Notes: generated by a model from the letters alone, not told the origin. A DNA stretch of 41,497 nt from Phycisphaerae bacterium (GCA_018433925.1 JAHDQI010000309.1:1-41497), one strand, 5' to 3'; numbered from the stretch's first letter, positions 1-41,497 are shown. Numbers and translations: made by a program.

Positions 1-792
1 ACCAATGACGGGATCACGGATTTTGCGGATCTTCTGATTGTGGCCGAGCGATGGCTTTTACAGGGATATCATCCCTTTTACAAAGCCAGGGGGACGGACT
101 TTACTCGCGATACCCTCATCAACCTTGAGGACTTTTCCTGCCTTGCGGGCGAGTGGCTGAATAAGAAGCCGGTCAAAGATCCTGTCGCCCACTGGACCTT
201 TGATGAGGACTGGCTGGATACAAGCGGACGTTATCCGGGGACACCTCTGGGGGGCGCATTGATCAGCCGCAGTTTTTCGAGGGTCGGCTCCGGCGCCGCC
301 TATTTTGACGGCCTTGATGATGCCGTCATCATAGAAGGGTATAAAGGAGTCAGCGGCCAAAACGATCGGACCGTCTGCTTCTGGATGAATTCCACAGATA
401 TTAATCAGGGGCTGATTGGCTGGGGAAGCTATGAAGACTATGCCAAGTGGGTGATCACGACATTTGATGAAGGGAACCTTATTGTACGCGTGCAGCAGGG
501 TAATGTGGTTGGAAGTTCGACATTGAATGATGGTCTATGGCATCATATCGCGGTCGTCCTGGATGTGGACGGAGCCGAAGCCAATACCGGGGATATTCAG
601 ATTTATGTCGACGGCCTGGGTATCTCGACGGATGGGATGGCTTCTCCTGTTGATACGGATGCCTATTATAATGTTTCTATAGGTTGGTTTGAGGGTGAAA
701 ATTATTATCGTGGATTCATGGATGACCTGCGGATTTATGATGTTGCGCTGAATCCAAAGCAGATTGCGGACATTTATTATGCGAATGAGTAA
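1..792 (+). CDS. Secreted dockerin-like / LamG-domain protein, 5'-truncated
   Basis: Only the C-terminal 263 codons are present: the frame is open from base 1 and ends at TAA 790-792, so the true start lies upstream of the window. The first ~55 residues hold two dockerin-like EF-hand half repeats (DGITDFADLLIVAERWL, then INLEDFSCLAGEWL). From about residue 60 to the end is a concanavalin-A/LamG-type jelly roll: it opens with VAHWTFDE, has AAYFDGLDDAV and WHHIAVVLD strands, and closes with MDDLRIYDVALN. Such LamG modules in planctomycetes usually sit on large extracellular carbohydrate-binding or degrading proteins. The dockerin pair lies before the LamG module here, whereas it is terminal in the other dockerin-like proteins of the window. 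The catalytic part, if any, is missing, so no substrate can be named. Confidence 0.9.
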   Translation, partial: TNDGITDFADLLIVAERWLLQGYHPFYKARGTDFTRDTLINLEDFSCLAGEWLNKKPVKDPVAHWTFDEDWLDTSGRYPGTPLGGALISRSFSRVGSGAAYFDGLDDAVIIEGYKGVSGQNDRTVCFWMNSTDINQGLIGWGSYEDYAKWVITTFDEGNLIVRVQQGNVVGSSTLNDGLWHHIAVVLDVDGAEANTGDIQIYVDGLGISTDGMASPVDTDAYYNVSIGWFEGENYYRGFMDDLRIYDVALNPKQIADIYYANE

Positions 793-935
793 TTCCCGCA
801 ACAACCCGGCCGGGGAATCGCACGAATGACAGAGCCGGGCGGGTAAGGCAGACGATGTGGGGGCGATAGGGATTTCGAATTGCCGATTGTGGAATCGCCT
901 TCGGCGAAGACTGGTTCGTTCTGTAATATCTGTAT

Positions 936-963
936 TTGACCGGAAGGGCGATGTGTGTATAAT
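936..963 (+). promoter_or_regulatory. Probable sigma70-type promoter of ackA
   Basis: TTGACC (936-941) and a perfect TATAAT (958-963) are separated by 16 nt, placing a transcription start near 970 and a short leader before the ackA start at 1009. This is the strongest consensus match in the 793-1008 spacer. The rest of that spacer holds only a small TTCG-loop hairpin near 895-910 without a T-run. Confidence 0.75.
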
Positions 964-1008
964 GGCTTGTTTTTATGACTCCGCCAAGCTAAATAAGGGA
1001 AAAGAGAG

Positions 1009-2196
1009 ATGAAAGTACTTGTAATTAATGCCGGCAGTTCGTCGATTAAGTATCAGCTTTTTGAGATGCCGGCCGCGACGGTGCTGGCCCGTGGGATGGT
1101 CGAACGGATCGGCTCGGAGCAGTCGGGGCTTTCGTACCATCAGGCCGGGCAGAAGGGGTCTCGGGATGTGCAGGCGGGCGATCATCAGCAGGCGATGGGG
1201 GTGATTCTTCAGGCGCTGACCGATGCGCAAATCGGCGCTTTGCATGATATTCAGGAGATCGCGGCCGTGGGGCACCGAGTCGTCCACGGGGGCGAGGAGT
1301 TCACCGATTCGGTCAAGATCGATCCGGATGTGCTGGATTCCATCGAGCGGTTTGCCGACCTGGCCCCGCTGCACAATCCGCCGAACCTGACGGGCATTCG
1401 CGCGGCGCAACAGGCCCTGCCGGAGGCGGTGCAGGTGGCCTGTTTTGATACGGCCTTTCACGCGAGCATTCCCAAGGCGGCTTATCTGTACGGCCTGCCT
1501 TATGAAATCTATGAACAGTTCCGGGTGCGCCGGTATGGCTTTCACGGGACGAGCCATCGGTATGTGGCTCGGCGTGCGGCGGCTCTGCTGGAAAGGGATC
1601 CGGCCGCATCGAATCTGATTACGTGTCACCTGGGCAACGGCTGTTCGATTACGGCCGTCAAAGAAGGCAAGAGCATCGATACGTCGATGGGCCTGACGCC
1701 GCTGGAAGGGGTTGTGATGGGGACTCGCTGCGGCGATCTGGACCCGGCTATTGTGTTTTATCTGACGGACAAGGGGTACTCCATCGAGCAGTTAAACGAG
1801 ATGTGCAATAAAAAAAGCGGGCTGCTGGGGATTTCGGGGGCCTCCAATGATATGCGCAATCTTGTTGACCTGGCTGAGGGCGGGCACGAACGGGCCAAGC
1901 TGGCCATCGATATTTTCTGCTATCGGATCAAAAAATACATCGGCACTTACACGGCCGTGCTCGGGTCGGTGGATGCGGTTGTTTTTACGGGCGGCATCGG
2001 CGAAAACAGTCCCCTGATTCGGGAGCAGGTCTGTTCGAACCTGCCGCAGATCGGGATTGAGATTGATTCGAAGCGGAACGCGGGCCGGTCCGGAGAGTAC
2101 CTGATCAGCGCAGAGCGTTCGCGGGTTCGGGTCTATGTTATCGCCACCGATGAAGAGGCCGCGATTGCCGCGGATACCTATCAGTTTGCCCGGTAA
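1009..2196 (+). CDS. ackA: Acetate kinase
   Basis: Full-length 395-residue acetate kinase (family usually about 400), catalysing acetyl phosphate + ADP to acetate + ATP in the cytoplasm, the energy-yielding last step of acetate fermentation. Seen directly: the N-terminal ASKHA phosphate loop VLVINAGSSSIKY, HRVVHGGEEF, the signature GFHGTSHRYVA with the catalytic-region histidine, HLGNGCSITAV, the adenosine-site stretch GLTPLEGVVMGTRCGDLDP, and the C-terminal FTGGIGENS loop. The start is preceded by AAAGAGAG at good spacing and by its own promoter. No phosphotransacetylase gene is next to it, so it appears to be a single-gene unit. It suggests a fermentative, anaerobic lifestyle. Confidence 0.98.
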   Translation: MKVLVINAGSSSIKYQLFEMPAATVLARGMVERIGSEQSGLSYHQAGQKGSRDVQAGDHQQAMGVILQALTDAQIGALHDIQEIAAVGHRVVHGGEEFTDSVKIDPDVLDSIERFADLAPLHNPPNLTGIRAAQQALPEAVQVACFDTAFHASIPKAAYLYGLPYEIYEQFRVRRYGFHGTSHRYVARRAAALLERDPAASNLITCHLGNGCSITAVKEGKSIDTSMGLTPLEGVVMGTRCGDLDPAIVFYLTDKGYSIEQLNEMCNKKSGLLGISGASNDMRNLVDLAEGGHERAKLAIDIFCYRIKKYIGTYTAVLGSVDAVVFTGGIGENSPLIREQVCSNLPQIGIEIDSKRNAGRSGEYLISAERSRVRVYVIATDEEAAIAADTYQFAR

Positions 2197-2268
2197 AGAG
2201 CAATAATACATCCTATATACCTGATTTTTGGTGTATATACAGGCACACACAAAATTTCAAAAGCATCC

Positions 2269-2297
2269 TTGCAATCTGCGCCGAATTTTGCTATATT
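2269..2297 (+). promoter_or_regulatory. Promoter of the ablA-symporter-ablB operon
   Basis: TTGCAA (2269-2274) and TATATT (2292-2297) are separated by exactly 17 nt, giving a start near 2304 and a leader of about 150 nt before ablA. The leader contains an inverted repeat (see the entry at 2384-2428). Confidence 0.65.
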
Positions 2298-2383
2298 GAT
2301 GTAAGCTGTTGTGTTTTCTTCGTTTACAGTCACGGTATTAAGCTTTCTCTCGCATGATTAACTAAACAAGGAAATAATTTTTC

Positions 2384-2428
2384 TTCTGCGCTACGCGGAA
2401 AAGTGACCCGGAGATACCCTGCGCAGAA
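2384..2428 (+). promoter_or_regulatory. Stem-loop in the ablA 5' leader
   Basis: TTCTGCGC (2384-2391) and its exact complement GCGCAGAA (2421-2428) can form an 8-bp stem closing a 29-nt purine-rich loop that contains GTGACCCGGAG. The stem ends 12 nt before the ablA Shine-Dalgarno sequence. It does not match any riboswitch class I recognise. It could be a regulatory leader or simply a chance hairpin. Confidence 0.4.
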
Positions 2429-2452
2429 TCGAATACAAGAAAGGACGGACCA

Positions 2453-3766
2453 TTGAAGACATTAACGGACAGACAGCAGGAAGTATTCGGCCGGATCGAT
2501 AAAGATGCCCGGCCTTCGCGCTGGCAGGACTGGAAGTGGCAGATTCGTCACTCGATTCGGGATATTGAAACGTTTGAAAAGCTGTTTTGTATCCAGTTTT
2601 CGGACGAGGAACGTCAGGAACTGGATAAAACGGTCGGCCGTTTTCCGGTCTCGATTACGCCGTATTACGCCTCGCTGATTGACACGGATGAGATTGAAAA
2701 CGATCCGATTTTCAAGCAGTCGTTTCCGAACCGGTGGGAGCTGGAGATGAATCCGTGCGAGCTGGCCGATCCGCTGGCCGAGGACAAAGACAGCCCGGCC
2801 CCGGGGATTACGCATCGGTATCCGGACCGGGTGCTGTTCCTGGTCAGCAACACCTGTTCGATGTACTGCCGTCACTGCACGCGAAAGCGGCGGGTGGGGG
2901 ACCGGGATTTTATTCCGGACCGTGAGACGATCCTGGAGGGCATCGAGTACATTCAAAACCATCCGGAGGTGCGGGATGTGCTGCTTTCGGGGGGCGATCC
3001 GCTGATGCTTTCGGACGAGTACCTGGACTGGATTTTGACGGAGCTGCGCGCGATCGAGCATGTGGAGATCGTGCGGATCGGCACGCGGATGCCGGTGGTG
3101 CTGCCGTATCGAATCACGGACGGGCTGACGGAGATGCTCAAGAAGCATCATCCGCTGTGGATCAATACGCATTTTAATCACCCGCGTGAGATTACCGCGT
3201 CCTCTCGCGAGGCGCTTCGGAAACTGGCGGACGCGGGGATTCCGCTGGGCAACCAGTCGGTTTTGCTGGCGGGGGTCAACGACTGCCCGCGGATTATCAA
3301 GGCGCTGGTTCACAAGCTGGTGGAGAACCGGGTGCGGCCGTATTATCTGTATCAGTGCGACCTGTCGGAGGGGCTGGTTCATTTCCGCACGCCGGTCGGC
3401 AAGGGGATTGAAATTATTGAAAGTCTGATCGGGCATACCACGGGGTTTGCGGTGCCGACGTATGTGATTGATGCGCCCGGGGGCGGGGGGAAGATTCCCG
3501 TTCAGCCCAACTACATCATAAGCTGGTCGACGAACAAGGTGGTGCTTCGCAATTATGAAGGGGTGATTACGTCTTATCAGCAGCCCGATTCGTACAAGCC
3601 GTATTTCTGCGACCGAAACTGCCGGGATTGTCATCTCCAGCTTAAGCTGGGCGACGCCGACGAGTGGAAGGCCGTGGGCATCCAGAAGCTGCTGGATGAT
3701 TCGGACCAGTCCATCTCGCTGATTCCGAAAAGCAATGAGCGTCATAACCGCCGAGAGGCCGAATGA
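2453..3766 (+). CDS. ablA: Lysine 2,3-aminomutase (KamA/AblA radical SAM enzyme)
   Basis: Radical-SAM, PLP-dependent enzyme that converts L-alpha-lysine to L-beta-lysine, the first step in making the compatible solute N-epsilon-acetyl-beta-lysine. The protein has 437 residues from a TTG start, chosen because AAAGGA lies 7 nt upstream and the N-terminus aligns well with the family. Visible motifs: the iron-sulfur triad C135-x3-C139-x2-C142 (CSMYCRHC), the SAM-side [10 protein letters not shown] segment, the PLP lysine K347 in DAPGGGGK, and a zinc-site cluster C386/C390/C393 with C278. The next gene starts inside its stop codon (ATGA overlap), and an ablB homologue follows, so it is assigned to osmolyte synthesis rather than lysine fermentation. 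No kamD/kamE genes are present, which supports this. Confidence 0.95.
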
Positions 3767-5223
3767 GCCTTGTTGATTTTATCATTTTTGCCCTCTATAT
3801 GGCCGGCGTTCTGGGGATCGGGTATTACCATTTTCGCCGGAACCAAACCGCGGAGGATTATTACATCGGCAGCCGCAACATCCCGGCTTCGTATGTGGGG
3901 CTTTCGCTGGTGGCCACGGACGTGGGCGGGGGCTTTTCGATCGGGCTGGGGGGCCTGGGTTTTGTGATGGGGCTTTCGGGAAGCTGGCTGCTGTTTACGG
4001 GGCTGGCCGGGGCCTGGCTCAGCGCGGTGTTTCTGATTCCGCGCATCAAACAATTAGATCGCCGGTACGGTTTTATGACCTACCCGGATTTTCTTCGGCA
4101 CCGGTATAACGCCAAGGTGGCGCTGGCCGCCTCGGTGATATCGGGGCTGGGGTATATGGGCTTTACGGGCGCCCAGCTTCTGGCGGGGGCCAAGCTGGCC
4201 TCCGGGGCGCTGATCCCCACGGCGCCTCTGGGCCTTTCGCCGCTTCATTTTTCGCTGATCCTGATCGCGGTGATCACGATCGGTTATACGGTCATCGGCG
4301 GCCTGAAAGCGGTGATTTATACGGATGCCCTGCAATGGGTGATTCTGCTTTCGGGACTTATTTTCGTCACGATTCCGGTGACGCTCTGGAAGATCGGCGG
4401 TCCGGGCCGCCTGCGGGAAGCATTGCCGGCGGAGTTTTTTTCGCTGACTCACATTTCGCCGATGACGTTTGTGAACTGGATGGTGACGATTATTCCGATC
4501 TGGCTGATCGGGATGACGCTGTATCAGCGGATGTACGCGTGCAAGGATGCGCGGGAGGCCCGCAAAGCGTGGTTTATCGCGGGCCTGTTTGAGTATCCGA
4601 TTATGGCGTTTACGGGGGTTGTGCTGGGCATGTGCGCACGGGTGATTTTTCCGGAGGCCGAATCGGAGATGGCGATGCCGATGCTGATTAAGGAGATTTT
4701 GCCGATCGGGGTCACGGGGATTGTGATTGCGGCGTATTTTTCGGCGATTATGTCCACGGCCGACAGTTGCCTGATGGCCTCTTCGGGCAATTTCGTCAAT
4801 GACATTCTCCAGCGTTATTTTCTGCCGCGGATGAGTGAGAAAACCGTCATGCGTCTTTCCCAGGTCGCCACGGGTCTGCTGGGCATCGGGGCGGTGATTC
4901 TGGCGGTGGGTTTTGAAAAAGTGCTCGATATGATTTTGAACGCGTACGCGTTTATGGTCGCCGGGTTGTTTATTCCGACGCTGGGGGCCTATTTCTGGAA
5001 GCGGGGCAGTTCGGCCGGGGCTTTGTGGGGGATTGTCGCCGGCGGGGTTGTCGCGCTGGCGCTGCTGCGCGGGTGGGTGTCTTTGCCGGAGCCGCTGGGG
5101 CGGATCGGGCTGGACCCGTGCGCTTACGGAATTGCCGCTTCGCTGGCGGCGTTTTTGGCCGGTTCGTTTCTGCGACCGGATGTCCCTGCTTGTTCCCCTT
5201 CTGACGGAGACAACGATGGCTGA
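3763..5223 (+). CDS. Sodium/solute symporter (SSS family)
   Basis: A 486-residue integral membrane protein with about 13 hydrophobic helices, typical of the SSS family (proline, pantothenate, sugar or osmolyte uptake driven by Na+). Recognisable features include the N-terminal [21 protein letters not shown] segment, the [13 protein letters not shown] stretch, [19 protein letters not shown], and [19 protein letters not shown], the conserved Na2-site/signature region. It overlaps ablA by 4 nt (ATGA) and ablB by 8 nt, so all three are translationally coupled. Its position between the two biosynthetic genes suggests it imports lysine, a related precursor, or the osmolyte itself, but the substrate cannot be read from sequence. 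The family call is secure; the solute is inference. Confidence 0.93.
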
Positions 5224-6052
5224 TACCATTGAAACCCTGGACCGTTCCCTGATTCAGCACGGACCGGACAATGAGCGCATTTACCTGATGAAGGTCTGCG
5301 GCGAGGATCTGCCGGGGCTGCTGGGCAAAATGGACCGGCTGGCCGAGAAGCAGGGCTATACGAAGATATTTGCCAAGGTGCCTCTCCAGGTCAAGGGCCT
5401 GTTTCGGCAACGGGATTACGTTCAGGAGGCGGCCGTACCGGGTTTTTATCACGGCCAGGTGGACGGGGTTTTTCTGGCCAAGTACCTGAACCCGACGCGG
5501 CGTCAGGATCCCCGTCGGGAACGGATCGATACGATTCTGGAGACGGCGCGACAGGCCGCGGATCAATCGGAGGCCGCCGAGGCGCCCCGGGCCTTTACGG
5601 TTCGGCCGGCCGAGGCATCGGACGCGGAGGAAATGGCCGATCTGTTTCGGCAGGTTTTTGAAAGCTACCCGTTCCCGATTTTTAATCCGCGTTATCTGCA
5701 AGAGACGATGGAAAGCCATGTTCAGTATTTCTGCGCGCTGGACGGCGGCCGCATCGCCGCGGTCAGCTCGTGCGAGATGGACCGGTCGGCGGAGAACGTG
5801 GAGATGACGGATTTTGCCACGCTGCCGGAGTACCGCAAGCGGGGGCTGGCCCAGTTGCTTCTGTCCACCATGGAAGACCACATGCGGGCGCTGGGGATGC
5901 AGACGTTTTATACCATTGCCCGTTCGCTTTCGCCGGGCATGAATATCACCTTCGCCAAGAGAAACTACACGTACGGGGGCACATTGATTCAAAACACCAA
6001 CATTTGCGGCCGGCTGGAAAGCATGAATGTCTGGTACAAAAACACGGGGTAG
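5216..6052 (+). CDS. ablB: Beta-lysine N6-acetyltransferase (AblB-like GNAT)
   Basis: A 278-residue protein expected to transfer acetyl from acetyl-CoA to the epsilon amino group of beta-lysine, completing N-epsilon-acetyl-beta-lysine synthesis. The N-terminal ~120 residues match the AblB-specific part ([24 protein letters not shown]). The C-terminal GNAT domain (about 128-278) contains the acetyl-CoA loop [11 protein letters not shown] and a [23 protein letters not shown] ending characteristic of AblB. The ATG at 5216 is chosen over more upstream starts because GGAG lies 6 nt before it and the upstream extension is Arg/Trp/Cys-rich shadow sequence inside the symporter gene. It is the last gene of the operon and converges on the DMT transporter gene with an 8-nt gap. 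Confidence 0.92.
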
Positions 6053-6060
6053 GGGGGCGG

Positions 6061-6975
6061 TCAGGCCGCATTTCTTTTTTGCTGGGCCCGGATAAAAAAG
6101 CCCGACCCGGTCACAAGCAGCAGGCCGAAGAGCCACTGGAGGGTCGTCAGCCGTTCGTGAAAGAGCACCGACGAGAACAGCAGCACCGTAAACGGGCGAA
6201 GCAGGAGAAACATTGTCGGGATGCTGGCCCAGATGCGGCGGATGGCCGAGTAATAGAGCACATGCCCCAGCGCGATTCCGCTGAGGGCCGAGAGGATGAC
6301 ATAACTCCAGCGGGCGGCATCCAGATTCAGGCCGTCGGCCGGGCGGCCGAACAGAAAAGCGAGAATTCCGTGCCCGATGACGGTATAGACCGTGATTACG
6401 GAAAAACTCAGCCGCGCATCGACGTGCCCGAGGCAGCGTTTGACCGAGACCGTATAGCATCCCCAGCCGAAGGCCATCGCCGCGGCCAGCAGCGCGCCGG
6501 CCAGTGTGGCGCGGGCCGAAAACTCCGGGTGAAAAACGACGACCCCGAAGACACCGGCTACGGACAGAACGATGCCCGTCCAGAAAGAGCCGCTGGACAA
6601 CAGCCGGCGCTCCTCGTGAAAGAACATCATGGAAAACAGCGTCACCCAGAAGACCAGCGTCATCGTCACCAGCGTAATAAATCCCGGATCGGCGAAATAG
6701 AACGCGGCGGCATAAAAGCTCTGGGCGGCCAGATTGAAGGCCGTCGGCAGCAGGGCCTGGGCAAAGAGCCGCCGGTCGATGCCGTTGCGCAGGGCATAGG
6801 CGATCAGAAACGGCATCCAGAATACAAAGGATACGCCGTAGCGGAGGAAATTCTGCGTCCAGGAGTCGAGGTATCCGGTCAGGGCTTTGATGTAGAGGGG
6901 GGCGATGGTCCAGCAGATCATGAACCCGAGACAGGACAAGGCGGCGGAGGGCTGAAGCGGTCGGGCGGTTTTCAT
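6061..6975 (-). CDS. EamA-type drug/metabolite transporter
   Basis: A 304-residue protein with about ten transmembrane helices in two EamA repeats: the first starts around LGFMICWTIAPLYIKAL, the second around GALLAAAMAFGWGCYTVSVKR. Each repeat ends in the familiar glycine-rich ALSGIALGHVLYYSAIRRI / LFGLLLVTGSGFFI type segment, and the C-terminus is basic (RAQQKRNAA), expected in the cytoplasm. DMT proteins export or exchange small metabolites; the substrate is unknown. Its ATG overlaps the stop of the upstream 575-residue gene by 4 nt (ATGA), so the two are almost certainly co-translated and may share a process. Confidence 0.92.
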   Translation of the reverse strand: MKTARPLQPSAALSCLGFMICWTIAPLYIKALTGYLDSWTQNFLRYGVSFVFWMPFLIAYALRNGIDRRLFAQALLPTAFNLAAQSFYAAAFYFADPGFITLVTMTLVFWVTLFSMMFFHEERRLLSSGSFWTGIVLSVAGVFGVVVFHPEFSARATLAGALLAAAMAFGWGCYTVSVKRCLGHVDARLSFSVITVYTVIGHGILAFLFGRPADGLNLDAARWSYVILSALSGIALGHVLYYSAIRRIWASIPTMFLLLRPFTVLLFSSVLFHERLTTLQWLFGLLLVTGSGFFIRAQQKRNAA

Positions 6976-8699
6976 TCGGATTCGCTTATTTGATATTCAT
7001 CGCGGTCGATCCGGATCCGCTTTCGCAGGGGCTTGGCGGACTTGAAGAGATACTCCCGGCCGGCCGTCCGGACCACGGTCTCCGGGCGGATGTCGATGGT
7101 GACGGACTGATCGGGATCGCGTTCGCGGAGAACGTTGGCCAGATAAAACGCCTTTTCGATGCCGTCGCCGGTCTGGTAGTTGGCCACCTCGTCGGGCTGG
7201 GCCAGCCGGGGTCCGTCATAGATGGAGTCGTTGGGCAGGGCCTGAAGGCGGCGATAGATTTGGTCCTCGGTTTGATCGCGGCTCTGTTCGATGGAGACCG
7301 GGCATCGCTCGACGGCGGCCTTGACAAACGGCTCCCAGTCGCATCGGGTCATATCGCGAAAGGCGTAAAACGCCAGGTCGGCCGTGGGATTTTCGGCGCG
7401 GACCGACTGGAGATAGTCGATGATCTGCTCGCGGCTCCAGTCCGCCCGGATCTGAATCGGACGGACGGATTCATAGTGTTTTTCGGCGGCGGGCAGGCGC
7501 GGGCTGATGTGCAGAAACTCGGCCAGCTCCTCGGTCAGTTTTTCGGCCTCGGGGACAATGGCGGCCAGGAAGCGGGCCAGTTTTTGGCGTCCCTTGGGAT
7601 CGCGGATATCGATTTTTTCGTATTCGACAAACGCGATCAACTGCTCGCAGCAGAGCCGCCCCTCGATCTGGTAGGGGCTGAAATCCTCTTCCTCGACCTC
7701 TTCGAGCAGTTTGTCGAAGGTCGCGTCATGAATCCGATAGGGGCTGCCGTGTTCATAGCCGAAGAGCACCTCGGACTGGACGAACATCCGCTCGCCCCGC
7801 CGGTGTCGGCAGAACTGAAAATACGGCTGATAGTCGCGGCTGCACCGGAGGAAATTGGCGAAGTTGAGTTGATCGAGAGGGGCGCTGAGGTACTCCCCCA
7901 GTCGCTGCCGCAAATGCCGATAGCGGTCCGGATCGATGGTGGCCCGGTCGTAAAAACAGTGGATCCAGCCGGTGTTGTTGGCCACGAGGGTGACCTGCTC
8001 GTTGCGAATGGCCCGCTGGGCCTTGTTGGAGATTTCCGTTCCGTTAAACCACATGCTTTGGGTAACCAGGCGGCGGTTGTTGGTGATGACGCCGTCCTGG
8101 ATGTCGAGAAAGTTCTGCGAATGAAGAGGCGTGAGGATCATAAAGATATCCTCCAGCGGGATGCCGCAGACGAGGAAGGCCGCGGCGGCGTAGAGGGTCG
8201 AGAGGGACACGCACTCGCCGGCCCCGGTCTGGTAGCCGTCTTTGAGCCGAAAGGCGGCCATCGCCTCGGCGGTTTCGGTCTTCCAGTAGGGGATGATGTC
8301 GCCTTCGTACTGATCGAGGCCGAAATGCCGCCGGATGTCCACGTCGAAATAATACTGGTCGCCCGTGTAGCCGAAGAGGGCGTTGGAGCGGGCGATATCC
8401 TCCGGCGAGATAAACGCTTTAAAGCGGGCCAGTTCGGTATCCTTATGGGTCAGGCCCCAGGTATTGAGATCGAGGTTGAACTCGAACTCGTCCATGATGT
8501 ACTGGCGGAGGCGCATGAGTTTTCGCCAGGGGCTTTTGCCTTCCAGTTTTTTGAAGGTCTCATCCTCGCGCCACTTCCAGATGAGCGGACTCATGATGTT
8601 GGCCAGGACCAGGGCGTACATCAGCTCGGGGAAAACAAAACATTCCATATCCGAAAGCGTAATCGCGGAACTGTATTTTTCGAGATTTTTTGCGTCCAT
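6972..8699 (-). CDS. Uncharacterised 575-aa protein with transglutaminase-like core
   Basis: I do not recognise this as a named family. It is a soluble, acidic, 575-residue protein with no signal peptide. Residues ~155-210 resemble a transglutaminase/papain-like core: Cys163 in GAGECVSLSTLY followed by a CGIPLEDI turn, then His193 in LHSQNFLDIQDG, and Asn207/208 where the third catalytic residue would fall. This gives a possible Cys-His-Asn set rather than the usual Cys-His-Asp. The C-terminal ~150 residues are charged and end in a short beta-rich segment. It is translationally coupled to the downstream DMT transporter. A promoter with -10 only 8 nt from the ATG implies a leaderless mRNA. The fold assignment is inference and the biological role is unknown. 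Confidence 0.85.
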   Translation of the reverse strand: MDAKNLEKYSSAITLSDMECFVFPELMYALVLANIMSPLIWKWREDETFKKLEGKSPWRKLMRLRQYIMDEFEFNLDLNTWGLTHKDTELARFKAFISPEDIARSNALFGYTGDQYYFDVDIRRHFGLDQYEGDIIPYWKTETAEAMAAFRLKDGYQTGAGECVSLSTLYAAAAFLVCGIPLEDIFMILTPLHSQNFLDIQDGVITNNRRLVTQSMWFNGTEISNKAQRAIRNEQVTLVANNTGWIHCFYDRATIDPDRYRHLRQRLGEYLSAPLDQLNFANFLRCSRDYQPYFQFCRHRRGERMFVQSEVLFGYEHGSPYRIHDATFDKLLEEVEEEDFSPYQIEGRLCCEQLIAFVEYEKIDIRDPKGRQKLARFLAAIVPEAEKLTEELAEFLHISPRLPAAEKHYESVRPIQIRADWSREQIIDYLQSVRAENPTADLAFYAFRDMTRCDWEPFVKAAVERCPVSIEQSRDQTEDQIYRRLQALPNDSIYDGPRLAQPDEVANYQTGDGIEKAFYLANVLRERDPDQSVTIDIRPETVVRTAGREYLFKSAKPLRKRIRIDRDEYQISESE

Positions 8700-8707
8700 A
8701 GTGAATC

Positions 8708-8736
8708 ATTCTACCCGCGGGCAGGCAAAAAGGCAA
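8708..8736 (-). promoter_or_regulatory. Promoter of the 575-aa gene / DMT operon (leaderless)
   Basis: Read on the minus strand, TTGCCT (8736-8731) and TAGAAT (8713-8708) are separated by 17 nt. Only 8 nt lie between the -10 box and the ATG at 8699, so transcription should begin almost at the start codon. No Shine-Dalgarno sequence is available upstream. Confidence 0.6.
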
Positions 8737-8771
8737 TGAGGGAAAAGCCGCTGCCGGGGGCCGTTTTTTTA

Positions 8772-8799
8772 TTGAATGAAGGCCCCGGAACGATATAAT
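8772..8799 (+). promoter_or_regulatory. Promoter of the GH2 lipoprotein gene
   Basis: TTGAAT (8772-8777) and a perfect TATAAT (8794-8799) with a 16-nt spacer predict a start near 8806 and a ~58-nt leader. AAAGGAG (8851-8857) serves as ribosome-binding site. It lies divergently from the promoter at 8708-8736. Confidence 0.65.
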
Positions 8800-8863
8800 C
8801 AGCCATGAAAACGGGAAACTGAAAGGACTCTGATTATCCAACCGAAACTCAAAGGAGCTCGAC

Positions 8864-11758
8864 ATGAAACATTTCCGTACCGGACTTGGACTGCTGGGAC
8901 TGGCGATGATCTTTGGTTCCTGCGGCGTTAAACAGCCGTCGCCCAACACGCCCATTCAGGCCAAATCGAAAGCCGCGGAGGCGGGCCGCATGACGATTCC
9001 CTTTCACAGCGGCTGGCGTTTTATGAAGGGCCCGCAGCCCGCGACGGCGGCGCAGATGGATTTTGACGACTCGGGCTGGCAACCGGTTCGTCTGCCGCAC
9101 GACTGGGCGATTGCCGGGCCGTTCAATCCGGAGGAGCACGGGTACGCGGGCAAACTTCCGTGGAAGGGCGTCGGCTGGTACCGCAAGGTTTTTTCGATGC
9201 CGGCTTCTGAGAAGGGCAGCCGGGTGTACCTGGATTTTGACGGCGTGATGGCGTTTCCGGAGGTCTATATCAACGGGCAGCTTGCCGGGCAGTGGGACTA
9301 CGGCTATATGTCTTTCCGCGTGGATGCCACGCCGTATATCCGGTTCGGCCGGGAAAATGTTGTGGCCGTCAAGGCCGACACCCGTAACCAGGGCACGCGC
9401 TGGTATCCGGGGGCGGGGATCTATCGCAAGGTGACGATGGTTGTGTGCCGGCCGGTGCATCTCGGTCACTGGGCCACGTATGTGACCACGCCTGAGGTGA
9501 CAGACCAGCGGGCCACCGTTGTGATCCGGACCGCCGTGGAAAACCACCTCGATGCCGACACGCCGGCCTCGGTCCGGTTTGTCCTCACGGACCCGGCGGG
9601 CCATATCGTCGCCGAAGCGGGCCAGGATCTGAACCTGCCGGCGGGGGAAAGCAAAGACATGCAGCAGTCGATCACGCTGAGCCATCCGATCCGATGGGAT
9701 ATCGCGGCCCCGAACCTGTATACGCTCGGCGTCAGCGTGCAGGCGGGCGACACGCTTCTCGACGCCGAGACCACCTCCTTCGGGATTCGGACGTTTTCGT
9801 TTACGGCCGATGACGGGTTTCATCTGAATGGCCGCCGCGTGCCGCTTTACGGCGTTAATCTTCACCACGACCACGGCCCGCTGGGGGCGGCGTTTTATCC
9901 GCGTGCGATGGAGCGGCAACTGGAGATCATGAAGGACATGGGCGTCAATTCCATTCGCACGAGTCATAATCCGCCGGCGCCGGAGCTGCTGGCCCTGTGT
10001 GACCGGATGGGCCTGGTGGTCTGGAACGAGGCGTTTGATAAATGGGACGACAAGGCCGGCCGGATCAACGGACAGCCGCCGCTGGAGGAGTACGGTCATC
10101 GGCAGATTCGTAATTTTGTGAGGCGCGACCGCAACCATCCGTGCATCGTGGTCTGGTCCATCGGCAACGAGATCAGCAATCAGCCGCATGACCGCGAAGG
10201 CAAATCGCCCGAACGCGTTGCCATGATGCGGGATTTTGTTTTGAAATATGATAACACCCGCCCGGTGGGGATCGGCTGCCATATTCCCCAGACGGCCAAC
10301 GAGCCGATTCTGGATTCGCTGGATCTGACGGGTTGGAATTATCTGCGGCGGTATTCGATTTTCCGGGAACGTTATCCCGACAAGCCGATCATTTACAGTG
10401 AATCGGCCTCGGCGCTGAGTACGCGCGGATTTTATGCCCTGCCGCTGCCGACGGTGAAGACCGATTACGCCGACCGGAAGGTTAATTCGTATGACTTTAA
10501 CGCCGCGGCCTGGTCGGATATTCCGGATGTGGAATTTGCGCTGATGGAACAGGACCGGTTTGTGGCCGGGGAGATGGTCTGGACAGGATTTGACTACCTC
10601 GGCGAACCGACGCCGTTTGACCAGGAGGCCCGTAGCTCTTACTTCGGCATCGTGGATTTGTGCGGGATTCCGAAGGATCGCTTTTACCTGTATCGCAGTT
10701 ACTGGCGGCCGGAGGAAACGACGGTTCATATTCTTCCGCACTGGAACTGGCCGCAGCGCGTGGGGCAGCCGGTGCCGGTGTTTGTCTATACCAACGGGGA
10801 TTCCGCGGAGCTCTTTTTAAATGGTCAATCCCTCGGCCGTCGGATCAAGGGGCAGCGGCCCGCCAAACCGGCGGACCTGGCCGACGGCAAGGCGGTGGCC
10901 GCCAGCAGCGAAGAGTATCAAAAAGCCAATACGGCCGCTCATGCCTTTGACGGGCAGAGCGAGACCCGCTGGTGCGCCGCTTCGGGAGAGACCGGCCAGT
11001 GGCTTCAGGCGGACCTGGGCGAGCGGCTGCCGATCCGCTGTATCGCGCTGGAATTTGAGCGAGAGGAAAAATATTACGGCTATGAGATTCACATTTCCGA
11101 CGAGGCCGCCGACTGGACGCTTCTGGTTGCCAAATCCTCCAGCGATCAGCCACGATGGGGCGGTCCGCGGGAGATTTTTCACAGCACAGAGGCCGCGGCC
11201 CGCTATGTTCGCATTGTCTTTACGGAACTTCGGGATGACTGCTGGGCGAGTGTTCGCCGCTTCGGCATTTATTCCGAGCGCTTCGAGTCGGACTATTACG
11301 ACCCGACGTATGATTACCGCCTGCGATGGAACGAGGTGGTTTATGAGCCGGGCGAATTGAAAGCGGTGGCCTACAAGAACGGGCAGGTCATTGGGCAAGC
11401 CGTGATGCGTACGGCCGGGGCGCCGGCTCAGATTCGTCTGACACCGGACCGGGCTGCGCTAAGCGCTTCCGGGGAAGACCTGTCCTATATTCTGGTCGAG
11501 GCGCTGGATAAAAACGGTACGCTTTGCCCGCTGGCTGATGATTTGGTTCGTTTTGAAATTGAAGGGCCGGGCGAGATCGCCGGGGTGGGCAACGGAGATC
11601 CGATGTCGTTTGAGCCGTTCCAGGCAGATTCTCGCAAGCTCTTTTACGGCAAGGCGATGCTGATTGTGCGGACGAAAGAGGGCAAGACGGGCACAATTCG
11701 CGTGACGGCGACTGCGGACGGCCTCAAAGACGGGCGGGCAGAGATGAAGACCCGCTGA
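8864..11758 (+). CDS. Glycoside hydrolase family 2 (beta-galactosidase-like) lipoprotein with F5/8C domain
   Basis: A 964-residue exported beta-glycosidase. The N-terminus is a lipoprotein signal (hydrophobic run, then IFGSCGVKQ, lipobox cysteine). Domains in order: GH2 sugar-binding jelly roll (~45-190), immunoglobulin-like domain (~200-315), TIM barrel (~320-610), a DUF4982-like beta domain (~615-670), an F5/8-type C (discoidin) domain (~672-812), and a C-terminal immunoglobulin-like domain. The general acid/base is Glu436 in WSIGNEIS and the nucleophile is probably Glu513 in IIYSESAS; SIRTSHNPPAPELLALCDRMG is a classic family signature. The start is fixed by AAAGGAG 6 nt upstream. Exact sugar specificity (galactoside, glucuronide or mannoside) cannot be told. 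It is followed convergently by the PHP gene. Confidence 0.95.
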   Translation: MKHFRTGLGLLGLAMIFGSCGVKQPSPNTPIQAKSKAAEAGRMTIPFHSGWRFMKGPQPATAAQMDFDDSGWQPVRLPHDWAIAGPFNPEEHGYAGKLPWKGVGWYRKVFSMPASEKGSRVYLDFDGVMAFPEVYINGQLAGQWDYGYMSFRVDATPYIRFGRENVVAVKADTRNQGTRWYPGAGIYRKVTMVVCRPVHLGHWATYVTTPEVTDQRATVVIRTAVENHLDADTPASVRFVLTDPAGHIVAEAGQDLNLPAGESKDMQQSITLSHPIRWDIAAPNLYTLGVSVQAGDTLLDAETTSFGIRTFSFTADDGFHLNGRRVPLYGVNLHHDHGPLGAAFYPRAMERQLEIMKDMGVNSIRTSHNPPAPELLALCDRMGLVVWNEAFDKWDDKAGRINGQPPLEEYGHRQIRNFVRRDRNHPCIVVWSIGNEISNQPHDREGKSPERVAMMRDFVLKYDNTRPVGIGCHIPQTANEPILDSLDLTGWNYLRRYSIFRERYPDKPIIYSESASALSTRGFYALPLPTVKTDYADRKVNSYDFNAAAWSDIPDVEFALMEQDRFVAGEMVWTGFDYLGEPTPFDQEARSSYFGIVDLCGIPKDRFYLYRSYWRPEETTVHILPHWNWPQRVGQPVPVFVYTNGDSAELFLNGQSLGRRIKGQRPAKPADLADGKAVAASSEEYQKANTAAHAFDGQSETRWCAASGETGQWLQADLGERLPIRCIALEFEREEKYYGYEIHISDEAADWTLLVAKSSSDQPRWGGPREIFHSTEAAARYVRIVFTELRDDCWASVRRFGIYSERFESDYYDPTYDYRLRWNEVVYEPGELKAVAYKNGQVIGQAVMRTAGAPAQIRLTPDRAALSASGEDLSYILVEALDKNGTLCPLADDLVRFEIEGPGEIAGVGNGDPMSFEPFQADSRKLFYGKAMLIVRTKEGKTGTIRVTATADGLKDGRAEMKTR

Positions 11759-11778
11759 TCGAATCGGAATACCGGAAA

Positions 11779-12885
11779 TCAATCGGCTGTTACAACCAAA
11801 GCCGGCTCGGTCAATGGGATCCGGACCAATAAGCCCTGATCCGGGGCCATCAGGAAATTGCGGACCTGATAGGACAGACTCGCTACCTCCTGCTCCGGAT
11901 CGGTATGAATCAATACGGATATTTCCGATCTGGCCGGAACCGATATATGCTGCGAGTCAGCCGTGTCTTCTCTTTGCAGATCCAGATCGATCAGGGCGGT
12001 ATTGTTGATTGTGACGATGAAGGCCCCTTCGCTGTCCGCGGGCTCGGCAGCAAACGTTACCGCCGCCTCAAACAAAGGCCGGAGAAAGTCCTGTCTGCCG
12101 ATGATTTGGTTATTCAGCCAGACGGCCGTACGGCCGGCAACCAGGGCCTCCTGAATGGATTCAACCGACCGCTTCAGGGCGAAAACGAGGGTCACGGTAC
12201 GGTGTCGGCCGGCCGTGTAACGATAAAAGTTGGAGGGAATGTGGATATCTGAGTTTCCGAACAGGGTCAGGTTTTTGTCGAGGCACCACTGGTGGGCCAG
12301 CGGGTAATACGTTCCGCCGTTGGCGACTTCCATGCCATGCAGCCATTGGTTCTCAACCATCGTAGTCTGGACCTGTTCCCAGCGGCCGCGGGCCTGTCCT
12401 TTCCAGGTATGATGATTCCAGAATACAAAGGCCTTCTGCTTGTTGGCGTTGCGGATGGCGTCCAGAAATTCCGGGGTATCCAGCGGGTCAATGTCGGCCG
12501 TAAAAATGGCGTTATAGTGCCCGGGGGGCGTATCCCGTGTGATCTCGGCGCCTTTGATCAGAAGCACATCGATCTTTTTTTTCTGAATATATTCGGCGGC
12601 TATTTCATAGGGCCGGTTGTGATTGGTGGGGATATCGTTCTTGTGCGGCTGGTATTCGATGTGATCGGTGATCGCAATGGCATCAAGGCGCTCCCGAACG
12701 GCCTCATCGACCCGGACCGTCGGCCAAACCTGGCCATCTGAGAAGACGGTGTGCATGTGGAAATCGCAGACCAGCGTTTGATACCCCGGAATGTCGGGAA
12801 AATACGGCTTCTTTTCGGCCAGAACAGGCCCTGTGAGCAGACATAACACAGTAAGTAAAACGATCCCGTATAACCACTTCTTCAT
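11779..12885 (-). CDS. Secreted PHP-type metallophosphoesterase (Sb-PDE / CehA-McbA-like)
   Basis: A 368-residue exported metal-dependent phosphoesterase. The ATG at 12885 is preferred to a TTG 18 nt upstream because GGGAG is well placed for it and it begins a standard signal peptide (MKKWLYGIVLLTVLCLL…VLA). Metal-ligand motifs of the PHP fold are visible: DFHMHTVFSDG, AIAITDHIEYQPHK, the GHYNAIF segment, FWNHHTWKGQ and the late FGNSDIH. The NHNRPYEIAAEYI segment and overall layout resemble the Sb-PDE organophosphate diesterase group within the CehA/McbA metallohydrolases. The C-terminal ~100 residues look like a small beta domain. The natural substrate is unknown; a periplasmic phosphodiester scavenging role is plausible. 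It is the last of a minus-strand run of carbohydrate-related genes. Confidence 0.88.
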   Translation of the reverse strand: MKKWLYGIVLLTVLCLLTGPVLAEKKPYFPDIPGYQTLVCDFHMHTVFSDGQVWPTVRVDEAVRERLDAIAITDHIEYQPHKNDIPTNHNRPYEIAAEYIQKKKIDVLLIKGAEITRDTPPGHYNAIFTADIDPLDTPEFLDAIRNANKQKAFVFWNHHTWKGQARGRWEQVQTTMVENQWLHGMEVANGGTYYPLAHQWCLDKNLTLFGNSDIHIPSNFYRYTAGRHRTVTLVFALKRSVESIQEALVAGRTAVWLNNQIIGRQDFLRPLFEAAVTFAAEPADSEGAFIVTINNTALIDLDLQREDTADSQHISVPARSEISVLIHTDPEQEVASLSYQVRNFLMAPDQGLLVRIPLTEPALVVTAD

Positions 12886-13030
12886 CGGTACTCTCCCTAT
12901 CAATTAAATTCATGGACAACCCGATTGTACAGATTTTGTCTGATTAAAAAAGCGGAAATCGATTTTTGGAAGAATTTCTTCACCCTCCAGCGCCTGGGGC
13001 GGCCGGCGGCGGGATCCATAGCAATGCCTC

Positions 13031-14278
13031 TTATTCGCCCCGGGCAAAACGGGCGGCCGAGGCCCCGGCCAGGGCGCCGGTGGACCATGCGATCTGGAGG
13101 TTGTAGCCGCCGCAGGGACCGTCGGCGTCGATGACTTCGCCGGCGAAAAACAGCCCGGGGCAGTTTCGGGACTGCATGGTTTTGGAGTCGATTTCCTGCC
13201 GGCTGACGCCTCCGCGGGTGACGGTGGCCTGTTCGAGCGGGGCTGTTTTTATGACCGTCAGCGGCATCGCCTTGATGTATTCAAGCATTCGATTTCGCTG
13301 CTCTTTTGTCAGGTGCGCGGCTGTGACGGGGCGGCCGGGGCTGACAAACTCCTCCAATAAAAGACAGAACTGCCGGGGCAGCCGGGTGGAAAGCACACCG
13401 GCCATCTCTTTTCGCGGCTGCGCGGCACACTCGGCGATCAGCCACGCCTCGGCGCGGGGCCTGTCCATTGACGGCAGAAAATCCGCCGTGATCTGCACCG
13501 CCGACGCCGGCTCGGCCAGCGCTTCTGTCAGGTGGCGGCTGAGGTCAAAGACGACCGGTCCGCCGATGCCATCGGCAGTACACATCAGCGGCCCGCGCAG
13601 GCGGATGCTCTTTTTGTCCCAGGCCGCCTGCAGCACCACATCCGCCATGCCGACTCCCTGCAAGCGGCCGGGCCAGGTTTGTTCGGTAACCAGCGGGCAC
13701 AGGGCCGCCCGCGGCGGCGTGATGGTATGGCCAAACTCTTTTGCCAGCCGCCAGCCGTCGCCGGTCGAGCCGGTAAACGGCCAGCTTGCGCCGCCGGTCG
13801 CGATGATCACAGACGCTGCGCGGAGGGTTTGTTTGTCGGTCTGAATCTGAAACCCATCGGCCTCTTTTTCGATGGCTTGCACGCGGCGGCCGTAAACAAA
13901 CTCGGTCTTCAGCCGATGGGCGGTATCGACGAGGATTCGGCAGACATCGGAGGCCCGGTCCGTAATGGGAAAGACGCAGCCGTCTTTTTCTTCTTTGGCG
14001 GCAAGCTGACGGGTCCGGAAAAACTCACGCACCGCTTCCGGCGAAAAGGCGTACAGCGCCGGCTTGAGGAAATGCCCGCACTCTCCATAAATCCGGACAA
14101 ATTCCTCGATGGTTCCGGTGTGCGTGAGGTTGCATCGGCCGCGGCCGGTTTTGAGCAGTTTGCGGCCGGCCGCGCTGCCCCGCTCTATGAGGACCGCGCG
14201 CGCGCCGGCCTGCGCGGCGAAAATCGCCGCCGTCAATCCGGCCGGTCCGGCCCCGATTATGCAGACCTGCGTTTCCAT
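13031..14278 (-). CDS. FAD-dependent oxidoreductase, HI0933/YhiN (BaiN-like) family
   Basis: A 415-residue flavoprotein. The Rossmann dinucleotide loop is at the N-terminus (CIIGAGPAGLTAAIFAAQAGARAVLIER), followed by the family hallmark GRKLLKTGRGRCNLTH. Further in are IIATGGASWPFTGSTGDGW and the late FAD-contact region CPGLFFAGEVIDADGPCGGYNLQIAWSTG (quoted in parts: FFAGEVIDADGPCGGYN). Members are annotated as NAD(P)/FAD-dependent oxidoreductases; one relative acts on bile-acid intermediates, but for most the physiological substrate is unknown. The gene begins 6 nt after the GH95 stop codon, so it is probably in the same transcript, though a functional link is not evident. Confidence 0.93.
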   Translation of the reverse strand: METQVCIIGAGPAGLTAAIFAAQAGARAVLIERGSAAGRKLLKTGRGRCNLTHTGTIEEFVRIYGECGHFLKPALYAFSPEAVREFFRTRQLAAKEEKDGCVFPITDRASDVCRILVDTAHRLKTEFVYGRRVQAIEKEADGFQIQTDKQTLRAASVIIATGGASWPFTGSTGDGWRLAKEFGHTITPPRAALCPLVTEQTWPGRLQGVGMADVVLQAAWDKKSIRLRGPLMCTADGIGGPVVFDLSRHLTEALAEPASAVQITADFLPSMDRPRAEAWLIAECAAQPRKEMAGVLSTRLPRQFCLLLEEFVSPGRPVTAAHLTKEQRNRMLEYIKAMPLTVIKTAPLEQATVTRGGVSRQEIDSKTMQSRNCPGLFFAGEVIDADGPCGGYNLQIAWSTGALAGASAARFARGE

Positions 14279-14284
14279 GGGCTT

Positions 14285-16627
14285 TTATTCAAAATCCTTT
14301 TGGGTAAGGATGATTTTTGATCCCGCTTCAACGATCCGGTCGATGCCCTTGCCCGCGTATTGGATTCGGCAGGGGGCCTGGGCATCCGCTTGCAGTACGG
14401 CCTGATGCAGCAGGCCGTTTTTCCATTCGATATCGACTTGAAATCCGCCGCGTGCGCGAAGTCCTTTTACGGCGCCGTCTTTCCAGTCCGGCGGCAGGGC
14501 GGGCAGCAGTTCGAGGATTGGGATTGCCTGTTTTGTGCGGCAGTGCGACTGGAGAAGCATCTCGGCGATGCCCGCGGTGCCGCCGAAGTTGCCGTCAATC
14601 TGAAACGGCGGATGCGTGTCGAACAGATTTGGAAGGGTGCTGTTGCGAAGCAGGGCCAGCAGGTTTTCATGGGCCTTCTGCGGCTCGTGAAATCGTGCCC
14701 AGAAACTGATGATCCAGGCGCGGGACCAGCCGGTATGCCCGCCGCCGTGGGCCAGGCGGCAAGCGATGGTTTCGCGGGCGGCGGCGACTTTTTCGGGGCT
14801 GTCGCAGAGATTATATTGCCGGCCCGGATGGAGGGCGAACAGATGGGAGATATGCCGATGGCCCGGCTCGGCCTCTTCGAAGGGCCGGGCCCATTCCATC
14901 AGGCGGCCGTCGGAGCCGACGCGGGTGGGGGCCAGGTTGTCCTTTGCGTTCCTGACCTGCGCGATGAAGTCGTCGGAGATGCCGAGGATCTCGGCCGCCT
15001 CCAGCGTATTGGCAAAGACCTCCCAGATGATCTGCTGACTCATGGCAGGGCCCATAGAAAGATGGACTTTCTTCCGGTCGGGTGTCAGGTAGGTATTTTC
15101 CGGCGAGGTGTCCGGCCCGGAAACAAGGTGTCCGGTTTTCGGATCTTTTACGAGGTAGTCCAGGTAAAACAGGGCCGCTTCCTTCAGAATGGGATACGCT
15201 CTCCGGCGGAGAAATTCCCGATTGACGGTAAAGCGGTAATGCTCCATCAAATGCCCGCTGCACCACCCGGCCCCGTGCGGCCACATACCGTATTGAGCGC
15301 TGCCGAAGGGATCAGTATGCAGCCAGGGATCGGTTGTATGGTGGGCCACAAAGCCCCGGCAGCCGTACACGTTCGCGGCGGTCTTTTGACCGGCGGGCAT
15401 CAGCCGCTCTATGAAATCAAACAAGGGCCGGTGACATTCCGAAAGATTGGTCACCTCGGCCGGCCAGTAATTCATCTGGAGATTGATGTTGATGTGATAA
15501 TCGGCATTCCAGGGCGCCTCGAGTCCGTCGGACCAGAGTCCCTGCAGGTTGGCGGGCAGATTGCCCGGGCGTGAGGAGCTGATCAGCAGATAGCGGCCGT
15601 ACTGGAAATAGAGGGCGACCAGCGCCGGATCGAGGCCGCCGGCCTTGACCCGCTCGAGCCGTTTATCCGTCGGCAGATCGTTCTTTTCGCCTCCGCCCAG
15701 ATCCAGAAGACACCGGGCAAAGAGCCGCCGGTGTTCGGCGATATGATCGGCCCGAACCTGTTGGATGTTTTTTTTCAGGACGGCCGCGAGGGTCTTGGCG
15801 CAGGTTTGACGGCGATCGGCCGGCCGCGGGTCGGCGGGATTTTTGTGATTGTAATCCGTGGCCGCGGCGATATAGAACGTGGCCGCATCGGCGTTTTCAA
15901 TCACAATCGCCTGATTGACGATTCGGGTCAGGCCGCCCTCGGCTACCGCACGCACGCGGCCATGCCATTTGACACCGAGATGCCGGCCGCTGTGCTGCGC
16001 CCGGCCGAACATCTCAAGCGTATCGGGCCCGGCCGTCAGGAGGGTGCGTTCGCCCGGGCGGTCCAGCCGGGCACGCAGGGAAATGGCGCCGGGCTTGTCG
16101 GCGGTCATGCGAACAATCAAGACATCCTCGACGGCCGAGGAAAAAACCTCCCGTGTGTACTTCGTCCCATCGATGGAAAACCGGGTTCTTGCCACGGCCG
16201 TATCGAGATTCAGTTCGCGGCGGCAGTCCGTCGGCCCTGCCTCCGTCAGGAGCGTGAGGTGAAGATCGCCGAGTGTTTGATAGCTGCGGGGGCTGATTCG
16301 CCGGCCCATGACCGCCTGCACGGTTTTTTGGGCCTCGGCATATTTGCCTTCAAACCATTGCTTCCGGGCCTTGTCTATGGCCTCTCGAAAACCCGGTTCG
16401 GCCTGCGGCACGGGCGGACCGGCCCAGACCGTCTCTTCATTGAGCTGGATGCGCTCCTCTGCGGCGCCGCCGAAGACCATTGCCCCCAGCCGGCCGTTGC
16501 CGACGGGCAGGGCCTCGACCCATTGGCTTGCGGGCTGTTCATACCACAAGATATGGTCGGCCGCCGCCGACCCCGCAAAAAGAATGAATCCGACGGCCAG
16601 AAGATGCCTCTTCGCTTTGCGGTTCAT
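14285..16627 (-). CDS. Glycoside hydrolase family 95 (alpha-L-fucosidase / alpha-L-galactosidase type)
   Basis: A 780-residue exported enzyme with a cleavable signal peptide (LLAVGFILFAGSAAADH). The N-terminal beta domain begins with the family-typical WYEQPASQWVEALPVGNGRLG and LNEETVWAGPP. The (alpha/alpha)6 catalytic barrel contains WNADYHININLQMNYWPAEV, the DTSPEN loop, and QIDGNFGGTAGIAEMLLQSH. These match GH95 inverting enzymes that remove terminal alpha-L-fucose or alpha-L-galactose from plant or algal glycans. AGGGG sits 6 nt before the ATG. It lies just downstream of rnpB on the same strand and heads a transcript with the flavoprotein gene. With the GH2 enzyme it suggests use of fucosylated or galactosylated polysaccharides. 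Confidence 0.94.
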   Translation of the reverse strand: MNRKAKRHLLAVGFILFAGSAAADHILWYEQPASQWVEALPVGNGRLGAMVFGGAAEERIQLNEETVWAGPPVPQAEPGFREAIDKARKQWFEGKYAEAQKTVQAVMGRRISPRSYQTLGDLHLTLLTEAGPTDCRRELNLDTAVARTRFSIDGTKYTREVFSSAVEDVLIVRMTADKPGAISLRARLDRPGERTLLTAGPDTLEMFGRAQHSGRHLGVKWHGRVRAVAEGGLTRIVNQAIVIENADAATFYIAAATDYNHKNPADPRPADRRQTCAKTLAAVLKKNIQQVRADHIAEHRRLFARCLLDLGGGEKNDLPTDKRLERVKAGGLDPALVALYFQYGRYLLISSSRPGNLPANLQGLWSDGLEAPWNADYHININLQMNYWPAEVTNLSECHRPLFDFIERLMPAGQKTAANVYGCRGFVAHHTTDPWLHTDPFGSAQYGMWPHGAGWCSGHLMEHYRFTVNREFLRRRAYPILKEAALFYLDYLVKDPKTGHLVSGPDTSPENTYLTPDRKKVHLSMGPAMSQQIIWEVFANTLEAAEILGISDDFIAQVRNAKDNLAPTRVGSDGRLMEWARPFEEAEPGHRHISHLFALHPGRQYNLCDSPEKVAAARETIACRLAHGGGHTGWSRAWIISFWARFHEPQKAHENLLALLRNSTLPNLFDTHPPFQIDGNFGGTAGIAEMLLQSHCRTKQAIPILELLPALPPDWKDGAVKGLRARGGFQVDIEWKNGLLHQAVLQADAQAPCRIQYAGKGIDRIVEAGSKIILTQKDFE

Positions 16628-16668
16628 GAAGTACCCCTAAAGAATAGACCCTTCTCGATAAAAAAAGT

Positions 16669-17044
16669 GAGTGGGTCTGTAAGCCGAGTTCTGTCTCTCT
16701 TTCGAGAGGGCGGTCATTACACTGGATCGGCCGTCGCCGACCGACTCTGCCTGAAGGTTTCCCCGCAGGCAAGCAACCTACCCGCCGGATTTGCCCGGGC
16801 CGGGCTCCGGCATACTTGGTCTTGCAGGCGGCGGGGTTTGCCCTGCCGCCGCTGTTGCCAGCGGCGCGGTGCGCTCTTACCGCACCATTTCACCTTTGCC
16901 TGTGCCCCGAAGGGCCATCGGCCGTGTGTTTTCTGCGGCACTTTCCCTCGGGTCGCCCCGGGCGGCCGTTAGCCGCCGCCGTGCCCTTTCCTGCTCGGAC
17001 TTTCCTCCGGATGTCTTTCAATCCGGCGACCGCCCGACCCACTC
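16669..17044 (-). ncRNA. rnpB: RNase P RNA, bacterial class A
   Basis: The 376-nt RNA is the catalytic subunit of RNase P, which trims 5' leaders from tRNA precursors. On the minus strand the ends form helix P1 (GAGTGGGTC at 17044-17036 with GACCCACTC at 16677-16669). The universally conserved core is visible: GAGGAAAGTCCGAGC near the 5' side, GTAAGAGCGCACC and GCAAACCCC in the middle, and GGGTAGGTTG then ACAGAACTCGGCTTA near the 3' end. A promoter whose -10 box ends 7 nt before the predicted 5' end fits exactly. The P1 3' strand is followed within a few bases by six or seven T residues (16667-16661), which would terminate transcription. Long GC-rich reading frames across this region are spurious. 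Confidence 0.97.
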
Positions 17045-17051
17045 ATCCTGC

Positions 17052-17080
17052 ATGATACAAAACAGGGGGAAAAAGATCAA
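17052..17080 (-). promoter_or_regulatory. Promoter of rnpB
   Basis: On the minus strand TTGATC (17080-17075) and TATCAT (17057-17052) are separated by 17 nt. The -10 box ends 7 nt before G17044, the P1-defined 5' end of the RNase P RNA, so promoter and RNA end agree independently. Confidence 0.75.
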
Positions 17081-17112
17081 CGATTCAAAAAGGGGCCAAA
17101 CCACGGGATTAT

Positions 17113-18684
17113 TTATACCACTGTGTTTTGTGTTTGCGGAGCGCCGCTGACCTGGCCGGCGGGCAGTTCGATGCAGAAGGCGGACCCCTTTCCCACTTCG
17201 CTGGCGACGGTCAGTCGGCCGCCGAGGGCCTCGGCCAGTTTGCGGGTAATCGTCAGGCCCAGTCCCGTTCCGCCGTATTTTCGTGTGGTGCTGCTGTCGG
17301 CCTGTGAGAAGGCCTCAAAAATGGAATCGAGCTTGTCCGGCGGAATGCCGATGCCGGTATCGGAGACCTCAAAGCACAGGGTGGGCCGGTCCGGGTCCTG
17401 CCAGTCTGATGCAGAAAAAACGCGCAGGCGGACATCGCCCTTCTCCGTAAACTTGACGGCGTTATTGAGCAGGTTGATCAGGCATTGTTTGAGGCGGACC
17501 GGATCGGTGCAAATCGTCTCCGGCAGGTCATTTTCCCGGAGGATTTCAAACCGGATCCCCTTTCGCTGCACGGGATAGCGAATGACTGATTCGATGCCGC
17601 GCAGGAGTTCGGCCGGGGAGCATTCGATGATTTCAATGTCCAGTTTTCCGGCCTCAATTTTTGAAAAATCGAGAATATCATTGATCAATTCGAGCAGCGA
17701 GCGGCCGTTATCGAGGATCATTTTGACACACTTTTTGCGATCCTCCTCCAGGTCCGTTTCCTCATAGAGCAGTTCACTGAAGCCGATAATGGAATTCATC
17801 GGGGTGCGGATTTCATGGCTCATGTTGGCCAGGAAGGTGCTTTTGGCATGACTGGCCAGTTCCGCCTCGCGGCGGGCCAGTTGGGCCTGCTGTTCAGCCC
17901 GGCGGCGGGTTTCCACTTCCCGGTTCAGGTTTTCAATCGAGGTGGTGCTTTGCTGCAAATCCTCGAGCATTTGATTAAAGGCCCCGGCCAACTGCCCGAT
18001 TTCGTCGCGGGAGTGCACCCGGACCCGCTCCCGGAGATTGCGGCTGCGCACGAGGGTTTGAATGGTACCGAGAATTCGGCTCAGCGGGGCGGTTAGAAAG
18101 GTGTTCAGGCCCAGCAGAAGGAGGAGTGCGGTGATGCCGAAGGCAATCACGAAGATCATATTGCACTTCCAGATCAGGTTGCGGACCCGCGCATCGATAA
18201 TCTCGGCGGGCGCGGAGATCACAATGCCGTATTTCGCATGATCGTCGGACTTGGAGTAAGGCAGGACGGCGTAATACATGCTGTAGGGTTCCTGCCGAAT
18301 ACTGACGACGCAGGCGGTCTGGTTCCGCAGGGCATCCGTAATCGACTCGTTGTCCAGGCGCCTGCCGTGCAAACTGGAATTGTTATGGAACAGGATGGTG
18401 CCGGCCGCGTCCACGACCATGGCTTCGAGTATATTTTCATTTTTAAATGCGATCTCGCGGCACAGATGATCAAACTGGTCGATTTCTTCGACCCCGATTC
18501 CGAGATCGGTGATCCGGGAAAGCTGCGAGGCGAGGTTATTGCCGTAGACCATGAGCTCGGTATCCAGCGCCGCTTTATAGTCTTTTCTGACTACCTGGCG
18601 AATCAGGGCCAGATTGACGGCGGCGGCCACCAGCAGGGTTCCGGCAAACAAAATCAAAATTTTCCATCGAATACTGAATCGCAT
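17113..18684 (-). CDS. Membrane sensor histidine kinase (HAMP, no receiver)
   Basis: A 523-residue two-component sensor kinase. There are two transmembrane segments (about 8-27 and 176-198) enclosing a ~145-residue periplasmic sensor region. A HAMP domain follows (~200-250), then a short coiled coil, and a HisKA domain with the phospho-accepting His290 in FLANMSHEIRTPMNSI. The ATPase domain has the N box CLINLLNNAVKFTEKG, G1 DTGIGIP, and G2 GGTGLGLTI. No receiver or phosphotransfer domain is attached and no response regulator lies in the window, so its partner is elsewhere. It starts 35 nt after the gene for an ABC-substrate-binding-like protein, which may supply the ligand-sensing function. 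It ends just upstream of the rnpB promoter. Confidence 0.95.
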   Translation of the reverse strand: MRFSIRWKILILFAGTLLVAAAVNLALIRQVVRKDYKAALDTELMVYGNNLASQLSRITDLGIGVEEIDQFDHLCREIAFKNENILEAMVVDAAGTILFHNNSSLHGRRLDNESITDALRNQTACVVSIRQEPYSMYYAVLPYSKSDDHAKYGIVISAPAEIIDARVRNLIWKCNMIFVIAFGITALLLLLGLNTFLTAPLSRILGTIQTLVRSRNLRERVRVHSRDEIGQLAGAFNQMLEDLQQSTTSIENLNREVETRRRAEQQAQLARREAELASHAKSTFLANMSHEIRTPMNSIIGFSELLYEETDLEEDRKKCVKMILDNGRSLLELINDILDFSKIEAGKLDIEIIECSPAELLRGIESVIRYPVQRKGIRFEILRENDLPETICTDPVRLKQCLINLLNNAVKFTEKGDVRLRVFSASDWQDPDRPTLCFEVSDTGIGIPPDKLDSIFEAFSQADSSTTRKYGGTGLGLTITRKLAEALGGRLTVASEVGKGSAFCIELPAGQVSGAPQTQNTVV

Positions 18685-18719
18685 GCTGCCTGTATCGCTT
18701 TCTTATTTCGCATCCCCGC

Positions 18720-19841
18720 TCAGGGTGTCAGTCCGCTTTGCCGGACCACGGAGGCCGTCAGCAGGGTATCGGCATCCGGACGAATCCCCAGCCGCCGGGC
18801 GGCCTCGAGGTTGATGACCGGAATGCCTTTTTCGGTGGCCCGCATCGGCAGGTCAGCCGGGCTTTGTTGGCCGACCAGGATCTCGCGGGCCAGCAGGCCG
18901 GCCTGGTAGCCCTGGGCATAGCCGGAGACCGTCACGGCGCAGAGGGTGCCTTTGTCCACGCGGTCCTGCCAAAAACTGAAATCCGGCAGTTTGTTGTGGG
19001 CTTGGAACCACCGGAGGACTTCTTCCATGGGCACATTTTTTCCCTCGGGACCGAGAAATTCAAAGACGCCGAAAAAGCCGATCGCATCGACCCGGCCCTG
19101 ATACTCGAGGACCGCCGCTTTAAATTGTTCGAAGGTATCAAAGATGTCATACCCGACGATCTCGATTTCCGTGCAGGAGGCGATGGTTTCTTTCATTCGC
19201 TCGATCATCGGCGGCCACATGGGACCGTTGTCGCTGACCATCACGATGCGCCGCACGGACGGGGCCAGCTTTTTGAGCAAACTGACAGCCGCGATATAAT
19301 GCATCTCTTCCCGAACGCCGGTCACATTGCTCGAGCCGACAAGGCCGTAGTCGGCCGGGTCCGCATTCACCGCGCAGAACACAAACGGGATTTCGGAGTT
19401 GACATAGTCGGCCGTCACATACCGCTGCGCATCGTCATCCCCCGTAAACACCAAATCCGGTTTCCATCGATCAATGACCTCCTTAATCCGGCCGGCAATC
19501 CGCTTTCGATACGCCTCCTCGCTTCGTCTCTTGGTATCCATCTGCATCACGCGCCAGTCCAGGTCCAGGTCTTTTGTCGCCGCCTGAAAGCCAAGAATCT
19601 GGTCGTCGGTCCATTTCCAGGGGGAATGGTAGCTCATCACATGAAGTACCTTAAATGATGTGGCCGATTTGAACGGCCGAAACCAGGAGGACCTGGCCGC
19701 GGCGTCTTCCGGCCGCATCGCCGATCTGAACTCACGCGGAAACACCGCGACAAACAGCAGGGCGGATGCCATAATCAAAAACAAAAGGATGATAAAAATC
19801 GTCGGCCGTATTAATTTTGTGTTTTTAATAAATCCTGCCAT
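18720..19841 (-). CDS. Membrane-anchored ABC-type substrate-binding protein (PF04392-like)
   Basis: A 373-residue protein with one N-terminal hydrophobic segment (about 12-33) that looks like an uncleaved anchor or signal, followed by a periplasmic-binding-protein fold. Features match the ABC_sub_bind family: FKVLHVMSYHSPWKWTDDQILGF at the start, then KPDLVFTGDDDAQRYVT, IPFVFCAVNADPADYGL with GVREE, and ALLAREILVGQ near the end. No ABC permease or ATPase is adjacent; a sensor histidine kinase follows 35 nt downstream on the same strand. This context suggests ligand recognition for signalling rather than import. The ligand is unknown; relatives are often linked to nucleobase or amino-acid uptake. 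Confidence 0.88.
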   Translation of the reverse strand: MAGFIKNTKLIRPTIFIILLFLIMASALLFVAVFPREFRSAMRPEDAAARSSWFRPFKSATSFKVLHVMSYHSPWKWTDDQILGFQAATKDLDLDWRVMQMDTKRRSEEAYRKRIAGRIKEVIDRWKPDLVFTGDDDAQRYVTADYVNSEIPFVFCAVNADPADYGLVGSSNVTGVREEMHYIAAVSLLKKLAPSVRRIVMVSDNGPMWPPMIERMKETIASCTEIEIVGYDIFDTFEQFKAAVLEYQGRVDAIGFFGVFEFLGPEGKNVPMEEVLRWFQAHNKLPDFSFWQDRVDKGTLCAVTVSGYAQGYQAGLLAREILVGQQSPADLPMRATEKGIPVINLEAARRLGIRPDADTLLTASVVRQSGLTP

Positions 19842-20284
19842 ACCGCATCCCTATCTCATCCACGATGCTCCACACGAGGGCCTGTCTGGAAACCGGGCAC
19901 AGGCCGCCAGAATATCAGACAATAAAAATCTTTTATTGCTCGTATTTTCTGAATTTCTTTCTATATAGGGCATTTTCGACTTTCACCGGCACCCACTTCG
20001 AACACGAAACCCTCCGATAAATACCCCCTCAAATGTCGGTATTTTTCCGGAGTCAATCAATCAAAAACAGAAAATAAAGCGTTGGCCGTAAATGCCGCAC
20101 TGATAAAACCAAAAGGTACATTTTATCGGAAGATATCGAAATACCGCCGGGAACGTCCTATATAAAGGGGAGAATAAAAATCATAAGGTACGGTTTTTTA
20201 TTTCACTTTAACCTCGGATATCTGCTGTGTTTTCTCTTTTTTGTGGATTTATGGAATATTTTTTTCGTAAAACATACTTCTTTC
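19842..20284. other. AT-rich spacer with inverted repeats, no gene seen
   Basis: No supported coding region. It holds the upstream region of the substrate-binding protein gene (minus strand) and several hairpins. One is an AT hairpin near 19919-19938. A compound inverted repeat spans 20012-20054 (CTCCG + AAATACC against GGTATTT + CGGAG). A third, GATAAAA/TTTTATC, lies around 20102-20128. None has a clear T-run, so their role is undetermined. Confidence 0.5.
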
Positions 20285-20313
20285 TTGCATCTCTTGGCAC
20301 CATTGGCTACAAT
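20285..20313 (+). promoter_or_regulatory. Orphan sigma70-type promoter upstream of umuDC
   Basis: TTGCAT (20285-20290) and TACAAT (20308-20313) are spaced by 17 nt, predicting a start near 20320. The transcript would meet the intrinsic terminator at 20334-20368 before any ORF. Confidence 0.55.
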
Positions 20314-20319
20314 ATCTGT

Positions 20320-20368
20320 TAAGTTGGGAGAAGGAGGGTAATCCCTTCGGGAATGCCCTCTTTTTTTT
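20320..20368 (+). ncRNA. Candidate very short RNA or attenuated leader
   Basis: Between the predicted start near 20320 and the terminator T-run lies only a ~50-nt sequence, purine-rich at its 5' end (GTTGGGAGAAGGAGGG). It then folds into a hairpin with a TTCG loop. It has no ORF of its own. It could be a tiny regulatory RNA, or an attenuated leader of umuDC, whose ATG is 70 nt beyond the terminator. Confidence 0.4.
20334..20368 (+). terminator. Intrinsic terminator with UUCG loop
   Basis: GAGGG…TCCC pairs with GGGA…CCCTC around a TTCG loop (20334-20360, with a few mismatches) and is followed by eight T residues (20361-20368). The polarity is plus only, since no T-run follows on the other strand. 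No plus-strand gene ends upstream. Confidence 0.75.
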
Positions 20369-20424
20369 ATGCGCCCCATTTTCACTTTCGTATTCGATTC
20401 CTTTTCAGCTTGCCGACAATCCGG

Positions 20425-20441
20425 TATACTATGGTGTATGG
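20425..20441 (+). promoter_or_regulatory. umuD -10 box with overlapping ATAC-N6-GTAT dyad
   Basis: TATACT (20425-20430) lies 7 nt before the umuD ATG at 20438; the matching -35 is weak (TTTTCA, 20402-20407, 17 nt away). The -10 overlaps an exact dyad ATAC (20426-20429)-N6-GTAT (20436-20439). A repressor such as LexA could sit there, but the sequence is not the E. coli or Bacillus SOS-box consensus, so the operator call is inference. Confidence 0.4.
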
Positions 20442-20869
20442 AAGCCAAAGTGGACAAAATCTATGCTCCGGAGGCCGGGACCCGGCAGCCGCTGCCGCTG
20501 TTTCTGGAGCGGGTGTCGGCGGGCTTTCCCTCTCCGGCGGCCGACTATGAAGAAGGGCGGCTGGACCTGAACCGGCATCTGATCAAAAATCCGGCGGCGA
20601 CTTTTTTTGTGCGCGTGGCCGGGGATTCGATGATCGGGGCGGGGATTCACCCCGGCGATCTGCTGGTGGTGGACCGCTCGCTGGAACCAAAGGACAAACA
20701 CGTGATTATCGCGGCGCTGAACGGCGAACTGATGGTCAAGCGCATCCGCATGAAACGAAAAAAGATTTTTCTGGAAGCCGAAAACGAGACCTACGCCCCC
20801 CGTGAAATCTCCGAGGATACAGACTTTGAGGTCTGGGGCGTGGTGACAAACGTCATTCACTCACTGTAA
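20438..20869 (+). CDS. umuD: UmuD, self-cleaving subunit of DNA polymerase V
   Basis: A 143-residue S24-family protein that, after RecA-stimulated self-cleavage, forms UmuD' and joins UmuC in error-prone translesion polymerase V. The cleavage site is Ala28-Gly29 in [14 protein letters not shown], the catalytic Ser64 is in GDSMIG and Lys101 in LMVKRI. The 37-residue Ser-Lys spacing equals that of the E. coli protein, as I recall it. The ATG at 20438 gives the normal family length. An upstream in-frame ATG at 20369 would add 23 atypical residues crossing the promoter and is rejected. The predicted mRNA is leaderless. umuC starts 17 nt after the stop. SOS induction is expected from the family. 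Confidence 0.96.
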
Positions 20870-20886
20870 TTCTTCAGAAAACAAGT

Positions 20887-22152
20887 ATGCGAAAACCGAT
20901 TTTTGCGCTGGTGGATTGCAACAATTTTTATGCCTCGTGCGAGCGGGTGTTTGACCCGAAGCTGGCGGGCAGGCCCGTGGTGGTGCTGTCCAATAATGAC
21001 GGATGTGTGGTGGCCCGCTCGAATGAAGCCAAGGCCCTCGGCATTCCCATGGGCATTCCCTTCTTCGAGGTGCGCCAGACCATCGAAAAGCATGGCGTTC
21101 TTGCCCTGTCCTCCAATTATACGCTGTACGCCGACATGTCCGGCCGGGTGATGGAGACGCTGTCGCACTTTACGCCGCATATCGAGGTGTATTCCATCGA
21201 CGAGGCCTTTCTGGACCTTTCCGGCATCCCGGAAGACCCGTCGGCCTGCGGGCGCAGGATGCGGCAAACCGTCAGGCAGTGGACGGGGATTCCCGTCTCC
21301 ATCGGCATCGGGCCGACCAAAACGCTGGCCAAGGCCGCCAACAAGCTGGCCAAAACCAGCCGAAAAGCCGACGGCGTACTGGACCTGACCGATTCGCCCT
21401 GGCTGGAGGAGGCGCTGCGCCGCATCGAGGTGCGGGATGTCTGGGGCGTGGGGCGGCAGATTTGCAAAAAGCTGAAGGCCGCCGGCATCCATACCGCGCT
21501 GGACCTGCGCGGGGCCAACCTCGACTGGATCAAAAACCAATTCGGGGTTCAGGGCGTCCGGACCGTTTCCGAGCTGCGGGGTCAGCGCTGCTACGAGCTG
21601 GAGGAAAACCCGCCGGCCAAAAAAGGCATTACGGTTTCGCGCGGTTTCGGCAGGCCGATTACCGCGCTGGTCCCGCTGCAGGAAGCCACTTCTCTTTATG
21701 CGGCGCGGGCGGGGGAAAAACTGCGGGCCGAAGGTCTGGCGGCGGGGGTGATGAGCATTTTCATTATGACCAGCCGGTTTGCGGAGAAGTCCAAACGATA
21801 CCTGCGGCATTGCGCGGTTCCTTTTGATACCGCCACGGATGATACCCAGGATCTGATTGCGGCGGCTGTTTCGGCCGTTGAACAGTTGTACCGCGCGGGC
21901 TACGAATACAAAAAATCCGGCGTAATGCTGCTGGAACTGGTGCCGCGCGACCGGGCGCAGAGGGGTCTGTTTGACAGCAAAGACCGCGACCGCTCGCGGC
22001 GGCTGATGGCCACCCTTGACCAAATCAACCGGACCCGAAGCGTCGGCATCCAATGGGCCGCCGAAGGCATCGAAAAACCCTGGCAGACCCGCTTTACCCG
22101 CAAAACTCCCCGCTATACCACAAGCTGGGCCGACCTGCCCCAGATTCGGTAA
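20887..22152 (+). CDS. umuC: UmuC, catalytic subunit of DNA polymerase V
   Basis: A 421-residue Y-family DNA polymerase, close to the family length of about 422. Visible motifs: [19 protein letters not shown] (metal-binding Asp and the Y-family N-terminus), [26 protein letters not shown], the catalytic [10 protein letters not shown], the [19 protein letters not shown] palm helix, and the little-finger region around [12 protein letters not shown]. The C-terminal UmuC-specific tail ([32 protein letters not shown]) is present, separating it from DinB. It forms an operon with umuD. The Shine-Dalgarno sequence is weak, so translation probably depends on coupling with umuD. It copies across DNA lesions at the cost of mutations. 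Confidence 0.97.
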
Positions 22153-22200
22153 ACCGCCTCCGGACCCATCGCGGCGGGTAAAGGCGCGGCGGCCTTTTGC

Positions 22201-22228
22201 TTGCTGAATTCGCGGCATTCGTTATACT
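22201..22228 (+). promoter_or_regulatory. Promoter of the SDR gene
   Basis: TTGCTG (22201-22206) and TATACT (22223-22228) are separated by 16 nt, giving a start near 22235 and a leader of about 80 nt before the SDR start codon. Confidence 0.55.
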
Positions 22229-22315
22229 GGCAGACGGAACAAAACAGGGAACGGCAAACCAAAGCGGCATTGTTTGGCGGAATGCCGATCGACGGCCGTC
22301 CATTAAGAGCAGCCC

Positions 22316-23083
22316 ATGATGATTTATGAAGATTTGAAAGACAAACGGGTGCTGGTGACCGGCTCCAGCAGCGGGATCGGGGCGGCGACGGCCGCGGCTT
22401 TTGCCCGGCAGGGGAGCTTTGTGGGCGTGCACTATTTCCGCACGCAGGCGGGCGGGGAACAAACGCTGGCCGAGGTCATCAAGCACGCAAAGGGATGTCT
22501 GCTGAAAGCCGACATGCGGGAGGAGGCGCAGGTAGAGAAGCTGATTGCCGACTTTGTCCGGGCCGCCGGCGGGCTGGATGTCCTGATCAATAATGCCGGG
22601 ACTCTGCTGGGGCGTGTGAATATCGAAGGCATGGACCTGAAGCATTTTGAGGATGAACTGGCCACCAATGTCCGGAGCACGTTTCTGGCGACCAAACATG
22701 CCCTGGACTCTCTGAAAAAATCCCGCGGTTGCATCGTCAATGTCGGCTCGGTGGCGGGCCATCAGGGCGGCGGCGGCGGATCGGGCATCTATGCGGCGGC
22801 CAAAGGCGCTGTGCATACGATGACGATTGCCATGGCCAAGGAATTCGGCGGCTATGGCATCCGGGTCAATACGGTGGTGCCCGGCCTGATCGAAACCAGG
22901 TTTCATGAGAAATTTTCCACGCCGGAGAGAAAAAAGAAAGTCGCCGCCGAAACCCCCCTCGGCCGCAACGGCACGGCCGAGGACATCGCCAAGGCAATCC
23001 TGTTCTTGGCAAGTAACGACGCCGCTAACTTCATCACCGGCGAGTCCCTGGCCGTCAACGGCGGCCTCTACATGCGGGCGTAA
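22316..23083 (+). CDS. Short-chain dehydrogenase/reductase (FabG-like)
   Basis: A 255-residue classical SDR: NAD(P)-binding GSSSGIG (16-22), LINNAG (90-94), and the catalytic tetrad Asn118, Ser145, Tyr159 and Lys163 (YAAAK). The C-terminal part has the expected VVPGLIETRFHEKF and NFITGESLAVNGGLYM. A glycine-rich stretch (GGGGGSG) precedes the active-site tyrosine. Length and motifs fit 3-oxoacyl-ACP reductase-like or sugar/polyol dehydrogenases, and the substrate cannot be assigned. It is transcribed alone from its own promoter. Two adjacent ATG codons (22316 and 22319) are both possible starts. Confidence 0.93.
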   Translation: MMIYEDLKDKRVLVTGSSSGIGAATAAAFARQGSFVGVHYFRTQAGGEQTLAEVIKHAKGCLLKADMREEAQVEKLIADFVRAAGGLDVLINNAGTLLGRVNIEGMDLKHFEDELATNVRSTFLATKHALDSLKKSRGCIVNVGSVAGHQGGGGGSGIYAAAKGAVHTMTIAMAKEFGGYGIRVNTVVPGLIETRFHEKFSTPERKKKVAAETPLGRNGTAEDIAKAILFLASNDAANFITGESLAVNGGLYMRA

Positions 23084-23144
23084 TTCATCCGGCGAGGACG
23101 CTTAAATATCCCCTGTACTCTCACAAGACAAGGCAGGTTATGTC

Positions 23145-25019
23145 TTATTCCTGATTGAGCGGCTCGGCGGTGGATTCCATCCAGGCGGCCGAAAGGACGG
23201 CCACATCCGCCAGATTGACCACACAATCCCGGTTGATATCGCCGTAGATTTCGCCGCTGCACAGGCCGCTCTTGCCGGCCTGGGCGGTGCCGCCAAAAGC
23301 CCCCATGTTGATCACCCCGCCGGAATTGAGCGGCTCGTCCCCGATGGGAAAAGCCGGATCGCCGGCGTCAATACACGGGCTGTGTTCGGCATCCTGCACC
23401 CAGCCCTGAATCGCCGGATCATACCGGCCGTAGAGGGATTTCAAATGGTAATCGCCGTTCTCAGCGTCGGCAAATAACGGATCGGCATCGATATTCCCGG
23501 TTCCCGAACCGGTCCAGCCGCCCTCGATGTTGGAATACATCACAGAAAGCCACCCGGCCCCGGAGCCGACCAGCGAGGTTGAATGGCCCCGCACAATCGT
23601 ACTGCTGACCGTGCCTGTGACATACAGAATGCCGCACTGTCCGTTGTCCGCGACGGTACAGTTCCGGATCTCGGCGGGCTGAAACGGATAATCATGGGCG
23701 TATAAACGCATCCCACAGGGATAATTTTGAGCCACTAAACAATGGTCCATTACAAAATCGGTCGGGCCGGCATTCAAAAAGAAGATACCTCCGCTCGGCG
23801 AGCCCGGCTCTCCCCGGTTATTGCAGAACCGGCTGTTTTTTACGGTGATTTTTCCGCAGGCGGAATCCCGGATAAACAAACCGCGGCCTTCCCGTCCCCG
23901 GTTTCCTGAGATCTCGCAATCCGATATTTCGAGCGTCGAAACGTCGGTGATATCCGGGCCGAAATGATACCCTTCCTCAAAAAGAATTCCTGAACTATAA
24001 AATATACATCCCTCCTGGCCCCAAAAACCATTCTCGAGGATTCGGCAATTCTTCACTTTCACAAGGCCCGCCCAATTACAGCTCAGTCCGGTTACGATAC
24101 AAGAGCCGGTTCGCGCATAAGCCGTATTCCCCCGGATTACGGAATCCGTGAGATTCAAATGGGCGCCTTCCGTCACGTAAATGCCGCTGAGCCCCCATAC
24201 GGAGTCTCCGTAGACGTAATTGTCTTCAAAACGACAACCGGATACATTGGCCTGCGTATAAAACCCGGCAAGACTCAAGCAGCATAATTCGCTCATGGAC
24301 GCATTGTCCCGGAAGAGGCAGTCTTTGAGTATCAGACCGGTCTCGTTGCGGGCGCCAATCAGCGTCACATGGGGTTCATCACAGGTATGGGTATTCCTTT
24401 GAAACACACAATTTTCAAACGTCACCGTCCCGTCCGTATCCAGGGAGATCATGCAGACACTCTGGTTGTCTTCAAAAATACAGGACTCAAATGTCGGATG
24501 GGCCGCTCCGGTAATCTCCAGGTTGCCGTACCCGGCCATTGTATATAAAGCTCGGAAGGTGCAGTTTGTAAAGCGTACATTGCTCGCGTTTAGGCAGCGA
24601 ATATCGGGACCGGGGGCTCCCTGATCCCGAATCGTAAAGCCCTCTATGTGCGCGGACGAATCATCAAGACTGTCCACTTGAAAAGTGACCGCACCAACCA
24701 GCACCCATTCACAGTCTTCGGGACCATTCATGGACTGAACATGCAGATGCTTGTTGTCGATCCAATCGAATACAGCTTGCCCGGAATTGTGCTGCCCCGC
24801 GTAGAGACCATCCATGACGATCACTCGGTCAAAGGGATTGGCTGCCTCCGCGGCCGAGAGGAGGGTCTGCTTGGGGCCTTCATAAGCACCGACGTACACC
24901 GGACTCAGGCCGGTCCACAGATCATTTCCTGAAGTCCCGTCCACATAAAAGGTTTGCGTTACCCCGGACGAAATCAAGAAACAGAAAAACAACACCCCCA
25001 AAAACGCCTGCATCTTCAT
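23145..25019 (-). CDS. Secreted parallel beta-helix protein with dockerin-like C-terminus
   Basis: A 624-residue exported protein. The signal peptide (MQAFLGVLFFCFLISSGVTQ) is followed by FYVDGTSGNDLWTGLSP, the typical opening of planctomycete right-handed beta-helix proteins. Residues ~80-560 consist of repeated short strands (for example FENCVFQRNTHTC, LKDCLFRDNASMS, ISDCEISGNRG) that would form a pectate-lyase-type solenoid, ending with ADAENGDYHLKS. The last ~40 residues carry a dockerin-like EF-hand pair (GDINRDCVVNLADVAVLSAAWM). No catalytic residues can be identified, so it may bind or cut an acidic polysaccharide. The ATG at 25019 is supported by AGGAGG 7 nt upstream, and it has its own promoter. 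Confidence 0.9.
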   Translation of the reverse strand: MKMQAFLGVLFFCFLISSGVTQTFYVDGTSGNDLWTGLSPVYVGAYEGPKQTLLSAAEAANPFDRVIVMDGLYAGQHNSGQAVFDWIDNKHLHVQSMNGPEDCEWVLVGAVTFQVDSLDDSSAHIEGFTIRDQGAPGPDIRCLNASNVRFTNCTFRALYTMAGYGNLEITGAAHPTFESCIFEDNQSVCMISLDTDGTVTFENCVFQRNTHTCDEPHVTLIGARNETGLILKDCLFRDNASMSELCCLSLAGFYTQANVSGCRFEDNYVYGDSVWGLSGIYVTEGAHLNLTDSVIRGNTAYARTGSCIVTGLSCNWAGLVKVKNCRILENGFWGQEGCIFYSSGILFEEGYHFGPDITDVSTLEISDCEISGNRGREGRGLFIRDSACGKITVKNSRFCNNRGEPGSPSGGIFFLNAGPTDFVMDHCLVAQNYPCGMRLYAHDYPFQPAEIRNCTVADNGQCGILYVTGTVSSTIVRGHSTSLVGSGAGWLSVMYSNIEGGWTGSGTGNIDADPLFADAENGDYHLKSLYGRYDPAIQGWVQDAEHSPCIDAGDPAFPIGDEPLNSGGVINMGAFGGTAQAGKSGLCSGEIYGDINRDCVVNLADVAVLSAAWMESTAEPLNQE

Positions 25020-25058
25020 GGGAATTCCTCCTAACTAATGCCAAGATTGTTTTATGAT

Positions 25059-25086
25059 ATTATATACCGAATTCACAAGATTTCAA
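25059..25086 (-). promoter_or_regulatory. Promoter of the beta-helix gene
   Basis: On the minus strand TTGAAA (25086-25081) and a perfect TATAAT (25064-25059) are separated by 16 nt. The start would fall near 25052, about 33 nt before the ATG. Confidence 0.65.
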
Positions 25087-25207
25087 TTCTTTATGTTAAA
25101 ATAGGACCCTTATTTGAAGCAGAAGGAAAAAAAAACAGGTGATTTCCGATAATATCGATCATATCTATGCAGGGATTGTTGATTATAACCTATTTTAACT
25201 TAATGGC

Positions 25208-25236
25208 TTGTAAATATATTGCCTATTTTGTACACT
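25208..25236 (+). promoter_or_regulatory. Orphan promoter of a candidate small RNA
   Basis: TTGTAA (25208-25213) and TACACT (25231-25236) are separated by 17 nt, predicting a transcript beginning near 25243. No plus-strand ORF follows before the terminator at 25280-25314. Confidence 0.55.
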
Positions 25237-25242
25237 GATTCA

Positions 25243-25314
25243 TACCCTAAAGGGGTCGAAAGACCCCCGTTTACACACGGGCCGCAGGGCAACCCCTTGC
25301 GGCCTCATTTTTTT
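25243..25314 (+). ncRNA. Candidate small RNA with three consecutive hairpins
   Basis: The ~72-nt predicted RNA has no ORF but is almost entirely structured. Hairpin 1 is GGGGTC/GACCCC with a GAAA tetraloop (25252-25267). Hairpin 2 is CCCGT/ACGGG (25266-25281, sharing its edges with its neighbours). Hairpin 3 is the terminator (25280-25304). A good promoter lies immediately upstream. It sits between the minus-strand beta-helix promoter region and the DUF2179 gene, whose 3' end it approaches convergently, so it is not the end of any known gene. I do not recognise the family. Expression is inferred, not shown. Confidence 0.5.
25280..25314 (+). terminator. Intrinsic terminator of the orphan small RNA
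   Basis: GGCCGCA (25280-25286) pairs with TGCGGCC (25298-25304), extended by GGG/CCC inside, then TCA and seven T residues (25308-25314). It points towards the plus strand. Confidence 0.8.
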
Positions 25315-25340
25315 GGCTGAATCAAGACGTGCGGGGTCTT

Positions 25341-25955
25341 TTATTTGCTTTTTCGAAACGGCCGAAACATTCGGAGTACCGCAAAATCCCGCCAGGTACT
25401 TCGCGCTGGGAAAACTCCCTTGGCCACGTCGCCCACTTCTTCAATCGAATAAAACGCCTGGGGATTAAATCGCCGGATCATCTCCTGGACCTCCTGAACA
25501 TGGGCCTTTTTGATGACGGTAAAGATCACCTGCACCTTTCCTTTGGCGCCATGGCCGTCCAGCACCGTCACTCCAAAATGTCTTGCTTTCATTGATTCGA
25601 GCAGCGAGGAAGCGTCCTTCTGTGTGATAATCCGGACAATCACCATCCCGAGCGACAGTTTTTCGGCCAGGTAAATGCCGACATAATTACCCGTGGCAAA
25701 TCCCGCGGCATAGGCCACGTAACAGGCCGGGTTCGTCAGGTTCTGCATAATCTGCCCGATCACGAGAATCCAGATCAGCACCTCGAAAAAGCCGGCCAGC
25801 GGCGCCATGTATTTCATTCCGCGCGAGATAAAAATCAGACGAATCGTCCCGATTGTCACATCCGAGACGCGGGCGATGAAGATCAGCCCCGGCAAAACGC
25901 CCCACGCATAGAGTTTGGAATTGGCCAGACAATCCTGCAGCAAGAAATCCATCAT
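25341..25955 (-). CDS. DUF2179 / UPF0316-type membrane protein
   Basis: About 204 residues from the ATG at 25955, chosen because AAAGGA lies 9 nt upstream; the ATG at 25964 would abut that site. Three hydrophobic segments form the N-terminal half (LPGLIFIARVSDVTIGTIRLIF, GFFEVLIWILVIGQIMQ, ACYVAYAAGFATGNYVGIYL). The C-terminal ~90 residues form a soluble DUF2179 domain (VRIITQKDASSLLESMKARHFGVTVLDGHGAKGKVQVIF, quoted for its IITQKDA and VTVLDGHGAKG motifs). The function of this family is not established. The C-terminal domain resembles ligand-binding regulatory domains of transport-related proteins. It follows corA by 13 nt on the same strand, suggesting an ion-homeostasis setting. Confidence 0.88.
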   Translation of the reverse strand: MMDFLLQDCLANSKLYAWGVLPGLIFIARVSDVTIGTIRLIFISRGMKYMAPLAGFFEVLIWILVIGQIMQNLTNPACYVAYAAGFATGNYVGIYLAEKLSLGMVIVRIITQKDASSLLESMKARHFGVTVLDGHGAKGKVQVIFTVIKKAHVQEVQEMIRRFNPQAFYSIEEVGDVAKGVFPARSTWRDFAVLRMFRPFRKSK

Positions 25956-25968
25956 TCCACCCATTCCT

Positions 25969-27033
25969 TTACAGCCATTTTTTCTTCTTAAAATAAATCA
26001 GCATTCCCACAAAGACCGCCCCCATGACCCCCCACACGGCCGGATAAGCCCACTTCCAGCTCAACTCCGGCATCCACTCAAAATTCATCCCGTACACGCC
26101 GGCAATGAACGTCAGCGGAATAAAAATCGTCGCGATAATCGTCAGCACCTTCATCACCGAATTCATCCGGTTGCTGATGCTCGACAGGTAAATATCCAGC
26201 AGCCCGGAGACCATGTCCCGCAGCGTCTCGACCGTGTCAATCACCTGGATCGTATGATCGTACACGTCCCGAAAGTAAGGGCTTGTCGCGTCCGTGATCC
26301 GCTCGGATTCGCTCCGGACCAGGCCGCCGACGACCTCGCGCAGGGGCCAGACCGATTTGCGCAGATAAATCAGCGCCCGTTTCAGGGCGTAAATCTTCTG
26401 GAGCGTCTTTTCGTCCGGCATACCGATCACCTCCTGCTCAAGCACCTCCACCCGCTCGCCCAGTTTTTCAAGAATCCCAAAATACCCGTCCACCACGGCG
26501 TCCATCAGGGCGTAAACGAGGTAATCGGTCCCCATGTTCCGAATCCGGCCGCGACCCGTTCGAATCCGATCCCGAACCGCATCAAAGACATCGCCCGGGG
26601 CCTCCTGAAACGAAAGGACATAGTTGGGCCCGAGGATCATGCTGACCTGTTCGGATTGAATTGAACCGGCGGCCTCCTCAAAACGAAGCATACGCAGCAC
26701 AAGGAAGAGATAGCCGGGGGCCTCCTCCAGTTTGGGCCGCTGCCCGGTATTGAGAATGTCTTCCAAAATCAGGGGATGGATATCAAAAGAAGCGCCGAGG
26801 GTCTCCATCCACTGCACATCATGCAGCCCATCCACATTGATCCAGCGGATCGCGTTGCCGTCTTTCGGGATAACACAGTCTTTGGCGCTTTTGACGGTCC
26901 GGTCCGCGGCGCCGTCCGGCCCGTACTCAAACACGGTAATCCGTACCGTCTCCGTTTTTTTCTCGCCGATATGGATCAGGGTCCCCGGCGGCAGCCCCGT
27001 TTTTTTTGAACGTTTGATCGGTTTGTTGGCCAT
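25969..27033 (-). CDS. corA: CorA-type magnesium/cobalt transporter
   Basis: A 354-residue protein forming a pentameric divalent-cation channel in the inner membrane. The start ATG at 27033 has GGAG upstream and gives MANKPIKRSKKTGLPP; a longer open frame upstream is rejected as it lacks family similarity. The N-terminal alpha/beta funnel domain includes WINVDGLHDVQWMETLGASFDIHPLILEDILNTGQRPK, typical of the CorA entry region (key part HPLILEDILNTGQRPK). The long stalk helix precedes the two C-terminal transmembrane helices, and the selectivity motif YGMNF is present, followed by the positively charged tail KKKKWL. It is the first gene of a two-gene transcript with the DUF2179 gene. No M-box riboswitch is visible in its leader. 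Confidence 0.95.
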   Translation of the reverse strand: MANKPIKRSKKTGLPPGTLIHIGEKKTETVRITVFEYGPDGAADRTVKSAKDCVIPKDGNAIRWINVDGLHDVQWMETLGASFDIHPLILEDILNTGQRPKLEEAPGYLFLVLRMLRFEEAAGSIQSEQVSMILGPNYVLSFQEAPGDVFDAVRDRIRTGRGRIRNMGTDYLVYALMDAVVDGYFGILEKLGERVEVLEQEVIGMPDEKTLQKIYALKRALIYLRKSVWPLREVVGGLVRSESERITDATSPYFRDVYDHTIQVIDTVETLRDMVSGLLDIYLSSISNRMNSVMKVLTIIATIFIPLTFIAGVYGMNFEWMPELSWKWAYPAVWGVMGAVFVGMLIYFKKKKWL

Positions 27034-27107
27034 ATTTATTCCTTCTCCAGGGACATGGAAAACAGCGTAACCAAAGCCATTTTGAAATGCAATGTTTTTG
27101 TAGGAAA

Positions 27108-27137
27108 AGAAAAGGCCCCAATGAAATTCGGCCTGAG
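27108..27137 (-). terminator. Possible terminator after the PhoPQ-related hydrolase gene
   Basis: On the minus strand AGGCC (27134-27130) and GGCCT (27117-27113) form a 5-bp stem followed by TTTTCTTTT. It is weak but correctly placed between the hydrolase stop at 27156 and the corA leader. Confidence 0.35.
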
Positions 27138-27155
27138 ATCGCTGTGGGCCCGGGT

Positions 27156-28712
27156 TTATTCGAGCCAGTGCACGCCGAACAGGGCCAGGTCCGAGAGGTT
27201 CACCCAATCATCCCCGCCGCGCCGCGGCCAGATATCCCGGTAGGCGTTGCTGGTCAGCCAAACCTCTGTAAACTCCGCCAGGTCAGCCAGGTCCGTCGTC
27301 CCATCGCGGCTGAAATCCGTCTCAAACGGCCGCATTTCCGGCACAACGGCCATCTCCGTGGTAAATGTGTAATCAAACGCGGTTCCTCCGAGCGTGCGCC
27401 CGGGAAAGATCAGTTCCACAAAATACGCCGTCCAGCCCGCCGCGGGTTCGGGAACCTGCCCGATATACACCCCGCCCCCCTGGTCGGCCAGCGAAGAAGA
27501 GGTCCAGTGGGTCCCCGTGGTGACGAGCCGAAAATCCCGCGCGGCCGGATTGGTAATCTGCCACAAGGTTACCGCATCCGGCGGCGTCGCGGCTTCGGTT
27601 TCCACGATAATGGCCCCGTCCGGCTGCACCGTCCACTGAAACGTCGGCCGGGCCGCCCCGTTCAAAAACGCGTCATAGAACGGCACCATGCCGCCAAATA
27701 CACTGTCCATCACTCCCGGCCCGTTCAGGTAATGGTTGGCATTGGGCACAATCCGCATCACCGTCTCGCCGGGCAGGTCGTGAATGTAGAACTGCGCCGA
27801 ATCGCTCACGAAGAAATCGTCTCCGGAGGCCATCGTTAGAAACTTGGGGATTGTCAGCCGGTCGCGATATTGATACGGATCGACAATCTCCAGAAGCTCT
27901 ACCGTTTTTTCCGAATCGAACCAGTCGAAGATCTCCATCTCTTCATAGGGCCCCAGCGCCTCGGCCCAGAAGCCGTGACAGGCCCAGTGATGCGCAAACG
28001 ACCGCTGCATATTCAGCAAATCGATGACAATCGGCGCCACGGCCGTGACGCGTCCGTCCACCGCCGCGGCAAGCCACGCCGTCCAGCCGCGCTTGGAACC
28101 GCCGGTCAGCACAAAATGATTGACCGTCTTGCTTTTGGCGGCAGCAAACGCCTGCACCGCGTCCATGCAGGCCGTCACCGACTTGACCATCGGCAACTGC
28201 GCCGGCCAGTAGTCATCCCCGCCTGCCAGAAACTGATCCCAGGAATACGCGATAATCTCATCCTCGGTGCGGGAAAAGGGTTCCTCCAGAAAATGGATCG
28301 GCTGATTGGGCACGGCCGTCAGTTCCACGACAATCGAGCGCGTCCCGGCCGACAGTTGCCGCAATCGGCTGTCAACCGGCGGCGCCGGGTCCTGCGTGCT
28401 GCCGCCGTTGATCAAAATCAGGGCGGTGGTTCTGGTTTGTCCTAACAGGATAGACGGGATCACAACGGTAACCCAGTGTTTCCACTCCACCTGGGTCGAT
28501 TCGACTTCGGCCGCGTCCCGCCACTGCTGTGAACGCAAATCCAGCGTGTAAGCCGTGGTAAAAGTAGACAGGTCGAATGACCCGCTGCCCACCTGCTGCC
28601 ACGCATAGGCCGGATCGGTAAAGGACACATAGTCATCCAGCGCCGTGGCCCAAAGACAGGAAGACAGATATGCAAAAAGGAACCCGCAAAAAATCCGTTT
28701 GCCGTTCATCAC
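27156..28712 (-). CDS. Secreted PhoPQ-activated pathogenicity-related (PqaA-like) hydrolase with dockerin-like tail
   Basis: A 518-residue exported alpha/beta-hydrolase-like protein. The signal peptide (FCGFLFAYLSSCLWATA) precedes ALDDYVSFTDPAYAWQ, the usual start of the mature PF10142 domain. The hydrolase core (~30-420) shows HFVLTGGSKRGWTAWLAA, a GxSxxG-like nucleophile elbow with Ser in GGSKRG, then AVAPIVIDLLNM and LTMASGDDFFVSDSAQFYIHDLPGETVMRIVPNANHYL (key Asp in GDDFF and His in NANHYL). The C-terminal ~60 residues carry a dockerin-like pair (DFSRDGTTDLADLAEFTEVWL and DWVNLSDLALFGVHWLE, given here as two repeats). Its substrate is unknown. GAGGAG is 8 nt before the ATG. Confidence 0.92.
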   Translation of the reverse strand: MMNGKRIFCGFLFAYLSSCLWATALDDYVSFTDPAYAWQQVGSGSFDLSTFTTAYTLDLRSQQWRDAAEVESTQVEWKHWVTVVIPSILLGQTRTTALILINGGSTQDPAPPVDSRLRQLSAGTRSIVVELTAVPNQPIHFLEEPFSRTEDEIIAYSWDQFLAGGDDYWPAQLPMVKSVTACMDAVQAFAAAKSKTVNHFVLTGGSKRGWTAWLAAAVDGRVTAVAPIVIDLLNMQRSFAHHWACHGFWAEALGPYEEMEIFDWFDSEKTVELLEIVDPYQYRDRLTIPKFLTMASGDDFFVSDSAQFYIHDLPGETVMRIVPNANHYLNGPGVMDSVFGGMVPFYDAFLNGAARPTFQWTVQPDGAIIVETEAATPPDAVTLWQITNPAARDFRLVTTGTHWTSSSLADQGGGVYIGQVPEPAAGWTAYFVELIFPGRTLGGTAFDYTFTTEMAVVPEMRPFETDFSRDGTTDLADLAEFTEVWLTSNAYRDIWPRRGGDDWVNLSDLALFGVHWLE

Positions 28713-28838
28713 CCAAACTCCTCACAATAGGTTTTTCCCCTGTGACACAGTAACCTGGATTGGGCTTAAAAATCAAGAACAATCCTTCCGTCAAGGCCAG
28801 CCGGACCGCCCGGAGGGTTCCCTCTGCACGTTTGCTCT

Positions 28839-30896
28839 TTACAAACCCTCCCACATCCAGCGATCCAAAAACAGCTCCAAATCCCCCACATCCGTCAGCC
28901 CGTCAATATTCAGGTCGGTCCGCACAGGAATCGGCGCCGGCTCGGCCAGGTATCCCTGGGTCCAGACCGCAAAATCGCTGTAATCCACAAGCCCGTCTTC
29001 ATCAAAATCGGCAATCGTCCCTGCCTCGTCAGCAGGCACAGGCAGGCCTGCGCCGCTTCGAACCGAATCATTGACCCGGATAAATTCCGCCGTACTGTAA
29101 TCAAAATCGCTTCGCAGGAACAAATACCACGACCATCCGCCCGGAGTAATCGGGTTGTCAAACCGCCAGCACGAAAGGCCCCAGTTCTGCCGGCTCTCCG
29201 TCGGCTCGCTGCCGGCCCACAAAACCGTCTGCTCCGGATAGACAATCACCGCCGGGTCTTCGGCCGCACTGATGTCCCGTTCGCACGGCGCCGGCCCCTG
29301 GATCATAAACCCGCTCAGCGCCTCCTGCGGCAGTCCCAGAAAATCCGCCGCCCCGTTAAAGACCTGGTAGGCGTAAATATAGCGTCCCGTGCCCGCAACG
29401 GGCGCGCCGGGTGACTCCTCCGGATACTGCGTCGTATCATAGACCGCAAATTCAATCCGGCCTGAAAGCAGGGCTTCGGGCTGCGGCTCCGGATTGCCCG
29501 CCGTCGGCTCCGGATACAGGAAGAACGTGTAGGGCGCTGTGCCCTGATAATACGAACTGCCCGGCAGTTTGGTCAGCGACTCCGGCGGCTCATAGACCGA
29601 CACGACCTCCAGCCGGTAATCTCCCGCCGCCCCGTCATATCCGGCAATACGGATATAGTACGAACGGCCCGCAACGGCCTTCCATACCAGCCGGGACCCA
29701 AGCCCGCAGTAATCATCATTAAACGCCATCTCTACCAGCGCCAAGTCAAAGACTGCCAGTGTCGTATCAAATTCGCTGCCGCACAAACTGATCACATGCG
29801 TCCCCGTCTGTTCGGCCGTAAACAAATACCACACATCCCGAAAATCATAATATCCCTCCTCGGTCAGATCCATGCCCCGGGCCCCGGCGGTCGTATCCGA
29901 ATAAACGCCTTCCCCGATTTCCGCGGCCGTCTCAATTTCCGCTTTCTCTTCCGGCTGAAATCCGAACAGATCATATCCGCCCGCTCGCTGATCCTGCCAG
30001 GCCAGGATTCCCTCCCCGACAGCGGGCATCTCCTGTGCCGCCGGGGCCGCCAGGATCGCCCTTTCCTCCTGACTGCTGAGCCGGTACAGGACGATATCCC
30101 AGTCGCCGCCGCGGTCATCCTGCCAGACCACCAGGTCGCCGTAAATCGCCGGCCGTGTTTGGTTGCCCGCGGCCGTACAAATCGTCAGGGAGGCGCCGTT
30201 CGACAGATTTTTGCCTTTGATATCCCAGTTGCCGCCGCTGTTGTCCTGCCAGACCACAATCGTCCCGCTGATGGACGGATATTGCTGATTGCCGGCGCCG
30301 GAAAAAACGGCAAACGCGCCGCCGCTGTTGAGGTTGCGCCCGTATATATCCCAATGAAAGCTCTGGTTGTCCTGCCAGACCACGTACCGCTCGCAGATAT
30401 CCGGGACCGTTTGGGCCTGCGCAGCGGTGGTCACGGCAAATTCGCTTCCACTCTTGAGGTTTTTGGCCCAGATATCGTTGCAGTTGGCGATTTGGCGCAG
30501 ATCGTCATAGACCACGATGACGCTGCCGTTGTTTTCATGAATCGCCGGATTCGCCTGCTCGGCCGCATGGGTTGTGACAACAAACTCCGCCCGGGTATCC
30601 AGGTTATACCCATAAATGTCCCCATTGCCGTTGCGGGTATCTTTCCAGACGACGTATTGTTTATAAATATCCGGGTCCGTCTGGTTGGATGTATGATTGC
30701 AGATGACAAACTCCCGCTCCTCAGCCAGGTCGTAGCCAACAATATCCCAATTGCCGCCGCGGTCGTCCTGCCAGACGACGATCGATCCGTAAACAGCCGG
30801 ATTCTGCTGGTTCCCGGCCTCCATTATGATGGGAAATTCCGCACAGACCCTTGCCCCCATTAACAAAAAAAGACTTGCCCATAGTGCCCGTTTCAT
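28839..30896 (-). CDS. Secreted seven-repeat beta-propeller protein with PPC and dockerin-like domains
   Basis: A 685-residue exported protein starting at ATG 30896, where GGAGG lies upstream and a signal peptide begins (MKRALWASLFLLMGARVCAEF); a longer frame upstream is rejected. Residues ~25-330 hold seven repeats of ~42 residues, each with a core like NPAVYGSIVVWQDDRGGNWDI and closing with a GYDL or GRNL strand, so a seven-bladed TolB-like propeller is expected. Residues ~335-440 resemble a bacterial pre-peptidase C-terminal (PPC) domain (DVWYLFTAEQTGTHVISLCG, FDTTLAVFD, YYIRIAGYDGAAGDYRLEV). A unique region follows. The end is a dockerin-like pair (DFDEDGLVDYSDFAVWTQGYL and LNIDGLTDVGDLELFLDRWM). 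No catalytic domain is evident; a binding or surface role is likely. Confidence 0.9.
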   Translation of the reverse strand: MKRALWASLFLLMGARVCAEFPIIMEAGNQQNPAVYGSIVVWQDDRGGNWDIVGYDLAEEREFVICNHTSNQTDPDIYKQYVVWKDTRNGNGDIYGYNLDTRAEFVVTTHAAEQANPAIHENNGSVIVVYDDLRQIANCNDIWAKNLKSGSEFAVTTAAQAQTVPDICERYVVWQDNQSFHWDIYGRNLNSGGAFAVFSGAGNQQYPSISGTIVVWQDNSGGNWDIKGKNLSNGASLTICTAAGNQTRPAIYGDLVVWQDDRGGDWDIVLYRLSSQEERAILAAPAAQEMPAVGEGILAWQDQRAGGYDLFGFQPEEKAEIETAAEIGEGVYSDTTAGARGMDLTEEGYYDFRDVWYLFTAEQTGTHVISLCGSEFDTTLAVFDLALVEMAFNDDYCGLGSRLVWKAVAGRSYYIRIAGYDGAAGDYRLEVVSVYEPPESLTKLPGSSYYQGTAPYTFFLYPEPTAGNPEPQPEALLSGRIEFAVYDTTQYPEESPGAPVAGTGRYIYAYQVFNGAADFLGLPQEALSGFMIQGPAPCERDISAAEDPAVIVYPEQTVLWAGSEPTESRQNWGLSCWRFDNPITPGGWSWYLFLRSDFDYSTAEFIRVNDSVRSGAGLPVPADEAGTIADFDEDGLVDYSDFAVWTQGYLAEPAPIPVRTDLNIDGLTDVGDLELFLDRWMWEGL

Positions 30897-31051
30897 GACA
30901 AACCCTCCTGAAGAAGACCCTCTTGCTTCCACTATTCCGGACTCTTCGAATCGGAAAAACAGGGAAATTCGGGAATGTCTCTTCTTTTTGACCCTCCGGT
31001 GCCCAAACTCCCTGCCGCCCTCCCTGGCTCTCTTTTATATTGGATAGGGAC

Positions 31052-31079
31052 AGTATAGTATAAAAATATAAAAAATCAA
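31052..31079 (-). promoter_or_regulatory. Promoter of the propeller protein gene
   Basis: On the minus strand TTGATT (31079-31074) and TATACT (31057-31052) have a 16-nt spacer. A start near 31045 would give a ~150-nt leader. The surrounding 31050-31110 stretch is very AT-rich. Confidence 0.5.
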
Positions 31080-31178
31080 TAAATTTTTTATTTTATTGTT
31101 GATATGGTCCATGATAATTCTGATAATTCCGGAATCTTTGTATCGTCACTTCAAAACCATTTTTTGAAAGGAGAAACT

Positions 31179-31988
31179 ATGAACAAAGGAATGATCGTAG
31201 TGGGGGTGCTCGTTGCATCCATCAGTACCGGAGCGCTGGCTGTCGGTTTTATGGGGCCGCCCACGGCCGAACTGCAGGAGGGTCAATGGAATCTTGGCTA
31301 CAGTTATATGTATTCGGACATGGATTTGGAAAAGATGTCCACCAAGTGGGTCGAATACGACAACGGCACGCTGGACGATGCGGGCGTGGACAAGGCAAAA
31401 ATTGAAGACTTTAAGATTCAGCGTCATTATGTCAGTCTTGGCTACGGCATCACCCAGGCCTGGGAAGTGTATGTCCAGCTGGGCGTAGCCGACGCCAAGC
31501 ACAAATTTCAATGGGAAGGCGACACCGTATGGCATGGGTTTAATTTTGACAATGACTTTGCCTGGGGATGGGGCACTCGCGTCACACTGACCGAACAGGA
31601 CAACGTCAAGTGGGGCGTTTCGGCCCAGATGAACTGGCTGGACACCAGTGTGGACTACAAAGGAGCCGTGGGCGGAGTAACCTGGAAAGAATCCTACGAT
31701 ATCGAAAGCTACGATCTGTTGATCGCGTTCGGCCCCACCGTGGATATGGGCGGCTGGAAGCTCTACGGCGGCCCATTCTACTACATGTTTGACGGCGACT
31801 GGGAAAACAACGGATCCGACAGCGACGGCTGGACCTGGAAGGAAACCGGGGACCTGGAAGAAGACAGTAATTTCGGCGGATTCGTCGGCGCCCAGTTTGC
31901 CTTGACTGAAACCGTGGACATGACCACCGAATTGTCGTTCACCGGCGACGGCTGGGCCATCGGCACCGGCATCGGCTGGAAATTCTAA
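31179..31988 (+). CDS. Outer-membrane beta-barrel protein
   Basis: A 269-residue exported protein; the ATG at 31179 follows AAAGGAG and starts a signal peptide (MNKGMIVVGVLVASISTGALA). The mature part is aromatic- and glycine-rich with alternating strands (WNLGYSYMYSDMDL, QRHYVSLGYGITQAWEVYVQLGV, FAWGWGTRVTLTEQ, KLYGGPFYYMFDGDW, MTTELSFTGDGWAIGTGIGWKF). It ends in phenylalanine, as outer-membrane barrels recognised by the BAM machinery do. The acidic loops and ~12-strand pattern suggest a porin-like or structural barrel. The cargo is unknown. A strong terminator directly follows, so the gene is monocistronic. Confidence 0.88.
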   Translation: MNKGMIVVGVLVASISTGALAVGFMGPPTAELQEGQWNLGYSYMYSDMDLEKMSTKWVEYDNGTLDDAGVDKAKIEDFKIQRHYVSLGYGITQAWEVYVQLGVADAKHKFQWEGDTVWHGFNFDNDFAWGWGTRVTLTEQDNVKWGVSAQMNWLDTSVDYKGAVGGVTWKESYDIESYDLLIAFGPTVDMGGWKLYGGPFYYMFDGDWENNGSDSDGWTWKETGDLEEDSNFGGFVGAQFALTETVDMTTELSFTGDGWAIGTGIGWKF

Positions 31989-32030
31989 GCAGATCCATTT
32001 GGCTACCTGATTAGAAATTGCTCTCTGAAT

Positions 32031-32064
32031 AAAGAACCGCTATTTCGATGGCGGTTCTTTTTTT
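32031..32064 (+). terminator. Intrinsic terminator of the outer-membrane barrel gene
   Basis: AAAGAACCGC (32031-32040) and GCGGTTCTTT (32051-32060) form a perfect 10-bp stem around a 10-nt loop, continuing into a T-run to 32064. It lies 43 nt after the stop codon. Confidence 0.92.
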
Positions 32065-32205
32065 ATGAAGGGTATGGTTGGATGTGAAAAAGAAAGGGAG
32101 CTGCGGATAGACATGGCCGTGTTCGGAAAAATATCTCCGAGCAGACACGGAACTGTCTTGGGGCGGCATCGGGTCTTCCTTTCGATAACCGCCGGCGACC
32201 CGGTT

Positions 32206-32550
32206 TCACCAGGTCTGGTCTTCGGGATTTCGATCCCGCTTGCGGGTCACGCTGGCATACTGCGTGGGGGCCTCTTTCTCGTCGTCTCCATCCTCTTCGA
32301 GGGCAAGCATCAGTTGGGGGGCGACTCGGCCGGCCGGATCAGGCAGGTACCGATCCAGAACCCTTTGGGCATGGTCCGCATGGCCGCTGGCCAGCAGGTC
32401 ATGAACGGCCTCCATCCGGGCCTGCGCCATCACGCGCTGGCAGCGGTTTTGGGCCCAGGCGCTGCGGTAATCACTGCCGCCGCACCCACCACAAACGATC
32501 GCAATCCCTGCGACAGCCAGCATCCATAATGCGATTTTCGGAGTACTCAT
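32206..32550 (-). CDS. Small hypothetical lipoprotein
   Basis: A 114-residue protein starting at ATG 32550, which has GGGGAG upstream; a longer reading frame is rejected. It opens with a hydrophobic segment ending in a cysteine-rich lipobox-like stretch (ALWMLAVAGIAIVCGGCGG), so it is probably a lipoprotein. The mature part has a helical segment (AWAQNRCQRVMAQARMEAVHDLLASGHADHAQRVLDRYL; note the paired A-x-x-L helices resembling a TPR-like hairpin) and a charged, disordered tail rich in Asp, Glu, Arg and Lys. No family is recognised. An overlapping plus-strand frame lacks a ribosome-binding site and is considered a shadow. Confidence 0.7.
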   Translation of the reverse strand: MSTPKIALWMLAVAGIAIVCGGCGGSDYRSAWAQNRCQRVMAQARMEAVHDLLASGHADHAQRVLDRYLPDPAGRVAPQLMLALEEDGDDEKEAPTQYASVTRKRDRNPEDQTW

Positions 32551-32818
32551 TTTCTTCTCCCCGTCGATTCTTCGGCTGGACGCAGATTCATCAAAAACGT
32601 CGTAATTACACAAAAACGACTCATATATAAGATAGATAATATTTCACAAAATGGGAGATTAATTTTAAAAATTTTCCATTTTTACATCCGCTTTTGTTAT
32701 TTCGGAATTTTCCGCAAAAAAATTCTATAAAAACCGAGTTTTTCGGCAAATTTTCGGCTTGTTGCAAAAAAAGATTTGGACCCATAACATCCACAGGAAA
32801 GCACTGTTGGGCGCAGAT

Positions 32819-34861
32819 TTATCGGCCCTTCGGCAGCGATACAAAAAATGTGGAGCCGACCTCCGGCTGCGACCGGACCCAAATCCGCCCATCCAGGCGG
32901 TTGAGAATGCGCCGGATAATCGTCAGGCCCAGCCCCTCTCCCCGCCGCGTGCCGCCGGGATTCAATTGATGAAAAATCTCGAAAATCTTGTCGAAATGAT
33001 TGGGGTTGATCCCAATGCCGTTATCGGCAACGGCATACACCGCCTTGTCGCCTTCGACGGTCCCTGAAATCCTGATTTGCACGGGCCGGTCCGGATGCCG
33101 ATACTTAATCGCGTTGTCAATCAGGTTGCTGAAGACCTGGTTGACCTGCACAGCATCGCCCAGGCAGTCCGGCAGATCGCCGAGGTCCACCCGGACCCCC
33201 AACTCCCGAACCTGGTATCGCATCGCCCCCAGCACCGCCTGCAGCAGCGCGTTCATCCGGATCGGCTCGATATGAATCGTCGCCGTCCCAATTCGCGAGA
33301 GCCGCAACAGCCCCGACAGCAGCGAGTCCATCTTGCCGGCTCCGGCGGAGATAAATTGAATCGACTCAGGAATATCACTGCCAAGGAGGTGCTCAAGTCG
33401 CTGGTGCACATCCGGCGGGCAGGAAATCCGGTCGAGCAGGGATTGAATTTCCAAACAGCTTTTTTTGAGTTCGCCGGCAAAGCCCTCGATGTTGACCAGC
33501 GGGCTGCGCAGGTCGTGCGAGGCGATAAACACAATGCTCTCCAGTTCCTCATTCTTGACCCGCAGCTCTTTCAGCAATCTTTCCCGGGCCTGTTCGGCCT
33601 CTTTCCGGTCCGAAATATCCGTGATAAATCCCTCGAGGGCAATCGTCTGCCCCTGCTCATCAACAATGCCGCAGCCCTTTTCCCACACCCATTTTTCCTC
33701 TCCGCTTCGATCCCGAATGCGATACTCCATTGTAAACGGTTCTTGCCGCCGCACCCCTTCCTGAACGGTATCCCAGACATACTGCTGATCATCCGGAAAC
33801 ACGAGGTCATTCCAGGTAATTCGGCGCTCCATAAACTCCTCGGCCGAGTAGCCGGTCATCTCCAGGCAGCCCCGGCTGACAATGGACATCGGCCAGTTCG
33901 GGGTATTCTCACACCGATAGGCCATGCCGCGCAGATTGCCGAGCAGGGTTGTCAGCGCCCGGCGGCTTTCTTCCACTTCCCGCTCGGCCCGCCGGCGGTC
34001 GGTAATATCCGTCAGCGCAAAGAGCGACCCCTTGTCCGGATCGTGCGGATCCAGGTAAACCCCGCGCAGCAGAAAATCGATCGCGTGGCCGTCCTTATGA
34101 AGAAACGTAATTTCCCGCGTCACCTCGCCGGTCCGGTGGATTTCTGCATAAAGAATCTCCCCCCAGCGGCGGTAACTGTCTTCTGTTTCATACAGAATAG
34201 AGGTCTCTTGGCCGATCAGCTCCTCTTGGGAATACCCAAGGCAGTCGCATAAGATCGGATTCACCCGCACAAATACCCGGTTTTGGATGTAGGTGATTCC
34301 CACCGGAACCGCGTGGAAAATGGAGCTGAGCTGTCGCTGCCTGCGATTGACTTCCTCCTGTGCCTCTCGCCGGCCGGTAATATCGTGAAAAATACCGACG
34401 ACATATGGCCGATCCTCCAAATGGATCAAACTAGCCGTGATATCCACGTAAAAGATGCTTCCATCCTTGCGTTTGACCGGGAAATTTTCGACCACATGCC
34501 GGCCGTGCTGCTTTAGCTCCTCCAAAAGAGTATGCAGCCGAGCCGTCATCTCCTCCGGGTGAATCTGTTCGGGCGCCATGTGCTGTAGTTCTTCGGCGCT
34601 GTATCCGACCATGCGGCAGATGTGCGGATTAGGCAGATGCATTCTTCCGTTCTCGACATCGACCAGCACAATCCCATCTGTGGCGCTCTCAAAAATCGCG
34701 CGAAATCGGGCCTCGTTGATCTCCGTCCGCCGAAGGGCGCCGGTCTGTTCCTCCAACTCCTGCTGCATGGCATCAGCCCGGCCTTTCAAAGCAAGCTGCT
34801 GTTCCTTCAGCAAAGCCAGTTCTTTCTGAAGCTCAAGTATGGAATGATGCGGATGGCTCAT
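32819..34861 (-). CDS. Cytoplasmic multi-PAS sensor histidine kinase
   Basis: A 680-residue kinase with no transmembrane segment. The start at ATG 34861 is preferred because GAAAGAGG lies just upstream. An N-terminal coiled coil (LELQKELALLKEQQLALKGRADAMQQEL, leucine-spaced) is followed by three or four PAS/PAC units: about 50-170 (ATDGIVLVDVENG, VGIFHDITGRREA), 175-295 (VPVGITYIQ, ALTDITDRRRAE) and 300-430 (YSAEEFMERRITW, EGFITDISDRKEAE). The HisKA domain has phospho-acceptor His449 in FIASHDLRSPLVNIEG. The ATPase domain shows VFSNLIDNAIKYRHP, VADNGIGINP and GEGLGLTIIRRIL. SHDLRSPL-type HisKA boxes are seen in bacteriophytochrome-like kinases. No receiver domain or response regulator is nearby; the signal is intracellular but unknown. 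Confidence 0.94.
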   Translation of the reverse strand: MSHPHHSILELQKELALLKEQQLALKGRADAMQQELEEQTGALRRTEINEARFRAIFESATDGIVLVDVENGRMHLPNPHICRMVGYSAEELQHMAPEQIHPEEMTARLHTLLEELKQHGRHVVENFPVKRKDGSIFYVDITASLIHLEDRPYVVGIFHDITGRREAQEEVNRRQRQLSSIFHAVPVGITYIQNRVFVRVNPILCDCLGYSQEELIGQETSILYETEDSYRRWGEILYAEIHRTGEVTREITFLHKDGHAIDFLLRGVYLDPHDPDKGSLFALTDITDRRRAEREVEESRRALTTLLGNLRGMAYRCENTPNWPMSIVSRGCLEMTGYSAEEFMERRITWNDLVFPDDQQYVWDTVQEGVRRQEPFTMEYRIRDRSGEEKWVWEKGCGIVDEQGQTIALEGFITDISDRKEAEQARERLLKELRVKNEELESIVFIASHDLRSPLVNIEGFAGELKKSCLEIQSLLDRISCPPDVHQRLEHLLGSDIPESIQFISAGAGKMDSLLSGLLRLSRIGTATIHIEPIRMNALLQAVLGAMRYQVRELGVRVDLGDLPDCLGDAVQVNQVFSNLIDNAIKYRHPDRPVQIRISGTVEGDKAVYAVADNGIGINPNHFDKIFEIFHQLNPGGTRRGEGLGLTIIRRILNRLDGRIWVRSQPEVGSTFFVSLPKGR

Positions 34862-35262
34862 TGCCTCTTTCCTGACGGGTTCATGATAACCGTAGGTCGA
34901 AATCATTCACACAAAAACCGGATTTACCCGATAAAAACATCCGGATTCTGCTGGATTTTCAGATCGGTAAATATACTAATCCCAGAGTCTTCTGATTTCA
35001 ACGTCAAAAAACGACCGGCAGAGAATCTTTTTTATGCGGGAGAAATTCGGTCCAAATCAGCGGGTAAAGAGAGGTTCGAAGTTATCTCAACGGCGCAAAA
35101 GCCCGGCCCATAGCTCCTCACTCCCGGCGCTATGGGCCGCACCCTCCACCGTTGTCAAAACGACATACGCAAACATAAAAAAGAATATTATTTTGTCAAG
35201 AATTATTTCGGTTTTCCGGGGGACTTAAAAACGGGCGAGGCGGGATTTTTTCGACTCTGAAC
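34862..35262. other. Spacer with an 11-bp perfect hairpin, no gene seen
   Basis: No convincing coding region. CGGCCCATAGC (35104-35114) and GCTATGGGCCG (35129-35139) form a perfect 11-bp stem with a 14-nt loop. On the minus strand it is followed by GGGCTTTT, a weak terminator-like tail; on the plus strand no T-run follows. It may be a transcription end for a minus-strand RNA or a dispersed repeat. Confidence 0.45.
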
Positions 35263-35264
35263 AA

Positions 35265-35305
35265 ATAAAAAAGCCAGACTCGCGAAATCCTGCGACATCT
35301 GGCTT
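35265..35305 (-). terminator. Intrinsic terminator of an orphan minus-strand transcript
   Basis: On the minus strand AAGCCAGA (35305-35298) pairs with TCTGGCTT (35278-35271), with an inner 4-bp TCGC/GCGA stem and an 8-nt loop, and continues into a TTTTTT run. No minus-strand gene lies between here and the left edge of the CBM48 gene, so it ends an RNA without a CDS. Confidence 0.7.
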
Positions 35306-35317
35306 CGGAGGAGGGTG

Positions 35318-35353
35318 ATGAATTTTGTTTATAAGTTCATCCTGTCTCTATAA
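35318..35353 (+). CDS. Possible 11-codon micro-ORF with a very strong ribosome-binding site
   Basis: GGAGGAGGG (35307-35315) precedes ATG at 35318, and the frame encodes MNFVYKFILSL before TAA. The Shine-Dalgarno match is the strongest in the window, yet the peptide has only 11 residues and is hydrophobic. It could be a leader peptide, a toxin-like micropeptide, or an accident of the complementary C-rich motif on the other strand. There is no paralogue in the window. Confidence 0.25.
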   Translation: MNFVYKFILSL

Positions 35354-35658
35354 AGTATGACGAATAAAATACCCCGGATATTGATATTATTTTTAAATTC
35401 TTTTGATTTTTTTTCACAAACCGCAAAAAACTTTCTTTATGACGCCGGCCAAATCCTGATCCCATCCAGATATATAAAACACAACTTATTTTATATAAAG
35501 AGGTTATAATTCATTTGACAGGAAATATCGCTCTTTCTTTCGAGAACCCTATTTGTGGTTATTTTATATATATTATCTGTTTATATCATCAAAAACTAAC
35601 GATTTTCTTGTTACATTTTATCCTGAAACAATGGTTTGCCGTGCAATCTCTGGAAATA
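35354..35658. other. Very AT-rich spacer, no gene seen
   Basis: Long A/T runs and several TATA-like hexamers (for example TATAAT at 35505-35510 and TTGACA at 35515-35520, not correctly spaced with each other). No ORF with a ribosome-binding site and no terminator was found. Confidence 0.4.
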
Positions 35659-35689
35659 TTGAACTCTTTGGCCAGGTTTCGGGTATAAT
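35659..35689 (+). promoter_or_regulatory. Possible promoter of the CBM48-like gene
   Basis: TTGAAC (35659-35664) and a perfect TATAAT (35684-35689) are 19 nt apart, a longer than ideal spacer. The start would be near 35696, about 95 nt before the gene. Confidence 0.4.
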
Positions 35690-35789
35690 TTCAAATTATC
35701 CGCTGCTTCGTTCGGCGCGGGCCGAATGCGAGCCGTCCGGAAACGTTGATACAGGAAGATCAGAAAACCCATGTTAAAGGAGTGACAGC

Positions 35790-36065
35790 ATGGTAACCAA
35801 AGGCAAAAAAAAAGGTGAATACAGATTTGTTTACAAACCCGCGGAAAAAGTCTCCAAAGTATCCATCGCCGGCAGTTTCAATCAATGGAAACCACAGGCC
35901 ATGCGAAAACAGAAGGGCGGCGAGTTTGCCGTTTCGATGCCTCTCTCGGCCGGGTATTACGAATACAAGTTTATCGCGGACGGAACCTGGGTCAACGATG
36001 CCGATAACGGCGCCTACACCTTTAACCCGTACGGAACCGTAAACTCCGTCTTCCGGGCCGAATAA
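35790..36065 (+). CDS. Free-standing glycogen-binding-like (CBM48/AMPK-beta type) protein
   Basis: A 91-residue protein that is nothing but an early-set immunoglobulin-like domain of the CBM48/isoamylase-N group. After a basic N-terminus (MVTKGKKKGEYRFVYK) come the hallmark VSIAGSFNQWKPQAMRK and YYEYKFIADGTWVNDADN, ending in the NPYGTVNSVF strand. In AMPK-beta and glycogen-branching enzymes this domain binds alpha-glucans through Trp and Lys residues equivalent to W in FNQW and W in GTWVND. There is no enzyme attached and no glycogen gene nearby. AAAGGAG lies upstream of the ATG. A glycogen-associated adaptor or sensor role is an inference. Confidence 0.9.
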   Translation: MVTKGKKKGEYRFVYKPAEKVSKVSIAGSFNQWKPQAMRKQKGGEFAVSMPLSAGYYEYKFIADGTWVNDADNGAYTFNPYGTVNSVFRAE

Positions 36066-36172
36066 ACACCGCCCGGCCCTCCTTCTTTTCCGGGAACCGG
36101 ACAGACCGGCGCCGGTTTACCGACACGCCGAATCCCCCGGCCGGCTATCTCCTATTTTTTATGGCCGCAACC

Positions 36173-36200
36173 CCTTGCGCGACAAGGTCTTGTGTTTTGT
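36173..36200 (+). terminator. Weak terminator-like hairpin after the CBM48-like gene
   Basis: CCTTG (36173-36177) and CAAGG (36183-36187) with a 5-nt loop are followed by a T-rich run (TCTTGTGTTTTGTT). The stem is short, so confidence is low. Confidence 0.3.
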
Positions 36201-36224
36201 TAGAAATTTTTCCAACTTTTTTAT

Positions 36225-36252
36225 TTGATTTATATATTTTGTGCTCTATACT
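36225..36252 (+). promoter_or_regulatory. Promoter of the HTH / ABC ATPase operon
   Basis: TTGATT (36225-36230) and TATACT (36247-36252) are separated by 16 nt; a start near 36259 gives a ~47-nt leader with AAAGGAG (36291-36297) 8 nt before the ATG at 36306. Confidence 0.65.
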
Positions 36253-36305
36253 GCGGCCTGACAAGACGCCAATCGGCAGCCAGGCGGCAGAAAGGAGCAT
36301 AGATC

Positions 36306-36800
36306 ATGACAGGCGCCAACAGCAGACCATGGGTTGAGGTCGGCCGGCAGCAATACGAAAAACAGGCCGTCCTTCCCGCCGTGGCCCGGGACAGGGCCGA
36401 CCTGATCTGCCGCCGCCTGTCCTGGCTCGACGAACCGGACCGGCTTCTTCTCGAACTGGTTTATCTGCGGGGCTCTACCTGTCGTCAAATCGCGGGCCTG
36501 CGGGGCCTGCGAACCTCCTCCGTAACACGGCGGGTGCGCAAGCTTACCAACCAGCTAACCCGCCCGGACTATCCGCTCTGTCTGCGGCATCGATCCGAAT
36601 TAACGCCCCTCGAACTGAAGATCGCGCGAGACTGGTTTGCCGCCGGCCTGAGCCGCCGAGAAATCGCTCGCCGCCGCGGCCTGTCCCTCTACCAGGTCGA
36701 TCGCATCCTTCGCCGATTAAAAGCTCTCGTGGCCGCGCACCGGCCGAAACCCGTCGCCTCCATCCCTTTTCCGGCCGCCCCAAAGGAGCCATGTCCATGA
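36306..36800 (+). CDS. Double helix-turn-helix protein (sigma-region-4-like)
   Basis: A 164-residue basic protein with two successive DNA-binding HTH units. HTH1 covers about residues 42-84 (DEPDRLLLELVYLRGSTCRQIAGLRGL then SSVTRRVRKL, in parts), HTH2 about 98-142 (LTPLELKIARDWFAAGLSRREIA then GLSLYQVDRILRRL). Each resembles the region-4 module of sigma-70-like factors, but no region-2 core-binding domain is present, so it is not a full sigma factor. It is probably a transcriptional regulator or DNA-targeting subunit. Its stop overlaps the ATG of the ABC ATPase gene (ATGA), showing translational coupling, so both are likely one functional unit. Confidence 0.8.
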   Translation: MTGANSRPWVEVGRQQYEKQAVLPAVARDRADLICRRLSWLDEPDRLLLELVYLRGSTCRQIAGLRGLRTSSVTRRVRKLTNQLTRPDYPLCLRHRSELTPLELKIARDWFAAGLSRREIARRRGLSLYQVDRILRRLKALVAAHRPKPVASIPFPAAPKEPCP

Positions 36801-37537
36801 ACCAACACACCCCTTCAAAAGAAGCCGCTGCCGATGCAACCTTTTCAAAACGGGCCATGGAAGTCATGTGTTTGTTCGGACTGGACCGGCGGGATCTTCA
36901 CCGGCCGGCCCCGGCGGCCCCCGGCGGCCTGCCCATACGCCCGGGACAGATTGGCTTGATCACCGGCCCCTCCGGGGCGGGCAAAAGCACACTCCTGCGC
37001 CAATTTTACGAGGCCGCCGATGCCCGCCGGCGACTTTGGCTTTCGGATGTCCCGCTGGCAGAAAACGTCCGTGTGATTGACTGCGTTGAAGGGTCCGTTT
37101 CCGAGGCCCTGCGAATTTTATGCAAAACCGGACTGGGCGATGTCTTCGCGATACTCAACCGGCCCGGACGGCTCAGTGAAGGACAGCAATATCGATACCG
37201 CCTGGCCCGGGCCCTGCTGAGCGGAAAACAATGCCTCTTCGCCGATGATTTCGGAGGCTCGCTGGATCCGATCACGGCCGGCACACTGGCTTATCAAATC
37301 CGCCGGATGGTTTGTGAAAATCGGCTGCTCTTTTTCGCCGCCTCGTGCCACTCGGAAGCAGCCGCGGCGCTGCGGCCAGACCTGGTCATCAAAAAAGATC
37401 TGGCCGGCAATACCGAGATCGTTCGTCAAAAAAACCAATCCCGCCGGCAGACCGCAGGCGCAAAAAGTATGCCGCCTGTGAACCGGGCGGTTCACAGGCG
37501 GACATACGCAGGCGAGGGCAAACTTATAAGGTGGTAA
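36797..37537 (+). CDS. Stand-alone soluble ABC-type ATPase (COG2401-like half)
   Basis: A 246-residue ATPase starting at ATG 36797, where AAAGGAG lies 8 nt upstream and the start overlaps the HTH stop; an ATG at 36791 is too close to the ribosome-binding site. Motifs: Walker A GPSGAGKST, ABC signature LSEGQQYRYRLARALL (LSGGQ variant), Walker B CLFADDFGGSLD, and the switch His in ASCHSEAA. There is no membrane-spanning domain or permease gene, so it is not a classical transporter. The region and the GNAT gene downstream resemble the COG2401 proteins, in which an ABC ATPase is fused to an acetyltransferase. Its last ~20 codons run through a long hairpin and look less conserved. It ends 14 bp inside the convergent small gene. 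Confidence 0.9.
   Translation: MNQHTPSKEAAADATFSKRAMEVMCLFGLDRRDLHRPAPAAPGGLPIRPGQIGLITGPSGAGKSTLLRQFYEAADARRRLWLSDVPLAENVRVIDCVEGSVSEALRILCKTGLGDVFAILNRPGRLSEGQQYRYRLARALLSGKQCLFADDFGGSLDPITAGTLAYQIRRMVCENRLLFFAASCHSEAAAALRPDLVIKKDLAGNTEIVRQKNQSRRQTAGAKSMPPVNRAVHRRTYAGEGKLIRW
37467..37507 (+). repeat. Long perfect inverted repeat at the 3' end of the ABC ATPase gene
   Basis: CCGCCTGTGAACC (37472-37484) and GGTTCACAGGCGG (37489-37501) form a perfect 13-bp stem with a 4-nt GGGC loop. GTATG (37467-37471) and CATAC (37503-37507) extend it by 5 bp around one bulged A. There is no T-run, so it is not a classical intrinsic terminator. It may stabilise mRNA ends or be a remnant of a small mobile repeat. 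Confidence 0.8.
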
Positions 37538-37808
37538 GTGATGAGGAGGTTTGGCGAATTCCGGCGTTTGCCTGTTCGTCTTTTAGCTCTTTGACAATCA
37601 TTTCGGCCCATTCCATCTGGGTGGGAAGCATAAAAGAGGGCACATACTGTTTTCCGGCATATCTCGTAACATGATATCGGGCGCACTGATCATGGCCGCC
37701 CAGGCAGTACCGCTCCCGAAACATACTGAACAGTTTGGGCATGTGGATACTCTGGTCAGCGGAAAACAGCTCGCAGTTTTCATAAAAGTCGCAATGCTTC
37801 ATAAACAC
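37524..37808 (-). CDS. Small Cys-rich protein (possible metal or Fe-S cluster binder)
   Basis: A 94-residue protein on the opposite strand between the ABC ATPase and GNAT genes. The GTG start at 37808 is preferred since AAGGA lies 6 nt upstream; ATG 37802 is the alternative. Four cysteines are arranged as MKHCDFYENCELF, then YCLGGHDQCARYHV, followed by a GKQYVPSFMLPTQMEWAEMI tail. The C-x5-C, ~25-residue gap, C-x6-C spacing, the CARY motif and the P-x-Q after it look like a conserved small cysteine-rich domain seen in diverse bacteria, sometimes near signalling proteins. Metal or cluster binding is inferred. It is convergent with the ATPase gene (14-bp overlap). Confidence 0.75.
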   Translation of the reverse strand: MFMKHCDFYENCELFSADQSIHMPKLFSMFRERYCLGGHDQCARYHVTRYAGKQYVPSFMLPTQMEWAEMIVKELKDEQANAGIRQTSSSLTTL

Positions 37809-38038
37809 ACGGCTTCCTTCTTTTTGTTTTCAGGACTTTTCGGTTGGAAATCAAGGGTGCAAGCACAGTCTGACGTTGCCAAATATCAGAAAACTACCTA
37901 AGTAAAAAATACTAAATAGAATATGGAAATACAACTAATTATATATCAGTATATTTACCTATCGGCCAAAAACCTCGGAGGCATTTACCATTTTTTTGTT
38001 TTTAAAGAAAATCCTGAAAAGAAAAGGTCCCATAAAAC
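37809..38038. other. AT-rich spacer before the GNAT gene
   Basis: A 230-nt AT-rich gap holding the upstream regions of the divergent Cys-rich gene (minus) and the GNAT gene (plus). No clear -35/-10 pair and no ORF are seen. The AT content contrasts with the GC-rich HTH and ATPase genes. Confidence 0.4.
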
Positions 38039-38842
38039 ATGAATACTAATAAAACAATAAGCATTTTTGATGATTGTTGTATCAGTCAGGCCTCCGCATC
38101 TGACATCCAAAGTCTGGCACAATACCACTATCGAAAACTCCCGAATCAACCGTATGTCAAGGCCTGGAAAATAGTTAGAAATTCGTTGGAGGACCAAAGT
38201 CCCATCGGTATTATCACCTATTCCATGCCGGTCTTAAACAGCCGCGGACGTCGGCAGGCCGCTGACGGATTCTTCTCCGGAAACGACCAAAAAACCCGAT
38301 TATGCCGCCTTAACAAGCATGTCCGGCGGATCAGCCGGGTTATCATTGACCCGCGATACCGCGGGCTGGGTCTGGCAAGCCGACTGGTGGCCGAAACCAT
38401 GCCAAAGCTGGATGTCGCCATGATCGAAACAACCGCGGTTATGGGGCGTTTGAGCGGCTTTTTTGAGCGGGCAGGCATGAGGCGGTTTGATCTGCCCCCC
38501 CGGCCGCAGGCACTGGCCCTGGCTCGCGGACTGGAGGCCGCCGGCATTGACAGGGATTTATGGATCGACGCCGCGGCCGTCCAGGAACGGATCGTATCCC
38601 TTCCCGCCGAACTTAACTCCTTCATAGAAAAGCACATCCATCAATTTCTTGGCGCTTATGGCCGGCGACGTAATATGCCTGCCGGCACTGAGCGAACCCA
38701 ATTTGCCCTCTGCCGACTCAACGCCCGCCCGGCCTATTTCGCATGGCTCAATCCCAAAAAGAAAATCAAAGGATTGGAACTGCATATCGGAGAGATCAAC
38801 AAGAGAAAAAAAGATTGTAATGAGACGATAAATAATATATAA
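38039..38842 (+). CDS. GNAT-fold protein (Mom/COG2401-like)
   Basis: A 267-residue protein with a GNAT core. Motif A with the acetyl-CoA loop is seen in ISRVIIDPRYRGLGLASRLV (about residues 98-117), followed by MIETTAVMGRLSGFFERAGMRRFD (in parts: TTAVMGRLSGFFERAGM). The N-terminal ~60 residues include PIGIITYSMPVLNSRGRR, and the C-terminal part is basic. The isRVIIDPRYRGLGLA and FFERAGM pattern is the one I associate with acetyltransferase domains fused to ABC ATPases (COG2401) and, more distantly, with the phage Mu Mom DNA-modification enzyme. Here the ATPase is a separate gene upstream. Whether it acetylates a protein or modifies DNA or RNA cannot be told. The promoter of the next gene overlaps its 3' end. 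Confidence 0.85.
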   Translation: MNTNKTISIFDDCCISQASASDIQSLAQYHYRKLPNQPYVKAWKIVRNSLEDQSPIGIITYSMPVLNSRGRRQAADGFFSGNDQKTRLCRLNKHVRRISRVIIDPRYRGLGLASRLVAETMPKLDVAMIETTAVMGRLSGFFERAGMRRFDLPPRPQALALARGLEAAGIDRDLWIDAAAVQERIVSLPAELNSFIEKHIHQFLGAYGRRRNMPAGTERTQFALCRLNARPAYFAWLNPKKKIKGLELHIGEINKRKKDCNETINNI

Positions 38843-38843
38843 T
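38815..38843 (+). promoter_or_regulatory. Promoter of the terminal propeller gene
   Basis: TTGTAA (38815-38820) and a perfect TATAAT (38838-38843) are separated by exactly 17 nt, at the end of the GNAT coding sequence. A start near 38850 gives a ~35-nt leader with GGAGG (38873-38877) 7 nt before the next ATG. Confidence 0.7.
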
Positions 38844-38884
38844 ACACACAAATGCTTTATTCTGCGAAATGTGGAGGCGGGATC

Positions 38885-41497
38885 ATGAAAGAATCAAACT
38901 CTCTACCACGGGTTTTCTTTTTCACTTTGATTATCTTCCTATTCTCAGCCGTTCCCTGCCGGGCGGGACGCTGGACAACGCAGGGGGTGGCCGAGACAGA
39001 AATCCGGTATTGGAAGGCTTCGTCTGCCCAATCCATAACGCTTGACAGCAACGACTGTATCCACGCCGTTTACTCGATATATACGCCGCAAACAAGTTAC
39101 CAACTTCAGTATTTGTTTAACAACGGCAGCGGCTGGACTAAGGAAATCGCAGATCCGAACACGTCTCAGGATGTCGAGTATGCTTCTGTGACAACGGATT
39201 CATTGAACCGGCCGCATGTGGCTTATGCGATCTCCAAAGGAAGTGATTATTACGAACTGCGATATGCCGTAAAGACAGCCGGCCTCTGGCATATTTATAT
39301 TCTGGATACGGACAGCAAACCGATCTGGACTCCATCCATCGTGCTGGATTCGTCGGATCATGCCCATATTGCGTACTGCCGGAGGAGCATCAATTATGTT
39401 GATTATGCCGTGGAATACATCACGAATGCGGCAGGCAGCTGGAACCGCAGCGCGGTACATCTGGTGGATTCTTACCGCAGGGCAAACCCCCAGGTTGCAC
39501 TGGATGCGCTCGAACGGCCGGCTATTTTTTATCTTTGGGAAGGAAATTTGATGTCGGCAGTACGCGATGGATCTTCCTGGACGCATGCATTGATTTACAA
39601 CCCGGAGCCGATGTTGACTGCCGAAGTCGAACAGGTATCCGCGGCCACCGCATCCGATGGGACATTTCATCTTTCGTGCCTCGTCGATGTCTCCAATTCC
39701 AACAATGACATGCAACTCAGTCACTGGATCCATACAGGCGGCGCCTGGGCGTATGAAGTGATTGAAGAGACGGACGATCGGTCGATTCGGGCAAATTCCA
39801 TCACGCTTGATACAGCGGACCAGGTTCATCTTTTTTACAGCATGGAAACGGAAGATAACACCGCCCAGCTCTATCATGCATACGGGACATTCGGCTCGAC
39901 CACCCGTGAATTGGTCGGGGACAACTCCATTATTTCCTGTAGCGCCGCCGCCGCCGAAGACGGCACTCTGCATACCCTTCTTGTGAAAGGAAACGGCGCA
40001 CAGATTCTGTATGCTCACAACAGCGCCGGTTCCTGGCAATTTGAATCCCTGGAGCGTACCCTCTTGATCGGACAAAAAAGTTCCCTGGCGATCGATTCGA
40101 GCGGCGACGCGGTGATCGCATACACCAGCAAATATTCCCCCAATACCGATCTGTCCGGAGTCTTTATCGCAAAGAATTCCACCGGGACCAGGGAAACGGA
40201 AGAGGTGACCTCAGTAGGAAAGGTAGACAGCGATCGGGCGCTGGCCATTGATTCGAGTGATACCCTGCATATCGTGTATCCGAACTGCTCCTATTCGATG
40301 AAAAGTCTGCTGTACAGCGAAAACAGTTCCGGCGAATTTGTTGAACAACAACTGGACCCCCAATCCGGAAAGACCGCCTGCCTTGCCCTCGATCAAAATG
40401 ACGACCTCCACATCCTTCACCTCTACGAATTCCAGCAGAGCTATGTCTGCTACCCTACCGGCAGCATTCCGGATATCTGCACGCAAATTAATTACCACCT
40501 GGATTATTCCACGAATGCGGGGGGAACGTGGCAAAACGAAATCCTGTTTCAGGAGGCCGACTGGGGAACTTCCGGTTCCATCGCCATGGATTCCCTCGGA
40601 AACGCTCATGCGGTTTACGTAGCGGATACCGCCGCAGAAACACAAATTAAGTATCTCAGCAACACCGCCGGCGCCTGGTCCGTAAAACAAACTCTTCCGC
40701 TGTCCGGCAATGAGGGATATGCCCGGATTGCGGTTGACTCCTCGGACAAGATCCATATTGTGTATCTGGACGTCCACTACACAGAAACGACACTCCATCA
40801 CTATACGAATGCTTCCGGGTACTGGAATGATGAAGTTGTGGACGAAATGAGCGGACGGCGCACACAATTATCCATGGCGATCGATCCGGCCGATCATGTG
40901 CATCTCTGTTACGACGGAGTTCGTTGCCTGAACTATGCCGCCAACCTGTCGGGCAACTGGGACCCTGAAATGATTGCTGAAAACCTTGATTACACGCACC
41001 TGATCCATCCCTCCATCGCGGTCGATGCGGCCGGCATACACATCAGTTATTCCCATCATGATGATTACTACACGGTATCCCTGATGTATATCACGGATAC
41101 GCTGCCGAGCAAGGCGATTGAGGTTGAGCCGCTTTCGCTGTCCTTTATTTCCAACGAAGGCGGCAGTTCCACGTTGCCGGTAACGGTCCGCAATGTCGGC
41201 AATCTGCCCCTGAATGTCGGGGCCGCTTCCCTGGCCGGCGACGGCGCGGCCCAGTTCAGCAAGACGGACTCGCTGCCGATCCCCCTGCCGGTCGGCGGCT
41301 CAACGCAAATCGATGTAACGTTTGATCCGGCCGCTATCGGTTCGTACGACGCACAGCTTTCGATTCCCTCGGATGACCCGGACCGGCCGGTGATAACCGT
41401 GGATCTGCACGGATCGTGTTTTGCCGTGCCCGGACCGTATCTCGAATGGATCCCGCCGAAGAACTGGGAAGGATTCGGCGAGGTGATTGTCGGCCAG
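38885..41497 (+). CDS. Large secreted beta-propeller-repeat protein with HYDIN/ASH-like domain, 3'-truncated
   Basis: The ATG at 38885 follows GGAGG and begins a signal peptide (VFFFTLIIFLFSAVPCRAG). The frame stays open for 871 codons to the window edge, so the C-terminus is missing. Residues ~25-735 consist of repeated blades with cores such as SITLDSNDCIHAVYSIY, SIVLDSSDHAHIAYC, LAIDSSDTLHIVYPN, IAVDSSDKIHIVYLD, each ending in an aromatic or LxYxxN strand; this is the pattern of BNR/propeller-like secreted proteins. From ~740 an immunoglobulin-like domain follows (LSFISNEGGSSTLPVTVRNVGN, VTFDPAAIGSYDAQLSIPSDDPDRP: the choice-of-anchor-D/ASH type). A dockerin or catalytic domain may follow beyond the window. 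The function is unknown. Confidence 0.9.
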   Translation, partial: MKESNSLPRVFFFTLIIFLFSAVPCRAGRWTTQGVAETEIRYWKASSAQSITLDSNDCIHAVYSIYTPQTSYQLQYLFNNGSGWTKEIADPNTSQDVEYASVTTDSLNRPHVAYAISKGSDYYELRYAVKTAGLWHIYILDTDSKPIWTPSIVLDSSDHAHIAYCRRSINYVDYAVEYITNAAGSWNRSAVHLVDSYRRANPQVALDALERPAIFYLWEGNLMSAVRDGSSWTHALIYNPEPMLTAEVEQVSAATASDGTFHLSCLVDVSNSNNDMQLSHWIHTGGAWAYEVIEETDDRSIRANSITLDTADQVHLFYSMETEDNTAQLYHAYGTFGSTTRELVGDNSIISCSAAAAEDGTLHTLLVKGNGAQILYAHNSAGSWQFESLERTLLIGQKSSLAIDSSGDAVIAYTSKYSPNTDLSGVFIAKNSTGTRETEEVTSVGKVDSDRALAIDSSDTLHIVYPNCSYSMKSLLYSENSSGEFVEQQLDPQSGKTACLALDQNDDLHILHLYEFQQSYVCYPTGSIPDICTQINYHLDYSTNAGGTWQNEILFQEADWGTSGSIAMDSLGNAHAVYVADTAAETQIKYLSNTAGAWSVKQTLPLSGNEGYARIAVDSSDKIHIVYLDVHYTETTLHHYTNASGYWNDEVVDEMSGRRTQLSMAIDPADHVHLCYDGVRCLNYAANLSGNWDPEMIAENLDYTHLIHPSIAVDAAGIHISYSHHDDYYTVSLMYITDTLPSKAIEVEPLSLSFISNEGGSSTLPVTVRNVGNLPLNVGAASLAGDGAAQFSKTDSLPIPLPVGGSTQIDVTFDPAAIGSYDAQLSIPSDDPDRPVITVDLHGSCFAVPGPYLEWIPPKNWEGFGEVIVGQ

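Follow-up and report, generated by a model that had tools for sequence, protein, structure and literature searches.

TmcA and NAT10, which acetylate cytidine, carry a GNAT domain coupled to an ATPase, the latter a helicase-type module. Mom of phage Mu has a GNAT fold too and modifies adenine in DNA, with no ABC protein as partner. In COG2401-type proteins such as MK0520, an ABC-type ATPase is fused to a predicted acetyltransferase domain that follows it. It is unusual for a protein acetyltransferase to be constantly paired with, or fused to, an ABC ATPase; such an arrangement resembles instead the ATPase-GNAT enzymes of nucleic acids. For phages, PMC7824862, citing Iyer et al. 2013, gives an acyl-modified DNA base as the predicted product of a GNAT that is coupled to an ABC ATPase. 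To this phage prediction we add a terminase-centred, repressor-controlled and apparently capsid-less operon in chromosomes, of which we found no description in the literature searched.

The window, that is the whole stretch of 41,497 nucleotides analysed here, comes from a Phycisphaerae bacterium (JAHDQI010000309.1). A first-pass annotation of it had described a double-HTH protein, a soluble ABC ATPase in ATGA overlap with it and a GNAT protein. These are real genes: the three reading frames are open and intact (Table 1), and the GNAT fold is recovered in a confident structural model.

Table 1 Features of the cassette and its surroundings, numbered from the first nucleotide of the window; the three main genes lie at 36306-38842.
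Feature	Position	Strand	Basis or remark
Promoter-like site 5' of the HTH gene	36225-36252	+	9/12 consensus positions; weak
Double helix-turn-helix protein, 164 aa	36306-36800	+	Sigma-70-region-4-like HTH N-terminal, winged HTH C-terminal
Soluble ABC ATPase, 248 aa from 36791	36791-37537	+	Pfam, PHROGs, motifs
ATGA overlap, HTH stop / ABC start codon	36797-36800	+	Read from sequence
13-bp perfect inverted repeat with T-run	37472-37501	-	Terminator-like for the minus-strand small gene; consensus match only
Small Cys-rich protein, 94 aa, internal ATG at 37802	37524-37808	-	Between ABC and GNAT
GNAT acyltransferase-like protein, 267 aa	38039-38842	+	Relative of phage family phrog_886

The HTH protein matches Pfam HTH_24 above the cut-off at residues 113-139, with a sub-threshold Pfam match to the sigma-70 region-4 HTH at residues 39-78 and an NCBIfam match to the sigma70-ECF superfamily slightly below cut-off (1.1e-10). 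The likelier start of the ATPase is the second ATG, at 36797, giving a protein of 246 aa; the sequence AAAGGAG stands about 9 bases 5' of this codon. The ATPase matches PF00005 (9.5e-11) and two phage ABC families of PHROGs (phrog_11143, 5.9e-19; phrog_293, 1.6e-18), and its soluble ABC motif set is complete, with Walker A GPSGAGKS, signature LSEGQ, D-loop SLD and the H-loop His. The GNAT protein matches phrog_886 (1.5e-11) and gives only weak, sub-threshold GNAT matches in Pfam.

The GNAT gene starts 501 bp past the end of the ABC gene. The 94-aa minus-strand frame in between has no match in Pfam, PHROGs or NCBIfam; its antisense position is kept across the genus of the window, with paralogues nearby, and its terminator-like repeat sits within the 3' end of the ABC frame. 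Given this gap and the conserved opposite-strand frame, a single transcript is not required here, and HTH-ABC and GNAT may form two transcription units in the window.

To follow this order across genomes we used a profile scan, which returned 80 loci from named genomes, nearly all of them Planctomycetota, and 53 loci from viral contigs; truncated loci were left out of the order counts, so that denominators are testable loci. The ABC gene precedes GNAT in 67/68 loci from chromosomes and 46/47 from viruses; the HTH gene lies 5' of the ABC-GNAT pair in 60/64 chromosomal loci and in none of 40 viral ones. The GNAT itself was found in 48 of the 294 genomes searched in the phylum, with one match in each, and nearly all GNAT loci fetched from them hold an ABC relative within the same short locus. 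Between two sister species (L040 and L042), dN/dS is 0.19 for GNAT, 0.26 for HTH and 0.36 for ABC. Shared gene order and these ratios together place the trio beyond chance. The three genes are thus conserved neighbours, and the first refuting case named in the first-pass annotation, homologues that never adjoin elsewhere, does not apply.

Among the relatives there are also proteins in which ABC and GNAT form one chain, ABC first (474 aa in L055 and 464 aa in L057, for example). The GNAT orthologue of Escherichia phage Cyrano is annotated as 'MK0520 protein, ABC-type ATPase fused to a predicted acetyltransferase domain', and a Klebsiella phage orthologue bears the same type of annotation. The fusions and this name make 'split COG2401-like' an apt description and COG2401 a good lead. 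In the window the two genes are separate, and the likeness to COG2401 is one of order, fusions and annotation rather than of profile comparison.

These data also bear on the simplest reading, an ordinary ABC transporter ATPase that happens to stand beside an unrelated GNAT. The PF00005 match, the ABC motifs and the best NCBIfam names, which are transporter ATPases although all far below their cut-offs, would suit it. Nevertheless, the partner conserved here is the GNAT, in almost every chromosomal and viral locus, the PHROGs matches are phage ABC families, and the conserved pairing and fusions already contradict this reading, which we regard as scarcely credible.

The viral loci show the module in its phage form. 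In tailed phages of about 110-120 kb the order is ParB-ParB-ABC-GNAT-TerL-portal-capsid, and TerL lies 3' of the pair in 43 of the 44 viral contigs that reach that far. Phages with the module (PHROGs phrog_293 and phrog_886) include SSU5, Cyrano, nickie, hairong and RHEph10; since the linear records of SSU5 and Cyrano end at the pair, an adjoining TerL is not visible there. PhiR41_1, a phage of E. coli K-12, carries the ABC-GNAT pair as well. In a GNAT tree, built by a quick method and with long branches flagged, phage and chromosomal sequences fall into separate groups, with one viral contig (L187) as the sole exception.

In chromosomes, neighbour clustering revealed one gene family near ABC-GNAT with a phage member annotated as large terminase. 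This identification is confirmed by PHROGs and Pfam (phrog_2, phrog_9, TerL_ATPase, and Terminase_6C slightly below cut-off), which also identify the ParB-like proteins of these loci; phage annotation leads independently to both TerL and ParB. The usual chromosomal order, seen in most Phycisphaerae chromosomes, is HTH-ABC-GNAT-(ParB)-(small gene)-TerL, with TerL 3' of GNAT in 44/53 and ParB present in 37/70 testable loci. The small gene preceding TerL gives weak terminase-small-subunit matches in one locus. The chromosomal TerL keeps Walker A/B and the acidic residues of the nuclease, and its dN/dS is 0.10. A divergent CI/LexA-like repressor (HTH_3 plus Peptidase_S24, with GDSMEP followed by a Lys motif) stands about 260 bp upstream in 44/64 chromosomal loci. 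The full operon is on record in the complete genome of Planctomycetales bacterium ZRK34 (L162).

The homologous ABC and GNAT genes in the same order, with TerL downstream in most chromosomal loci, tie this operon to the phage module; it differs in its upstream HTH gene, in the place of ParB, which if present lies 3' of GNAT, in the frequent repressor and in the portal and capsid genes, which are usually not detected. The phage link that the first-pass annotation had mentioned as a possibility is strongly supported by the same pair standing beside terminase in phages and chromosomes, which indicates an old, domesticated phage module, one that probably modifies DNA. Across 150 genomes of the class, with TerL called at E below about 1e-80, both TerL and GNAT occur in 76, TerL only in 6, GNAT only in 21 and neither in 47 (Fisher p 5e-16, a value not corrected for phylogeny). 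In several families of the class (L094-L098), a stand-alone ABC-GNAT fusion occurs, with TerL of the two modelled families not found nearby, which indicates that the terminase linkage is not essential. A seemingly conserved upstream '300-aa gene' (cl7) was rejected, as it turned out to be the divergent repressor gene read on its antisense strand; clusters cl15 and cl32, on the strand opposite TerL and GNAT, were likewise regarded as artefacts of this type.

In the class the cassette is widespread and nearly always single-copy, unlike a mobile defence island, and this speaks against an anti-phage role, which had also been suggested for it. PADLOC returned no system match for the cassette: the ABC gave only weak P-loop matches, including weak similarity to MADS proteins, and HTH and GNAT gave none. 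An anti-phage or restriction-modification cassette would agree with an anatomy like that of DNA-modification systems and with the MADS similarity; no nuclease partner was noticed other than TerL, and we consider this reading very improbable.

We then asked how much of a phage surrounds the operon. Phage_portal was found in 25/101 genomes, HK97 Phage_capsid in 29/101, the phage-clade portal in 1/101 and the head protein of related clusters in 2/120. About half of the 25 Phage_portal and 29 HK97 Phage_capsid genomes belong to one family (f97), most sampled members of which are without ABC-GNAT. In the fragmented assembly of the window's own genome, searches limited to Phage_portal, HK97 Phage_capsid, the phage-clade portal and the relatives' major head protein found none, and the same four were not found in the complete operon-bearing genomes G287, G127, G341 and G346. 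Five genomes are exceptions, in that they carry a phage-clade portal gene, a related major head gene or both. In G297 and G011 the run ABC-GNAT-ParB-terminase is followed directly by genes for portal, scaffold and/or major head protein; in G305, G008 and G039 the head or portal gene is on a separate contig. In most carriers, as judged from sequence, the operon has no recognisable phage around it and is apparently capsid-less.

These results frame the comparison with gene transfer agents of the RcGTA type. Judged from genes alone, the likeness is that of a chromosomal, taxonomically structured, terminase-bearing operon derived from a phage; the difference is that the searched head genes were not found in most carriers. 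In a cryptic GTA, the operon would be the packaging half, with head and tail genes elsewhere and too divergent to detect, and ABC-GNAT would modify host DNA before packaging. The single-copy, taxonomically structured distribution, the CI/LexA-like control, the intact TerL and the five relatives with portal and/or head genes, in two of them within the same cluster, would fit such an agent, which is nonetheless made unlikely by the failure to detect the four searched portal, capsid and head families in the window's genome and in the four complete genomes.

The chemistry of the GNAT was approached through its predicted structure, computed from an input without rows from phage records. The model adopts a GNAT fold (pLDDT 85.5). 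Foldseek places TmcA and NAT10 at the top, with a poor superposition on TmcA (rmsd 13), and VIA-align ties many GNATs at Z 12-13, including RimI, Ard1, NatC and NatF; Mom, at Z 12.7 over 149 residues, is one of the tied group. When a larger GNAT profile was compared with PDB sequences up to E 10, TmcA, NAT10 and Mom were not among the matches, an absence that excludes nothing. The parallel to TmcA and NAT10 would be an ATPase with a GNAT that acts on a nucleobase, with an ABC ATPase here in place of the helicase-type one, and the parallel to Mom is one of fold. An alignment of 52 phage and chromosomal sequences shows ten invariant residues (H30, Y31, R71, R100, R108, G109, G111, E130, M135 and G146), a pattern consistent with a conserved active enzyme. 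The TmcA/NAT10 matches, the invariant residues and the phage prediction together suggest nucleobase acylation as the leading idea.

At the level of the model, fold matches do not tell nucleobase from protein acetyltransferases. The GNAT might therefore acetylate a protein, such as the terminase, RNA polymerase or a ribosomal protein, with ABC and HTH regulating it; the tie with RimI, Ard1, NatC and NatF agrees with this, as does Rac, a phage GNAT that, according to PMC7824862, acetylates host RNA polymerase. On the other hand, the GNAT has no NCBIfam match and hence none to the RimI-type families of that collection. That the GNAT is constantly paired with or fused to an ABC ATPase is a further point against a protein target, and we think such a target improbable.

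Our preferred reading, to which we give slightly less than an even chance, is that the two genes encode the COG2401-type ABC and GNAT halves of an ATP-dependent nucleic-acid acyltransferase, most likely acting on DNA bases, which derives from a domesticated phage packaging operon and is detached, possibly decaying, in the window. In this mechanism the Planctomycetota operon would be domesticated and capsid-less, with a CI/LexA-like repressor facing HTH-ABC-GNAT-(ParB)-(small, partly TerS-like gene)-TerL. The HTH protein would bind DNA, for regulation or targeting; an ABC dimer with ATP would close on DNA and position the GNAT, which would acylate a base amine with acyl-CoA as donor, comparable to Mom on adenine and TmcA on cytidine, and the acyl mark would serve a terminase-linked DNA transaction.

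A bolder version, which we put forward tentatively and with clearly lower confidence, is that Planctomycetota hold an old, DNA-damage-controlled and capsid-less terminase operon in which the ABC-driven GNAT acylates DNA bases and DNA so marked is processed by the TerL motor-nuclease; the operon would be either a new kind of GTA or a phage packaging motor taken over for a DNA function of the cell. A terminase that is nearly always single-copy across much of the class, without detectable capsid genes and tied to an ATPase-acyltransferase pair, is hard to fit to known systems. It makes two questions testable, namely what COG2401-type ABC-GNAT proteins modify, and if a cell can make use of a packaging motor from a phage when there is no capsid.

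In the lineage of the window itself, this arrangement is loosened. Sister genomes of the genus have TerL on the strand of GNAT but some 30 kb away from it, and a check of these 30 kb for phage structural genes found only conserved chromosomal genes on mixed strands. In the window no TerL stands next to GNAT, no ParB is nearby and no CI/LexA-like repressor was seen upstream of the cassette; a search of the assembly to which the window belongs gave no TerL either. This assembly is split into 441 contigs, and its fragmentation may hide TerL. As to the ATPase, the Walker A/B and LSEGQ motifs named in the first-pass annotation are present, but Walker B reads FADD, with Asp replacing the catalytic Glu that 36 of 37 aligned family members have. 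The H-loop His, kept in the window, is absent from some neighbours, and the ABC gene of one sister genome (G157) has an in-frame TAG 5' of Walker B. The undetected TerL and repressor, the Walker B Asp, this TAG and the dN/dS values together suggest that the local copy may be partly relaxed; the window cassette looks detached from ParB and TerL, and its ATPase looks weakened.

A stricter reading of these signs, compatible with our preferred reading for the family, is that the window's cassette is a decaying relic which lost its terminase context and has no current function. Beside the undetected TerL, the Glu-to-Asp change unique to the window and the nonsense codon in G157, this is favoured by identities to sister species of about 44-47% for ABC and 53-55% for GNAT, compared to 65-75% for conserved neighbouring genes. 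We nevertheless find a functionless relic doubtful, as the three frames are intact, the sister-species dN/dS values are low enough to count against it, the contig number may conceal TerL, and the window GNAT retains every family-invariant residue. Judged by dN/dS, GNAT has been preserved better than HTH and ABC. The terminase as main partner, the CI/LexA-like repressor, the ParB proteins and the signs of decay in the genus are additions to the first-pass annotation.

In the genus of the window, the GNAT gene is surrounded by several copies of a small Cys-rich protein family, for which no library match was found, and one further copy is present on contig C278 of the window's own genome. The position of the gene for a small glycogen-binding protein just upstream is also kept across the genus. 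In the sister genome G157, the ABC ATPase gene is interrupted by an in-frame TAG immediately 5' of Walker B.

The large terminase (TerL) gene of the genus adjoins a very conserved, divergently oriented gene, which presents DnaC/DnaA-like AAA+ similarity (phrog_50) and is perhaps dnaA. The TerL of the relative G011 belongs to a different family (phrog_38), and its gene is broken into two frames. At loci L094-L098, ABC-GNAT occurs as stand-alone fusion proteins of about 470-520 aa, and no TerL from the two modelled TerL families was found near them.

Coordinates of the features discussed
Feature	Location	Strand	Remarks
AMPK1_CBM protein, small, stand-alone	window 35790-36065		just 5' of cassette
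Small Cys-rich protein gene	window 37524-37808	(-)	family also in L040-L042, L107, L108, L117
Further Cys-rich copy	C278:10945-11169
Interrupted G157 ABC ATPase gene	L041 9295-10008	(-)
Same	L108 5788-6423
TerL and divergent gene	L080 11305-12750 and 13112-14617
G011 TerL	L242 9802-11204

The portal/capsid set of the family f97 resembles a gene transfer agent whose genes are dispersed. ABC-GNAT is absent from most of the sampled f97 genomes. Phage_portal is present in every f97 genome listed (G296, G304, G312, G319, G324 and G334 among them), mostly as a single copy, and HK97 Phage_capsid in nearly all of them. In G304 and G319, the portal and capsid genes lie at separate places; there the portal gene is followed by a head protease (L245, among the f97 loci L244-L246), with a distant TerL-like match elsewhere in the genome.
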